64,000 nucleotides of DNA from a bacterium (GTDB lineage Bacteria > Verrucomicrobiota > Kiritimatiellia > CAIKKV01 > CAIYGI01). A program made the translations under genes and the position numbers. The DNA lies in contig JANYBP010000005.1 of the NCBI GenBank assembly GCA_025360745.1, positions 1 through 64,000 of the forward strand. The letters are read 5' to 3'. Shown piece by piece: positions 1-64,000 of the stretch (position 1 is the first letter of the stretch; every line of letters begins with the position of its first letter). The notes below the pieces were generated by a model, which was not told the DNA's origin, made no database searches, and saw only the letters and a program-made list of their open reading frames with translations.

Positions 1-66
1 GGTTTCGACGAGATCGCAGAAGACTTTGAACGAATCGATATACATCGGAAAAACAAGGGGACGTAA
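1..66 (+). CDS. Possible C-terminal end of an upstream gene (partial)
   Basis: Frame 1 is open from the window edge to a TAA at 64-66 and encodes 21 residues ending in IDIHRKNKGT. The composition (acidic, then basic, with no runs of rare residues) looks like a real protein C-terminus, and the gap to yggS is about 40 bases, so it could be the preceding operon member. Frame 2 is also open here, so the call rests only on plausibility. No family can be assigned from so short a piece. Confidence 0.35.
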   Translation, partial: GFDEIAEDFERIDIHRKNKGT

Positions 67-107
67 GGTTGCCTTATGCCTGTGTCAACTGACATTACTT
101 CCACTAC

Positions 108-821
108 ATGAACGAAATCGCTGAAAACCTCGCCGCCGTCCGTGCGGCCATCGCCGCTGCCGCCGCGCGCGCGGGCCGGCGCGCGGAGGACATCGAGCTG
201 GTGGCGGTGTCGAAAACGCACCCGCCCGAGACGCTGCACGAGGCGCTGGACGCGGGGCAGACGCTCTTTGGCGAAAACCGCGTGCAGGAGGCGCGGGCCA
301 AAATTCCTCTTTGCGCCGCGGCGGCGACCTGGCACCTGATCGGCCACCTCCAGAGCAACAAGGTCCGGGAAGCGGTGCAACTTTTCTCGCTGCTGCAGGC
401 GGTGGATTCGCTGCGCCTGCTGGAGCTGATCGATCGCGCGGCCGCCGAGGCCGGGCGCACTTTGCCGGTCTATCTGGAGGTCAATGTCTCGGGCGAACGC
501 AGCAAAAACGGGCTGGCGCCGCAAGACGTGCCGGAAGCGCTGGCGGCGGCGAACCGGTTGACACATGTGGAGATACAGGGATTGATGACGATTCCCCCGG
601 CGGCGCGCGAGGTCGAGGAGGCGCGGCCCTTCTTCCGGCGCCTGCGCGAGTTGCGCGAGGGCTGGCGGCGGGTTTCGGGGCTGGCGCTGCCGGAACTTTC
701 GATGGGCATGTCGCACGATTTCGAGATTGCCGTGGAGGAAGGCGCAACCATGGTGCGGGTGGGCTCGGCGCTGTTTGGGCCGCGTCCGCCGAAGGGAGTT
801 CGCGATGCCGGGAACGACTGA
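108..821 (+). CDS. yggS: YggS/PROSC-family pyridoxal phosphate homeostasis protein
   Basis: A 237-residue cytosolic protein of the YggS/PLPBP family, which binds pyridoxal 5'-phosphate on a fold-III alanine-racemase-like barrel and buffers the free PLP pool. No enzymatic reaction is established for the family. The PLP lysine lies in LVAVSKTHP (residues 31-39). It is followed by the family blocks FGENRVQE, GHLQSNK, the EVNVSGERSKNG segment and the phosphate-binding C-terminal block MGMSHDFEIAVEEGATMVRVG. Length matches the family (about 225-240). The ATG at 108 has no good Shine-Dalgarno sequence, but no other in-frame start preserves the N-terminal helix. It overlaps the next gene by 17 bases, suggesting coupling. 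Confidence 0.93.
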   Translation: MNEIAENLAAVRAAIAAAAARAGRRAEDIELVAVSKTHPPETLHEALDAGQTLFGENRVQEARAKIPLCAAAATWHLIGHLQSNKVREAVQLFSLLQAVDSLRLLELIDRAAAEAGRTLPVYLEVNVSGERSKNGLAPQDVPEALAAANRLTHVEIQGLMTIPPAAREVEEARPFFRRLRELREGWRRVSGLALPELSMGMSHDFEIAVEEGATMVRVGSALFGPRPPKGVRDAGND

Positions 822-1584
822 GTCTGAACCGAAGGAAAGCGTGGCGCGCCGCCGGCCGCCCCATGTTCCCGGCGGTCCGGGTTGTTTCGGGCTGCTGGCG
901 CTGATCGCGGCGATCGTGCTGGTGTGCATGTGGTTCGTCTCGCGGACGCATCAATTTCGCGCGGCCTTGGCGGAGGAACTGCGCGCCCGCACGGGTTTGA
1001 TCGTCAAATGCGAGCATACGGCGATGAAGTTCCCCTACGATCTGGTCGCCACCGGCGTGCTGGCCACGGGGGACGGAGCGTTCGGCGGCTCCGTGACGCT
1101 GAACGAGGTGCGCCTGGCGCTGCGGCCCGACGGTCCGCTGGTGTTGCGCTGCGAAGGGGGCGAGGTGCGTTTTGTGCGGCGCAACGAGACCGGTGTCTGG
1201 GATCCCGAACCGCTGGCCGATTGGGCCGGCATGCGGGCGCCGGACGAGGCGGCGGCCATGCTCGAAACCTTCCCGCGCTGGCTGCGGATCGAGGCGCGCG
1301 AGATGCGTGTCAGTTGGCGGGACGAGCAGGGTGTCGTCTGGCGGAGTTGGAGCAATGCGACTGTGAAATTGATCCCGGTGTCGCTGCCCGGCCGTCCCGG
1401 CTGGGTGATCGACGGCAGTGTGGCGCAGATCGTCGAAGGCGGACGCACGGGGATTGAATGCCGGCTGGAATGGTTGACCTGCCGTGGTCAGCCGTTTTTG
1501 AAGCTGGCTGAACACGGTGTATGGAATGGCGCGACGGGTACTGTGTCTGTAGCGACGGGGACGAATCGGACTGAGTCGCTGTAG
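805..1584 (+). CDS. Single-pass membrane protein of unknown function
   Basis: The track ORF starts at 727, but that part overlaps yggS. The ATG at 805, preceded by GAAGGGAG, gives 259 residues and a sensible N-terminus. A basic Pro/Arg stretch (residues 15-24) is followed by one hydrophobic segment (about 27-47, GLLALIAAIVLVCMWFV) and then a beta-rich, presumably periplasmic domain of about 210 residues. I do not recognise the family. The layout (short cytoplasmic tail, one TM, long domain beginning with a helix and RTGL...) is reminiscent of AsmA/LptC-type envelope proteins. Its position between yggS and the heptose/Kdo/Lpt genes makes an envelope role plausible, but this is inference. Confidence 0.7.
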   Translation: MPGTTESEPKESVARRRPPHVPGGPGCFGLLALIAAIVLVCMWFVSRTHQFRAALAEELRARTGLIVKCEHTAMKFPYDLVATGVLATGDGAFGGSVTLNEVRLALRPDGPLVLRCEGGEVRFVRRNETGVWDPEPLADWAGMRAPDEAAAMLETFPRWLRIEAREMRVSWRDEQGVVWRSWSNATVKLIPVSLPGRPGWVIDGSVAQIVEGGRTGIECRLEWLTCRGQPFLKLAEHGVWNGATGTVSVATGTNRTESL

Positions 1585-1601
1585 TAAAAAGGAGTATGAG
1601 A

Positions 1602-2615
1602 ATGATCGCCTTGGAACGCGCGCGCGAACTGGTGGCCGCTTTTGCGCGGCAGCGGATTCTCGTGGTCGGTGATTTGATGCTGGATCAGTACCTGTACGGC
1701 GGTGTCGAACGCATCTCGCCCGAGGCGCCGGTGCCGGTGGTGCGCGTGCGGCGCGAAAAGCGCATGCCGGGCGGCGCGGCCAATGTGGCCGTCAACCTGC
1801 GCGCGCTGGGCGGCGGCGCGGCGCTGGCGGGAACCGTCGGCCGCGATGCCGCGGGCGATGAATTGCGCGGCTTGCTGGCCGGACAGGGCATTGGCGCCGA
1901 AGCCGTCATGACCGATGCAAAGGCGCCGACCAGCGTCAAGATGCGCGTCGTGGCCGAACGGCAGCAGGTCTGCCGCGTGGACTGGGAATCGGGCGTCGCG
2001 TTAGCGGGCGCCGCGGCGGACGAGTTCGACGCGCGGCTGCGGTCGGCGGTGGCGGCGAGCACCGGGGTGGTGATCGAGGATTACAGCAAGGGCGTGGTCG
2101 GGCAGCGCGTGGTGGATGTCGTGATCGACGCGGCCGCGCGCGCCGGGATACCGGTTGGACTCGACCCCAAGGACAACGCCACGCTGCATTTCAGCGCCCT
2201 GGCGCTGGCGACGCCCAACTGCCGCGAGGCGCATGTTTGCGCGGGCCTGCCGCCGCGCAACGCGATCGCGGACGATCCGCTGAAGGACGCGACCCTGCGG
2301 AAGGCGGGGGAGATTCTGCTGGCCAAGTGGAACTTGAAGCAATTGATCGTCACGCTGGGCGCGCAGGGCATGTACCTGGCCGCGCCGGGCGCCGCGCCGC
2401 GGGTGATCCCGACACGGGCGCGCGAGGTTTTTGACGTGAGCGGGGCGGGGGACACGGTGATCGCGGTCTGCATGCTGGTGCTGGCGGCCGGCGGCACGCC
2501 GTCGGAGGCGGCGGCGCTGGGCAACGACGCCGCCGGTGTGGTGGTCGGCAAACTTGGCACGGCCAGTTGCGCGCCGGCGGAACTTCTGGAAGCGGTGGTG
2601 CGCGATGCCGGCTGA
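1602..2615 (+). CDS. rfaE1: D-glycero-beta-D-manno-heptose-7-phosphate kinase
   Basis: A PfkB-family sugar kinase that phosphorylates D-glycero-D-manno-heptose 7-phosphate at C1 to make the 1,7-bisphosphate for ADP-heptose and LPS inner-core synthesis. Seen: LVVGDLMLDQY near the N-terminus, the PGGAANVAVNLRALGG substrate block, and the C-terminal PfkB signature DVSGAGDTV with the catalytic Asp. The protein ends after the kinase domain, so the cytidylyltransferase half of bifunctional HldE is absent and must be encoded elsewhere. AAAAGGAG ends 7 nt before the ATG at 1602, so this start (337 aa) is preferred over the track's 1596. The 1,7-bisphosphate phosphatase gmhB lies at 14.0 kb. It overlaps kdsB by 11 bases. 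Confidence 0.92.
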   Translation: MIALERARELVAAFARQRILVVGDLMLDQYLYGGVERISPEAPVPVVRVRREKRMPGGAANVAVNLRALGGGAALAGTVGRDAAGDELRGLLAGQGIGAEAVMTDAKAPTSVKMRVVAERQQVCRVDWESGVALAGAAADEFDARLRSAVAASTGVVIEDYSKGVVGQRVVDVVIDAAARAGIPVGLDPKDNATLHFSALALATPNCREAHVCAGLPPRNAIADDPLKDATLRKAGEILLAKWNLKQLIVTLGAQGMYLAAPGAAPRVIPTRAREVFDVSGAGDTVIAVCMLVLAAGGTPSEAAALGNDAAGVVVGKLGTASCAPAELLEAVVRDAG

Positions 2616-3363
2616 CAAACCCCGCGTGATCGGCGTGATTCCGGCGCGCTATGGCTCGACCAGGCTGCCGGGCAAGAGTTTGATTCCTCTTTGCGGAAAG
2701 CCGCTGGTGATCTGGGTGCTCGAACGCGCGCGCCAGGCGGCGGGACTGGACGATCTCTGCGTGGCGACGGACGACGAGCGTATCCGCGCGGTGGTGGAAG
2801 CCCACGGCGGCCGGGTGGCCATGACCCGCGCCGACCATCCGTCGGGGACCGACCGTATTGCCGAGGCCGTGGCGGACGATGCGGCCGAAGTTGTGATCAA
2901 TATCCAGGGCGACGAGCCGCTGATCGATCCCGCCTTGATCAGCGCGCTGGCGCGGCGCCTGACATCCGAACCGGAATGGGCGATGGCGACGGCGGCGGCG
3001 CCGATTGACGATCCGTCCGAGTTGTCGAATCCGGCGGTGGTAAAGGTTGTCTGCGACCGGCGCGGACGGGCGCTCTATTTCTCGCGCGCGACGATTCCCT
3101 TCATTCGCGACGCCGCTCCGGCTGGCTTGCGACATTTCAGACACATTGGAGTGTATGGCTACCGGCGCGACTTTCTACGGCGGATGGTGGCCGAACCACC
3201 GTGCCTGCTCGAACGCGCCGAGAAGCTGGAACAGTTGCGGGCGCTGGATCTGGGCGCGGCCATTCTGGTGCTGGAAACGGCCTGGGCCGGGATCGGGGTG
3301 GACACGCCGGAGGACGTGCCGCGCGCCGAGGCGGCGCTGCGCCGCGCCGGATTGGCGGGATGA
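2605..3363 (+). CDS. kdsB: 3-deoxy-manno-octulosonate cytidylyltransferase
   Basis: CMP-Kdo synthetase, which activates Kdo with CTP in the cytosol for transfer to lipid A. The N-terminal nucleotide-binding signature IPARYGSTRLPGK is intact, followed by ATDDERI, the TSGT-like block HPSGTDRIAEA, and NIQGDEPLI with the metal-binding Asp. The FRHIGVYGYRRDFLRR block near residue 180 is the conserved sugar-binding region. The track ORF starts at 2536 inside rfaE1. The ATG at 2605 gives 252 residues, matching the family (about 250). It is translationally coupled to rfaE1. A tandem heptamer array begins 6 bases after the stop. Confidence 0.95.
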   Translation: MPADKPRVIGVIPARYGSTRLPGKSLIPLCGKPLVIWVLERARQAAGLDDLCVATDDERIRAVVEAHGGRVAMTRADHPSGTDRIAEAVADDAAEVVINIQGDEPLIDPALISALARRLTSEPEWAMATAAAPIDDPSELSNPAVVKVVCDRRGRALYFSRATIPFIRDAAPAGLRHFRHIGVYGYRRDFLRRMVAEPPCLLERAEKLEQLRALDLGAAILVLETAWAGIGVDTPEDVPRAEAALRRAGLAG

Positions 3364-3369
3364 AAAGAA

Positions 3370-3551
3370 GGTGGTAGGTGGTAGGTGGAAGGTGGAGGGT
3401 GGAAGGTGGAGGGTGGAAGGTGGAGGGTGGTAGGTGGAAGGTGGTAGGTGGAAGGTGGAGGGTGGAAGGTGGAGGGTGGAAGGTGGAAGGTGGAAGGTGG
3501 AAGGTGGTAGGTGGAGGGTGGAAGGTGGGAGGTGGAGGGGGGAAGGTGGGG
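3370..3551 (+). repeat. 26-copy tandem heptanucleotide array (GGTGGAA/GGTGGAG/GGTGGTA)
   Basis: Directly readable as 26 consecutive 7-base units with no interruption: mostly GGTGGAA, interspersed with GGTGGAG and GGTGGTA, and degenerating at the 3' end (GGTGGGA, GGGGGAA, GGTGGGG). It occupies the kdsB-kdsA gap. The top strand has regularly spaced GG pairs, so two-tetrad G-quadruplexes are conceivable in DNA or RNA. ORFs on both strands read through it only because the unit lacks stops. Confidence 0.97.
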
Positions 3552-3681
3552 AGACGGGGAGTCAGGATTCAATGTGGCTGCTGACGCAAAAGTCGCCAGA
3601 GAAAACAGGAGAGAGGCGTAATCATAATGCGCTGTATCGCGGATCAGGAATATTTTTTAGATCATAACGTTTTCTGAACCC
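3552..3681. other. Intergenic spacer between two heptamer arrays
   Basis: About 130 bases between the GGTGGAA and CGCATCC arrays. No coding sequence, RNA gene or convincing terminator seen. The only visible feature is an AT-rich stretch (GGAATATTTTTTAGATCATAACG) that interrupts the otherwise G-rich region. Confidence 0.6.
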
Positions 3682-3730
3682 CGCATCTCGCATCTCGCAT
3701 CCCGCATCCCGCATCCCGCATCTCGCACCC
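3682..3730 (+). repeat. 7-copy tandem heptanucleotide array (CGCATCY)
   Basis: Seven consecutive 7-base units: CGCATCT x2, CGCATCC x3, CGCATCT, CGCACCC. The sequence is unrelated to the GGTGGAA array 130 bases upstream, but the unit length is the same. It lies 50 bases before the kdsA start. Confidence 0.95.
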
Positions 3731-3780
3731 TAATTTGCAACCAACAAAGTCGAAAACGCGATAACTATTGAGGTGTCACT

Positions 3781-4605
3781 ATGATCCGGACGGTAAGCAT
3801 GGGCGGCGTGGCGATTGGCGGGCGGGCGCCGCTGGCGTTGATTGCGGGGCCGTGTGTGATCGAAAGCCGCAAGGGCTGCCTGGACATCGCCAGGCGGCTG
3901 GCGCGCTGGGCGGCGGACAAAGGCGTGCCGCTGGTTTTCAAGGCCAGTTATGACAAGGCCAACCGCTCGTCGCTGCGTTCCTACCGCGGACCAGGACTGC
4001 GCAAAGGTCTGGAAATTCTGCGCGAAGTCAAGGAGCGTTACGGCCTGCCTTTGCTGACCGACGTGCATGCCGTCGAGGAAGTCGAAGCGGCGGCGGCGGT
4101 GGTTGACGTGCTGCAACTGCCAGCGTTTCTGTGCCGGCAAACCGATCTGGTGCTGGAACTGGGGCGGAGCGGCAAGCCTGTGAACATCAAGAAGGGGCAA
4201 TTTCTGGCGCCGTGGGATATGCGGAGCATCATCGAAAAGGTCGAAAGCACGGGCAATCGCCGGATCGTTCTGACCGAGCGCGGCGTTTCTTTCGGCTACA
4301 ACAATCTGGTGGCCGACATGCGCAGCCTGCTGGTGATGCGCGAATACGGCTACCCGGTGGTTTTCGACGCCACCCACAGCGTGCAGAAACCAGGGGCGGC
4401 GGGCGATCGTTCCGGTGGCGACGGCTGCTGGGCGCCGGCGTTGGCGCGGGCGGCGGTGGCGGCGGGTTGCGATGGGGTTTTCATAGAAACGCATGTCGCG
4501 CCGGCCAGGGCTCTTTCCGACGCGGCCAATGCCGTTTCCTTGTCAACGCTTACCGATTTATGGCAGACTCTTAGCGGGATCGATGAACTACTGGCAAAAA
4601 AGTAA
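3781..4605 (+). CDS. kdsA: 3-deoxy-8-phosphooctulonate synthase
   Basis: Kdo-8-phosphate synthase condenses phosphoenolpyruvate with D-arabinose 5-phosphate, the first committed step to Kdo. It is a DAHP-synthase-type TIM barrel of 274 residues, the usual length. Seen: AGPCVIES (PEP-binding strand), FKASYDKANRSS (phosphate contact), LTDVH, GQFLAPWDM, LTERGVSFGYNNLV, and the C-terminal HVAPARALSDAAN region. The GAGGTG five bases before the ATG at 3781 supports this start. It follows kdsB after the repeat-filled spacer and overlaps lptC by 23 bases, so it opens the lptCAB block. kdsC and kdsD are not in the window. Confidence 0.95.
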   Translation: MIRTVSMGGVAIGGRAPLALIAGPCVIESRKGCLDIARRLARWAADKGVPLVFKASYDKANRSSLRSYRGPGLRKGLEILREVKERYGLPLLTDVHAVEEVEAAAAVVDVLQLPAFLCRQTDLVLELGRSGKPVNIKKGQFLAPWDMRSIIEKVESTGNRRIVLTERGVSFGYNNLVADMRSLLVMREYGYPVVFDATHSVQKPGAAGDRSGGDGCWAPALARAAVAAGCDGVFIETHVAPARALSDAANAVSLSTLTDLWQTLSGIDELLAKK

Positions 4606-5032
4606 CCATAAGCTGGTGTGGGTGGGGCTGATTACGGCTTTCATCGGCGCGGCGTCCTTGTGGGCGCAGTTGCCGCAGTCGGGGGTGATTTCGGGTTTCC
4701 GCGTGCCCGACCGCGACAAGCAGGGTCGGCTCAAGTCCGAACTGATCGGCGAAGAGGCGCGCATACGGCCCGACGGCAAGGTGGATTTGATGGGTGTGGC
4801 GCTGAACCTTTATAACGAGGGCGTGCGCGATGTGCAGATCAAGGCCGGGCAGTGTCAATACGACCCGACGAACCGCGTCGTGACATCGTCGGGGCCGGTG
4901 CGTTTGGAGCGCGATACGGTGACGATCAGCGGCGTCGGGTTCCGTTTCGACGGCACGACCAAGCGCATGGAATTACTCGATCAGGTGCGTGTGGAAATGA
5001 CCGGTGTACGGCGTTGGATGAAGACGGAGTAA
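4583..5032 (+). CDS. lptC: LptC-like LPS transport bitopic protein
   Basis: Identified by position (kdsA-x-lptA-lptB) and architecture: a short cytoplasmic N-terminus, one TM (about residues 10-27), then a beta-rich domain. The ATG at 4583 gives 149 residues. The longer track ORF runs inside kdsA. Repeating short strands (EEARIRPDGKVDLMGVALNLY, GQCQYDPTNRVVTSSGPV) fit a beta-jellyroll of the LptA/LptC (OstA-like) fold. LptC hands LPS from LptB2FG to LptA in the periplasm. At 149 residues it is shorter than E. coli LptC (191), and similarity to LptA repeats means that a second LptA-like protein is the alternative. Confidence 0.75.
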   Translation: MNYWQKSNHKLVWVGLITAFIGAASLWAQLPQSGVISGFRVPDRDKQGRLKSELIGEEARIRPDGKVDLMGVALNLYNEGVRDVQIKAGQCQYDPTNRVVTSSGPVRLERDTVTISGVGFRFDGTTKRMELLDQVRVEMTGVRRWMKTE

Positions 5033-5037
5033 ACGTG

Positions 5038-5580
5038 ATGACGAATAGAACGGTCGGACTTGGACGGGCAATTGCCATGTTGTGGCTGTTGGGCGCGGCG
5101 GCGGCGCTGGCTGGACCCGCGGCTGGGGCGGACAAGTCCGCCGAGAAACTTGCCAAGGCCAGTTTCGGGGCCGCCGGCACCAACGCGACGGTGATCACCT
5201 CCAAGCGGCTGACTTTCGACTACGCCGAACGGAAGGCGGTGTTCGAAGAAAATGTGAAGGTTGTGGACCCGTCTGTGACGATCACGGCGGATCAGATCAC
5301 GGTGACTTTCGGCGCGGACAACCAGCCCGAGACGGTGATAGCCGAGGGGCATGTGCGCGTGGAGCAGACCGATCGCTGGGCGACCTGCCAGCGCGCGGTT
5401 TACAGCGTCAAATCGGGTCTGCTGGTCCTGACCGGGCGGCCGAAACTGGTGCGTGGCCAGGATGTCTTGCAAGGCTCGCGCATCATCTTTTACCGCTATG
5501 AAGAGAAGGCCAAGTGCGAGGATGCGGTGCTGACGATTTTCCCGGGCGAAAGCGGTCTGGACAAGATGATGAAGGACTAA
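5038..5580 (+). CDS. lptA: LptA/OstA-like periplasmic LPS transport protein
   Basis: A periplasmic beta-jellyroll protein that bridges inner and outer membranes for LPS transport. The ATG at 5038 (180 aa) is preferred because it begins a signal peptide: basic TNR, a hydrophobic core LGRAIAMLWLLGAAAALAG and a small-residue site before AGADK. The mature part shows the OstA pattern: TSKRLTFDYAERKAVFEENVKV, ITADQITVTF, TVIAEGHVRVEQ, then the TCQRAVYSVKSGLLVLTGRPKL block. It starts 5 bases after lptC and ends 4 bases before lptB, consistent with one transcript. An in-frame GTG directly precedes the ATG. Confidence 0.88.
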   Translation: MTNRTVGLGRAIAMLWLLGAAAALAGPAAGADKSAEKLAKASFGAAGTNATVITSKRLTFDYAERKAVFEENVKVVDPSVTITADQITVTFGADNQPETVIAEGHVRVEQTDRWATCQRAVYSVKSGLLVLTGRPKLVRGQDVLQGSRIIFYRYEEKAKCEDAVLTIFPGESGLDKMMKD

Positions 5581-5584
5581 TCCC

Positions 5585-6310
5585 GTGGATCCGCTGATCA
5601 CTACCGACAAGCTGGTCAAGACCTACCATGGGCGCAAGGTGGTGAATGGCATCGAAATTACGGTGCAACCCGGCGAAATCGTGGGCTTGCTGGGTCCGAA
5701 CGGCGCCGGCAAGACGACGACTTTTTATATGATCACCGGCCTGATCGAGCCCACCGAAGGGCGGATTTTTTTCCGGGGCCGCGACGTGACGCGGCTGCCG
5801 ATGTACCGCCGGGCGCGCATGGGCATCGGATATCTGGCGCAGGAGCCCTCCATTTTCAGGACCATGACGGTGGCCGAGAACATCATGGCGATTTTGGAAA
5901 CGCAACGCATGGAAAACTCGGCGCGGCGCCGTCGCCTGCGTGAATTGCTGGAGGATCTGGGCATTTTGCATCTGGCCAGGCAGAAGGCCATGACGCTCAG
6001 CGGCGGCGAACGGCGGCGCCTGGAGATCGCCCGCGCCCTGGTGACCGATCCCGCGATGATCCTGCTCGACGAGCCTTTCAGCGGGGTGGACCCGCTGGCG
6101 GTCTACGACGTGCAGGAGATCGTCAAGGCGCTCAAAAAGCAGGGACTGGGCATTTTAATCACCGATCACAGCGTCCGCGAGACGCTGGCCATCGTGGATC
6201 GCGCCTACCTGATCTGCGAAGGCAAGGTCCTGCGCGAGGGTACGAGCGATTTCCTGATTCACGATGCCGTCAGTCGGGAGTTGTATTTGGGTCCGCGATT
6301 CAGTATGTAA
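5585..6310 (+). CDS. lptB: LPS export ABC transporter ATP-binding protein
   Basis: Cytosolic ATPase that powers LPS extraction with LptF/LptG (not in the window). Walker A GPNGAGKTTTFYMI, Q-loop region GYLAQEPSIFRTMTVAENI (the LptB hallmark), signature LSGGERRRLEIARAL, Walker B ILLDEPFSGVDPLAV and switch His in LITDHSVRETL are all present. Length of 241 residues is typical. The start is GTG at 5585, four bases after lptA. The tight lptC-lptA-lptB spacing supports co-expression. hpf follows after 19 bases, as in the E. coli lptAB-rpoN-hpf operon but without rpoN. Confidence 0.96.
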   Translation: MDPLITTDKLVKTYHGRKVVNGIEITVQPGEIVGLLGPNGAGKTTTFYMITGLIEPTEGRIFFRGRDVTRLPMYRRARMGIGYLAQEPSIFRTMTVAENIMAILETQRMENSARRRRLRELLEDLGILHLARQKAMTLSGGERRRLEIARALVTDPAMILLDEPFSGVDPLAVYDVQEIVKALKKQGLGILITDHSVRETLAIVDRAYLICEGKVLREGTSDFLIHDAVSRELYLGPRFSM

Positions 6311-6329
6311 CTTGTCAGGGGGGTGCACG

Positions 6330-6674
6330 ATGGAAATAGAAATAGTTGGCCGTCACGTGAGCGTCACCGAGAGCATGCGGGACTATGCGCATAAACGGGC
6401 GGATAAGCTCGTGGTGGAATTCCCGCGTCTGGACCGCCTGCGCGTGATCATGGACATGCAGAAGTTCATCAATCGCGTGGAGGTGACCGCGCATGCCAGC
6501 CGGGACATGCTGATCGAGGCGCATGCCGAACACGAAGACATGTATGCGGCGGTGGACGCGGCGGTGGACAAGGCGCATGCCCAGTTGCGGCGCTCGGTGG
6601 ATAAGCGGAACGAACGCAAAGCTCCGGGAGAGGCTTCCGCCGCCGAAGTGGCGCCGGATGACGGCAATGGCTGA
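6330..6674 (+). CDS. hpf: Short-form ribosome hibernation promoting factor
   Basis: HPF/RaiA family, which binds the 30S A/P sites in stationary phase and promotes 100S dimers or inactive 70S. The ATG at 6330 follows a CAGGGGGGTG Shine-Dalgarno and gives 114 residues. The start MEIEIVGRHVSVTESMRDYAHKR is characteristic, as is the beta-alpha-beta-beta-beta-alpha arrangement ending in MYAAVDAAVDKAHAQLRR. The C-terminal dimerisation domain of long HPF is missing. Instead there is an Ala/Glu-rich tail. It sits between lptB and hprK and overlaps hprK by 8 bases (17 if the upstream ATG of hprK is used). Confidence 0.9.
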   Translation: MEIEIVGRHVSVTESMRDYAHKRADKLVVEFPRLDRLRVIMDMQKFINRVEVTAHASRDMLIEAHAEHEDMYAAVDAAVDKAHAQLRRSVDKRNERKAPGEASAAEVAPDDGNG

Positions 6675-7635
6675 CGGGCCGACACATAAGCCGAACGTTT
6701 CCGTAGCCGAGTTTCTCGACGCGGGACGGGAACGGTTGTGCCTCAAGCTGATGTCCGGCAAGTCCGGTTTGTCGCGCCGGGTCGAGGAACTGGCGATCAA
6801 CCGTCCGGGCCTGGCGTTAACCGGGTTTTTCCGTTATTTCGCCCATCGCCGCATCCAGATTCTGGGCCATGCCGAAATGGCCTATCTGCACGCGCTGTCA
6901 GAAGACGAACGGTTGCGGCGCTTGCGGCAGTTGTTCGCGCGGCATGTTCCCTGCATCGTGTTGACCCGGCGGTATCGCGTCTTTCCGGAGCTGATCGCGC
7001 TGGGCCAGGAATTCCGCACGCCGATCCTGTGCACGCCGCTGATCACGAAGGACTTCATCAACGCCGCCACGCTGGTGCTGGAACGCCTGACGCTGCCGCA
7101 GATGAACGCGCAGGGCACGATGGTGGAAATTCTCGGCGTGGGGGTCCTGATCGAGGGCAAGGCCGGCGTGGGCAAGAGCGAAACGGCGCTGGCGCTGGTC
7201 AAGAAAGGGCACAGTTTGATCGCCGACGATGTGACGCGTCTGCGCCTGGACAGTTCGGGGGCGCTGATCGGGTCGGCCATCGGGGTCACGCGTTTTCACA
7301 TGGAAATTCGCGGCATGGGGATCATTCATGTGCCCAGTCTGTTCGGCGTGGCCTCGGTGCGCGGCGAAAAGCGGCTCGATATGGTGGTCTCGCTGGTGCG
7401 CCCGGAGGGCGTGGTCAACGAGGACCGCAGCGGCCAGCAGCCGCGCAAGCGGGAGTATTTCGGCGTCGCGGTGCCGTGCATGGCGCTGCCGGTCGCGCCG
7501 GGCCGGGACATCTCAAATCTGATAGAGGTGGCGGCGCTGGATCAGAAACTCAAGCAACTGGGCCACGATGCCGCCAAGGAAATGGACGAGAAGCTGATCG
7601 CGCTGCTGACCAAGAACGGGGCCACCAGTGATTAG
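6667..7635 (+). CDS. hprK: HPr kinase/phosphorylase
   Basis: A bifunctional enzyme that phosphorylates HPr on the regulatory serine and removes the phosphate again, linking PTS flux to carbon regulation. The N-terminal MurF-like domain (about 1-130) is followed by the catalytic domain with Walker A EGKAGVGKSETAL (about residue 160), HSLIADD, and the signature block MGIIHVPSLFGVASVR (canonical RGxGIINVxxLFG). About 322 residues from the ATG at 6667; another ATG at 6658 would add three residues. It overlaps hpf upstream, and the GTG of ptsH overlaps its stop by 8 bases, a direct kinase-substrate gene pair. Confidence 0.95.
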   Translation: MADGPTHKPNVSVAEFLDAGRERLCLKLMSGKSGLSRRVEELAINRPGLALTGFFRYFAHRRIQILGHAEMAYLHALSEDERLRRLRQLFARHVPCIVLTRRYRVFPELIALGQEFRTPILCTPLITKDFINAATLVLERLTLPQMNAQGTMVEILGVGVLIEGKAGVGKSETALALVKKGHSLIADDVTRLRLDSSGALIGSAIGVTRFHMEIRGMGIIHVPSLFGVASVRGEKRLDMVVSLVRPEGVVNEDRSGQQPRKREYFGVAVPCMALPVAPGRDISNLIEVAALDQKLKQLGHDAAKEMDEKLIALLTKNGATSD

Positions 7636-7927
7636 CAAACCCTCCAGCGGTCCCAACCGGGTGCATGTGCGCGAGGTTAAAATTGTCAACTCGCTTGGTT
7701 TGCACGCGCGTCCCGCCGCCCTTTTCGTGCGCACGGCCTCGCAGTTCGAGTCCGACATCATGGTCGAGCGGGATGGCAACGCCGTCTCCGGCAAGAGCAT
7801 CATGGGCCTGATGACGATGGAAGCCGAATGCGGGACGGTCCTGAAGCTTACGGCGCAGGGAGTGGATGCGGAGCAGGTCCTGGACCGTTTGGAGGATCTC
7901 GTCCGCCGCAAGTTCGATGAGGAATGA
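7628..7927 (+). CDS. ptsH: HPr, phosphocarrier protein of the PTS
   Basis: Small phosphocarrier that accepts phosphate from PEP via enzyme I on the active-site His in SLGLHARPAALF and is phosphorylated by HprK on the serine in GKSIMGLMTME. Both sites are intact. The GTG at 7628 gives 99 residues, about ten longer at the N-terminus than usual. GTG codons at 7661 and 7667 in the same frame would give the canonical length, so the start is uncertain. Its stop overlaps the ptsI ATG (ATGA). No EII components are in the window, so it may serve a mainly regulatory PTS. Confidence 0.93.
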   Translation: MISKPSSGPNRVHVREVKIVNSLGLHARPAALFVRTASQFESDIMVERDGNAVSGKSIMGLMTMEAECGTVLKLTAQGVDAEQVLDRLEDLVRRKFDEE

Positions 7928-9756
7928 GACGTGGCATGGCCTCGGCGCGAAAAACAAGTTCCAGCGAGATGGTGCTGAAGGGCATCGGCGTGTCGCCCGG
8001 CATCGCCGTGGCCCCCGTTTTTCTACTGGCGGCCGACGACCGGCTGGTTCCGGAACGGCGCCTGACGGACCGCGAAGCGCTGGCCGAGATCATGCGGCTG
8101 GAAAATGCGATTATCGAAACCCGCCGGCAATTGACCGACATTCATCGCCATGTGGAGGAACAGGCCGGCCGCCAGCATGCCGATATTTTCGACATGCACA
8201 AACTGGTGCTTGACGATCCGGCTTTCATCGCGGAGGTTTTCGACGGGATTCTGAAACGGCACGCCAATGCCGAGCACGCCATCCGGCTGGCCGCCGAAGG
8301 CTATACCGAGACCCTGTCGCGGGTGGAGGACGATTATCTGCGCGAGCGGGTCAGCGACGTGAAGGACGTGGCGCGGCGCTTGATCAGGAATCTCTCCGAT
8401 TCCACGCACACGCCGCTGACGGGCCTGTCCGTGCGCAGCGTGATTGTGGGTGTTGACCTGGCGCCATCGGAAACGGCGACTTTGCAGCGGGAGTGGGTGC
8501 TGGGCTTTGCGACGGACCAGGGCAGTCCGACATCGCATACCGCGATCATGGCGCGGGCCCTTGGCATTCCGGCCGTGGTCGGACTTAGCAACATCAGCCA
8601 ACTCGTCAAGGTCGGCGAGGAAATCCTGGTGGACGGCTCCAGCGGCGAGGTCGTGCTGCGGCCATCTTCCGAGCGCCGCCGGATGGCCGGGCTGTATGCC
8701 GAGGCGCAGCGCACGATCGAGACCGAACTCGGAACCTTGCGCGACCAGCCCGCCGAGACGTCCGACGGCCATGCGATCGTGCTTTCGGCCAATGTGGAAC
8801 TGGTCGCGGAATTGCCCGCCGTGCTACAGTCCGGCGCGCAGGGCATCGGGCTCTTCCGGTCGGAATATCTCTATATCTCGCGCGAAACCCTGCCCTCCGA
8901 GGATGAGCAACTGGCCGCCTACGGCGAGGCCGCCAAGGCCATGGCGCCGCAACCGGTGATCATTCGCACGGTTGATCTGGGCGGCGACAAGTTTGCATCC
9001 AGCGTGCGCGTGCCGCACGAGGTCAACCCGTTTCTGGGTTTTCGCGCGATCCGTTTTTGTCTGGCGCAGCCCGCGCTTTTCAAGACCCAGGTGCGGGCCA
9101 TTTTACGCGCGAGCGCGCTGGGGCGGGTCAGCATGATGTACCCGATGATCAGCAATGTCGGCGAAGTGCGCCAGGCGAATGCGATCGTGGAGGCCTGCAA
9201 AGAGGAACTGCGCGGCGAGGGGCTGGAGTTCGACGAGGAAATGCCGGTCGGCGCCATGGTCGAAATTCCTTCGGCGGCGTTGACGGCCGAAATCATCGCC
9301 CCGCACGTGAAATTCTTCAGTTTGGGGACCAACGATCTGGTGCAATATACGCTGGCCGTGGACCGGGTTAACGAACGGGTGGCCCATCTTTATGAACCGA
9401 CCCACCCCGCGGTCCTGAGGCTCATCCGCTACACGATCGAAGCCGGCCATGCGCACGGCGTCTGGGTGGGCGTCTGCGGTGAGATGGCCGGCAACCCCGT
9501 ATTGACGCCGTTGCTGGTCGGGATGGGCCTGGATGAATTGAGCACCGCTCCGGCCAACGTGCCCGCGGTCAAGGATGCCATCCGTCGTGTCCGTCTGAGC
9601 GATGCCCGGGCCCTGGCCGAAAATGCCGCCAAATTGGGCACGGCGGGGGAAATTCTGGACCTATGTCGCGAGTTGACCAAGAGCACGGCGCCTGAAATAC
9701 TACGGCTCGCCGGTAAACCGGGCGCGGAGCGCGGGCGTGCGACATCCGGCAAATAG
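7924..9756 (+). CDS. ptsI: Phosphoenolpyruvate-protein phosphotransferase (enzyme I)
   Basis: Enzyme I autophosphorylates from PEP and passes phosphate to HPr. The N-terminal HPr-binding/phosphohistidine domain carries KGIGVSPGIAVAPVFLL and the active-site block GSPTSHTAIMARALGIPAVVG. The C-terminal PEP-binding barrel has IGLFRSEYLY, RTVDLGGDK, NPFLGFRAIR, FFSLGTNDLVQYTLAVDR and the catalytic Cys loop WVGVCGEMAGNP. All key elements are present in 610 residues, slightly longer than usual because of the N-terminus. The ATG at 7924 overlaps ptsH by 4 bases; a second ATG at 7936 is the alternative. It closes the hpf-hprK-ptsH-ptsI block. Confidence 0.96.
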   Translation: MRRGMASARKTSSSEMVLKGIGVSPGIAVAPVFLLAADDRLVPERRLTDREALAEIMRLENAIIETRRQLTDIHRHVEEQAGRQHADIFDMHKLVLDDPAFIAEVFDGILKRHANAEHAIRLAAEGYTETLSRVEDDYLRERVSDVKDVARRLIRNLSDSTHTPLTGLSVRSVIVGVDLAPSETATLQREWVLGFATDQGSPTSHTAIMARALGIPAVVGLSNISQLVKVGEEILVDGSSGEVVLRPSSERRRMAGLYAEAQRTIETELGTLRDQPAETSDGHAIVLSANVELVAELPAVLQSGAQGIGLFRSEYLYISRETLPSEDEQLAAYGEAAKAMAPQPVIIRTVDLGGDKFASSVRVPHEVNPFLGFRAIRFCLAQPALFKTQVRAILRASALGRVSMMYPMISNVGEVRQANAIVEACKEELRGEGLEFDEEMPVGAMVEIPSAALTAEIIAPHVKFFSLGTNDLVQYTLAVDRVNERVAHLYEPTHPAVLRLIRYTIEAGHAHGVWVGVCGEMAGNPVLTPLLVGMGLDELSTAPANVPAVKDAIRRVRLSDARALAENAAKLGTAGEILDLCRELTKSTAPEILRLAGKPGAERGRATSGK

Positions 9757-9795
9757 TTTGGAGATAAACGGAAGCAAGCGAAAGGAACCGCATCG

Positions 9796-10965
9796 ATGGC
9801 ACACGAGACGTATTTGTTTACTTCGGAATCTGTTACGGAAGGGCACCCCGACAAAGTGGCGGACGGCATCTCGGACGCCGTTTTGGACGCCAATCTGCGT
9901 CAGGATCCCCGCGCCCGTGTGGCCTGTGAAACGCTGGTCAGCACCGGGCTGGTCGTGATCGCGGGCGAGATCACCAGCCGGGCCACGGTCGACTACTCAA
10001 GCCTGGCTCGCGAAAAGATCCGCCGCATCGGCTATGACGATGCCAGCCTCGGCTTCTCGGCCGACAGTTGCGGCGTGCTGATCGCGCTGGACCGCCAGTC
10101 CCCGGACATCTCGCAGGGCGTGACGCAGGGCCAAGGAATGTTCAAGGAACAGGGCGCCGGTGACCAGGGCATGATGTTCGGTTATGCCTGCGACGAGACG
10201 CGCGAAATGATGCCGATGCCGATCATGTTCGCCCACCGGCTGACACGCGGCCTGGCCAATGCGCGGCGCGACGGCTCTCTGCCCTGGCTGCGGCCGGACG
10301 GCAAGTCGCAGGTGACCATCGCCTACGAGGATGGCAAACCGATGTACGTTGACACGGTGGTGGTTTCGACCCAGCACGCCCCGGACGTGAAGTACAAGGA
10401 AGTGCATGATGGCGTGATCGAGGAGATCGTCAAACAAGTGATTTCCCCAAAGCTGCTGACCAAGCGGACCAAGTATCTGATCAATCCGACCGGACGCTTC
10501 GTGATTGGCGGACCACACGGCGACAGCGGTGTCACCGGCCGCAAAATCATCGTGGATACCTACGGTGGCATGGGCCGTCACGGAGGCGGCGCCTTTTCAG
10601 GCAAGGATCCGTCCAAGGTTGACCGCAGCGCGGCCTATATGGCGCGTTATGTGGCCAAGAACGTGGTGGCGGCCAAATTGGCCCGCCGCTGCGAGTTGCA
10701 ACTGGCCTACGCGATCGGCTATCCGAATCCGGTTTCGGTGCATATCGACACCTTCGGCACAGGCTCGGTCAGCGACCGGCAGATCGAAAAGGCCGTCAGG
10801 GCGGTGTTTGGATTGAAACCGGCGGAGATCATCGAAACCTTGAATCTGCTGCGGCCGATTTACGAGGCCACCTCGATGTACGGCCACTTCGGACGCACCC
10901 GGGAGTTGGACGTTTTCACCTGGGAACGCACGGATCGCGCCGCGGATCTGCGCGCGGCGGTGTAA
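9796..10965 (+). CDS. metK: S-adenosylmethionine synthetase
   Basis: Makes S-adenosylmethionine from methionine and ATP. Seen: [21 protein letters not shown] with the catalytic His, [12 protein letters not shown] hexapeptide region, [20 protein letters not shown], and the [19 protein letters not shown] block. 389 residues is typical. GAAAGGAA eight bases before the ATG is a good ribosome binding site. Only 39 bases separate it from ptsI, too little for a SAM riboswitch, so it is probably read from the same transcript or a promoter inside ptsI. A repeat-derived hairpin with a T-rich run follows about 95 bases downstream. Confidence 0.97.
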
Positions 10966-10988
10966 GTCGGAGCGACGGAAGATAAAAG

Positions 10989-11069
10989 GGTTCAGGGTTC
11001 GGGGTACAGGTAAGATAACGACTTCTGTGCCTGATCTGAGAAACCAGGGTTCAGGGTGTCAGGGTTCAG
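10989..11069 (+). repeat. Dispersed GGTTCAG heptamer repeats
   Basis: Three contiguous units (GGTTCAG, GGTTCGG, GGTACAG) at 10989-11009, then further copies at 11048-11054 and 11063-11069. GGTTCAG is a rotation of the reverse complement of GAACCCT, which is repeated at 23975-23988 and in the downstream hairpin arm. Confidence 0.85.
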
Positions 11070-11113
11070 GAAAAATCCATCCTGAACCCTGAACTTTGGG
11101 CCCTTTTTTATTT
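11059..11113 (+). terminator. Heptamer-derived hairpin plus T-rich run, possible metK operon terminator
   Basis: TCAGGGTTCAGGA at 11059-11071 pairs perfectly over 13 bp with TCCTGAACCCTGA at 11080-11092, leaving an 8-base loop (AAAATCCA). A T-rich tract (CTTTTTTATTTTT) begins about 10 bases after the stem. The stem is built from opposite-orientation copies of the heptamer repeat. The gap between stem and T-tract is longer than in a textbook intrinsic terminator, so termination is plausible, not certain. Confidence 0.5.
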
Positions 11114-11453
11114 TTCGATCCATCTGGTGGCGGCCTTTGCGCCAGTTTCCCGACTGATACCCGAAACCATCTTTCCCCATTCCGACCGGCGGCGTGACTT
11201 AACCGCTTGACGGTTTTTGGGAGGGTTTTCGGCGAGGACAAAGAAACGAGAAAACCCTTGATAAGTACACGGTCATGGCGACCTCGCCACATATGTTCAG
11301 GCAGCAGTTGCGTCCGCCGCAGGACGGCGTATGATGGACGCACGGCATCGTTGGGGTATATCCCTGAGCGGAGTCAGTTGCGGAAAGTCCGTCTGATCGA
11401 TGAAGAGTTTTCCGCGGTTGATGTTCGGGTGCAAGGACGTGTAAGGAGACGAT
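11114..11453. other. Intergenic region upstream of the AAA/DUF4276 module
   Basis: About 340 bases with no ORF that looks like a gene and no RNA gene recognised. It probably contains the promoter of the downstream ATPase (see 11308-11335). Confidence 0.5.
11308..11335 (+). promoter_or_regulatory. Weak candidate promoter for the AAA ATPase gene
   Basis: TTGCGT at 11308-11313 and TATGAT at 11330-11335, separated by 16 bases, resemble a sigma-70 promoter on the plus strand, about 120 bases before the start codon. Spacing and -35 are suboptimal, and the match could be chance. Confidence 0.25.
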
Positions 11454-12611
11454 ATGAGCAAACTGAAACGCATATTTCTGAACGGCTTTAAGTCGTTCCG
11501 CTTTGCCGGAAGGGAACTGGACGAAGCCCAGCAAACCGAAGCGGGCAATGCCATTGAGTTCGGGGACATCACCGTTTTGCTCGGAGCCAACGGGGCAGGG
11601 AAGAGCAACATCGTTTCGTTCTTCAGGATGCTGAATTACATGATGACCGGGGCACTTCAAGAGTTCGTCGGCAAGGGAGGCGGGGCTTCGTCCATCCTGC
11701 ACTACGGCCCCAAGACGACTCCCAAAATGCAGGCCGTCGTAGAGTTCGAGTCGGATCAACGGAAGAGCCGCTACGAGATGATCTTTACGGATGCACCACC
11801 TGATATTTTGATGTTCACCAATGAGAATGTTTTTTTTCACGATGCTGCCTGCCCCAGACCCCAGGAGATGGTTCTTCAGAGCGGGCATCAGGAGAGCGCC
11901 TTGAAGGGACGTGCGAAGAACAATGGAACGTGTCGGGTGATCTACGCAATGCTTTCCGGATGCCGTACTTATCAGTTTCACGACACGTCTGCCACCGCCA
12001 ATGTGCGGAAACCCTCCTACATCGAGAACACAAAATACTTGCTGAGCGATGCCGGCAACCTCGCCCCATACCTTTATGCCATGCGGGAGAGCACGCAGGA
12101 ACGGCGATACTACGACCGGATCGTCAGCACCATCCAGCAGGTCTACCCCCAGTTCAAGGACTTCGACATTGAGCCATCGAGACTGGATGATAAGAACATG
12201 CTTCTGAATTGGCGGGAGAAAGGAAACTCGGAGTACCTGTTCGGCCCTCATCAACTCTCTGACGGTACGCTGCGCTTCATGGCTTTGGCAACGTTGTTTC
12301 TTCAGCCGCCACATAGGCTCCCATCGGCCATTGTCATTGATGAACCTGAGCTGGGACTTCACCCCCATGCGATCACGGTGCTGGCCGGAATCATTCACGG
12401 GGTCTCCAACAAGTGCCAGGTTGTTCTCTCGACCCAGTCCACCAGACTCGTGGACGAGTTTGAGGTGGGGCAGATTGTCGTGGTTGAGCGGGATCGAAAG
12501 GAGAATTTCAGCCGTTGCCGCCGTCCCGATGCCAAGGCCCTTGAGGAGTGGATCAAGCAGTATTCGACAAGCGAACTGTGGGAGAAGAACGTGTTGGGAG
12601 GGCGGCCATGA
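11454..12611 (+). CDS. AAA (ABC/SMC-type) ATPase of a two-gene ATPase + DUF4276 module
   Basis: 385-residue ATPase resembling COG4637/AAA_21 proteins. Walker A LLGANGAGKSNIVSFFRML spans about 42-60, with the RecF/OLD-like preceding block LNGFKSFR. A signature-like LSDGTLRFMALATLFL lies near 268-283, followed by Walker B IVIDEPELGLHP (about 293-304) and VVLSTQSTRLVDEF as a switch region. A clear AAGGAGACGAT precedes the ATG at 11454. The stop overlaps the DUF4276 gene (ATGA). Such ATPases paired with TOPRIM-like partners occur in defence systems (OLD, PARIS, AbiL). A defence role here is inferred from the pairing. Base composition is visibly lower in GC than the neighbours, suggesting transfer. 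Confidence 0.85.
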   Translation: MSKLKRIFLNGFKSFRFAGRELDEAQQTEAGNAIEFGDITVLLGANGAGKSNIVSFFRMLNYMMTGALQEFVGKGGGASSILHYGPKTTPKMQAVVEFESDQRKSRYEMIFTDAPPDILMFTNENVFFHDAACPRPQEMVLQSGHQESALKGRAKNNGTCRVIYAMLSGCRTYQFHDTSATANVRKPSYIENTKYLLSDAGNLAPYLYAMRESTQERRYYDRIVSTIQQVYPQFKDFDIEPSRLDDKNMLLNWREKGNSEYLFGPHQLSDGTLRFMALATLFLQPPHRLPSAIVIDEPELGLHPHAITVLAGIIHGVSNKCQVVLSTQSTRLVDEFEVGQIVVVERDRKENFSRCRRPDAKALEEWIKQYSTSELWEKNVLGGRP

Positions 12612-13300
12612 CATCCCGCCTGCATGTGACTGCCGAGGGGCCTACCGAAGAACGGTATGTCAACAATGTGCTCGTGAATCATCTCGGGGGCTTTCAGGTC
12701 GTCACCGACGTTCGCAGCGTCAAGACCGGCCGCAAGCGTGGGGTGGGCTATCGCGGCGGAATGACGAACTTTCCGAAGGCACGACAGGACATCCTGAATT
12801 GGATGAAGGAAGACCAGAACCCCGACGCATTCTTTACGACCATGTTTGACCTATACGCCCTGCCGGACGACTTCCCAGGCTATGTAGATGCCCGCCGGGA
12901 AAATGACCCGTATCGGAGGGTTGCCGTGTTGGAGGCCGCCCTCAAACAGGATTTCAGTCATCCCCGTTTCCTGCCCTACGTCCAACTTCACGAATTCGAG
13001 GCTCTGATCCTGGCCGAACCGCGGAAACTCGACTGGGAGTACCTCGAACACGACGATGCCATAGGGCGTCTCGTCCGGATGGTGGGTGAACAGAACCCTG
13101 AACTCATCAACGACGGCCCGGAGACTTCCCCCTCCAAGCGGATCATCCGGGAGATTCCGGCGTACGAACACCAGAAGGCGTCATCAGGCCCCATCGTGGC
13201 CGGGAGAATCGGGATTCCCGTGCTCAAAGATCGGTGCCGTCATTTCAATAACTGGCTTGGACAACTTGAACGGCTGCCGCAGGCACTGGGCCAAACATAA
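12608..13300 (+). CDS. DUF4276 protein (TOPRIM-like nuclease candidate)
   Basis: The ATG at 12608 (overlapping the ATPase stop) gives 230 residues; the track's longer version runs inside the ATPase gene. It matches my memory of DUF4276: an N-terminal strand followed by TAEGPTEERYV (Glu of a TOPRIM-like motif, residues 8-18), TTMFDLYALPDDFPG (acidic motif, about 78-92), YVQLHEFEALIL (about 120), PSKRI, and a C-terminal HFNNWLGQLERL. DUF4276 proteins are often encoded beside AAA ATPases, and the fold has been linked to TOPRIM nucleases. Nuclease activity here is inference. It is the last gene of the module. No third component or integrase is visible. Confidence 0.85.
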   Translation: MTSRLHVTAEGPTEERYVNNVLVNHLGGFQVVTDVRSVKTGRKRGVGYRGGMTNFPKARQDILNWMKEDQNPDAFFTTMFDLYALPDDFPGYVDARRENDPYRRVAVLEAALKQDFSHPRFLPYVQLHEFEALILAEPRKLDWEYLEHDDAIGRLVRMVGEQNPELINDGPETSPSKRIIREIPAYEHQKASSGPIVAGRIGIPVLKDRCRHFNNWLGQLERLPQALGQT

Positions 13301-13497
13301 TGAGGAGGGTATCGTTATGCAGGCTCCAAAACTGACGTTCGGCGACCGAGCCTGATGTTGTCTGGGTGAACCGATGCCGTTCTCGCTGTGATCCGCGCCT
13401 GCGAACCGCTGGTCATTACCACGATATTCGACCAGTGAAATGCGGATTTTCACAAACCGTGTCGCGGGAAACACGCTGGCGTTTGGTGTGCTTTGCC
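13301..13497. other. Intergenic region between the convergent DUF4276 and FHA genes
   Basis: No gene recognised. A 12-codon ORF at 13317-13355 has a good AGGAGG but no other support. No clear bidirectional terminator seen. Confidence 0.45.
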
Positions 13498-13532
13498 GAA
13501 CACTGCACACCGAACACTGAACACCGAACACT
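13498..13532 (+). repeat. 5-copy heptanucleotide array (GAACACT/GAACACC)
   Basis: Five consecutive 7-base units: GAACACT, GCACACC, GAACACT, GAACACC, GAACACT. It ends five bases before the FHA gene stop codon. It forms the right flank of the ATPase/DUF4276 module, whose left flank carries GGTTCAG/GAACCCT heptamers. Confidence 0.93.
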
Positions 13533-13537
13533 CGTAC

Positions 13538-13972
13538 TCAGGCCTTCGGCGGCTCGCCGGCGTCGGGCTTTTCCGCTCTCGCATGCGGGACGCTGCTTTG
13601 CACGATCTCGCGCAGCATGGTGGTGTAGCCCTTGCCGTTTTCCAGTTCGCGGCTGACTTCCTTGAGAATCGTACCGGCGCCTTTTTCGACGCGGTTCTCC
13701 AGATGGAACACGATGTTCCCGATGCGGATCTGGTCGCCGACTTTCAGGACGGCTATATCCACGCGCTGATCGTTGACGAATACGCCGTTGCGCGACTTGA
13801 GATCCCTGATCACGTAGTCACCGTCCCAGAGCCGTATCTCGGCATGGTGGCGCGATATTTTTGTCTCCGCCACCGCCAGATCGGCATCGGAGGAACGTCC
13901 GATCACGATCGGCTCCGAACCGAGCGTTGCCACCATGTGCCGCCCCTCGCCGTCGGTAAATCGCAGGATCAT
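13538..13972 (-). CDS. FHA-domain protein
   Basis: The upstream half of the track ORF lies antisense-frame inside gmhB. The ATG at 13972, preceded by AAGGGGAGGC, gives 144 residues. The FHA core is complete: PIVIGRSSDADLAV (phosphothreonine-binding Arg), KISRHHAEI (Ser/His), DLKSRNGVFVND (Asn), and VGDQIRIGNIVFHLE. FHA domains bind phosphothreonine peptides. No kinase or secretion gene is adjacent, so the partner is unknown. A C-terminal helical tail of about 50 residues follows the domain. It lies 59 bases downstream of gmhB on the same strand, so co-transcription is likely. Confidence 0.9.
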   Translation of the reverse strand: MILRFTDGEGRHMVATLGSEPIVIGRSSDADLAVAETKISRHHAEIRLWDGDYVIRDLKSRNGVFVNDQRVDIAVLKVGDQIRIGNIVFHLENRVEKGAGTILKEVSRELENGKGYTTMLREIVQSSVPHARAEKPDAGEPPKA

Positions 13973-14031
13973 GCAATGCCTCCCCTTTTTTGTCGTCGTG
14001 CGCATAACGGTAGTCAATCGCCGCCCGTCGG

Positions 14032-14595
14032 TCAATTCCCGCCTGCAGGCGGCGCGCTCAGCCAGCCGGCCAGCCGGGCTTGTAAATCCGCCATGTTTTG
14101 CGCCCGCCGATCGGCGCGGGTGGGGGAGTTGCCACCCACCAGGATGGTTCGACAGCCGGCCCGCCGGCCGGCTTCCACGTCGCTTTCCGCGTCGCCCACC
14201 ATCCACGAACGGGTCAGGTCCAGCCCGTACTGCGCCGCGGCGCGCAGCAACATGCCCGGTTGCGGTTTGCGGCAGTCGCAGCTGTCGCGTTCGTGCGGAC
14301 AATACAAGACGTCCAGCACATCGACGCCCTGAGCGCGCAATTGTTCGCGCAGCCGGCGATGCAGGTCGTCCACCGTGGCCGCGCTCATGCGTCCGCGCGC
14401 CACCCCGCGCTGGTTGCTCACCACCACGGCGGCGAAACCAAGGCCTGTTACAATGCGTAACGCTTCCACAAACTCCGGCTGAAGATGAAAATCCTCCCAG
14501 CGTTCGACATAGCCCGGCCCCGGCGACAGGTTGACAATGCCGTCGCGATCGAAAAAAACCGCGGGGCGCCCTGAAGTTTTGGAAAGCCTATCCAC
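14032..14595 (-). CDS. gmhB: HAD-family D-glycero-D-manno-heptose 1,7-bisphosphate phosphatase
   Basis: HAD phosphatase with FFDRDGIVN (nucleophile Asp, acid/base Asp), VVVSNQRGVARG, the GmhB-type zinc-binding loop CPHERDSCDCRKP, and motif IV WMVGDAESDVEAG. GmhB removes the 7-phosphate from heptose 1,7-bisphosphate, the product of RfaE1 encoded at 1.6 kb, so the two genes supply one pathway from separate loci. The track ORF begins at a TTG (14673). A GTG at 14595, preceded by GAAAGG at suitable distance, gives 187 residues, the usual GmhB length, and is preferred. A histidinol-phosphatase-like HAD is the main alternative. Confidence 0.85.
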   Translation of the reverse strand: MDRLSKTSGRPAVFFDRDGIVNLSPGPGYVERWEDFHLQPEFVEALRIVTGLGFAAVVVSNQRGVARGRMSAATVDDLHRRLREQLRAQGVDVLDVLYCPHERDSCDCRKPQPGMLLRAAAQYGLDLTRSWMVGDAESDVEAGRRAGCRTILVGGNSPTRADRRAQNMADLQARLAGWLSAPPAGGN

Positions 14596-14730
14596 CTGTC
14601 GCAACCTTTCTGGCCGGAACGCACGGGCCGTTCGGACGACCTCTTCCTTACCCCGCCCAGCTTCGCGCGTCAATCAAAATTGGGCACATCGTGCTTGCGT
14701 TTGCGCCGCAACTCGGGCAGATTATTCCCC

Positions 14731-16685
14731 ATGGCGCTGAATTTAAAGCGATGCACGCAATTAGTCTTGGGCCTTGTAGGTTGGTTGCTGGTATCCACCG
14801 CGCCGGCCATCTCCTACCGCGACTGGATAGCCGAGCCGGCGCCGGCGGATGCAACGATTACGCTTCTCGTTGAGCCGCTGTCCAATGGATGCGTTGCGGC
14901 GACTCAGAGCATTGAATTGTCGTCGTTCGGACATGGCCGCCATGCCAACGATAAACGTGAGTTGCCCACGCGCCCATCCGGTGGTTATCTCGGGCAACTT
15001 ATCGTTCGACGGTTTGCGGGGGCCAGACTCTATTTTCCGCTGACGGTATGCTTGTCGTTTCCAACCGTTCAAGTCGAGGACCTGCTGCCGTCTACGGGGC
15101 AAAGTCTTTCGAATTCCACGGCAAGTTTGAAATGGCACCTGCCTATGGGCATCTTGAATCCCGCCGCGCCGTTGCGCGCGGAACGCTTCCGGCGAAGTTG
15201 GTCCATCGCGAGCCTGTCCGCGGACGAGCGCGCGACCATACCGCTGATGCTTGCCGCGATGCCGGGCGGTGGATACCGCTCCCGCGACAATCTCCACACC
15301 TGTCTGTGCGAAATCCGGGATGCCCGGGGAACCGTCCTGCTGCGGAAACAGGTGGTGGAAATCTTCCGGCAGGACTGGTGCAATGGCAGCAGCACGGGCT
15401 GGGTGATGAACGAACTGGAGGCCGACCGCTTTCTGCGCGATTCCGCCGGCGTCAACAATACGCATACCATTACCGAACTTCCACCGCTGATCGAACCCTA
15501 TGCCGAAATCAATGCCTTATGGGTGTCCGACGAGGCCTCCCGCGGCGCCGCGCTGACCCAGGCGATGCTGCGGCGTCTGCTGCTGATGGGCATCTGGATT
15601 TATGGCCGCGACGCCACCATTTTCAAACTGACCGCCATGGCGGGTTTGCCAGGTCAATGTTCCGTGCTGTTGGGCGGCATTCAAGGAGTGCTTTTGCCGT
15701 CGGTCAAGGATTCCGGCGAAAAGCATGGTTCGTCACAACGCGAGAATTCGTTCTGGGACTACTACATTCCAAATGCGGGCGACGGAAATAAACAGGCCGT
15801 GCCGGTCATGGAAAACCGCCGCGATCTGTTTCAACCGCTCAAGGGCCGCTATCTTGGCTGGACCTGCGGCGTGCTTGGCATTTTTCTGGGCGTGGCCTGC
15901 ATCGGCCTGCCGGTCGCCTTCCGGCGTCTGAAAGGCTCGCGCCGCCTGATGCTCTGGTGGCTGATCCCGCTGGTCACGGTTTCGATCGGCAGCCTGAGCC
16001 TGATCGGCGGCCAGTTGCTGCTCCCGCGCCAGCCGCAAGCCGATGTCACCGAATACCGATTCGCCTTCGCCGGCTGGCCCGAAGTTTTTTGCCGCAGCGT
16101 CAATCGCAGTCTGACTTTCGAAAACCGGCAGGTCTCATGGACGATGCCCTTGGACAGTTTTATCATGCCTGTCCGCTCTCGTTCCAGTTCAGTCGGCCAG
16201 GAATGGATGGAAGCGTCAGCCGGCGGGATGGTACACGGCATGTCCGGAGTGAAACGCGGGCAATTGATGGACTCCGAAACCGCCGGATTTCGCGCTTTGC
16301 CGCTGCCCGTGGCGAGCGACGACAGCACAACCAACCCGCCCGGCTTGCGAGTGCTGGCGCCGCTGCGCCAGGTCCACGTCTGGGAAAATGGCGCGTGGCA
16401 CCGGGCGGGCGATCTTAAAGCCGGCCAGATTATCCGGACGCCCTTCGGCTCCAAGACCAATACGCTCTTCGGCCTGCCCCAGTGTATCAACGATTCCATC
16501 CCTGTTAACGGTTGCCCGTCCGCGCCTTTTTACAATACGCTGATCGTGGCGGCGTTATCCGACGAGCCCGCCGCCGTTCAACCGGGCATGAAAAATACGC
16601 GCAGCGAATCACGTGTCGTTTGGCTGATCCAGATTCCCGTGCAACCAACGCCCCCTGTGCCCGGCGAGATGGGGGATAAACCCAG

Positions 16686-16689
<4 letters not shown>
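14731..16689 (+). CDS. Large membrane protein of unknown function linked to an ABC exporter
   Basis: 652 residues from the ATG at 14731, which begins a signal-peptide-like segment (LKRCTQLVLGLVGWLLVST). The track's upstream extension is basic and unlikely to be translated. A long extracytoplasmic domain (about 30-370) is followed by two TMs (about 374-396, 406-428) joined by a basic loop, then a second, beta-rich extracytoplasmic domain of about 220 residues. I do not recognise the family. It overlaps the following ABC ATPase gene by 4 bases, so it is probably an accessory or substrate-interacting subunit of that transporter (inference). The SD sequence is weak. Confidence 0.7.
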
Positions 16690-17671
<982 letters not shown>

Positions 17672-17675
<4 letters not shown>

Positions 17676-18484
17676 TGAATCCCTTGTACTGGCTGGAATT
17701 GCGCGTGCGCGCCCGGGAAAAACGGCTCTGGCTGATCGCGCTGTTTTTCGTGATCGTCATGGCGATCATCAGCGGGATCATGCTGGCCACATCCATGCAG
17801 TCGTCTGGCAATCGTTTCATCGAGCCCCTAAATATCGGCGAGGGCATGATCTGGACGGCGTTATTTTGCCAGGCCGGCCTGCTCGTGATCCTGGCGCCGC
17901 TGGCCACGGCCGGACGGATTTCACAGGAACGCGAACAACGCACGCTGGCCGCGCTGGTCAATTCTCCCGCCAGCGCGACCCGCATTGCGTTGGGCAAATT
18001 GTGGGGCGCCTGGACCTTTGTGCTCTGGCTCGGGGTGCTGGTGCTGCCGTTCCTCTTCACGGCGACACTCTGGGGCGGACCTTCCTGGAAGTTGATTCTC
18101 GGCTGCCTCGGACTGAACTTGCTGGCCGGTTTAGTTCTTTCGGCGCTGTCGCTGGGTATATCCGGACTGTTCGGACGCTCGTTAACCGCCTATTTGGTTA
18201 CCGGCTGTTTCCTTTTCGGCTGGATCGCGGTGCTGCCTATGCTGGGTTCCCTGGCCATGGCGTTGAATCATGACGGAAGTGTCGCTCCCCATTACCAGGA
18301 ATTCGTGATGTACCTGACGATGTATCACAATCCTTTCTATCCCCTGATTTCATTGACCGAGGCTGTCACGGAAACGGGCGGCAAATTTATCCTGCCGATG
18401 GTATATGGCGTGACGGTCTGGATCCTGCTGGGGTGGGGCGGACTGATGCTCGCGATCCGCAGCCTGAAGCGCGAAGTGTATTGA
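17672..18484 (+). CDS. ABC-2 type transporter permease
   Basis: 270 residues with six predicted TM segments (about 21-43, 59-81, 109-131, 136-165, 170-198, 243-262) and the short conserved cytoplasmic stretch SQEREQRTLAALVNSPAS between TM2 and TM3 that marks ABC-2 permeases. It contacts the ATPase encoded immediately upstream. Direction is probably export, as for most ABC-2 systems. Substrate unknown. The gene ends 72 bases before a convergent gene. Confidence 0.9.
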
Positions 18485-18532
18485 CCGTGACAGGCCCGCA
18501 CGACGGGTCGCCCGGATGTTCTCTCCTGAAGC

Positions 18533-18556
18533 GCCCGTTGCGTCAAGAAAACGGGC
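18533..18556. terminator. Possible hairpin between convergent operons
   Basis: GCCCGTT (18533-18539) pairs with AACGGGC (18550-18556), a 7-bp GC-rich stem with a 10-base loop, abutting the stop of the convergent DUF362 gene. There is no strong T-tract on either strand, so intrinsic termination is uncertain. Confidence 0.3.
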
Positions 18557-19645
18557 TCAACGGATTTCCACGAACTTGTACTTGCGGCTGCCCATTTTGA
18601 GGGACTCGCATTCCTCGACCTGGATGTAGGGATCCTTGCCGTGAATCTGCTGGAACAGGTGGCCTGAGCCGGAGCGTTTCAACGGCGCGGGCAGCGAGCC
18701 CTCGATGAATTTCTCGTGCTTGATCAGGTCCATGGCGGCCGTCTCGCAGGCGACGATGTCGTCGCTGGCGACGATGCCGATGTCCGGCACGATCGAGGGC
18801 GTGGTAAAGCCCCAGCAGTCGCAGAAGGGCGTGATGTTCAGCAGCGCCGTGATGTGCAGCACCCGGCCCTTGTCGAATGTCTTGAGCACTTCGTTGACGG
18901 TGGTCGCCATGCCGTGCTGGAACCAGCGAAAGCCCCGGTGGTCTATGGTGATAGCCTTCTTGGGGCAGGCCAGTTCGCAGTGCATGCAATACTTACAGGC
19001 GTGGTCGAAGATGCTGATCTTGTGATCCTTGAAGGTGATGGCCGAATTCGGGCAGTTATCCTTGCAGAGCAGACAACCGCTGCACTTCGACGCATCCCAC
19101 TCGAAGGCGGCGCTCATCAGGCGGTGAATGCGGCTGCGCGTGTCGCCGTCTACGCATCCCATCGCGATATTCTTGATCGCGCCGCCGAAGCCGCTATGCC
19201 CGTGCCCCTTGCCGTGGGAGAGCACGATCATGGCGTCGGCATCGACGATGTTGCCCGCCAGTTCGACCGTTTTCATGGAGCGGTAGTTCACGCGCCGGGA
19301 ATAGATGTACTTGTCGGCCGCGCCGGCCACCGGCAGCAACTGGCAGCCCAGCGTCTCGGCCGTGTAACCGCGGGCGGCCGCCGAGGCGACGGCATTCGGG
19401 CTGTCGGTCACGAAGGGTACGCCGCCGGCATCCTTGACCGCCTTCACCACACGCCCGACCAGGAACGGGTGGATCGTGGAAAATCCCATGTTGCCGCCCA
19501 GATGCATCTTGATGGCGACACGCTTGGAGGCAAAGCGTTTCTTGAAATTCCAGGCGCCCAGCATTTTGTCCAGCAGCGCCGGCAGCGTCGCGTTGGCGCG
19601 TAATTCCTTTGGACAGGCGGAGGCGAAGGTGACGGTTGGTTGCAT
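18557..19645 (-). CDS. DUF362-domain 4Fe-4S protein
   Basis: 362 residues: an N-terminal DUF362 domain (KRVAIKMHLGGNMGF, FVTDSPN, LSHGKGHGHSGFGGAIKNIAMG) is interrupted by two 4Fe-4S clusters of ferredoxin type, CSGCLLCKDNCP and CKYCMHCELACP, around residues 190-235. The DUF362 fold then resumes (NITPFCDCWG, IGIVASDDIVACETAAMDLI). The function of DUF362 ferredoxin-like proteins is not established. Redox or electron-transfer roles are assumed. It is the last gene of the yebC-ruvCAB strand, 57 bases after ruvB, and may be co-transcribed by position only. Confidence 0.88.
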   Translation of the reverse strand: MQPTVTFASACPKELRANATLPALLDKMLGAWNFKKRFASKRVAIKMHLGGNMGFSTIHPFLVGRVVKAVKDAGGVPFVTDSPNAVASAAARGYTAETLGCQLLPVAGAADKYIYSRRVNYRSMKTVELAGNIVDADAMIVLSHGKGHGHSGFGGAIKNIAMGCVDGDTRSRIHRLMSAAFEWDASKCSGCLLCKDNCPNSAITFKDHKISIFDHACKYCMHCELACPKKAITIDHRGFRWFQHGMATTVNEVLKTFDKGRVLHITALLNITPFCDCWGFTTPSIVPDIGIVASDDIVACETAAMDLIKHEKFIEGSLPAPLKRSGSGHLFQQIHGKDPYIQVEECESLKMGSRKYKFVEIR

Positions 19646-19702
19646 GATCGGCTTTCTCCAGGTGTGCGTGGTGTTTTGGCTTCTGTCGGCGGTTTAAAGG
19701 GG

Positions 19703-20770
19703 TTATTTGCGGGTCGCTTCGGGGGCGGCGCCGAAGCGTTTACGGGTGATATCGGTCGCCACCCGGCCCTGCGGCGTCCTCTGCAGATAGCCTTCCTGAA
19801 TCAGGAAGGGCTCGTAGACCTCTTCGATCGTATCGGGTTCCTCGCCCACGGCCACCGCCAGCGAACTGACACCCACCGGTCCGCCGCCGAAGCGGAAGAG
19901 CAGGGTTTCCAGCAGGCGCTTGTCCATTTCGTCCAGGCCATTGGGATCGATGTCGAGCATGCCGAGCGCTTGATCGGCGACAACCCGGGTGATGCGCCCG
20001 TCGGCCTTGACCTGGGCATAATCGCGCACACGGCGCAGCAGACTGTTGCAAATGCGCGGCGTGCCGCGCGAGCGGCGGGCGATCTCGAAGGCGCCCTCGG
20101 CATCCACCGAAATATCGAGAATGCGCGCCGAACGCTCGACGATTCTGGCCAGCGCTTCGGCGTCGTAATAGTCCAGCCGGCAGGCCAGTCCGAAGCGCGA
20201 CCGCAACGGCGCCGAAAGCATGCCGCTGCGGGTGGTCGCCGCGATCAGCGTGAAAGGCTTGATGTTCAGCCTTACCGAACGGGCGTTGGGACCCTGGTCG
20301 ATCATGATATCCAGCACAAAGTCCTCCATCGCGGAGTAGAGGTACTCCTCGACGCTGCGCTGCATGCGGTGGATTTCGTCTATGAAGAGAATGTCGCCCC
20401 GTTCGAGTCCGGTCAGCAGGCCGGCCAGATCGGCCGGCCGTTCGATCACGGGGCCGGATGTGGATTTGACCTGCACGCCCATGGCATGGCCGAGGATGTA
20501 GGCCAGCGTGGTTTTGCCCAGGCCCGGCGGACCGGAAAACAGGACATGTTCAAGCACCTCGCCGCGGCGCCGGGCGGCCTCCACGAAAAGTTCCAGACGT
20601 TCCACCATCTTGCGCTGGCCCACGAAGTCCGCGAACGAAGGCGGGCGCAGTTTTAGATCCAGCTCGGGATCGGGCTGCACCGCCGCCGCGGTGACCAGGC
20701 GCTTGCGTCCCGCGGCCGACGGTGCTTCCCCGCCCGCGTCTGAAATGAAAGCTTCTTTTTTTTCGCTCAT
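19703..20770 (-). CDS. ruvB: Holliday junction branch migration ATPase RuvB
   Basis: Hexameric AAA+ motor that drives RuvA-bound Holliday junctions. Seen: [10 protein letters not shown], Walker [22 protein letters not shown] (Walker B), sensor 1 [18 protein letters not shown], and the arginine/sensor-2 region [18 protein letters not shown]. The C-terminal winged helix ends in [13 protein letters not shown]. The ATG at 20770 gives 355 residues; the track start (20776) is a TTG two codons earlier. It carries a short Ala-rich N-terminal extension. Order ruvC-ruvA-ruvB is the classical one, with small gaps. Confidence 0.96.
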
Positions 20771-20786
20771 CGGCAACCTGACAATC

Positions 20787-21380
20787 TCATCCGGCCAGCG
20801 CCTTGCGCACGATATCCTCGATCGCGGCTGTCGCCAGCGTCTCGGGATCGACGCGCTTATTGATCAATTCCTGCGCTTCGCCGCGCCGGTAACCGAGGGT
20901 TACCAGGGCCAGAACGGCGTCGCGCATTTTGAGGTTTTCCTCCGACGGTTCCGCCGCGGCGGCGGCCAGCGCCTCGCCTTCGCCGATACGGTCGCGTAAT
21001 TCCACCACCAGGCGTTCGGCGGTCTTTTTGCCGATCCCGTTGATCGAACTCAGGCGTTTCACGTCGCGTCCGACGATCGACTGCACAAGTTCGCGCACGC
21101 TCATGCCGCTGAGCGCGCTGAGCGCGATCTTGGGTCCGATGCCGCTGACGTTGAGTAACAGCATAAACAATCTGCGCTCGGCCTCGGAGGCGAATCCGTA
21201 AAGCAGGTGTGCGTCCTCGCGGATGTGGTCATGAATCAGTACGCGGCAGCGCGCGCCCGACGCAGGCAGGTGCTCGTAACTGCTCAGCGGGATTTGGACC
21301 TCGTAGCCGACGCCCGCGACGTTCATCACGAGGCGTCCGGGCTCCTTCTCCTCCAGCAGGCCGTCGAGAAAGGTGATCAT
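20787..21380 (-). CDS. ruvA: Holliday junction DNA helicase subunit RuvA
   Basis: Tetrameric junction-binding partner of RuvB. It has an N-terminal OB fold ([41 protein letters not shown]), two helix-hairpin-helix motifs ([14 protein letters not shown] and [18 protein letters not shown]) and the C-terminal RuvB-binding domain ([11 protein letters not shown]...DIVRKAL) after an Ala/Glu linker. 197 residues is standard. It lies 16 bases before ruvB and 26 bases after ruvC. Confidence 0.96.
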
Positions 21381-21406
21381 AGTGGGTACACAGGCGGTTA
21401 GCCTTT

Positions 21407-21889
21407 TTACAGCGCCGCCTGGCGTCCTGAGGCATGAATATGTGTTATGGCGATCGCCAGCGCGTCCGAAGCGTCCTCCTGCGGCGGAGCGCGCAAATCG
21501 AGCATTTGCATCACCATCTTACGCACCTGTAACTTGTCCGCGGCGCCGAAGCCGACCACCGCCTGTTTAACCCGCCGTGGCGGGTATTCGAACACCGGCA
21601 GTCCGGCGCGGGTGCAGATCAGCATGGCCGCGCCCCGCACCTCGCCCAGCACAACGGCCGTGCGCAGATTCTTGAAGGCGAAGACACCTTCGATCGCCAC
21701 GGCATCCGGCTGGGTGCGGTCGAGCATCTCCTCGATTCCGCCCGCCACGCGCCGCAGACACTCGCTGCGCAGCAGGCGATCGGCGTTGCGAATGCGTCCG
21801 TACTCCACGGCGCGCAGGCGGCTGCCCTCGGATTCGACCACTCCCAGCCCCGTCGAACGGAGCGAAGCGTCTATTCCGAGCACACGCAT
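21407..21889 (-). CDS. ruvC: Crossover junction endodeoxyribonuclease RuvC
   Basis: Holliday junction resolvase with an RNase H fold. The ATG at 21889 gives 160 residues beginning MRVLGIDASLRSTG; the longer track ORF runs into yebC. Catalytic acidic residues are visible: Asp in LGIDAS, Glu in AIEGVF, and the pair in EDASDALAIAITH. 16 bases separate it from yebC, giving the common yebC-ruvC-ruvA-ruvB arrangement. Confidence 0.95.
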   Translation of the reverse strand: MRVLGIDASLRSTGLGVVESEGSRLRAVEYGRIRNADRLLRSECLRRVAGGIEEMLDRTQPDAVAIEGVFAFKNLRTAVVLGEVRGAAMLICTRAGLPVFEYPPRRVKQAVVGFGAADKLQVRKMVMQMLDLRAPPQEDASDALAIAITHIHASGRQAAL

Positions 21890-21905
21890 CGCGGGGTGGG
21901 GCGCG

Positions 21906-22667
21906 TTACGCGCTCTCCTTCTCGATCTCCGCCAGTACGCTGTCGTCCATGTCCATGTTCGTGAAAACGTTCTGCACGTCGTCGTGTTCTTCCAGCGCAT
22001 CCACGAAACGCATCACGGATTTGGCCACGGCCTTGTCGGAGATCGGCACGTAGGTCTCGGGAATCATCCTGACCTCGGCCTGTTCCGTCTTGATCCCGGC
22101 TTTTTCGATCGCTTCCTGCACCGGCAAGAGCATGGCCGGATCGGTCAGGATTTCGAACTCTTCGCCTTCGTTGGTCATATCGTCGGCGCCGGCGTTAAGC
22201 ACGATATCCATCAGTTTGTCTTCGTCCACCCCCTCCGACGGCACCAGAATCTGGCCGCGCCGCTTGAAGCCGCGCGAAACGGAGCCCTGCGAGGCGAAGC
22301 TCGATCCGTGGCGGGAGAAGATAAAACGGATTTCGGCCGCCGCGCGGTTTTTGTTGTCGGTGAGGACATTCACGATCAGTCCCACGCCGCCCTCGGCGAA
22401 GCCTTCGTAGGTGATCTCCTCCATGATCTCGCCGACCAGTTCGCCGGTGCCTTTCTTGATGGCCCGATCGATATTTTCGTTGGGCATGCTGATGGCCTTG
22501 CAACGCGCCACCAATGCGCGCAGGGACGGATTGGTTTCCAGGATGCCGCCGCCCTGCTTGGCCACGAGCATCAACTCCTTGGCCATCTTGCTGAATACCT
22601 TGCCGCGCTTGGCATCGATCAGGCCCTTTTTGTGCTTAATAGTCGCCCATTTACTATGACCGCTCAT
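21906..22667 (-). CDS. yebC: YebC/PmpR-family protein (TACO1-like)
   Basis: The start MSGHSKWATIKHKKGLIDAKRGK is diagnostic, followed by ISMPNENIDRAIKKGTG and ITYEGFAEGGVGLIVNVLTDNKNR. The family is described as DNA-binding regulators, and newer work links it to translation of difficult sequences such as proline runs. Which applies here cannot be told. 253 residues is typical. Its start overlaps the upstream radical SAM stop by 4 bases. Confidence 0.95.
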   Translation of the reverse strand: MSGHSKWATIKHKKGLIDAKRGKVFSKMAKELMLVAKQGGGILETNPSLRALVARCKAISMPNENIDRAIKKGTGELVGEIMEEITYEGFAEGGVGLIVNVLTDNKNRAAAEIRFIFSRHGSSFASQGSVSRGFKRRGQILVPSEGVDEDKLMDIVLNAGADDMTNEGEEFEILTDPAMLLPVQEAIEKAGIKTEQAEVRMIPETYVPISDKAVAKSVMRFVDALEEHDDVQNVFTNMDMDDSVLAEIEKESA

Positions 22668-23533
22668 CGTCGTTTCCTTCCAGTTTGCTCGCCGTTATCC
22701 AACATCGTTCGTACGCCCACCGCCGCGGCGCCGGGCGGCATGCGAAAACCTATCAAATTGTCATCAGGCGGCGTTCCGCCAAATTCCTGCATCCAACCGG
22801 TCTCGAAGTCGAGATCCGCGACCGCCTCCGCCACCAGTTCGTATTCGGCCTCCGTCACGCTCCGGTTCCACGGCGCGCCACTATCTTTGGCGCGGTGCGC
22901 CGGCATATACTGCGCCATCACGCTCACCGCGGCCCGGGGCTCGCTCGCACGCAGCCAGCGCAGGCTGGCCACGGCCTCCGCCGCTCGTCCCGGCAGAATC
23001 AGAATACGCGCGATCATGCCGCGCATGGCCAGACCGTCCGCGTCGAGCCTGAGCGGCCCGGTCTGCCGCACCATCTCCAAGAGCGCCGCGCGCGCCTTCT
23101 CCACATAGTCGTCCGCCGCCGAGGCCGCGCCGGCCGTGGCCGGATCGGCGTAGCGCAGGTCGGTCAAATAGACCGCCACCCGTCCCGCGCACTCGCGCAA
23201 CGTCTCCAAACTCTCGTATCCGCTGGTGTTATACACGACCGGAAGCCGCACGCCCAGCGCGGCGAGACGGTCGAGCGACGCCCAGATCCACGGCAACCAG
23301 GGCGTCGGACTTACCAGATTCCAGTTATGACAACCCCAATCCGCCAGCTGACGGAAAATATCATCCAGCCCGCCCGCGTCGCAAGACACACCAGCCCCAT
23401 CCTGGCTCCAGGGATGGTTTTGGCAGTACAAGCAGCGCAATGTGCAGCGGCTGAAGAAGATCGTACCTGATCCGCGCGTTCCCGACAAGGGGGGCTCTTC
23501 GCCAAAATGCGGCCCGTAGCGGAAGACCTCCAC
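22664..23533 (-). CDS. Radical SAM protein, PflA-related (COG1313-like); 5' end lacks a standard start
   Basis: Radical SAM iron-sulfur enzyme with the SAM/4Fe-4S motif in CTLRCLYCQNH, preceded by the family block YGPHFGEEPPLSGTRGSGTIFF. The first standard start codon in frame is GTG at 23533. The frame is open further upstream and encodes ACRLCPRNCGVDRAAGRKGWC (about 23551-23611), the cysteine-rich N-terminus typical of this family. No ATG, GTG or TTG exists between that block and the in-frame stop at 23692; only ATT (23635, 23656) or CTG (23671) could serve. So the protein may be truncated, use a non-canonical start, or be damaged. The substrate is unknown. It overlaps yebC by 4 bases. Confidence 0.85.
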   Translation of the reverse strand: MEVFRYGPHFGEEPPLSGTRGSGTIFFSRCTLRCLYCQNHPWSQDGAGVSCDAGGLDDIFRQLADWGCHNWNLVSPTPWLPWIWASLDRLAALGVRLPVVYNTSGYESLETLRECAGRVAVYLTDLRYADPATAGAASAADDYVEKARAALLEMVRQTGPLRLDADGLAMRGMIARILILPGRAAEAVASLRWLRASEPRAAVSVMAQYMPAHRAKDSGAPWNRSVTEAEYELVAEAVADLDFETGWMQEFGGTPPDDNLIGFRMPPGAAAVGVRTMLDNGEQTGRKRR

Positions 23534-23672
23534 GGCGTTTCCGGCCCCGCACCAGCCCTTCCGTCCGGCCGCCCGGTCAACTCCGCAGTTTCGCGGACAG
23601 AGACGACAGGCCGAAAGGGGGAAAACTAGAGGAATTTGGGTGAGATTGTTCGTAATAGCCCGGGTGTTCAGT

Positions 23673-23912
23673 TCAAAATCCCCACTCCCTCAAGCCGGCA
23701 TCGCCCAAGGGGGCAAACGCATCCTTTTTACACTTGACCCGTTCGGAGGTAACGGTCCCCACCATTGGCCGGCGGCGGCCAGTGGGAACAATTGCCGTCA
23801 ACCGTCCGGCTGGCACTTGGCCACACATGATGACGAGCTCTTCGCCGTGCTGTACTTCTTTCAAGAGCCGCGAGAGATGCGTCTTGGCGTAATGCGTTGT
23901 GATGGTTTTCAT
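23673..23912 (-). CDS. Orphan Phd/YefM-type antitoxin
   Basis: 79 residues from the ATG at 23912 (another ATG four codons earlier at 23924). MKTITTHYAKTHLSRLLKEVQHGEELVI is the typical Phd/YefM N-terminal DNA-binding fold, and the tail (DAFAPLGDAGLREWGF) resembles the toxin-binding C-terminus of antitoxins that pair with PIN toxins. No toxin gene follows: the radical SAM frame starts within 20 bases of its stop. Upstream are only heptamer repeats. It therefore looks solitary, a remnant or an antitoxin acting in trans. Confidence 0.8.
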   Translation of the reverse strand: MKTITTHYAKTHLSRLLKEVQHGEELVIMCGQVPAGRLTAIVPTGRRRPMVGTVTSERVKCKKDAFAPLGDAGLREWGF

Positions 23913-23974
23913 GGGGCAAAGCATAAGGGTTGGTCCTGACTAAATTAAGCTGTATTCGCTGCGTTCCTGACCCT

Positions 23975-24016
23975 GAACCCTGAACCCTGAACACCGAACA
24001 CCGGACACTGAACACC
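23975..24016 (+). repeat. 6-copy heptanucleotide array (GAACCCT/GAACACC)
   Basis: Six consecutive 7-base units: GAACCCT x2, GAACACC x2, GGACACT, GAACACC. It lies between the antitoxin and the EF-G-like gene, and combines the two motif types that flank the ATPase/DUF4276 module. Confidence 0.95.
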
Positions 24017-24026
24017 TTTCGCTCCG

Positions 24027-26063
24027 CTACTCCTCGTCGCTATCCTTGACATGCACGGCGGCGGCGATGATTTTCTGGGCCACATTGGCGGGTACGACAT
24101 CGTAGCGCGCGAAGGTGGCTTCGAACGAGGCGCGTCCGCCGGTCATGCTGCGCAGTTCGGCGCAGTAGTGGAAGATGTCGGACTGCGGGATCTCTGCGAT
24201 CAGCACCTGCATGCCCTCGTCCGACTCCATGCTCACGATCCGTCCGCGTTTGTGGCTGAGGTCGCCGCTGACATCGCCCATGAAGTGATCGGGAACCGAG
24301 ATCCTGACGGTCATGATCGGTTCCAGCAGCACGGGACGCGCCTTGCTCATGCCGTCGCGGAAAGCCCGCGAACCGGCGATTTTGAAAGCGATTTCCGAGG
24401 AATCCACGTCGTGGAACGAACCGTCATAAACCACGGCCTTCACATTCACCACGGGGAAACCCGCCACGCTACCGCGATCCATGGCCATCGCAAAGCCCTT
24501 CTGAATCGCCGGCATGAAGTTGCCGGGAATCGAGCCGCCGACGGTCTTGTTGCCGAACCATTCCTGGTCGGATGAAGCCTTGGGCTCGATGAACATGTAG
24601 ACCTCGCCGTACTGGCCGCGGCCGCCGGTCTGCTTTTTGTGTTTGTAGTGGCCCTCGCCGCGCGTCGTCACGGTTTCCTTGTACGGCACCTTTGGGGTGC
24701 TGAGAGTCACCTCGACGTGGTTGCGGCTGTGCATGCGTTCCACGGCCACGGCGATGTGCAGGTCGCCCATGGCCGCCAGCACCATTTCGTGCGTGTCGGC
24801 ATTGCGCTCGACGTGAATGGTCGGGTCCTCCTCGGCCACACGGTGCAGCGCCGTCCCGATCTTATCGTCGTCACCCTGGGTTTTGGCCGTCACCGCGCTC
24901 CAGGCCACGGGATTGGGGAAAACGAAGGGCGCGAAGGTCGCCTGGGTCCCGGTCTGGCAAAGGGCCTCGCCCAGCGAGGTGGCTTTCAGTTTGGCCAGCG
25001 CCACGATGTCGCCGGCCGTGGCCTTGTCCACCGCCGCCGATTTTTTGCCCGCCAGATTGAGCAGGCTGACGATGTGTTCCTTCTGTCCCTTGGCGGAATT
25101 GGTCACGTCGGACTCGGCCTTGAGCGTGCCGCCGGCCACGTAGACGAAGGCCACCGGACCGACAAAGGGATCGTTGACGGTTTTCCAGACGAAACCGACG
25201 AACGGCGCTTCGGGGGAGGGATCGACCGCTTTTCCGCCGACATCCTTCATCGGACGATCGAGCGGCGACGGGAACCAGCGCGCCACGCCTTCCATGAACT
25301 CCGTTATGCCGAGGCCCTTGGGCGCGGCCATGGCAAAAATCGGCGTCAGCGCGCGTTTCGCCATCGCGGTGCGCGCGCCGCGGGCAATTTCCTCTTCCGA
25401 CAGCGTCCCGTCCTTGAGGAATTTCTCGGTCAGTTCGTCATCCGTCTCCGCGGCGATTTCCATCAGCTTGTCCCGGGCGGAAGCCGCCGCATCGGCCAAT
25501 TCGGTCGGCACGTTCGCGCTCAAAATGTCGGCCACTCCGCTGAGATTCGCCAGCGGCAGGACCATCGGGACGCAGGCGCCGCCCCAGGCCGTTTGAACGG
25601 CCGTCAGGGCTTTTTCGAAGGAGGTGTTTTCGCGGTCGAGACCTGTGATCAGGACGGCCACCGGCAAGCCCATCTTTTCGGCCAGCGCCCAACTGCGCAG
25701 TGTGCCCACTTGTAGCCCCGCGTGGGCGTCCACCACCACCACCATGGCCCCGGCGACGCGCGCCGCCTGAATCGTCTGCCCGGCAAAATCGGCGAAACCC
25801 GGGGTGTCCAAAATCGTCATCTGCAACTTGCGACCGCTGGCCAGCTTGGGGGGAGTGAGCGTGAAGGACTTGGCCGAGATCGTGGTTTTGTGCTTTTTCT
25901 CTTCGTCGAGGTAATCCGCCATGCTCGAACCGTTCGCCACCGAGCCCTGGCGATCGTTCACGCCCAGCGTGAAGAGCAAGGTGTCCACCAGCGTCGTTTT
26001 GCCGCTGCCGGAATGGCCCGCGAGCATGAAGTTACGCACATCCCCGACGTTGACATCCTTCAT
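24027..26063 (-). CDS. EF-G-like translation GTPase paralogue (EF-G2 type) with altered G4 motif
   Basis: 678 residues with EF-G domain order: the G domain (P-loop GHSGSGKT 16-23, switch region KKHKTTIS, DTPGF 86-90), domain II, then III-V with YKHKKQTGGRGQYGEV and MSDEGMQVLIAEIP-type blocks. The G4 position reads TGLDRE (140-145) where canonical EF-G has NKxD, so the Asn and Lys that select guanine are missing while the Asp is kept. This group (fusA2-like) is widespread, and its role is poorly defined. It is unlikely to be the sole EF-G. The start is ATG at 26063. 130 bases separate it from gyrA. Confidence 0.88.
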   Translation of the reverse strand: MKDVNVGDVRNFMLAGHSGSGKTTLVDTLLFTLGVNDRQGSVANGSSMADYLDEEKKHKTTISAKSFTLTPPKLASGRKLQMTILDTPGFADFAGQTIQAARVAGAMVVVVDAHAGLQVGTLRSWALAEKMGLPVAVLITGLDRENTSFEKALTAVQTAWGGACVPMVLPLANLSGVADILSANVPTELADAAASARDKLMEIAAETDDELTEKFLKDGTLSEEEIARGARTAMAKRALTPIFAMAAPKGLGITEFMEGVARWFPSPLDRPMKDVGGKAVDPSPEAPFVGFVWKTVNDPFVGPVAFVYVAGGTLKAESDVTNSAKGQKEHIVSLLNLAGKKSAAVDKATAGDIVALAKLKATSLGEALCQTGTQATFAPFVFPNPVAWSAVTAKTQGDDDKIGTALHRVAEEDPTIHVERNADTHEMVLAAMGDLHIAVAVERMHSRNHVEVTLSTPKVPYKETVTTRGEGHYKHKKQTGGRGQYGEVYMFIEPKASSDQEWFGNKTVGGSIPGNFMPAIQKGFAMAMDRGSVAGFPVVNVKAVVYDGSFHDVDSSEIAFKIAGSRAFRDGMSKARPVLLEPIMTVRISVPDHFMGDVSGDLSHKRGRIVSMESDEGMQVLIAEIPQSDIFHYCAELRSMTGGRASFEATFARYDVVPANVAQKIIAAAVHVKDSDEE

Positions 26064-26193
26064 AGCACATCCTTTCGCTGTTTATTGACACCCCCCACGA
26101 CTCTTGAAAAGCGCATCCGTATCGCCCATTTCCACTGACGCCGGACTGAATAAATGAACTCTTAGCATACAGCAGGTGTTCCTTCAATGCCGA

Positions 26194-28659
<2,466 letters not shown>

Positions 28660-28686
28660 GGCGATCTTTCTGGAAAATCAGGCTGC

Positions 28687-31157
<2,471 letters not shown>

Positions 31158-31166
31158 AATGACGTT

Positions 31167-31195
31167 TTTATACTACAAAGCAGCCACGCTTTCAA
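31167..31195 (-). promoter_or_regulatory. Sigma-70-type promoter of gyrBA
   Basis: On the minus strand, TTGAAA (31195-31190) is followed after exactly 17 bases by TATAAA (31172-31167). The start codon at 31125 is about 35 bases downstream of the expected start point. Near-consensus elements and ideal spacing make this the best promoter in the window. Confidence 0.75.
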
Positions 31196-31251
31196 GGCTG
31201 GAATGCTCAATTTGACGAATTATTTTTCGACCAAAAAATGAGTTGGACGGG

Positions 31252-31305
31252 CGGACTTGGCGGACAGGTTGGATAGGTCGGACAGGTCGGACAGGTCAGA
31301 CGGAC
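31252..31305 (+). repeat. Degenerate nonanucleotide array (CGGACAGGT)
   Basis: Six consecutive 9-base units: CGGACTTGG, CGGACAGGT, TGGATAGGT, CGGACAGGT x2, CAGACGGAC. It sits between the tsaD stop and the gyrB promoter. Unlike the other arrays the unit is nine bases. Confidence 0.85.
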
Positions 31306-31334
31306 CGGACTTTGGCGCTGGAATTTGAACTGGC

Positions 31335-32381
31335 TCAGCCGAATTCGACGCTGGGGCAGGCGTCCAGGGCCAGGCTTTCGGCGAGGGTGGGGGACTGCTT
31401 GTGCGCGGCCAGGCCGGCCACCATGGCGGCGTTGTCGGTGCAGTAGGCCGGTTCCGCCAGCAACAGACGAAAGCCGCGTGCGGCGGCGGCGGCGGCGAGC
31501 AATTCGCGCAGGCGGCGGTTGAGCGATACGCCTCCGGCCACTACCAGCGTTTCGTTTCGGCCCAGCGCAGTCAACGTGCGCGTCACCAGTGTGTCTACAA
31601 TGGCTTCCTGATAACTGGCCGCCAGATCGGCCACCGCGGGGTTCCCATCGCGGCCGGGAGGATACTTGCGCAGATGGTAAAGCAGCGCCGTTTTGATGCC
31701 GCTGAAACTGAAACAGGCGTTGGGATCGACGTCGTCGGCGAAGCGCGCATGCAGTTTGCGCGGAAAGCCGCGCGGGAAAAGCACGGCGCCGGGATTTCCG
31801 CCTTCGCGCGCGGCGCGGTCGATCGCCGGGCCGCCGGGATAACCCAGGCCGAGCAGCGAAGCGCCCTTGTCGAAAGCCTCGCCGGCGGCATCGTCCACCG
31901 TTTGTCCGATCAGGCGATAACGGCCGGGGGCCTCGACGTTCAAGAGGAGGGTGTGGCCGCCGGAGACGATCAGGGCCAGGCAGGGCATGACGCTTTCCCA
32001 GGCGGGCGCCTTGGGCCCCAGAAAGGCGGAGTAGAGATGCGCCTCCATGTGGTGAATGCCGATCAGCGGCCGCTCGAGGCGCAGGGCCAGCCCTTTGGCG
32101 GCGGCCAGGCCGACCAGCAGGCTGCTGGCAAGTCCGGGACCGTAGGTGACGGCCAGCGCATCGAGCTGGGACCACTCCAGTCCCGCACCGCGCACGGCCT
32201 CGGCGAGCACCTCGGGGAGGTGTTCGACATGCTGCCGCGAGGCGATTTCCGGCACCACGCCGCCGTAGGGACGGTGGGCGGCGATCTGACTATGCACGAT
32301 GCTGGAGAGCACCTGACGGCCGTCGCGCACGACCGCGGCGGAGGTCTCGTCGCATGATGTCTCGATGCCCAGAATATTCAT
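31335..32381 (-). CDS. tsaD: tRNA N6-adenosine threonylcarbamoyltransferase
   Basis: Transfers threonylcarbamoyl to A37 of ANN-decoding tRNAs, with TsaB/TsaE. The ATG at 32381 gives 348 residues beginning MNILGIETSCDETSAAVV. Metal-binding HMEAH lies in IGIHHMEAHLYS, and the ASKHA nucleotide motifs (LIVSGGHTLLL, DDAAGEAFDKGASLLGLGYPGGP, VVAGGVSLNRRLRE) are intact. It is the last gene of the Bat-like operon, 8 bases after the second VWA protein, an unusual neighbour for an essential tRNA-modification gene. Confidence 0.96.
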   Translation of the reverse strand: MNILGIETSCDETSAAVVRDGRQVLSSIVHSQIAAHRPYGGVVPEIASRQHVEHLPEVLAEAVRGAGLEWSQLDALAVTYGPGLASSLLVGLAAAKGLALRLERPLIGIHHMEAHLYSAFLGPKAPAWESVMPCLALIVSGGHTLLLNVEAPGRYRLIGQTVDDAAGEAFDKGASLLGLGYPGGPAIDRAAREGGNPGAVLFPRGFPRKLHARFADDVDPNACFSFSGIKTALLYHLRKYPPGRDGNPAVADLAASYQEAIVDTLVTRTLTALGRNETLVVAGGVSLNRRLRELLAAAAAARGFRLLLAEPAYCTDNAAMVAGLAAHKQSPTLAESLALDACPSVEFG

Positions 32382-32389
32382 GCGCGCGA

Positions 32390-34825
32390 TCAGTCCAGAT
32401 ACCACAACTTGCGGAGCAGGTATTCGATGCAGAGCAGGAGCGCGGCAATAATCAGCATGCCGGCCCAGTCCCAGAGGGTGCGTTCGAAAGTCACGGGCTG
32501 TCGCGGGCGCTGTTCCGCAATTGTCGCCAGTAACTGACGCGCGAATTTCGTCATATAGGCGGCATCCGCGAAGCAATCCCTGCCGGCCCGTTCCAGGACT
32601 GCGCGATCCTTCGATAACTCGTCGGAGCGCCGCCGGGCCTCAGCGCCGAACTTGCCTTCGTATGGCCGCAGCGTGGCCGACAGTTCGGCCGGGACGAAGA
32701 CTGCTCCGCCCGTTTTTTCGGCCAGATCGTTGAGCAGCGCCAGGTGCAGGGCGGAATCCACGAACTCCCGGTTGATCTTGAGCGCCGTGAGCTCGACCGG
32801 TTCGGCCTGGTATTCGGCCGGCAGTCGCAGCAGCCAGCGGCCGTCGCTGTCGGGATAGAACGAGCCGCGGAAGATGCCGGGCCGGTCCGCCGATCCGTCG
32901 AGCTTGACGTGTATTTCCCCGCCCGCCTCGTTCTTTGCCAGCACCTCGATCGACTCCGCCAGGTGGGGCGAAAAATCGCGATTGCGGATCATGCCCGTCA
33001 GCATCACACGCTCGTTCATCGCCACTTCCAGCCGGTCGGGAATCAGGCGCGCCTGCGCCGATTCGCGCAGCAGGTGCGGAAGCCCGAGGAACTGCACGAC
33101 CTTGCCCCAGTAGTCGCGGAAGTAGCGGTCGCCGTAGACCTTGCGCCAGCGCCAGGTGGAATCGAAGCCCATGTACAGAACGGCGCCGCGGCCATAAGTG
33201 TGATATGCAATGGCGGGAATGCGGGGCCCTTTTTCGTCGCTCCAGGCCTGAATCAGGGGAATTGCCGAAGGCTTGAGTTCCACCTGCGTGGCCAGATCGA
33301 AGAGCGGAACGAAGCGGGACCAGATCTTGCGGTTTTCAGCCGGGTTCGGATCGAAGGTCACCAGCGGATGGCCCTGTCCCTCCTCGCCGAGTTCCAGCCG
33401 GTAGGGGGTGTCCAGCGGTTTGAATATCTCCTGCGCGAAAGTGTTTTCCCCCATCGGGGCGAGCAGGCGGACCGGCAGCAGAGGCGCCAGCACGCTGCCG
33501 CTGAAACTGTAGGGCAGGTCCGCCCCGTCGCCATGAATCACCATGCTGCCGCCGTCCTCGCTGACGAAATCCCGCAGTAGCGGGATAAAGCCTTTTGGCA
33601 GGGTTCTGATGTCCACGCGCCCGAGCATCACGATGTCGAACTGCCGGAACAATTCGTCGCGCGTCGCCGGCAGCGTGGCCAGAAAGCCCGCCGCCCCGCC
33701 TTTCAAGACCTGCTTGTCCAGATTCTGTAGAAAGATTTTATGCTGCACGCGGCGATCGCGTTCGAAGGCGCCGTTCAGGTAACGATACTCCCAGGAGGGT
33801 TGTCCGAACACCATCAGCACACGGATACGGTCGCGAATGACGCGCACCTTCCGCTTGACCGTGTTGTTCTTGGCTGTAAGTTCGCGGCCGTCGGGGATCG
33901 CTTCGACGACGAGTTCCTTGATGCCTTCCTCGCGGGGCGTGACTTCGACGGGGAAGCTCCATTCGCCATCGCGTTCCGGCGTCAGTTCGGGCAGCGGCAC
34001 GGGCACATTGCCCAGCGTGACCTTGAGATTCAAGGGCTTGCCGGCGAAGCCGAACTGGCGCGCGTTGACAAAAAATTTGACCTTCTCGTTGACGAACGCG
34101 ATATCGTCGCCGAGTAATTGATCGAGCGATATATCCGGAGCGTCGGCGCGGCCCAGGGCGACCGCGTAGACCGGCGTCTGACGGCGCGCCAGATCGTCAA
34201 TGCTGGCGTCGAGCGAATCCGGCACGTTGTTCGCGCCATCCGTAAGCAGCAAGATGCCAGGGCAATAGCCGCCCCGGTGGTCGCGAAAAGCGCCGTCCAG
34301 CATGGCGCGGATCGAAGTCCTGGTTCCGGCAATGGTCATGGCATTGGTGGCGCCGGGCTTGTCCGGCAGCGGCATGGAGACGACGTCATCCCCGTAGAGA
34401 TAGGGGACCTGTTGAAGCGCCGGAACGCCCGATGCGGCATCCCGCAGCGCGCGGGCGACGATGCGGGCCTTGTCCAGGCGCGAACTGCCGCCCGGTTTGT
34501 CCGCGATGCCCATGCTTTCCGTGCGGTCCACGACCACCGGCAGCGGACCGGATGGCCGCCCTTCACCCTCGATCTTCAGGACCGGCGCCGCCAGCATGAA
34601 AAGCATCGCGGCGTAGGCGCAGGCGCGCAGCGTGGTCAGGATCAGGCGTTGTCTGCGCGAGAGGCCCGGCGCCTTCCGATAGAGGAATACCGCCAAGGCG
34701 ATAACGGCGATGATGGCGAACAGCGTGACCCAGCCCGGGAAGCGGCCTTCGATACCCATGTGATGGAGCGTTTCCACGCTTAACATGCGCGCATCGCCCG
34801 TCAACCAGTAGAGGATGCGATTCAT
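32390..34825 (-). CDS. VWA/glutamine-amidotransferase-like membrane protein
   Basis: 811 residues with two N-terminal TMs (about 32-49, 64-83) and one at the C-terminus (about 785-805). The large middle part faces the periplasm. A von Willebrand A domain starts at VVVDRTESMGIAD, but the MIDAS motif DxSxS reads DRTES, with Thr in the first Ser position; ILLLTDGANN supplies the later Asp. A second domain (IRVLMVFGQPSWEYRYLNGAF... SMVIHGDGADLPYSF) resembles the class-I-amidotransferase-like fold common in planctomycete VWA proteins, without an obvious catalytic triad. The start overlaps the upstream BatA-like stop (ATGA). Confidence 0.85.
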   Translation of the reverse strand: MNRILYWLTGDARMLSVETLHHMGIEGRFPGWVTLFAIIAVIALAVFLYRKAPGLSRRQRLILTTLRACAYAAMLFMLAAPVLKIEGEGRPSGPLPVVVDRTESMGIADKPGGSSRLDKARIVARALRDAASGVPALQQVPYLYGDDVVSMPLPDKPGATNAMTIAGTRTSIRAMLDGAFRDHRGGYCPGILLLTDGANNVPDSLDASIDDLARRQTPVYAVALGRADAPDISLDQLLGDDIAFVNEKVKFFVNARQFGFAGKPLNLKVTLGNVPVPLPELTPERDGEWSFPVEVTPREEGIKELVVEAIPDGRELTAKNNTVKRKVRVIRDRIRVLMVFGQPSWEYRYLNGAFERDRRVQHKIFLQNLDKQVLKGGAAGFLATLPATRDELFRQFDIVMLGRVDIRTLPKGFIPLLRDFVSEDGGSMVIHGDGADLPYSFSGSVLAPLLPVRLLAPMGENTFAQEIFKPLDTPYRLELGEEGQGHPLVTFDPNPAENRKIWSRFVPLFDLATQVELKPSAIPLIQAWSDEKGPRIPAIAYHTYGRGAVLYMGFDSTWRWRKVYGDRYFRDYWGKVVQFLGLPHLLRESAQARLIPDRLEVAMNERVMLTGMIRNRDFSPHLAESIEVLAKNEAGGEIHVKLDGSADRPGIFRGSFYPDSDGRWLLRLPAEYQAEPVELTALKINREFVDSALHLALLNDLAEKTGGAVFVPAELSATLRPYEGKFGAEARRRSDELSKDRAVLERAGRDCFADAAYMTKFARQLLATIAEQRPRQPVTFERTLWDWAGMLIIAALLLCIEYLLRKLWYLD

Positions 34826-36849
34826 CGGTGTTTCCTCAGGAAGTGGGCGTAGGCTTCAAACAGCAGGGCGGCCAGGAGTAGACCGATCGTCAGCCAGCCG
34901 AAATCGCGGCGGCTCACAAGTCTGCCCAGGGAACCGGCATCCGTGTAGGTCAGCCCCTTGTCCCTGGCCTGCTCCAGAGCCCTTGCGGTCACGGGCTCCA
35001 GCAAACTGTCGCCGGTATCCAGGTTATGGCCGAACTGCAGGCGTTCGACCCCATCCTCGCGAATCGAATACAGGCCCGCCGGCAGATCAAGCGGCATGGC
35101 CAGCCGTTTTTCGCCGCCGACGCCCTCCACCGTCAACGCCCTTGAAACCCCCTTTTCGTCAAGCAGCGAATATGCGCGGTCGGGCTTGATGTCGGGCAGC
35201 AGGGAATCGCCCGCGCGCTCGTCCGTCCGGCCGGAGGGAATGCCGCGATCGTGGTACAGCGCCGGCCAGTTGCGGGTTTCCCAGACCATGCGCAGGAGCA
35301 GTTGAACAAAATTAGGATTGAAGGGCAGGCTGGACTGGGCGGGCGCCGGCACAAACCCGACCACCGCGATCCGGCCCAGGCCGTTGGTTCTGACGGCGGC
35401 CACGGCGCCCGCCGTGCTCACCAGGCGGACCTCGCCGGGCGAGATGCCGGAGAGGGTGGCGAAGTTCTTGAAGCGCACGGACTCGGCTTTAAGTTCCGGC
35501 GCCAGGAAGAATTCGCCCCAGCCGCCCGCTAGATGTTGCGGATCGAGGGTGCTTTCCGGCACGAGCGTCGAACGAACGCCCGCCGCCAGCGCCTCGTCAG
35601 CTTGTATGGCGGGCAGAAAGGCCAGCACGCCGCCGCCGCGTTTGGTAAAGGTCTCGACTTGCGCGGCCAGCGGACTGCCGGGCATCAAGGCCAACCCAAA
35701 CAGGATCACGAGATGCGCGGAATTGAGCTGCAGCGTCTCGAACTCCAGCGGCGAGACGCTGCGATAGTTGAGGCTGGCATCCGGCAAGACGCTGCCCAGG
35801 GCGGCCTTGACATAGAGGTCTGCCGGGTACGCGCCGCCATGAGTGGCGGGCACGACGGCCACGACGTTTAGCGGCGGTGGCACGTTGACGGCAGCGTAGT
35901 GCACGTTGTCTTCCAGCAATGCGTCGTTGTCCAACTCCAGCTTCAGCGTGTGCCAGCCGGGGGCCGTGAAGGTCGTCGAGAAGGCCAGGCGGCGGTTTTC
36001 CCCGCCTTTCAAGCGGATGATCTGGCGTTGCTGAATGTGCCGATCCACGGAGACGGTCAATATGCGGTCGCCCGTGGCCACGGAGAGTCCGTTGCGCAGG
36101 AGACACTCGAAAAAGGCGGGACGGCCGCCAAAGGCGCCCTCCGGGGTCATGACCAGATCGGTAATGGCTACGTTATCGGGGGCGGCGCGGGGATCCACCT
36201 GCACCCATACCATGGGAAAGCGCGAGCCGAGCGTGTCCAATGCGCGGGCAATGCCGCCGCTCTCGCCATACCAGCAGGTTTGAAAATCCCCCAACAGCAT
36301 CACGCGCGAGGCTTCCGCAAAGAGCGGCAGGGCGCGCACCTGTTCGATCAGTTGCGCGGCGCCGTTGTAGCCCGCCGCGCCCCGGATGCGGGAAAGTTCG
36401 GCTTTGAGCAGTCCCTTGTCCGTCGTGAACGAGCCGATGATCGGATCGAGCTTCGATCCATAGGTAAAGAGCGAGACCGCGCCTTCGTGGCGATCGATCA
36501 CCTCCGCCGCGATGCTTTTGGCGCGCTCCAGCCGCGTGCCGCTCTCCAGCCGGGAATTCATGCTCGGCGAAACATCCAGCGCCAGGATCAGGTTTCCTCC
36601 CTGTCCGCGCGTGTTCAGAAAGGGACGCGCGCAGAACAACGTCAGCGCCAGCAGCAGCAGCAGTTTGGAAATCAGTTTCAGCAGGTCGGTGATTTCGAAT
36701 TCGCGCCGGTGATTGACGATCGAATCGCGCATCCACTCGTAGGCCGCCCACGGCAGCACCAGCGTCTTGCGGCTCAGCAGGAAGAGCAGCAGGATGGGGA
36801 CGGCAAGAAACAGCAGACCCCAAAGCGCGCCGAGGTTGAGAAAGTTCAC
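34822..36849 (-). CDS. BatA-type VWA membrane protein
   Basis: 675 residues. The N-terminal BatA motif (LWGLLFLAVPILLLFLLSRK, first TM) is followed by a second TM (about 59-76) and a VWA domain with an intact MIDAS, LALDVSPSMNS. A long extracytoplasmic part and a C-terminal TM (WLTIGLLLAALLFEAYAHFLRK) complete it. The start is GTG at 36849, overlapping the DUF58 gene stop (GTGA). In related organisms such proteins are encoded with MoxR and DUF58 proteins and are thought to act in MoxR-assisted protein maturation or envelope stress. The exact target is unknown. Confidence 0.88.
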   Translation of the reverse strand: MNFLNLGALWGLLFLAVPILLLFLLSRKTLVLPWAAYEWMRDSIVNHRREFEITDLLKLISKLLLLLALTLFCARPFLNTRGQGGNLILALDVSPSMNSRLESGTRLERAKSIAAEVIDRHEGAVSLFTYGSKLDPIIGSFTTDKGLLKAELSRIRGAAGYNGAAQLIEQVRALPLFAEASRVMLLGDFQTCWYGESGGIARALDTLGSRFPMVWVQVDPRAAPDNVAITDLVMTPEGAFGGRPAFFECLLRNGLSVATGDRILTVSVDRHIQQRQIIRLKGGENRRLAFSTTFTAPGWHTLKLELDNDALLEDNVHYAAVNVPPPLNVVAVVPATHGGAYPADLYVKAALGSVLPDASLNYRSVSPLEFETLQLNSAHLVILFGLALMPGSPLAAQVETFTKRGGGVLAFLPAIQADEALAAGVRSTLVPESTLDPQHLAGGWGEFFLAPELKAESVRFKNFATLSGISPGEVRLVSTAGAVAAVRTNGLGRIAVVGFVPAPAQSSLPFNPNFVQLLLRMVWETRNWPALYHDRGIPSGRTDERAGDSLLPDIKPDRAYSLLDEKGVSRALTVEGVGGEKRLAMPLDLPAGLYSIREDGVERLQFGHNLDTGDSLLEPVTARALEQARDKGLTYTDAGSLGRLVSRRDFGWLTIGLLLAALLFEAYAHFLRKHR

Positions 36850-37760
36850 GGACGTCCTCCCTGCGTCAGGACGCGCGTGTTCAAATACTTGGCAATTGTA
36901 ACTCCGAAGTTGGCGCTCGTGACGCAGCGGATGCAGTCCACGTTCAATTTCCGGCTGCGCGTCACGAAATCGTCCAGATATTTGCCGAACAAGGCGTTGT
37001 AACTCTGGCGGATGTTGCGGCCCTCCAGCCGCAACCTTCCGGCGCCCTCCAGTTCCACCAATTCCACGCGGCCGGGATAGTTGAAATCCAGTTCCAACGG
37101 ATCGAGCACATGCAGCAGAATGACCTCGTTTTTACCGTATAGCAGACGCTGGATGCCGTCGAAGGTGGCGTCAACGTCCCCGAAAAAGTCGCTGATCACG
37201 AAGACCACCTTGCGCCGCCCGATCTGCTCGGCGAGATGCGTCAGGACGCGCCCGACGGCGGTGCGATCCTTGACCGGGGCTTCCGCCAGGGCCCTGGAAA
37301 GGTTGATGGCGGCATCCTCCGACCCGCTGGGCGGCAGCAAAGTCACGATTTCGTTGGCGAACAGCGTGGCCGCGACCTGATCGCCCTGCGCGGTTACGGC
37401 GCTGGCCAGGGCCACCGCCATGAAGGCGGCGTAATCAAGTTTGCGTCCGTGTTTGTGGGCGAATGTCATGGAGGAACTTACATCCACCAAAATGTGGGCC
37501 AGAAAATTGGTCTCCAACTCGTACTGCTTGGTGTAGTAGCGCCCCGACTTGAAAAACACCTTCCAGTCCAGGTGGCGTAAGTCGTCCCCCGGCACGTACT
37601 GCCGGTGCCCGGCGAACTCGATCGCAAAGCCATGGAAGGGCGAACGGTGATTGCCGACAAAACTCCCTTCGACCCGCTCGAGCGGTTTGAACCCGACCGC
37701 CGCGATGTGCGCGATCGCGTCGGGGTTCAAATATTTCAACAACTGTCTGGGTCGTTCCAT
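36846..37760 (-). CDS. DUF58-domain protein (VWA-like)
   Basis: 304-residue cytosolic-type DUF58 protein. The hallmark block GHRQYVPGDDLRHLDWKVFFKSGRYYTKQYE is present, followed by a VWA-like domain with intact MIDAS HILVDVSSSMTF and VVFVISDFFGD. It is the regular partner of MoxR ATPases. It starts 40 bases after the MoxR gene and overlaps the BatA-like gene, so the MoxR-DUF58-BatA-VWA order is that of planctomycete and Bacteroidetes Bat operons. Confidence 0.93.
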   Translation of the reverse strand: MERPRQLLKYLNPDAIAHIAAVGFKPLERVEGSFVGNHRSPFHGFAIEFAGHRQYVPGDDLRHLDWKVFFKSGRYYTKQYELETNFLAHILVDVSSSMTFAHKHGRKLDYAAFMAVALASAVTAQGDQVAATLFANEIVTLLPPSGSEDAAINLSRALAEAPVKDRTAVGRVLTHLAEQIGRRKVVFVISDFFGDVDATFDGIQRLLYGKNEVILLHVLDPLELDFNYPGRVELVELEGAGRLRLEGRNIRQSYNALFGKYLDDFVTRSRKLNVDCIRCVTSANFGVTIAKYLNTRVLTQGGRP

Positions 37761-37800
37761 CGGTCGCTTTTCTCCGGGCGCGCGCTTGCTTCGCGCAGCC

Positions 37801-39021
37801 TCAATACTTTGGCACCGCGGCGACGATCTTTTCGATCACCGTGTCGGTGGTGAATCCCTCGGCCCGCGCCACGTAGTTGAGCGCCAGGCGGTGCCGCATG
37901 ATCGGCTTGGCCACGCGCACGATGTCGTCGCACGAAGGCGCCGCGCGTCCATCGATCACGGCGAAACAGCGCGCCGCGATCACGAGATTGATGGTGGCGC
38001 GCGGTCCCGCGCCCCAGGCCAGCCACTGGTTGGCGGCGTCCACGGCATCCGGGGTTTTCAGACGCGTGGCCCGCACCAGGCGGTTGGCATATTCCACCAC
38101 GGCGTCCGCCACGGGCATGTCCTTCAGCACTTTCTGAAGGGTCAGCAGTTCCGCGCCGTCGCAGACCGGGGCAATGTCGCCGAAACCGGTGTTGGCCACC
38201 CGCCGCACGATCTGCATCTCCTCATCGCCGGTCGGATAGCCGACGAAGACTTTGAAGAAAAAGCGGTCCTGCTGTGCCTCGGGCAGAGGGTAGGTGCCCT
38301 CCTGCTCGAGCGGGTTCATCGTGGCCAGCACGAGGAACGGCGACGGCAGATTGTGAATCACGCCGCCGATCGAGACCTGCCGCTCCTGCATGGCCTCCAG
38401 CATCGCCGCCTGGGTCTTGGGCGGCGTGCGGTTGATTTCGTCGGCCAGAATCATGTTGGCAAAAATGGGGCCGGTCAGGAATTTGTACTTCCGCTCGCCG
38501 CTGACGGGATCCTCGTAGAGCACGTCGGTGCCCGTGATATCGCTGGGCATAAGATCGGGCGTAAACTGAATACGCCTGAATGTCAGGTTAAGAGCCCTGG
38601 CGAGCGACGAGATCAGCAGCGTCTTGGCCAGACCCGGAACGCCTTCCAGCAGGCAATGCCCGCCGCACAACACGGCGGCCAGCAGCTCTTCGATCACCTC
38701 GTCCTGACCCACAACCACCTTGGCCAATTCCCGCCGGATCTCGGCGTGCAGCGAGCGGAAGCGTTCCAACGAGACCTGTCTGGCGTCGGTTGCGTCGAGG
38801 GCGCTGGCGGGCGGCTGAGCTGGAGCGGGGACGGGCGGTTTCGCCACGGCCTGCGGTTCGGGGAGGGGCGCCGGCGCGGCCGCTGCCGCGGGCTCCTTGT
38901 CCTTGATCGGGCGGAAGGTCCGTCCGCCGCAACGCACACAGGAGATATTCCCCAATTCGCTTTCAAGAACCATGTAGTGCGCACCGCACTCCGCGCACGC
39001 CGTCTTGATTTCCTGCTCCAT
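37801..39021 (-). CDS. MoxR-family AAA+ ATPase with N-terminal zinc ribbon
   Basis: 406 residues. The catalytic half (about 80-406) is a standard MoxR AAA+ ATPase: VVGQDEVIEELLAAVLCGGHCLLEGVPGLAKT (Walker A variant GVPGLAKT), FTPDLMPSDITG, MILADEINRTPPKTQAAMLEAM (Walker B) and ATMNPLEQEGTYPLPEAQQDRF. The first 40 residues form a Cys4 ribbon (CAECG...CVRCG), joined by a Pro/Ala-rich linker of about 40 residues. Most MoxR proteins of about 330 residues lack this module. It begins one base after the preceding stop. Likely a chaperone-like remodeller for VWA proteins encoded next to it. Confidence 0.93.
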   Translation of the reverse strand: MEQEIKTACAECGAHYMVLESELGNISCVRCGGRTFRPIKDKEPAAAAAPAPLPEPQAVAKPPVPAPAQPPASALDATDARQVSLERFRSLHAEIRRELAKVVVGQDEVIEELLAAVLCGGHCLLEGVPGLAKTLLISSLARALNLTFRRIQFTPDLMPSDITGTDVLYEDPVSGERKYKFLTGPIFANMILADEINRTPPKTQAAMLEAMQERQVSIGGVIHNLPSPFLVLATMNPLEQEGTYPLPEAQQDRFFFKVFVGYPTGDEEMQIVRRVANTGFGDIAPVCDGAELLTLQKVLKDMPVADAVVEYANRLVRATRLKTPDAVDAANQWLAWGAGPRATINLVIAARCFAVIDGRAAPSCDDIVRVAKPIMRHRLALNYVARAEGFTTDTVIEKIVAAVPKY

Positions 39022-39022
39022 G

Positions 39023-39742
39023 TTATTCCCTGCCTTTCTCCGCGTTTACCGCGAAATCGATCGCCTGGATTGCCGACTGATCCACCTCGACACTCTTTCC
39101 GTACACGTCAGCCAGAAGATTTTCGTTGCGCCAGGCCGGGGGGCCGCACAACCGGTCGCCGTTGCGCAGGGTCACCGCATCCGTGACTAGCGGCGGCGGC
39201 CCGGCGATCAGCCAGGCCACATCGCCGGCGTCGAATTTTTCCAGGCCATCCGCGGTTCTCAGCAGAATCTGCCTCCGCGTGGCCGCCATGATTTTGCCGC
39301 CGCGTGTCACACCGTCGGTCTTTACAATTTCAAATACGCCCGTCCAATTCGAGCCGCTTTTGAGGGGGAGCCCGCCGGTTTCGAAGCGGATGCGGGAGAC
39401 GTTCGTCCAGGCCACTTCGATCTCCCCCGAGGTCACGCCGCGGAAAACCACCAATTCGCTGGTGGCCCGCCGCAGCAGGCCGCTCAACTCTGTTCCGTTG
39501 CGCAAGACCAGCCTTTGCCCGGGCGCCTGCAGCGGGGCCCGGTCGCGACGGAGGCCCGAGACGTTTGTCCAAGGCACGTTCTGACCGCCGGACAAGGATA
39601 CGCCGGCGGCCGCCAGCCGCACGATTTCAGCGCTGATTTTTTCGCCGGCGCGCGTGATCACGCAATCCCCGGCCGTCACGGACACGGCGGTCCAGGTCAT
39701 CAACGCAAAGCCTGCGCGGCGAGATATGCGGTTCGTGTTCAT
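39023..39742 (-). CDS. Secreted beta-repeat protein of unknown function
   Basis: The ATG at 39742 gives 239 residues with a signal peptide (RISRRAGFALMTWTAVSVTAG). The track's N-terminal extension lies in another frame of the upstream gene. The mature part appears to be four degenerate repeats of about 45 residues, each with an xGxxxxG turn, a hydrophobic strand and a final hydrophobic I/V-x-x-I motif. Two of them begin LRNGTELSG and LRNGDRLCG. Such short beta repeats occur in planctomycete envelope proteins, but I cannot name the family. It overlaps the squalene-cyclase-like gene by 4 bases. Confidence 0.75.
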   Translation of the reverse strand: MNTNRISRRAGFALMTWTAVSVTAGDCVITRAGEKISAEIVRLAAAGVSLSGGQNVPWTNVSGLRRDRAPLQAPGQRLVLRNGTELSGLLRRATSELVVFRGVTSGEIEVAWTNVSRIRFETGGLPLKSGSNWTGVFEIVKTDGVTRGGKIMAATRRQILLRTADGLEKFDAGDVAWLIAGPPPLVTDAVTLRNGDRLCGPPAWRNENLLADVYGKSVEVDQSAIQAIDFAVNAEKGRE

Positions 39743-40713
39743 CTCTGATAAATCGGCAGGTAGCGGTAGGGAGTTCCGATCACGAGGATCGCCCAGGAAG
39801 TGTTCAGCACATCGCCGTAGTGTCCTCTTCTCGACCAGTCGCGCAGGACACTCTCGCAAACCTTCGGATAATAGGTCTTCCAGGCGTCGCCGCCGTAATG
39901 GTAAAGCGCCACCGAGACGTAATAGTGGCCGTACCAGCAATAGGGCTGGTCGGTGGTGTTGTAATCGATCTTCTGCATCAGGTACTGGACGGCCTTGGGC
40001 ACGTTGGGATCTTCCGCAAGTCCGCACGACTGGAGGCAGACCGTACCGGCGGCCGTCATGCGCACGCCCCCGTCACCGGCCTTGGCATAACCATAGGTCA
40101 TGGTGTCCGGCGCCCAATTACGCTTGACGTAGCGCACGCCCAGATCCACCGCCTCGCTTGGAACATAAAGTCCGGTGTCCATCGCCGCGCGCAGAGCCAT
40201 GATCTGCATCACAGTCACGGAGAGATCCTGATCCTTGGGAATCGGCGTATAGCGCCAGCCGCCCGCCGTAGTCTGGGCCTTGAGAATAAGTTGAATGGCT
40301 TTGGTCAGGGATTCCCGGATCGCGGGGTTATGGGTCATGCCGTAGGCCTCGGCCAGCGCCAGCGTGGCCAGGGCATGCTGGTACATATTGCCGCTCTTGC
40401 CCACCACCAGGTAGCCGTTCTCATGCTGGCTGCCGATCAGGAATTCGATCCCTTTGCCGATTTTGTCGCCATGCCTGCCGTGCCCCGGGGTGCTGCCGTT
40501 GACCATCAGCGCCATGACCGCCAGGCCGTTTCGGCCGTTGCAGGTTCCCCATGAGCCGTTGGGCTGCTGCGATTTCGCCAGCCATTCCTGCGCCTTCTCA
40601 ATGGCTTCCTCAACCTTGGGCTCGAGCGGCACCTCTGCGTCAAAGATAAACTCCGCCCGCGCCGTCGCGGACAGTCCCAGCCAGAGCAGGATTTGCAGCA
40701 GGCGTTTTCTCAT
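39739..40713 (-). CDS. Prenyltransferase/squalene-oxidase-repeat secreted protein
   Basis: 324 residues with a signal peptide (RKRLLQILLWLGLSATARA). The mature part is an alpha/alpha-toroid of the terpene cyclase/prenyltransferase-like type, with repeats such as KAQEWLAKSQQPNGSWG and KAIQLILKAQTTAGGWRYTP (QxxxGxW motifs). The catalytic DxDD of squalene-hopene cyclase is not visible, so cyclase activity is doubtful. Similar repeat proteins are common in planctomycete MoxR/Bat operons, where they probably act as binding scaffolds. It overlaps both neighbours by 4 bases. Confidence 0.85.
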   Translation of the reverse strand: MRKRLLQILLWLGLSATARAEFIFDAEVPLEPKVEEAIEKAQEWLAKSQQPNGSWGTCNGRNGLAVMALMVNGSTPGHGRHGDKIGKGIEFLIGSQHENGYLVVGKSGNMYQHALATLALAEAYGMTHNPAIRESLTKAIQLILKAQTTAGGWRYTPIPKDQDLSVTVMQIMALRAAMDTGLYVPSEAVDLGVRYVKRNWAPDTMTYGYAKAGDGGVRMTAAGTVCLQSCGLAEDPNVPKAVQYLMQKIDYNTTDQPYCWYGHYYVSVALYHYGGDAWKTYYPKVCESVLRDWSRRGHYGDVLNTSWAILVIGTPYRYLPIYQR

Positions 40714-42296
40714 TTCGCGAGTCTCTCAAAATAGCGTTTGGCATCGTCTTCCATGATCGGCAGGCTTTTCTCCTGCTGCCCGGAAAGCAAGGACTGGCGT
40801 TCGTTGGGGGGCAGGGCGGCCTTCCAGACCCGCGATCCCGCCGGAACCGCTCCAGTCTCCGGCGTAGCCGTGCCGAAGGCCTTTTCACGGCCCTGTTGAT
40901 CGCCGATCTCCTGGGGCGGTCCCATCGGTTCCTGCGTCTCGGGCGTCGCCGGCGGCGTTCCGGGTTGCGGCGTCGCGGGCGCGCCCGCCGCCTGGGCCAT
41001 GAGCGCGTTCATCTTGGCCGACGCCTGCTTCATGGCCGTGTCAAGTTTCTGCCCGGCTGCGGCGAGCGACTTCTGCGCCGCATCGTTGTTGCCCTGATCC
41101 GTTTCCGCTTTGGCGTTGCCCACATCCTTGCCCGGTTCCGGCAGCGCCGCGTTGTTCAGGTCCTTGCCCAACTGGTCCATTTTTTCGGCGGCGGCCTGGT
41201 GGTCTGTCGCGGCCTTGTTTTCCGTGGACACGGCATCCAGACGGTCCTTGAAATCCTGCAAGGCCGCCATCTGGTTGGCCATTTCGGTCATCTGGCTCAA
41301 GGCGGCGCTTTGCGCATCGATCGAAGCCTTCATCTCGGCGGCGACCTGATCCGCCGCCGCGGCCGCCTGGTTCGCGGCGGCCTGAAAATCCTGGGCGGCC
41401 TTCGACAACTGGTTGTTCTGCAATTCGTTCTGGCCGGCGCGCGTGTTGGCGGCCGCGTCGGGCGCCACGGCTTTGTCGAGCGCCTTGGCCGTCTCGTCGG
41501 CTTTCACCATCATGTCCAGCGCCTTGTCCGCGGTCCTGGCGTCTTCCGGCGCCGCGGCCAGTTTGTCCGCCTCCTTGGACAGTTTGTTCAGTTCCTGGCT
41601 GGCGTTTTCCAGGGCGTCCTTGCGCGCGGCCGCGGCGGCCAGTTCGTTCTCGCGCATGCCGGACTCCTGTTCCAGCGCCGCCACGGCCTTTTTCATCTCG
41701 TCGGCGGCGAGCTTGGGGTCGCCCTCCACGAGTTTCTCGGCGGCCTGCTTCATATCCTTGACCGCCTCGGTGTTGGCCGTCATGTTCGTCGCGGCGCGGA
41801 TCTCGCGCGCCAGGTCGTCGGCCTTTTGCTGCTGCGCCTCCGTGGGAGCAACGGCATCCCTGGCCAGGCTGTCGGCGGCCTGGCTAAGCGCGCGGATTTT
41901 CTCCAACGCGCCCGCATTGTCGCCGGCCGACATGGCGCCAAGGCGCCGTCCCAGACCCAACAGGGTCTTCGAGATGCGCTCGTGCCCCTGCCTGGCTCCC
42001 AGCAGGCAGGCCGCCTGATTGGTCGGCTGTTTCAAGCTTTGTTCGAGCATGCGCAGGACGGCTTGCATGTCGTTATTGCGCACCGCCGTCAGGCGCAGCG
42101 CGACATCGCGGTTCGATGCTATGTTCTCTGAAGAAAAAACGTTGCTGGTGTCCATTTCGCCCGCCAGGCTCTCGATCCGCGCCGACGCATCCTTGATCGC
42201 CGTGTCGCTTTGCATGGCGTCCCGCAGCGCATCGTCGCCGAAGGCCATTCCGGCGCCAGCCAGCGCTATCAACCAGAGCCACGCGCACTGTTTCAT
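40710..42296 (-). CDS. Secreted Ala-rich coiled-coil protein
   Basis: 528 residues with a signal peptide (CAWLWLIALAGAGMAFG), then almost entirely Ala/Glu/Lys/Asp/Gln helical sequence with heptad patterning (about 60-430), consistent with long coiled coils. A Pro/Thr-rich hinge (about 455-485) precedes a short C-terminal helical region. No catalytic motifs. It probably has a structural or spacer role in the periplasm with the other proteins of this operon. The start at 42296 overlaps the upstream stop (ATGA). Confidence 0.75.
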   Translation of the reverse strand: MKQCAWLWLIALAGAGMAFGDDALRDAMQSDTAIKDASARIESLAGEMDTSNVFSSENIASNRDVALRLTAVRNNDMQAVLRMLEQSLKQPTNQAACLLGARQGHERISKTLLGLGRRLGAMSAGDNAGALEKIRALSQAADSLARDAVAPTEAQQQKADDLAREIRAATNMTANTEAVKDMKQAAEKLVEGDPKLAADEMKKAVAALEQESGMRENELAAAAARKDALENASQELNKLSKEADKLAAAPEDARTADKALDMMVKADETAKALDKAVAPDAAANTRAGQNELQNNQLSKAAQDFQAAANQAAAAADQVAAEMKASIDAQSAALSQMTEMANQMAALQDFKDRLDAVSTENKAATDHQAAAEKMDQLGKDLNNAALPEPGKDVGNAKAETDQGNNDAAQKSLAAAGQKLDTAMKQASAKMNALMAQAAGAPATPQPGTPPATPETQEPMGPPQEIGDQQGREKAFGTATPETGAVPAGSRVWKAALPPNERQSLLSGQQEKSLPIMEDDAKRYFERLAK

Positions 42297-43957
42297 GGTT
42301 TGACCCGCTTTTCCGTTGCGAGCCGCTGCCGCAAGGCCTCGCTTTGGCGTTGTTCGTCTTCGCTGAACTTGAGCAGCAAGCCGCCAACTTGCTGCAATTC
42401 CGTCTCGATCATGCGCCGCAATTCCTCAGGCGGCACCACGGCGATCTCGGCCTGGTCCGATTCGGCGCGCTGCGCGCCCGGCGGCGGCCGGTTATCGATC
42501 GCGTAGCCGCGCACCACCATGCGCTGCCCCGGCGTCAGACCCAGTCCCGCGACGGTCTTCGTGATGCGCACACCGGCTTCGCGGCCCGCCGGCGCGGCGG
42601 CGGCGCGGAACGAATCCTTTTTCACCAGCACGTCCGTGTTGTCGCGGCGCTCATAAACCTCATAACTCACTCCCGCCTCCGTCAGGCCATAGTCGTCGTG
42701 CGCCACGAAATCGAAAACCAGCAGCCCGATCGGCGCGACGGCGCTGTTGGGCTTGGGAGTGTGGAGTTCGATCGTGGGCGGGGTGTCGCGGGCAATGTTG
42801 ACGCAGCGCGGGCTGGCGGCCACGATGCCCACGCCGGCGGCGTTGGTCATGGCCACGGCGTAGTTCCAGCTATCGGTGAACACACCGCCGCCTCGCCAGT
42901 TGCCTTGCTCGTCGGACTTGCACTCGATGCGCCGGCCTTCGCCTTCAAGTCCGCAAACCACAACCTGGCTGTCCGGTTCGATCTTGAACGCGACCGCGCT
43001 GCCTTCCGGCACGGTCACCGAGTCCGAGGATTCCTCCCGGCCCGGCAGGCCGGTGTAAGCGGGAGGCGTGACGGTCAGCGTGACCTTCCTGGCCAGGGGC
43101 GGCGTGTGGACGGCCACCGTGAAGGGCTCGGTCTCGGCATCGCCCAGCGCGCAGGTGAATGAGAAGGATTGCTCCGGCGCCTGGATCGTGGCCGAAAAGG
43201 TCCCGTTGGTCTGACTTTTCAACGGCACCGAGAAAGAGCGCCGCCCGTGCCGCCGCACGGTGAGCAGGCCGGAAACCGGGACGCGGCCCTCAACCGAGAG
43301 TTCCACCGGGTAATCGACGCGCGCGGGCGCCACGCGCGGCCAGAGGCCCGTGATGATCCGGGTCGCGGTCGGATAAGCGGTGGACAAACCCAGCAGGCGG
43401 CGCGAAAAGATGCAAGTCCGCGGCCAGACCGCGGCCAGACCGATCGCGACGATCAGGGCGGTCGCGCCAAGTTTTCGCATCAGTCTGATGTGTGCGGCCG
43501 CATACAGCGCCACCCGGGCCGGATCCCGGGCCTGCCTCTGAGCCGCCTGGATCACGATGTTTTTGAAGGCGATCGCCCCTGGAATGGCGGGCCGTTCGCC
43601 GAATTCGAGCGCGGAAACGATCATCGAATGCGAATGTCCGCCGCTATTCTCTCCGGCCAGTTCCACTGCGCGCGCCGTGGCATCCAGCGTGCGGTAGGGG
43701 ACAATCCAGCGCCGCGCCACGCGCGCCGCCCAGACGAGGCCGGCCGCCGTCAATCCGGCGCTAAGCAGGATGCGTACGCTGCGGGGAAAGCGCACCAGGA
43801 AATCGGCCAGGAAGTACACCCCGAAGCCCAGCGCCGCCAGCGCAACCGCATTGACGATAAAGACGGAGACTTCCACGCGCAGATAGCGCCGCGCCGCCAC
43901 CCGCAGCCGCCCTTGCAGCCAGGCGACCGACTCCAGCGTGCTGACGGACTCGTTCAT
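42293..43957 (-). CDS. DUF4175-like membrane protein
   Basis: 554 residues. Three TMs in the first 180 residues (about 29-56, 60-82, 163-180) are followed by a large extracytoplasmic beta-rich region with Ig-like character (VTLTVTPPAYTGLPG, PPTIELHTPKPNSAVAP, FVAHDDYGLTEAGVSYEV) and a C-terminal amphipathic helix. The PPAYTG and DDYGL phrases are typical of DUF4175/planctomycete proteins found upstream of MoxR-DUF58 genes. Function unknown. It overlaps both neighbours by 4 bases. Confidence 0.8.
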   Translation of the reverse strand: MNESVSTLESVAWLQGRLRVAARRYLRVEVSVFIVNAVALAALGFGVYFLADFLVRFPRSVRILLSAGLTAAGLVWAARVARRWIVPYRTLDATARAVELAGENSGGHSHSMIVSALEFGERPAIPGAIAFKNIVIQAAQRQARDPARVALYAAAHIRLMRKLGATALIVAIGLAAVWPRTCIFSRRLLGLSTAYPTATRIITGLWPRVAPARVDYPVELSVEGRVPVSGLLTVRRHGRRSFSVPLKSQTNGTFSATIQAPEQSFSFTCALGDAETEPFTVAVHTPPLARKVTLTVTPPAYTGLPGREESSDSVTVPEGSAVAFKIEPDSQVVVCGLEGEGRRIECKSDEQGNWRGGGVFTDSWNYAVAMTNAAGVGIVAASPRCVNIARDTPPTIELHTPKPNSAVAPIGLLVFDFVAHDDYGLTEAGVSYEVYERRDNTDVLVKKDSFRAAAAPAGREAGVRITKTVAGLGLTPGQRMVVRGYAIDNRPPPGAQRAESDQAEIAVVPPEELRRMIETELQQVGGLLLKFSEDEQRQSEALRQRLATEKRVKP

Positions 43958-46900
43958 CTAAATACCACCCTCGCGTAGGAGAGCGGGCCGGATCCGCCGT
44001 CCGCCACAAGGTTCACAGGTTGCTCGAAGGCGTTGCGTCGCCAGAGCAGCCGTAGCGCGACATCGTCCCAGGACTGGGCTTTTCGCGGAATCTTCAGATC
44101 GTGCGGCACCCCGCGCACCGTCGCTTCGATCCGGCAGTGGCGTCCGTCGGCCGTCACCGTCCAGGCGAACTCGAATTCCTGCCCCTCGATTGTGGCCCGC
44201 CGGAAAGCTTTCAAAGTCGGACGCATCGGGGGAGCAGCATACTCCGCCAGGCACAAAGAACGCAATTCCATGGCGGATATCGTCAGACGATCGTCCAGGC
44301 CTTCGACGCCCAGGCGTTCCGCCAGGGCGGCATCGTTGATCTCGATGGCCAGGTCAAGTTCGCCCGCTTCGCCGGTGCAGACGGCCATGCGGCCAAGGGG
44401 AATGTCGAAAAAGGCGTTGGTCGGCCACTCGTCGAGAAAGCCGTCGACGTTTAGCGCGCGCGGCTTCAGCGCGCCGGTATGAATCGAGTCGGGTAGATGC
44501 AGCAGCGACTGCCACTGGTTCGGATTCATCCAGACGCCGGCGACGTTCACGATGCCGTTGGGAGCGCTCCAGGCCATGGCATAAGGTTGAAAGGCGGGAT
44601 GCTGGGAATAAGTCCGGTGGTCCGCGATCGGCGGCAGTGGCACGGGATCGCGCGCGACCGTTCCCTGCCAGGCGAGCGCCGCTCCGGAAGCGATCAGGAT
44701 CGGCTTGCCGTCTATTTGCGCCAGCGCGCCCGTGGCGCCATTGACATCCACCCCGGCCGGCAGCGGGGGGCCGATCAGCGGCGCACTGCGTCCATCGACG
44801 GCGCAGGTGTACGGCTGAAGTTTTTCGATTCTCGCGGCGTAACCTCTTCCCGATATGGCGACTTTCAAGCCATAGATGCGGTTTCCGGCCGCATTCGGCA
44901 TGACGATGCCGGCGTGCGTGAGATTTAACGAAGAGCCGGTCATGGGATTCAAGGCGACCAGCGTCTTGTCATCGCGGTGTAAAAACAGAAGATCATCCAA
45001 CGCATATGCGATCCCTCTGCTGCCCCAGCTTTTCCCAGGGGACAGGTTGGAATTGATTTCGCGCAGACCTGCCGCATCCGCCACGATCAATGCGGATGAC
45101 TGCTGCGACAGGATGGCCGCCCGCCCTCCATCGGTGGATATCCACAAGAAGGCAGCGCCTGAGTCGCCGGTTTTCCGTTCGAAGACGGCGCCCGCCACGC
45201 CGCGGGGCGCCGTCCAGAGCGTGACCGCACCGATGGCGTTGGCGAGTTGGACCATTGCCACAATCTGCGTGTCCGTCTGGATCACGGCGGCTTTCACGAT
45301 GGCGTCGAACGCATTCGGAGGCCACTGCGCAACCATCCGGCTGGCCGCCGTTCCTTCCGCGGCGAGCCTCCACAAGGTCATGCGCTGGTCGGCGCCCGGA
45401 CCGATCGCATAACCGCCTTCGGGCGCCGCGACAACCAGGCGCGCCGATTCGGCCGATCCGAAGCCGGAGGGCCAGCTTCCGAGCAGATCGGCCGTGCGTT
45501 CGTCGTACACCCAGATGCGTCCGCCGCGGGCCGTCATCACGCGGCCCTTGTCGGAAACCAGGCCGTTGGCCAACACCGCCGGCAGTTCCCAGAGCCTGCG
45601 TCCGTCGGCGCCAACGCCGATCAGCAACAGACGGTTTGACGCCAGAGGCACGGCGCCGTTCGTGCCGGACAGAATTCCCTGTGCCATATCGCAAATCGAG
45701 GTCAGGTTGCGCTGCGGACGGATGGGCGACGGTGGTGGACCGGCGCGGTTTCCGACAACCCCGCACCATTGCCCGCCCGCACCGCCCGCGCCATAACAAA
45801 CGCCGTCGGGTCCGCGGCCAAGCAGGCGCACACTGTCCGAAGCGGGAGCCAGGGCGGTCAACTTGCCGTCGGCCCCGCACAATGTCACCGCGCCGTTGCG
45901 CTCCGCCAGCAGGCAGCCTTCACGCACCGGTTGCAGGACGCCGAAAATCCGCCCGCTTGACAGGCGCCGTTCAGCCAGATCGGACAGGCTGAAGACGGCG
46001 GCCGACGAGAGGGTCAGGACCACGGCGTTATCCGGTCCGCAGGGCGCAACCTCGGTCCAGACCAGATCGGTGCGTGATGCCACCAGCCGCCCGGTCGCCT
46101 TGTCCGTCAAAATAAGCCGGTTCGAATCGGGGGGCGCGAACAGTACCGTGTTGCGGCCCACCACCGGCGGGCGCGGCACACGCAGACCCGTTACGCTGTC
46201 ATCGTAGTGGTGGCTGTAGTTTCGCAGCCAGACGATGCTCTCGTCCGCAAGGTTGACGGCCCCCAGCAGTCCCAAGGCAGTGGACACGTAGGCGATATCG
46301 CCGTCCACGACCGGCGGCGGCGCCTGCCAGAAGCTGTCCGGATCGATCAATCGGTCGCCGATCAAGCGGGTGGGCCCGCCGACCTTGCGTCCGCCCAGAT
46401 GCACCTCCGTTTGCGCCTCGCTGCGGGTGTCCAAGACCACCAGATCGGTCCGATATCCCTCCATGTCGTCTTCGGTGACCGTCAGGACCACCAGCCGGTT
46501 TGTTCCCCAAGCGGCCGGCGCGCCGGCGATCATGCCTTTGTCCGGGCGCCAGGTCCAGCGGTAGGCGCCTGTGGCGCGGTCCAGTCCGGCCACGGCGGGT
46601 GTCGCATCCGGCAGCAGGATGCGGACGGCGACGATGCCGCCCGCCGCCGCCGACTCGCAGCGCCCGCCCATGCGGAAGTTGGGCGCACGCCCCTGTTGCG
46701 AAGGCGGGCATGACAGGGGCGCCGCCCAACTCCAGGCCACCTCGCCGCCGCGCAGGCAGGCCAGCATGCGGGAGTTGGCCAGCCAGACGTCGCCGTCGCG
46801 CACCGTCAGACTTGCCGCCTGCGCCGGTTCCGCCTTAAGCGTGTAACGGAGCTGATCTTCGATGACCTCCGGCAGCCCGGGCGTCATGTCGATCAATGGC

Positions 46901-48849
46901 ACAAACCCGCTGGTGGAAATGGGCGCGCTGACAGTGGCTTTGCCGTCCGCCGTCAGCCCGCCGTCGTTCGCGGCGGCGGGCGGGGCCAGATGGGCGACGC
47001 GATCAAGACGCAGGGCATCCTGCCTGCGCAGCGGTTCGGCATTCAGTGTTTCGATTTCATTGCGCAGCCATGCTTCGTAGACCGGCGCGTAAACTCCGAG
47101 CGCCTTCCGGTAATAGGGCTTGGCTCCGGCAAATAGATTGGCGTCTCCCTCCGCGGGGACGGTGCTGTCGCCGCGGGCGCGCAGCACGTCGCGCAGGTAC
47201 ATGCACAAACGATTGGTGCTGCCGGCCTTGGCCAGCCGGTCCATGGAGGACGGCGCCTCGTCCGGCGTGGATTCCACCGATGCCGGCAGGGTTACGGTGG
47301 TGCTGAACTTGAACAGGCTGGTCCAGTACTTGGAATATTCCAGCGAATTGGTGAATGAGGGACGGGCCAGCACGGCGCCATTCAGCGCCTCTCTGGCGGC
47401 GCTCTCGTTGTTCTCCAGGATGGCCACCTGCAGGCGCCAGATCGCCGCGTCGAAGGCTTGTTTTGCCGCGAGCGCAACAGCGTGCGTTTTCAGGAACTGC
47501 GCCGCACGCCCGGTATCCTTGCGCGCGAGTACATCCTTCATGTAGCACTCCGCCAGGACGGCGCGCGCTTCGTCGTTGCTGCCGACGTTGACGGCACGTT
47601 CGATGGATTCGTAAAGCGCCTGACGAAACGGGTCCGTCGGGCGTTGCAGCCAGTCGTTGACGGTTCGTCTTAACTGGATGTAATCGGCCGGGTCGGTGGA
47701 TAGAAACTCCTTCAGGTAGGGCTCGATCCAGAACGACACGCTGTCCAGCATGTTACTGGTCTGATATGCCTGCGCCATGCGCAGGGCGCGTTCCGGCGCG
47801 GGCTTGGCGATACCCGCGGCCCGCAAGAACGCCGCCGTTTCGTCGGGACAGGACAACGCCAGCCCCAGATTGTACATCGCATCGATCAGAACCGGCCGCA
47901 GAGGATCTTGCCTGGGGAGGCGGACCAGGAATTGACCGAGTTCCTTGAGCAGTGCGCCGCCCGCGCCCGGATTCCTTGACGCGGCCGCGACCCAGCGGCC
48001 GATCATCGCCCCGGCATCGGGCGTATTGTCACGGCTGGCGCTCAATGCGTAGCCAACCCAGTAGCGGCTGTTGACGGAATCTTCCAGCTCAAGATAGAGC
48101 GCCGCCAGACGCGGGCCGTGGATGCGCAGCGCCGTTTCGTCGCGCGACCATAGCGATAAAACCAGGGATCGCAACTTGATCTCCGTATACCGGGGATCCC
48201 CCGCGGACCAATTCGCGCTCCAGTTCCAGGCGCCGTCGGCCAGGTATGCCTTGACCAGCAGCGTGTGGCTTCCGGCGCTGAGCCTCAAGGGCAGATAGAG
48301 CTTGTTGCAGGCGGCGCCATTGTTCACAACCGGCTGGCCATCCACCCACAACCGGTATCCGGCGCGGCTGGATACGATCAAGCCGCCGTCGGCCTGGGCG
48401 GTAAGCGTGAATTTCCGCGTCGCATAGACAATCGTGTCGGGAGGCTGATTGGTTAAAGGGCAGGCTGTTCCCGGCGGCCAGGGTTGCCACGAGACTTGTC
48501 GCACACCTGCGCCCCGGACGGGCATGCGGGCGCCGGCGATTTCCGGCGCATAAGGCTTGTCGAGCGCCGAGCCATTCCCGCCGTCGAACGGGCCGATGAC
48601 GTACCAGTTGTCCAGCAGCTTCCCATCCGACGGGTTGTTGGCCTGCAGCCAGTTCCAGTATTCCTCCGCGCGATCGATTTTCCCGGTTGGCTTGAGCGGC
48701 ACAACGTCGTTCCACCAAACGGGCTTTTCGGCATAGACGGCGCCCACCGACGACACGCCCCAGGCATTGCCCGCCATCACCGCCAGCGCCGCCAAATACA
48801 GAAACCCCCTCCGCAAGTTGCGCGGCGCCAAAAAGCTGTTTCCGTTCAT
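43954..48849 (-). CDS. 1631-residue secreted PA14-like/PQQ-propeller protein, first gene of the operon
   Basis: The ATG at 48849, preceded by AAAAGG, begins a signal peptide (NLRRGFLYLAALAVMAGNAWG). Order seen: a PA14/jellyroll-like domain (about 85-240, GYRLWVDGQPV, LSAGSHTLLVKAYL); a helical TPR-like region (about 240-620); a PQQ-type beta-propeller (about 700-1420) with repeated D/G-x-W blades (GGEVAWSWAAP, TGAYRWTWRPD, DGRRLWELP); and a C-terminal CBM9/DOMON-like sandwich (about 1470-1631, DGFLDEWPTNAFFDIPLG). All domain calls are by eye. No enzyme motif is evident. It probably binds polymers or proteins outside the inner membrane. It heads the operon ending in tsaD. Confidence 0.8.
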   Translation of the reverse strand: MNGNSFLAPRNLRRGFLYLAALAVMAGNAWGVSSVGAVYAEKPVWWNDVVPLKPTGKIDRAEEYWNWLQANNPSDGKLLDNWYVIGPFDGGNGSALDKPYAPEIAGARMPVRGAGVRQVSWQPWPPGTACPLTNQPPDTIVYATRKFTLTAQADGGLIVSSRAGYRLWVDGQPVVNNGAACNKLYLPLRLSAGSHTLLVKAYLADGAWNWSANWSAGDPRYTEIKLRSLVLSLWSRDETALRIHGPRLAALYLELEDSVNSRYWVGYALSASRDNTPDAGAMIGRWVAAASRNPGAGGALLKELGQFLVRLPRQDPLRPVLIDAMYNLGLALSCPDETAAFLRAAGIAKPAPERALRMAQAYQTSNMLDSVSFWIEPYLKEFLSTDPADYIQLRRTVNDWLQRPTDPFRQALYESIERAVNVGSNDEARAVLAECYMKDVLARKDTGRAAQFLKTHAVALAAKQAFDAAIWRLQVAILENNESAAREALNGAVLARPSFTNSLEYSKYWTSLFKFSTTVTLPASVESTPDEAPSSMDRLAKAGSTNRLCMYLRDVLRARGDSTVPAEGDANLFAGAKPYYRKALGVYAPVYEAWLRNEIETLNAEPLRRQDALRLDRVAHLAPPAAANDGGLTADGKATVSAPISTSGFVPLIDMTPGLPEVIEDQLRYTLKAEPAQAASLTVRDGDVWLANSRMLACLRGGEVAWSWAAPLSCPPSQQGRAPNFRMGGRCESAAAGGIVAVRILLPDATPAVAGLDRATGAYRWTWRPDKGMIAGAPAAWGTNRLVVLTVTEDDMEGYRTDLVVLDTRSEAQTEVHLGGRKVGGPTRLIGDRLIDPDSFWQAPPPVVDGDIAYVSTALGLLGAVNLADESIVWLRNYSHHYDDSVTGLRVPRPPVVGRNTVLFAPPDSNRLILTDKATGRLVASRTDLVWTEVAPCGPDNAVVLTLSSAAVFSLSDLAERRLSSGRIFGVLQPVREGCLLAERNGAVTLCGADGKLTALAPASDSVRLLGRGPDGVCYGAGGAGGQWCGVVGNRAGPPPSPIRPQRNLTSICDMAQGILSGTNGAVPLASNRLLLIGVGADGRRLWELPAVLANGLVSDKGRVMTARGGRIWVYDERTADLLGSWPSGFGSAESARLVVAAPEGGYAIGPGADQRMTLWRLAAEGTAASRMVAQWPPNAFDAIVKAAVIQTDTQIVAMVQLANAIGAVTLWTAPRGVAGAVFERKTGDSGAAFLWISTDGGRAAILSQQSSALIVADAAGLREINSNLSPGKSWGSRGIAYALDDLLFLHRDDKTLVALNPMTGSSLNLTHAGIVMPNAAGNRIYGLKVAISGRGYAARIEKLQPYTCAVDGRSAPLIGPPLPAGVDVNGATGALAQIDGKPILIASGAALAWQGTVARDPVPLPPIADHRTYSQHPAFQPYAMAWSAPNGIVNVAGVWMNPNQWQSLLHLPDSIHTGALKPRALNVDGFLDEWPTNAFFDIPLGRMAVCTGEAGELDLAIEINDAALAERLGVEGLDDRLTISAMELRSLCLAEYAAPPMRPTLKAFRRATIEGQEFEFAWTVTADGRHCRIEATVRGVPHDLKIPRKAQSWDDVALRLLWRRNAFEQPVNLVADGGSGPLSYARVVFR

Positions 48850-48969
48850 CGCGATGAGCCTTTTAAAAAAAACAAAAATCAGATCCGGCGGCATCCGCGG
48901 GGTGCCTGGACTGCGACGGTCCGGTAAGATACAGAAAGACGCCAAAGTCACCGCGAATATTGTGAAAAA

Positions 48970-49851
48970 TTATCGGACCGGCCGGCCGTAGACGGCCTTT
49001 TCCAGCGCCGTGCGCATGGGGACCAGGGGCGGCGTGACGCCGGTCCAGATGCGGAACGATTCGGCGCCCTGGTTCAATAGCATGCCGAGGCCGTTGACGG
49101 CGCGCGCGCCGGCCGCGCCGGCGGTGCGTGTGAAGGCGGTTTCGGGACGCATGTACACCAGGTCAATGGCGCATTGGCCGGGACGGAAGGCTTTGGAGGG
49201 CAGGGGACTGGGATCGTCGTCATGCATGCCGACCGGCGTGGCCTGCACGATCAGGTCAGCCGTGCGGCTGGCCTGCGGCCAGGCGGCCGGGTCGGAACCG
49301 GCGGTTTCGACAACCACCGCGGGGGCCAAGGCTTTAATTTCGCCGCTGAGCCGCTCGATGCGTGCGGGATCTAGATCGGCCAGCAGCAGGCGCGCGGCGC
49401 CGGCGGCGGCGGAGGTGATGGCCAGCGCCCGCCCGGCGCCGCCGCAGCCGAGCACGAAGAGCGTGCGGCCGGCGACGTTGAAATCGAAGGCCTCGGCGAT
49501 GGCGCGCAGGAAGCCGCGGCCGTCGGTGTTGTGGCCCTTGAGCCCGTCCGGCAGGATCTCAACCGTATTGACCGCGCCCAGCCGCCGGGCCAGCGGATCG
49601 AGATCGGTAAGACCGCGGAAGGCGACCTCCTTGAGCGGCACGGTCAGGTTGATGCCGCCGAAACCCATGGCGGCCATGGCCGGCAGAACCTGCATCAGCC
49701 GCTCCGGGGCCACGTCGAAGGCCAGGTATACGGCGTCGCGGCCCAGCGCCTGGAAGGCCGCGTTGTGCATGGCCGGCGAAAGCGTGTGCCCGATCGGATG
49801 CCCGAGCACCGCATACGGATGCGTGGCGCCGCTGAGGGTCGCGGTGTTCAT
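48970..49851 (-). CDS. aroE: Shikimate dehydrogenase
   Basis: NADPH-dependent reduction of 3-dehydroshikimate to shikimate. The ATG at 49851 gives 293 residues. Seen: GHPIGHTLSPAMHNAAF (shikimate Ser pair), INLTVPLKE (catalytic Lys), HNTDGRGFL (catalytic Asp) and the Rossmann GCGGAGRAL. The track merges it with a long frame across leuA. It overlaps the leuA stop by 4 bases, so an aromatic pathway gene is coupled to the branched-chain operon. AroE-like quinate dehydrogenases are an alternative, but the shikimate motifs are intact. Confidence 0.94.
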   Translation of the reverse strand: MNTATLSGATHPYAVLGHPIGHTLSPAMHNAAFQALGRDAVYLAFDVAPERLMQVLPAMAAMGFGGINLTVPLKEVAFRGLTDLDPLARRLGAVNTVEILPDGLKGHNTDGRGFLRAIAEAFDFNVAGRTLFVLGCGGAGRALAITSAAAGAARLLLADLDPARIERLSGEIKALAPAVVVETAGSDPAAWPQASRTADLIVQATPVGMHDDDPSPLPSKAFRPGQCAIDLVYMRPETAFTRTAGAAGARAVNGLGMLLNQGAESFRIWTGVTPPLVPMRTALEKAVYGRPVR

Positions 49852-51428
49852 GCGCGCGGCTTCCTGTGAGCCGGTTTGACGGCGGCCGCTTTGCCGGCCG
49901 CGTTGCGCAGCGCGATGCGGTTGACGCAGGAGAGATAGGCGCGCGCGCTGGCGTCCACAATGTCGGGACTGGCCGCCTTGGCGCTCAGGATGGTCTGGTC
50001 GAACTGCACGCGCACGGTCACTTCGCCCAGGGCATCCTGTCCGATCGTGACCGACTGCAGCGAAAAATCGAGCAGGTGCCCGGTAATTCCGGTGATGCGG
50101 TCGATCGTGCGCAGCGCGGCGTCCACGGGACCGTCCCCGGTGCCGGCGTCCTCGAGGATTTCCTTGCCGCGGCGGATGCGCACGGTGGCCGTCGGTATCG
50201 TGCCCGAGCCGGCGGAAACGTGCAGGTATTCCAGCGCGTAGAGCCCGACGGCCGGCGACTCGGAGATTTCGTCGCGGGCGATGGCGAGCAGGTCGTCGTC
50301 GTAAAGGTTTTTCTTGCGGTCGGCCAGGGCGATGAAGCGGGTATAGGCCCGTTCCAGTTCCACGGGCGTGAGCGCCAGCCCCATTTTCTGCAGCTTGTTC
50401 TGGAAACCGTGGCGGCCGGAGTGCTTGCCAAGCACGAGATCGTGCTCTTCGATACCGACATCCTCGGCGCGCATGATCTCGTAGGTGCTGCGATGCTTGA
50501 GAATGCCGTCCTGATGGATGCCGGCTTCGTGGGCGAAGGCGTTGCCGCCGACGATGGCCTTGTTGCGCTGCACCGAAAGGCCGGTCAGGCGGCTGACCAG
50601 GCGGCTGACGCGGTAGAGTTCGTGCGTGCGGATGCCGGTCTTGAGTCCGAAGACGTCGGCGCGGGTGCGCAGCGCCATCACCACCTCTTCGAGCGCGCAG
50701 TTGCCGGCGCGTTCGCCGAGTCCGTTGATCGTGCATTCGACGCCCCGCGCGCCGGCCTGCACGGCGGCCAGCGAATTGGCCACCGCCAGCCCGAGGTCGT
50801 TGTGGCAGTGCACATGGATGCGGGCCAGCCCGATATTGGGGACGCTCTCGAAAAGACCCCCGATCAGCCGGCCGAACTCGTTCGGAACCGCATAGCCGAC
50901 CGTGTCGGGAATATTGACCGTGCAGGCGCCGGCGTCGATCACGGCCTCCACCACCTCGGCCAGAAAGGCCGGCTCCGTGCGCGAGGCGTCCTCGGCGCTG
51001 AACTCGACGTCCGGACAGAACTTGCGGGCATAGCGGACGGAGGCCACGGCCTGCGCGATCACCCCCTGGCGCGACATGTGCAGTTTGTACTTGCGGTGAA
51101 TCGGCGAGGTCGCGAGGAAGACGTGGATGCAGGGCTTGGGCCCGGCGCAAACCGCCTCGGCGCAGCGCTGGATGTCCTTTTCGACGCAACGCGCCAGACC
51201 GGCCACCACCGGCCCCTTGACCGTTTGCGCGATGCTCTTGACGGCCTCGAAATCGTCGGGCGAGGCGATCGGGAAACCGGCCTCGATGATGTCCACGTTC
51301 AGCGCGGCCAGCGCCTTGGCGATGTCCAGCTTTTCACGCATCGTCAGGCTGGCGCCGGGCGCCTGCTCGCCGTCGCGCAGGGTGGTGTCGAAAATGACGA
51401 TTCGCCGGGAATCCTGAACGGTCTTCAT
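49848..51428 (-). CDS. leuA: 2-isopropylmalate synthase
   Basis: First committed enzyme of leucine synthesis (acetyl-CoA + 2-oxoisovalerate). [17 protein letters not shown] at the N-terminus, metal ligands in [14 protein letters not shown], the glycine-rich [12 protein letters not shown], and a C-terminal LeuA allosteric domain (about 390-510) for leucine feedback. The ATG at 51428 gives 526 residues; the track start lies within ilvN. The ATG overlaps the ilvN stop. The full regulatory domain suggests feedback inhibition in addition to attenuation. Confidence 0.95.
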
Positions 51429-51910
51429 GAGCGGCCTCCTTTGGCCATGGCGATGATGCCGGAACGCGAGAAGTCCATCACTTTGTAAGGCGCCAGCAGC
51501 GCGAGGAAGTCCGTGATATGCCGGGCGTCGCCGGTGAGCTGGACGATCACCGCGTCCGGTTGCGCCGCCAGCACGTTTCCGCCGAAACGCTTGGCGAGCG
51601 ACATGATCTCCTCGTGCTGCTCCTGCGTCGAGGTGAGTTTGATCAGCAGGCATTCCTGATTGAAGTGCGGCGTGCTGGTCAGGTCGGTGACTTCGATCAC
51701 GTCCACCAGTTTGGCCAGTTGCTTGGTCACCTGTTCCAGCACCCGGTTGTCGCCCGGGACCTGCATTGTCATGCGCGAGACGGTGGGATCGCCGGTGGGC
51801 CCCACGTTGAGCGTTTCGATGTTATAGCCGCGGCCCGCGATCAGGCCGACCAACCGTGCGAGCACGCCCGGATTGTTTTCCACCAGCGCCGTAATAATGT
51901 GTTTTTTCAT
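51425..51910 (-). CDS. ilvN: Acetolactate synthase regulatory subunit
   Basis: Small subunit that activates IlvB and confers valine inhibition. The ATG at 51910 gives 161 residues: an N-terminal ACT domain (HIITALVENNPGVLARLVGLIAGRGYNIETLNVGPT) and the C-terminal ALS_ss_C domain. It begins two bases after the ilvB stop and overlaps leuA by 4 bases. Confidence 0.96.
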   Translation of the reverse strand: MKKHIITALVENNPGVLARLVGLIAGRGYNIETLNVGPTGDPTVSRMTMQVPGDNRVLEQVTKQLAKLVDVIEVTDLTSTPHFNQECLLIKLTSTQEQHEEIMSLAKRFGGNVLAAQPDAVIVQLTGDARHITDFLALLAPYKVMDFSRSGIIAMAKGGRS

Positions 51911-51912
51911 TG

Positions 51913-53640
<1,728 letters not shown>

Positions 53641-53693
53641 ACCGTTTGCCTCTTCTTTTTAACGCACGAACGACCAGTATACGTGTCTACAAC

Positions 53694-53725
53694 AAAAAAC
53701 CCACTGCGAACTTCGCAGTGGGTTT
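53694..53725 (-). terminator. Intrinsic terminator (attenuator) upstream of ilvB
   Basis: On the minus strand, AACCCACTGCGAA is followed almost at once by its complement TTCGCAGTGGGTT and a run of T's. It can be drawn as an 11-bp stem with a 7-base loop. It lies 54 bases before the ilvB start and after the leader peptide stop. Its 5' arm (CCCACTGCG, 53722-53714) can also pair with the leader segment CGCGGTGGG at 53768-53760. Confidence 0.9.
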
Positions 53726-53739
53726 GGCGTCAGCCAGAT

Positions 53740-53758
53740 GGCGGGTGTATCACCCGCC
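53740..53758 (-). promoter_or_regulatory. Hairpin around the leader peptide stop codon
   Basis: GGCGGGTG-ATA-CACCCGCC, an 8-bp GC-only stem except for one U-A pair, with a 3-base loop; the leader UGA lies in it. In an attenuator this could be the pause or 1:2-type hairpin that a ribosome at the stop codon would melt. Confidence 0.6.
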
Positions 53759-53860
53759 GCCCACCGCGGGGCGCAAAATAACCAGCAGACCACCCAGCGC
53801 CAGCTTGAGGGCCGGGCTGCGGTCTGCCGTGCGGATGGCGGTGGATGTCACGTGGCGCAT
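53750..53860 (-). CDS. Branched-chain amino acid leader peptide of the ilvB attenuator
   Basis: 36 codons from ATG 53860 to TGA 53752-53750, too short for the ORF track. The peptide ends LALGGLLVILRPAVGGG: codons for Leu, Leu, Val, Ile, Leu are consecutive (residues 25-29), with further Leu at 18, 20, 22 and Val at 33, exactly the three products of the operon. Just downstream of this run, CGCGGTGGG can form an antiterminator with the terminator 5' arm. The ATG is only 7 bases after the -10 element, with no Shine-Dalgarno, so the message is probably leaderless. Confidence 0.85.
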   Translation of the reverse strand: MRHVTSTAIRTADRSPALKLALGGLLVILRPAVGGG

Positions 53861-53867
53861 GGGAGTG

Positions 53868-53897
53868 AGTATCTTTTATCCGCCGGGGATTTGTCAA
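53868..53897 (-). promoter_or_regulatory. Promoter of the ilvB leader
   Basis: Minus strand TTGACA (53897-53892, full consensus -35) and GATACT (53873-53868), separated by 18 bases. The -35 overlaps the stop codon of the upstream AGE-family gene (53894). The expected start point falls on or within a base or two of the leader ATG (53860). Confidence 0.75.
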
Positions 53898-55255
53898 TCG
53901 CGTTTTTTGGGGGAGGATTGCGACAAGAAATCGATCAGGCACAGACCGGTGTGGTAACCCGGATCGGCGTCCGGCGTGGCCGGAATCGCCGGGGAGGGGT
54001 TGCCGCGGGCGTCGCGAGTTTGCAGGAACAGGCCGGCAACCGGCGAGCGAAATGGGCCGAAAAGGGCGCGGGCGCACTCGGCCACGGCGGCGGCGATTTC
54101 CGCGCGGCGCGGGTGCGCGGGGGCGAGTTTGAGCAGGAGGGCGGCGGCGCGCATCGCCTCCGGCAGGGGCCACCAGGGCATGTCGTCGTTCACTGGTGTG
54201 CGGGCAACCAGGTCGAAGGTCTTGCAGATGCCGCCCATCGGCCGCTGGAAGCCGTTGGCGAAGGCCGCGAGAAAGATTTCCGGCAAACTCTCCCGGCAGA
54301 CCGCGACAAGCTTGCGCAGTTCCGGCGTTGGCGCAGAGCGTGCGGTCGCGTGGAGCAGAAAGCGGGCCGCGAGGCCCGTGAATTCCAGCGCATGACCGGG
54401 ATCCTGCATTACCTTGCCGTGTTCCATCCATGGACCGCCCGCGTCGTCCGTCCACTCCAAGAAATCGAAACGCCGCAGAGCTCCTGTGTCGCGTTGGATT
54501 ACGTGACGATCGAGCAGGTGTTGCAGAAAGCGACAGCCGCCCGCGATCCATTCGTCCGCGCCCGGATAAAGTTCGCACAGCAGCGCGAATCCGCCCAGCG
54601 CGATCATCCAAGGGCCCTGCGCGCGGCGGCCGGGAACGGGCAGCGCCGGATTCTTGGGGTCGAACGAAATCTGGTCCGAGGCAAAACTACCGTCCATGAT
54701 CGCCGCGGCGGAGGTCCGGAAGGTGCGGACGCCCAAGTTGCTCCATTCCTGGCGGTTCAGCCGGACCCCGGCGGCGGCCAGTCCCTTGCCCGTGAAGAGG
54801 TCGGCAAAACCCGGACGGATCGAGGAGGCCGGAAAGTACTCGCGTCTGCCATCCGCCCCGCAGCGAAAGGCCCGTCCCTCGGGGGTGAACAGGAAGACGA
54901 AACGGCCGTCGTTCTGCCGTCCAAATTCGGCGATCCGCGCCGCCACGCTTTCCAGCATCCGGTCGCAGCGCTCCGCCAGGCGCGGATTGTCGGCCAGGAA
55001 AGCCGCATGCCCGGCCAGCGCTTCCAGGCCGCGCCCCTGAATCCAGCCGAAGACCGCGCCGCGACCCCGGAAGTCGGTCTCGGGGTCGGCCGGTTCAGGA
55101 AAATCCTGGCCGCTGCCTGTGCTCAACTTGGTGTCCACAAAAGGATAGCCGTCGTTTTTTTCGAAACGCGACACCACGAGTTCGATGCCGGCCAGCGTGG
55201 CGGCGCGGCTGTCGGCGACGAATGCCTTTAAGACGCCGGGGAAAACTTCGTCCAT
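53894..55255 (-). CDS. N-acylglucosamine 2-epimerase (AGE) family protein
   Basis: 453 residues with the (alpha/alpha)6-barrel layout of AGE/cellobiose-epimerase proteins. Family blocks: RGRGAVFGWIQGRGLEALA, DPGHALEFTGLAARF (catalytic His region) and MPWWPLPEAMRAAALL, with a C-terminal DADPGYHTGLCLIDFL. Such enzymes isomerise or epimerise sugars at C2. Substrate unknown. It starts 5 bases after the nitrilase-family gene and is the last of the sugar cluster. The ilvB promoter lies across its stop. Confidence 0.82.
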   Translation of the reverse strand: MDEVFPGVLKAFVADSRAATLAGIELVVSRFEKNDGYPFVDTKLSTGSGQDFPEPADPETDFRGRGAVFGWIQGRGLEALAGHAAFLADNPRLAERCDRMLESVAARIAEFGRQNDGRFVFLFTPEGRAFRCGADGRREYFPASSIRPGFADLFTGKGLAAAGVRLNRQEWSNLGVRTFRTSAAAIMDGSFASDQISFDPKNPALPVPGRRAQGPWMIALGGFALLCELYPGADEWIAGGCRFLQHLLDRHVIQRDTGALRRFDFLEWTDDAGGPWMEHGKVMQDPGHALEFTGLAARFLLHATARSAPTPELRKLVAVCRESLPEIFLAAFANGFQRPMGGICKTFDLVARTPVNDDMPWWPLPEAMRAAALLLKLAPAHPRRAEIAAAVAECARALFGPFRSPVAGLFLQTRDARGNPSPAIPATPDADPGYHTGLCLIDFLSQSSPKKRD

Positions 55256-55260
55256 CTATG

Positions 55261-56082
55261 TCATCCCCCAGTTTTGACCCCGCGCACCAGTTCGCCGTAA
55301 CATTCCGGGCGTCGGCGGGCAAGGAAATCGAAATCAGGCGGCGCGACCAGGCGGTTCGCCGCATCGAGCGGCAACTCCGCCACCGCCAGCCCTTCCTGCA
55401 TGTCGGTGTTGACCAGCACCCACCCGTCGGGATCGATCACTATGCCGCGCTCGAAGCGCGACGGCGGCAGCAGGCACGAGCGGTCGATGACCCCTGACCC
55501 GGCAAAATAGAGGTTGTTGTCGAGACAGCGGGCCGCGTTGCGCATCGGCTTGGACGGGTCGCCATAGGATGGACAGAACAGGACCGATGCGCCTTGGAGC
55601 GCGAGGCAACGGGCGGACTCCGGGAACTTGTTGTCGAAGCAGATCAGCATGCCGGCCCGAAACCAGGGCGTGTCGAAAACGGTGAAGGCATCGCCCGGCG
55701 ACGTGTCGCGCTCCTCGCCCGGCGCCAGGTGTACTTTCCTGTAAAGGGCCACAAGTTCGCCGCGCGGCGAGATCGCGACCTGGGTGTTGAAAGTGCGCCG
55801 CCCGCGCGCCTCGACCAGCGGCGCGACGAGCCAGAGCCGGCGCCGGCGGGCCAGCGCGCTGAAGCGCCGGAAGATCGGCCCGTCGAGCGGCTGGCGGTCG
55901 CCGGGCCGACAGGCCGACCGCTCGGGCAGCAGCACCACATCGCAGCCGCAACCAGGCAGCGCCCGGTCGCAAAGCGCGAATAGCCGGTCGTAGAAGACAC
56001 CATTACGCTTGTCCGCCGCGGTGATGATCATCGTCGTCACCCCGATCCGCACGAACGGGCTTGTTTCTTTTTTGCGTTGCAT
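55261..56082 (-). CDS. Carbon-nitrogen hydrolase (nitrilase superfamily)
   Basis: 273 residues with the Glu-Lys-Cys triad: Glu in VVLLPERSA, Lys in LYRKVHLAPGEE, Cys in GMLICFDNKFPESAR. The superfamily cleaves non-peptide C-N bonds (amides, carbamoyl groups, nitriles). Specificity cannot be read from motifs. The operon context suggests action on an amide-bearing sugar or catabolite (inference). It lies 24 bases after the preceding gene. Confidence 0.9.
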   Translation of the reverse strand: MQRKKETSPFVRIGVTTMIITAADKRNGVFYDRLFALCDRALPGCGCDVVLLPERSACRPGDRQPLDGPIFRRFSALARRRRLWLVAPLVEARGRRTFNTQVAISPRGELVALYRKVHLAPGEERDTSPGDAFTVFDTPWFRAGMLICFDNKFPESARCLALQGASVLFCPSYGDPSKPMRNAARCLDNNLYFAGSGVIDRSCLLPPSRFERGIVIDPDGWVLVNTDMQEGLAVAELPLDAANRLVAPPDFDFLARRRPECYGELVRGVKTGG

Positions 56083-56106
56083 GGTCTCACCGGCCTGTCG
56101 CGAACC

Positions 56107-57321
56107 CTACCACCCGAAACTGCTGAAGGTCAGCGGTTCGCTGCCGCCCTCGAGACGCAGGTAGAAATTGACGCTGTAACCGACCGAGCGATGATGGATC
56201 GTGGTGCGGGCCACGTCGTGGCTGGATTGTCCATAGAGTCCGCCCAGCAGGCGCAGGTCGGTGCTTTCCTTGACCTGCAGGGACATGCCGAACTCCGCGG
56301 TTTTGCGCAGGCAGCGTTCGACCTCGGTGACGGAGACCGGCAGTTTCTCGGTCTCGACCAATTTGAGAAATTCGAGGTTATTGATCCCGGAGACGAAAGT
56401 GCCGCCGAAGCTGGGGTACGAACCGTCATCGTCCATCAGCCGGTTCTGTTCGGAAATGCGCTGGACCAGCAGGTCGAGCAGGCGTTGCTCGCGTTTCAGC
56501 CGATAAGCGCAGATCAGCGCCACCAGCGCGAAGTCGTCGTTGCCGTGGCTGATCGGCGCCTGCCCGTGGAAACCGTCAACCACGGGCTTGCCCAGATTTT
56601 CCTCGTAGATCCGCGCCAGACCGCGGATCAGCGGGTCCAGGCCCTTCTCGATATACCGCGCATCGCCTGTCAGTTTATACAACTGATAGAAGAAGATCGC
56701 CGAACCCGCCTGCCAGTCGCCCTTGACGAACTCGGCGCCGCTCTCCTCGCCGACCACGTGCATGCCGCGGTTGTGGCCGTGTTGTTCGATCAAGTCGAAG
56801 GTTATGAAGGGCCAGCCGTTCCCGTCCGTGCCATGCTCGATCCACCAGTCGGCGAACAGTTTGGCGCGATCGAGCCACTCCTGATCCTGCGTCTCCTTGA
56901 AGAGCCGGCAGAGTCCGAAGGCGCCGGTCACGGCGTCCCTGGGGTAACTTTCGAGCGTCTGCGGGGTGTGCTCGCGGAAACCGCCGATGCTTTTCGGATA
57001 GCGAAAATCCATGATCTGCAGCGTCTTCAAATAGTTCGCGGCCAGCTGGACCGCCCGCAGCAATGGCCCAGCGTCTTTGGCATTCCGGCGCGCCAGATCG
57101 TAAAGGTCCATGATCGCGATGGCCTGGCCCCAGACGCCCATGCCGCGCGCCATGTCGGTGTGCAGGACATATTCGTAAACGAAGCGCCCCTTGTCGGCGC
57201 TGTCTTTGATGCCGCCCCAGGGCCGCTCGTCGCTGTTCTGATTGTTGCGGTACCAGTGTCCGGCCAACTCGGCGTGGTGGAGAAACTGCAGCTTCTGCTT
57301 GGTTGTGAATGTGAGGCTCAT
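56107..57321 (-). CDS. Putative (alpha/alpha)-barrel carbohydrate-active protein
   Basis: 404 residues from ATG 57321, which has CGGGAG at 8 bases. The track start (57390) would overlap the URO-D gene and adds a low-complexity Gln/Pro segment, so it is less likely. Alternating helices with GHWYRNNQNSDERPWGGI, VWGQAIAIMDLY, GFREHTPQTLESYPRDAVTGAFGL, and GDWQAGSAIFFYQLYKLTGDARY fit the six-hairpin glycosidase-like or AGE-like toroid. I cannot assign a GH family or catalytic acids. Probably cytosolic. Confidence 0.7.
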   Translation of the reverse strand: MSLTFTTKQKLQFLHHAELAGHWYRNNQNSDERPWGGIKDSADKGRFVYEYVLHTDMARGMGVWGQAIAIMDLYDLARRNAKDAGPLLRAVQLAANYLKTLQIMDFRYPKSIGGFREHTPQTLESYPRDAVTGAFGLCRLFKETQDQEWLDRAKLFADWWIEHGTDGNGWPFITFDLIEQHGHNRGMHVVGEESGAEFVKGDWQAGSAIFFYQLYKLTGDARYIEKGLDPLIRGLARIYEENLGKPVVDGFHGQAPISHGNDDFALVALICAYRLKREQRLLDLLVQRISEQNRLMDDDGSYPSFGGTFVSGINNLEFLKLVETEKLPVSVTEVERCLRKTAEFGMSLQVKESTDLRLLGGLYGQSSHDVARTTIHHRSVGYSVNFYLRLEGGSEPLTFSSFGW

Positions 57322-57379
57322 CTTCGTGCTCCCGGTTTGCTGTGGCGCGCCCTGACGCGGCTGTGGCTTAGAATACTGT

Positions 57380-58561
57380 TTAAGTTCCATACTTGAGCGC
57401 CGACTCGATGTAGCGAATGGCGTTGGCGGTGAAACGCGGCGTATGACGCTGGTGCGGCGTGGCCGACGGGAAAAGCACCATGTGCCGCTTGCCGCCCTCC
57501 TCGATGGCCCGGCGCACCGCGGTCTCCACTTCGTCCGGCGATCCCAGGTCGAGCAGGCAGAATTCGATGTTGCCGAAAAGCGTCATGCGCCCGGCCACCC
57601 GGCGCTTGGCCTCGGCGAATTCGATGTCGCCCTGCGGGGGCGGCTCAACCGGGTCGATGGAGTCCACGCCCAGCGCGAGCCACGAATCGAGCATTGTGCC
57701 CACCCGCCCATGGCAGTGGACATGGATTTTGGCTTCAGGGTCGCGCGCCTTGATGCGGCGCATGATCTCGCCGTCGTAGGGCACGACATACTGATCCCAG
57801 TGCCGCGGGCTCATCATCGGCGGAGCGGCGCGCTCGACGCCGTTGAAATGCCAGAACGGACCGACGCCCTGCGAGAGTTCGAAGTCGACCCTGGCCCAGG
57901 TGCGCTCCAGCCAGCTGTCGGCCAGCAGTTCGATCCGTTCCGGCTCGGTGATCAGCCATTCCAGCATCTGCTCGTATTCCATCACGCCCACCAGCATGGC
58001 GACCATCGAATTCACATGCCCGCCGCAGATGGCGTCGCGGCCCATTTCGCGCCTATAGTTGCGGAAGGCCTCGTATTCCGGAGGCGTGGTCTTCTTGAGC
58101 GCGAATGGCACGCTCAGCATTTTCTCCACATCCTCCGGTTTTTCGATCGGCCGGCGCACATCCCAGGCGGTTTCGATGCCCTCGTCCTCTTCGTAGATCC
58201 AGGTCAGGTCGCCTTTGGGCGTGGGCAGAACGAAAGTGTGGCGGCTGCGGATCTCGCCAACCTTTTCCACCGGTTTCACGATCACCAGGTCGTCCGGCGC
58301 CTCCAGGAAACGCTGGTATCCGTACTTCGAGCGGATCTTGGGGTAGGGGACGGGATTCCAGACCACGAAAGGAGCGCAGTGTTCCTGAACCAGGCGCGCC
58401 ACCCGGACGAAGTCGTGGTCGGCGCGCCAGCCGCCTGGTTTCGCGCGGTCGATATCCTGCGACGGATTCCATTTGATGGGCGAGCAAAAAGGCACATGAT
58501 CGGACCGCTCGCCGCGATAGGCGGCCATGATCGATCGGCAGGCGGTTTTGGGATTGAACAT
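57380..58561 (-). CDS. Uroporphyrinogen decarboxylase-family protein (not HemE)
   Basis: 393-residue TIM-barrel protein of the URO-D superfamily: CGGHVNSMVAMLVGVMEYEQML, IHVHCHGRVGTMLDSWLALGVDSIDPVEPPPQGDIEFAEAK and a C-terminal MVLFPSATPHQRHTPRF. True HemE N-terminal motifs are absent. HCHG and other His/Cys residues suggest metal binding, as in methyltransferase-type members (MtaA/CmuA). Such homologues are frequent beside glycoside genes in related bacteria, with no established role. It starts 2 bases after the transglutaminase-like gene. Confidence 0.87.
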   Translation of the reverse strand: MFNPKTACRSIMAAYRGERSDHVPFCSPIKWNPSQDIDRAKPGGWRADHDFVRVARLVQEHCAPFVVWNPVPYPKIRSKYGYQRFLEAPDDLVIVKPVEKVGEIRSRHTFVLPTPKGDLTWIYEEDEGIETAWDVRRPIEKPEDVEKMLSVPFALKKTTPPEYEAFRNYRREMGRDAICGGHVNSMVAMLVGVMEYEQMLEWLITEPERIELLADSWLERTWARVDFELSQGVGPFWHFNGVERAAPPMMSPRHWDQYVVPYDGEIMRRIKARDPEAKIHVHCHGRVGTMLDSWLALGVDSIDPVEPPPQGDIEFAEAKRRVAGRMTLFGNIEFCLLDLGSPDEVETAVRRAIEEGGKRHMVLFPSATPHQRHTPRFTANAIRYIESALKYGT

Positions 58562-58563
58562 AA

Positions 58564-60885
58564 TTATTTTACGGCGGTATCGACTTCAAGAACCCCACCA
58601 CCGGGAGCCAGCTCGCACTTGACCGAATAACCGTCGTCCACGCTTCTATCCCTCACGATTCTCACGGCCAGTCCGTTGAACTTCGACTCGCCCGTTGCGA
58701 CGGCCTTGATGCCGCGCGTTACGTCGATGGAAACCGCCAGCGGAGGATCGTAGACCGGTTTGTCGGCCGGCTGTTTCGGAACGACCGCCGTCCCGGCCAA
58801 TTCGGCCAGCGCCTTGACGTCGGCGGCTTTGCCCTTCTCAACCGGGCTGCTCAGGAAAACGACGCCCAGTTTTCCCGGGGCCTTGTTGTGTCCTAACTTC
58901 ACGGGCAACACCAGCCGCGCGCCCTTGATGCCCTTGGCTGGGAGATCCTTGAGATCGCCGGTAAAATACTGTGCGCTGGCGATGCCCGTATTTTCGCTGT
59001 CTTGCGCATTCGGCCAGCGGAGCGTACCGGTCTCGCCGACTTCACCCTTCACATTCGCATATTGGACGGAGGTCAAAGGAATCCTGGTCGTCTTGACTTC
59101 CACCGGTTTGACCGCCTCGGGCTTTTCCGTGCCAATCAGGAAAGGATTGGGCAGCACGGCCAGTTCGTCGCCGGCGCCGGCTTTGGCTTCCACGGCCCCC
59201 GGCGGCAGCGGCTGCGGCGCGGAACCCGGCGCCAGCGCCTCGCGTCGCACGAACAGCATGCGCGGGTAGACGGGGTACTGTCCCTTTGGGGTGGGGCAGT
59301 CGATATCGAAGGTTGCCGGCAGCTCTTTTGACGTAAAGGTTTTCTGCACGCAGGTGATGTCATCCGACCACTTGGCGCCGGTTTGTCTGGCGATCTCCTT
59401 GCCCTGGTCGCAAAGTTTGTCGAACGACCTTGTCCGTGAACCCAGGCGGTAGGCGTAGGTCACAACCAGCTTGTTCGCTCCCAGCGCCTTCGGATCGTCG
59501 ACCGCGACGGTCACCCGGTTCTTGCCGGGGGAGAGGTACGGCAGGGCGCCGGGATTGTTCTGGACCACCGCCCGCACCTTCAAACTCGTGAGCGGCTCCT
59601 TGATGCCGATCCTGACCAGCGCGGCCAGCTTGCCCTTGACCGCCTCCGAGAAATTCGTGATCGCGGCCGGCTTATAGGTCTTGCCGCCGTCCACCGAAAC
59701 CTCGACCGTGTCGGCGCCGGCAGCTTCGCCGGACGCCATGGTCAGTATGTAAGGCGATTTCAGGCTGAAGACCACGCTGGCCGGTTTGCCGGACTCGGCG
59801 GGCGTCAGCGCCTTGTTCGCGAACTTGACGTTTTCCACGCTGACGAACGAATTCAGGCAGTCGGCGCCATTCGCGAAATCGGGGGCAAAAGTCAGGCTGC
59901 CGTTGGCATAACTGCGCGCCGGCTTGCTGTTGATGTACGGTTCGAGCACGTGACCATAGCCCGGGCTGTTGATGGTGTCCTTGTGGCGCGGGCAGCTGTG
60001 CGTCGGAGCTTTGCTTCTCCCCGCCCAATACCAGGCATCCGGCTGCGGATCCCAGCTGTTTTCCAGACTGAAGCCGGGGGCCAGGTTGACGTCCGTGGAG
60101 TAATTGCCGGTGGCGTGGTTGATACCCGCCCAGCCCTCCGCACGGACGTGGCCCTTGTGGTTCGCCAGTCCGCGCACCACGCCGTCGATGGTGTCGCCGC
60201 AGACCAGGAAAGCCGGCGCCTTCCAGTTGGCTTGCTCGCCGTTCATGACGAAAGCGTTGTCGTTCGCATAGACCACGCCACGCCCCTTGTCCAGCGTGAA
60301 GGCCTTGACGATCAGTTCCTGGGGATCCTTGTTCAGGTCGTCCTCGCCGGCGATGGTGCGTCCGCCCTTGCCGTCAGGCATCCAGGCGTAGAATTTGAGG
60401 AATATATCGACATAATGCCAGCGTCCGTCGTATTGCGCTTCCACCGTTGTGTGGCCCGGATTGCTCCAGCCCACAAAACGCCACTCCCAGCCCAGTTCGC
60501 GCCAGATCGCGGACTGCTCGGAATGCAGGCCGCCGCAAAGACTCCAGCCGTAGCAGTTGATCTCCTTGAGCACCGGCACGCCGCCCGCTTCATTCGGATA
60601 GGAATGGTGGTAGTGCGAAATCTGCATGAAGTTGTAGACCGCGATGGCCTTCTCGTCGTTGTTCTTGCAGCCGCGGGTGACCGATTCGGCGATGGCTTTG
60701 AGCGATGAGCAGTCCGCAGCCAGATCCGGTTGCACCTTGATGCCTTTGACCTCGCCAGGCGCTGCCGGCGACGCGATCTCCACCGCCGCCTTCACGGGTC
60801 CCGCCGCCTGCGCCTGTGTCCCGGCTACGCCCAGCAGTGTTGCCATGGCCAGAGTTCCGCCCAACGCCAGAGTTCTTCGAGTCAT
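58564..60885 (-). CDS. Secreted transglutaminase-like protein
   Basis: 773 residues from ATG 60885, with AGGAG 10 bases upstream; the track start adds a basic N-terminus. A signal peptide (RRTLALGGTLAMATLLGVAGTQAQA) is followed by a transglutaminase-like domain (about 60-170) with Cys in CYGWSLCGGLHSEQ, His in NPGHTTVEA and Asp in WHYVDIFLKF, the expected order of a Cys-His-Asp triad. The remaining 600 residues are beta-rich, without other recognised domains. Peptidase or amide-processing activity outside the inner membrane is inferred. The sugar-cluster neighbours do not explain it. Confidence 0.8.
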   Translation of the reverse strand: MTRRTLALGGTLAMATLLGVAGTQAQAAGPVKAAVEIASPAAPGEVKGIKVQPDLAADCSSLKAIAESVTRGCKNNDEKAIAVYNFMQISHYHHSYPNEAGGVPVLKEINCYGWSLCGGLHSEQSAIWRELGWEWRFVGWSNPGHTTVEAQYDGRWHYVDIFLKFYAWMPDGKGGRTIAGEDDLNKDPQELIVKAFTLDKGRGVVYANDNAFVMNGEQANWKAPAFLVCGDTIDGVVRGLANHKGHVRAEGWAGINHATGNYSTDVNLAPGFSLENSWDPQPDAWYWAGRSKAPTHSCPRHKDTINSPGYGHVLEPYINSKPARSYANGSLTFAPDFANGADCLNSFVSVENVKFANKALTPAESGKPASVVFSLKSPYILTMASGEAAGADTVEVSVDGGKTYKPAAITNFSEAVKGKLAALVRIGIKEPLTSLKVRAVVQNNPGALPYLSPGKNRVTVAVDDPKALGANKLVVTYAYRLGSRTRSFDKLCDQGKEIARQTGAKWSDDITCVQKTFTSKELPATFDIDCPTPKGQYPVYPRMLFVRREALAPGSAPQPLPPGAVEAKAGAGDELAVLPNPFLIGTEKPEAVKPVEVKTTRIPLTSVQYANVKGEVGETGTLRWPNAQDSENTGIASAQYFTGDLKDLPAKGIKGARLVLPVKLGHNKAPGKLGVVFLSSPVEKGKAADVKALAELAGTAVVPKQPADKPVYDPPLAVSIDVTRGIKAVATGESKFNGLAVRIVRDRSVDDGYSVKCELAPGGGVLEVDTAVK

Positions 60886-61017
60886 CTTTTGCTTGCTCCT
60901 TTTGTGCGTCCCTGGCGTCCTGGCCAAGCACGCCGCCTCAGTCGATCTGAGATATGGAAAACAAAAATTCAGATTAACATTCGCTTATCCGGCGAACAAT
61001 ATAAATCGCTTCAGACT

Positions 61018-63504
61018 TCAAACTTCGGGCGCCACGTAGCGCATGCCGCCCAGCCGTTTCCAATGGCGATAGATGCCCAGCAGGGCCATCAGCCCGAGCA
61101 CGCCCGCGATACCCTGGAACAGGAAACCGTAGCGGTAGTTGTCGGTGTCGAACGAGTTGGCGGTCAGCCAATCCATCAAGAGCGCCCCCAGCAGGCCGGC
61201 CGCCGCCGCCACCGCCTGCCGTATCAGCGCATTGGCGGAACACATCTGGCCGTACTTGGAGCGCGGAAAGAGCATCACCGTCATCGGCATCCAGGCCGCC
61301 CCGAGCAGCGAGGTCAGCGGCATCCGGACCATGTTCACCCAGAAGCCCGACATGTAGTCATGCACCAGCCAGAACGGCAGGAAGGCGAACGGAAGGCCGG
61401 CGATCGTCATCCACAAGGTGATCCGGACGGGATGCAGCCGGTCCACCAGCACGCCCAGCGGGTAGGCGAGCAGGATGGAAATCGCCATGAAAAAAGCCAG
61501 GCTCATGCCGTTCTTGCGCAGGCTCACCCCTTCGTCGAGATCCCAGAAATGGATCGTGCCGTCGCCGCAAGCCGTCAGCATGCGCTTCCCGGACGCCGGC
61601 GGGGCGATGGCCGTGACCTCGTGGGTGTAGCCGGAGAAGGTCTTGAGGGACTGGTCGCCGGCCAGGACGGAGGCATCGAGCGGCATCCATAAGCGGATGC
61701 TGCTGTCATAACTGCCCGAGAGGATGGCGCGGATGTCGGCTTTATAGGCCACGCTCGAGATACTCGCCTTGTGTCCCGTGAGTTCCTGCAGCAGTTTGCC
61801 GGTGCGCAGAGCCCAGATCCGGACCGCTGAATTTGCCGTGTTTGTGTTCCCGTCCTGGCCGCCCGCGACGGCCCATCCGTCCTCCAGCGCGATCCGGCTT
61901 GCGGCATCCGCCGGCGTGTCGTAAAGGGACTCGTTCGTGAATAGATATTTCATTTGCTCCGCGACCAGCCGGAAGGTCCTGGCCCACCAGTCTCGCGGCG
62001 TCGCGTCCGGCCCGGCCCTTTTTTCCAGTGCCGGCGCGAAGCAAACCGCCTGAACCGGCCCGGGACTGTCATCCAAGGTCTGCAGCCGCACGCCCCGTGC
62101 GGCGTCCCAGATCACGACCCTGCGGTCGGAACCGCCCGAGATTAGGCGCTCGCCGTTCGCCGACCAGGCCACCGCGTTCACGGGCCCGGCATGGCCTTCA
62201 AGCACAAGCTGGCAGGCGCCGGAGGGAATGTCCCAGACGCGCACACTCCGGTCGGCGCCGGCCGAGGCCAGACGCTTTCCATCGCCCCGGAAGGCAACCC
62301 CGCAGACGGCCCCGGTGTGCCCGGTTGCGGTTTGGAGCAGCCGTCCGCTCTGCGCATCCCATATGGAAATGCGCCCGTCCGCGCGTCCGGCGGCCACGGT
62401 CAGCCCGTCGCCCGCGACGGCAACGCAAAGAACCGCGCCGCCTTCGCCGCGCAGGGTTTTCACGAGCAGCGCTGCGCCCTTGTCCGGGCAGCGCCACAGT
62501 TTTACGAGGCCGTCCCGCCCTCCCGAGACCCAGCGCGAACCGTCCGGCGTGGCCGCCGCGGCCGCGGCTCCTCCGGGATGGGCCGGCACGCTGGATTGAT
62601 GCTGGCTGATGTGAAGGTTGAAGATGCCGGCCGGGATCGTCCCGATCGTCAACACGCTGGCCGCCGACATCAGGTAAAAAAGGACGTAGATGGGGTGGGT
62701 GAAGCACTCGCGAAAGAAAATGCCGACCTGCTCCCGCACCGTCGTCTGTTTCGTCACGTCCGTGACCGGCGGATACTCGCCCTCCTTGACGCGCCAGCAC
62801 ATCAGTCCGAAGCCCACAAAGTACAGCGCCGCGAGCCCAACGTGAATGGCCTTCAGGTGGGTCAACTGATACGGCACGATCAGCGCGTTGGTCAGCAGTC
62901 CCGCGCCAAACCCGACCAGGCGGAACAAGCCCATGAAACGCCCGAGAAAACGCTCCGGCACCACATCCGCGAAGAGATACCAGTAAACCGTGCCGACAAA
63001 CTCGTTGAAAAACGAAAAGCCGACCGTTAGCGCCCCGATGGCGATCAAGGCCGCCGTGAAGGGCTGGACCAGGGAATTTTCCGACAGGTGCAGTTTGAAA
63101 AAGGTCACGATCTCGTCGGAAAAACCCACCCCCGCCGCGAAAAGACAGAGGAACGGCGCGGTCACCACCATGTAGGGAATGCGCCGTCCCCAGCGCGTGC
63201 GCGTGCGGTCCGACTTGAACCCGATGATGGGCGTCATGACCATCCCGATCAGTTGCGGGATCAAATTGAAGAGGATGTTGACTTGCAGGTTGCTGACATG
63301 GAAATTGTCCTGCAAGTAGAGCCCGAGAATGCCAGGACCGCCTGCCGATTCGAAAAGCTGGAAGCAGAGATTGCCCCAGAGCAGCCAGCTGAACATCGCG
63401 AAAAGGGCGGCCTTGGTGTAGACCAGCGTGCCGATGCGATACGGCGGACCATCATGTGCCGCGCCACCGTCCGCGGCCGGAGCCCCTGCGGTTGTGCGTT
63501 TCAT
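61018..63504 (-). CDS. MFS transporter with a seven-bladed WD40 propeller inserted between TM7 and TM8
   Basis: 828 residues from ATG 63504 (GTG at 63528 possible). TM1-TM7 are seen up to VLFYLMSAASVLTIGTIPAGIF (about 272-298). About 360 residues of WD40 repeats follow (about 305-665), and then TM8-TM12 resume (LAFFMAISILLAYPLGVLVDR onward). The blades can be listed by their closing strands: VKLWR, ISIWD, VRVWD, VVIWD, VRIWA, IRLWM, IHFWD, i.e. seven. The fifth holds an extra insert. The MFS loop after TM2 (KSDRTRTRWGRRIPYM) is intact and resembles the GPH sugar-cation symporter pattern. If MFS topology holds, the propeller is periplasmic. The ORF is continuous, with no frameshift. Confidence 0.9.
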   Translation of the reverse strand: MKRTTAGAPAADGGAAHDGPPYRIGTLVYTKAALFAMFSWLLWGNLCFQLFESAGGPGILGLYLQDNFHVSNLQVNILFNLIPQLIGMVMTPIIGFKSDRTRTRWGRRIPYMVVTAPFLCLFAAGVGFSDEIVTFFKLHLSENSLVQPFTAALIAIGALTVGFSFFNEFVGTVYWYLFADVVPERFLGRFMGLFRLVGFGAGLLTNALIVPYQLTHLKAIHVGLAALYFVGFGLMCWRVKEGEYPPVTDVTKQTTVREQVGIFFRECFTHPIYVLFYLMSAASVLTIGTIPAGIFNLHISQHQSSVPAHPGGAAAAAATPDGSRWVSGGRDGLVKLWRCPDKGAALLVKTLRGEGGAVLCVAVAGDGLTVAAGRADGRISIWDAQSGRLLQTATGHTGAVCGVAFRGDGKRLASAGADRSVRVWDIPSGACQLVLEGHAGPVNAVAWSANGERLISGGSDRRVVIWDAARGVRLQTLDDSPGPVQAVCFAPALEKRAGPDATPRDWWARTFRLVAEQMKYLFTNESLYDTPADAASRIALEDGWAVAGGQDGNTNTANSAVRIWALRTGKLLQELTGHKASISSVAYKADIRAILSGSYDSSIRLWMPLDASVLAGDQSLKTFSGYTHEVTAIAPPASGKRMLTACGDGTIHFWDLDEGVSLRKNGMSLAFFMAISILLAYPLGVLVDRLHPVRITLWMTIAGLPFAFLPFWLVHDYMSGFWVNMVRMPLTSLLGAAWMPMTVMLFPRSKYGQMCSANALIRQAVAAAAGLLGALLMDWLTANSFDTDNYRYGFLFQGIAGVLGLMALLGIYRHWKRLGGMRYVAPEV

Positions 63505-63564
63505 ATCGCGCAAGCCTTCCGCCGGCACGCCGACCCGGCATCGCTCATGGACGGCGTTATTCCG

Positions 63565-64000
63565 TTACTTCACCGGGTTGGCATACGGTTCGTTGATGCG
63601 CCAGAGCGACTTGGCCAGCGCCGGGATTGTGCGGAAGTCCGAGACCAGCGGGTCGAGCGTGAGCGCCTCCTGGAAGGCGGCGAAATCTCGTTCGGCCGCG
63701 GCCCGCTCGGAGAGCAGATTCAGGCAGACCAGCGGCGTGAGGATCCCGAGCAGGAACGGCGGGAGCGGCGCGTTGGCCACCGGCTGGCAGCCATTGGCGC
63801 TGAAATGACAGGTGAGTTCGAGGTTGGCCTCGGCCGGCAGGTTGGGAACCGAAGCGCCGTTCGTGAGGTTGAGATGCAACTCGCGCTGGATGCGGTCGCC
63901 GAAGCGGCCCTCCAGTCCGAAGATGATGTCGTGCAGGTGTTCGCTCGACAACTTGTCCATGTCGGGAATCGGTTTTTTGCCGTAGGCCCAGCCGCTGATC
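63565..64000 (-). CDS. C-terminal part of a GH4-family glycosidase-like protein (partial)
   Basis: The frame is open to the window edge; the track's ATG (63960) is internal, and upstream codons continue SGWAYGKKPIPD. Seen: IQRELHLNLTNGASVPNLPAEANLEL and PLPPFLLGILTPLVCLNLLSERAAAERDFAAFQEALTLDPLVSDF. These match the C-terminal pattern of NAD+/Mn2+-dependent family 4 glycosidases (VxNLPxxAxVE, ALxxDPLV). Substrate (alpha-glucoside, galactoside or galacturonide) cannot be decided. It lies 60 bases upstream of the MFS gene and is probably in the same operon. Confidence 0.72.
   Translation of the reverse strand, partial: ISGWAYGKKPIPDMDKLSSEHLHDIIFGLEGRFGDRIQRELHLNLTNGASVPNLPAEANLELTCHFSANGCQPVANAPLPPFLLGILTPLVCLNLLSERAAAERDFAAFQEALTLDPLVSDFRTIPALAKSLWRINEPYANPVK

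Follow-up and report, generated by a model that had tools for sequence, protein, structure and literature searches.

A HEC-01 gene pair in a Kiritimatiellia genome: an OLD/ABC-type ATPase and a DUF4276 partner with a predicted TOPRIM fold

The stretch of DNA analysed here (the window; 64,000 nucleotides of contig JANYBP010000005.1, assembly GCA_025360745.1) comes from a bacterium of the class Kiritimatiellia and carries, between metK and an FHA gene, a pair of genes encoding an ATPase and a DUF4276 protein (Table 1). The ATPase possesses a Walker A motif (GANGAGKSN, residues 44–52), the signature LSDGTLRF and a Walker B motif (VIDEPELGLHP), and also has SMC_N-type similarity in Pfam, while its partner belongs to Pfam family PF14103, which is DUF4276. 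Both reading frames lie on the forward strand and share the ATGA overlap described in an earlier note on this DNA, and a Shine-Dalgarno-like GGAGGG lies within the codons for NVLGG, the conserved C-terminal residues of the ATPase. From the overlap and this motif together, we infer that translation of the DUF4276 gene is coupled to that of the ATPase gene. Near its N-terminus (residues about 16–32; window 11500–11550) the ATPase has about 11 additional residues that are absent from all 16 aligned relatives. The earlier note had also singled out the pair as a low-GC stretch and proposed a check of its codon use, and both analyses agree with it: the 1-kb bin 11001–12000 is the GC minimum of the window at 0.536, most other bins having values of 0.60–0.68, and the codon preference log scores of the pair (0.04 and 0.09) are far under the 0.20–0.31 of neighbouring genes in a comparison that leaves out lptA and hprK.

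Table 1. Coordinates in the window of the gene pair and of the features around it, with the evidence for each
Feature	Position	Strand	Evidence
Insertion carrying the pair, 2,550 bp	10965..13514		Alignment to same-genus genome G001, which has 52 bp there
Long hairpin between metK and the pair, of GGGTTCAG-type repeats with six T after it	11046..11104	+	−41.3 kcal/mol, z=−5.7; belongs to a dispersed repeat
HEC-01A, OLD/ABC-type ATPase, 385 aa	11454..12611	+	PADLOC HEC-01A E=1.5e-125; Pfam AAA_21 7.1e-26; motifs kept in relatives
ATGA start/stop overlap of the ATPase and DUF4276 genes	12608..12611	+	Same overlap in 18/19 relatives
HEC-01B, DUF4276 protein, 230 aa, predicted OLD-type TOPRIM nuclease	12608..13300	+	PADLOC HEC-01B E=2.2e-68; Pfam DUF4276 7.1e-44; AlphaFold pLDDT 90; PDB 6njv, 6njx; motif conservation
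Heptamer repeat GTGTTCAGTGTTCGG at the insertion's right edge	13510..13531	−	Empty site of G001 has an inverted pair of the same repeat

Both proteins match the PADLOC models of a named system, across residues 3–385 of the ATPase and residues 3–223 of its partner, and by these matches the pair is a copy of HEC-01, a candidate anti-phage system already in PADLOC-DB 2.0. According to PMC12988326, HEC denotes “Hma-embedded candidate” and originates from a guilt-by-embedding preprint (Payne et al. 2024). HEC-06 is described as active (PMC12988326), and both HEC-05 and HEC-06 are GmrSD-like (PMC11411939) and therefore unrelated to the HEC-01 pair. Among the papers searched, none names DUF4276. Weaker PADLOC matches fall on the ATPase only, to mad3 (8.6e-28), AriA (8.6e-25, a match at superfamily level) and AbiLi (2e-21), and the DUF4276 protein matches neither the AriB nor the AbiLii model (AbiLii at E≤0.1). 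The layout likened earlier to PARIS and AbiL stands as that of a two-gene module of ATPase/TOPRIM type, but by sequence the pair itself is neither system, since their models match the ATPase alone and far more weakly.

The gene pair is more than a chance arrangement, because the ATPase precedes DUF4276 in all 19 close relatives and the same four-base overlap, in the form xTGA, occurs in 18 of them; the contig of one of the 19 is cut inside the ATPase. Distant DUF4276 genes of the class are likewise preceded by a related ATPase. Across 16 loci the distances among the ATPases correlate with those among the DUF4276 proteins (r=0.81, a value reached by none of 5000 permutations), which is due to the shared descent of the pair and so shows co-inheritance, not contact. 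The genome of the window also contains a second, divergent HEC-01 pair on the reverse strand of contig C71 (about 39,315–41,150; L068:9316–11150), with matches of 3.5e-159 to HEC-01A and 6.5e-65 to HEC-01B, a four-base overlap of its own, and trypsin/PDZ-type protease genes nearby.

The locus has an empty counterpart, known from one genome (G001) of the same genus, where a single contig has only about 80 bp between metK (98% identical) and the FHA gene (97%) and lacks the pair; a search of that genome with both proteins gave no match to either. The comparison of metK–FHA synteny proposed in the earlier note thus found its empty site, and vertical conservation did not appear. Within the class, 12 of 58 genomes have any DUF4276 match, and these are scattered, with the pair missing from most of the order. 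The 19 closest DUF4276 relatives in the genome collection, at 51–61% identity, range across Geobacteraceae, Chlorobiaceae, Spirochaetota, Oligosphaera, Gammaproteobacteria, Planctomycetes, Myxococcota, Synergistales and others. Judged from these sequence comparisons, the pair is a horizontal acquisition and not vertically inherited at the locus, and the empty site shows it moving as a self-contained cassette of small size. Within the insertion, no reading frame for a transposase, integrase or helicase was seen.

The long hairpin between metK and the pair is probably a terminator. A scan of the region for terminator consensus found none, because its limits leave out so long a hairpin, which was found by folding instead; with this strong T-run hairpin next to metK, the cassette would therefore sit in the terminator region between convergent genes. 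A sequence of about 40 bp with GGGTTCAGGG units (window 11031–11075), part of this very stable hairpin, has copies of 92–100% identity on five or more other contigs. At its empty site G001 carries GTGTTCGGTGTTCGG as an inverted pair; near-exact copies of this repeat number about 100 per genome in the genus, vs 0–1 for the reversed control. Tandem heptamers of the form (GTGTTCG)n, often arranged as inverted pairs, occur at window positions 13510–13531 and 23987–24008 and genome-wide in the genome of the window (G000), G001 and G012; exact 13-base matches number about 70 per genome in the genus, 31 in G012 and nearly none in other members of the order, with 0 for the reversed control. G001 lacks a separate 3.9-kb block of the window (14659–18533), whose flanks are joined directly there; the block codes for an ABC transporter ATPase, a permease and a 669-aa protein that matches no Pfam family.

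Structure prediction suggests how the DUF4276 protein might be built. Folding from the single sequence produced a useless model (pLDDT 39.5), and the AlphaFold model based on an alignment of 18 sequences reached a pLDDT of 90 and a pTM of 0.87. The best two Foldseek matches to this model among 350,542 PDB chains are 6njv (E=4e-3, prob 0.99) and 6njx (E=1.4e-2, prob 0.98), with TM scores of 0.43–0.51 and modest E-values, and both represent the C-terminal region of Xanthomonas OLD, including its TOPRIM domain. The TOPRIM-like character suggested earlier for this protein is thus also what the model predicts. Single-protein and profile searches found no PDB relative by sequence, and the model had no meaningful counterpart in a viral structure library.

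Several residues of this predicted fold may form the active site. Strand 1 is followed by E10 and E14, strand 3 has D81 at its end, strand 4 is followed by E129 and E131, and two lysines, K177 and K190, lie in the helical part; all are invariant or nearly so. Of 18 relatives, 17 have E10 and E14, and the remaining one (L031) is disrupted at just that place. D81 is invariant, and all 18 close relatives have Y83 at the second DxD position, giving DLY in this subgroup. Distant DUF4276 proteins have DQD, DLD or DCD at the DxD position together with [RH]ExE, and the wider family is therefore tied to TOPRIM. The metal ligands of Bp OLD are E400, E404, D455, D457, T506 and E508, with K562 in a helical insert (PMC6755086); by order and spacing, on which the pairing of residues rests, E400/E404, D455xD457, T506xE508 and K562 are paralleled in DUF4276 by E10/E14, D81xY83, E129xE131 and K177 or K190.

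The tyrosine raises the question of whether a TOPRIM-folded DUF4276 is a general nuclease at all, as with DxY it might only nick, act on a nucleotide or other special substrate, or be a subunit that regulates the ATPase. The invariance of Y83 in the 18 close relatives, whereas distant members retain DxD, is in keeping with such a role, as is the observation that Bp OLD with a single intact metal site performs nicking only (PMC6755086). We nevertheless regard it as unlikely, as the remaining metal-site residues (E10, E14, D81, E129, E131) are kept in DUF4276 along with a lysine, and Bp OLD tolerated single substitutions of metal A residues (PMC6755086).

The neighbourhoods of the relatives point towards defence. 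In six independent lineages (L016, L017, L019, L020/L022, L033 and genome G045) the pair lies immediately 5′ of BREX PglZ–BrxL, and PglX is upstream in the four with enough sequence (L016, L017, L019 and L020/L022), the contigs of L033 and G045 ending upstream of the pair. L020 is from Halomonas ventosae and L022 from Marinobacter pelagius, both of them in culture. The same BREX-operon slot in 6 of about 17 independent loci cannot be chance. In L017 and L020/L022, PglX and HEC-01 are separated by another gene pair; in L022 this is Septu PtuA and PtuB, and the PtuA of L017 is 67% identical. The operons nesting both Septu and HEC-01 are found at L017:2018–3915 and L022:4906–6824. Type I restriction genes are neighbours elsewhere, with methyltransferase and specificity genes downstream in L023 and a specificity gene upstream in G012, and no clear known defence gene was seen among the few neighbours scanned at each of L021, L024, L026, L027, L028, L030 and L034. 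The earlier note had proposed a candidate anti-phage system and a search for enrichment near defence genes; the BREX and type I restriction neighbours of the relatives support this proposal, with the correction that the system was already catalogued. Genomic context thus lends good support to a putative role in defence. In the genome of the window, no further defence gene turned up next to the pair, and searches of this genome and of its same-genus counterpart did not find PglZ. Backing up BREX therefore cannot be the role of the pair there, and a BREX partner for the window copy is rejected.

Overlapping genes, patchy spread and some plasmid copies would also fit a toxin–antitoxin-like addiction module, where the ATPase curbs a toxic DUF4276 protein and the pair persists mainly through its own stability. 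This appears improbable given that plasmid copies are rare (12 of 72,556 records), that no relative was present among the viral contigs or phage records searched, that the pair lies within BREX operons and next to type I restriction genes, and that either gene of PARIS can be deleted without toxicity (PMC9122126). A DNA-repair or housekeeping pair of RecF/SMC-like ATPase and RecR-like TOPRIM partner with no defence role, to which the SMC_N-type similarity, the TOPRIM domains of RecR and primases, and the solitary position of the window copy among housekeeping genes would lend themselves, is very improbable for a pair that most of the order and a same-genus genome lack, that is spread across phyla, and that is embedded in defence operons in its relatives.

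The reading that we prefer, and hold to be somewhat probable, is that of a HEC-01 cassette, acquired horizontally at a terminator between convergent genes, where an infection-sensing ATPase controls a coupled TOPRIM nuclease that stops phage. The ATPase, a member of the OLD-ABC superfamily, would sense phage infection, plausibly by way of an inhibitor that acts on restriction or BREX, and would restrain or license its translationally coupled partner. DUF4276, as a putative stand-alone OLD-type TOPRIM nuclease, would cut nucleic acid (tRNA or DNA) once activated, and phage production would be stopped, probably by abortive infection and perhaps at the cost of the cell. We infer this sequence of sensing, activation, nuclease activity, substrate and outcome because of the analogy with OLD and PARIS (PMC6755086, PMC9122126), PARIS being a precedent for two-gene ATPase/TOPRIM defence (PMC9122126), and because TOPRIM-linked OLD-ABC dyads in BREX loci have been proposed as backup effectors (PMC12839542). 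A split OLD/PARIS-like working, where the ATPase senses infection and unleashes the TOPRIM nuclease, is on this analogy the most likely. It counts against this reading that OLD-family ATPases can have roles outside defence, as with Cran1 (PMC12796447). As HEC-01 repeatedly precedes PglZ in unrelated BREX operons, its recurring place suggests that the pair may back up BREX there, as proposed for PARIS-like modules. A further and more tentative possibility, which we would doubt more readily than accept, is that HEC-01 represents a separate split-OLD lineage with an origin apart from PARIS and a trigger or substrate of its own, an anti-anti-restriction guard whose DxY TOPRIM nuclease would be unleashed by the ATPase upon inhibition of BREX or type I restriction.

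What this analysis adds is the assignment of DUF4276 to TOPRIM with its DxY variant, the place of the pair in BREX operons and the empty insertion site, the system itself having been catalogued before. The predicted fold and the active-site hypothesis make HEC-01, which is apparently uncharacterised, directly testable.

The known systems share parts of this design. Class 2 OLD nucleases (Xcc and Bp OLD) and GajA of Gabija have the ATPase superfamily in common with the pair and a TOPRIM fold with similar acidic residues, but in these the ATPase and TOPRIM are fused and the DxD is full, whereas the window system has two genes and DxY. Gabija is rejected as an identity, the 2.55-kb insertion having no helicase reading frame and the ATPase no fused TOPRIM. 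AbiL (AbiLi–AbiLii) is likewise an operon of an ATPase and a second gene, but the AbiLi match to the window ATPase is weak and the DUF4276 protein has no AbiLii match at E≤0.1, so AbiL is rejected by sequence. PARIS (AriA–AriB, OLD class 4) also consists of two genes, an OLD-ABC ATPase and a separate TOPRIM partner, and both kinds are found in BREX loci; AriB, however, is a DUF4435 protein, and identity with PARIS is rejected since the window partner matches the DUF4276 and HEC-01B models only. HEC-01 differs in its setting, the window pair being alone among housekeeping genes and not embedded within another defence system, but both proteins match its models and the gene order is identical.
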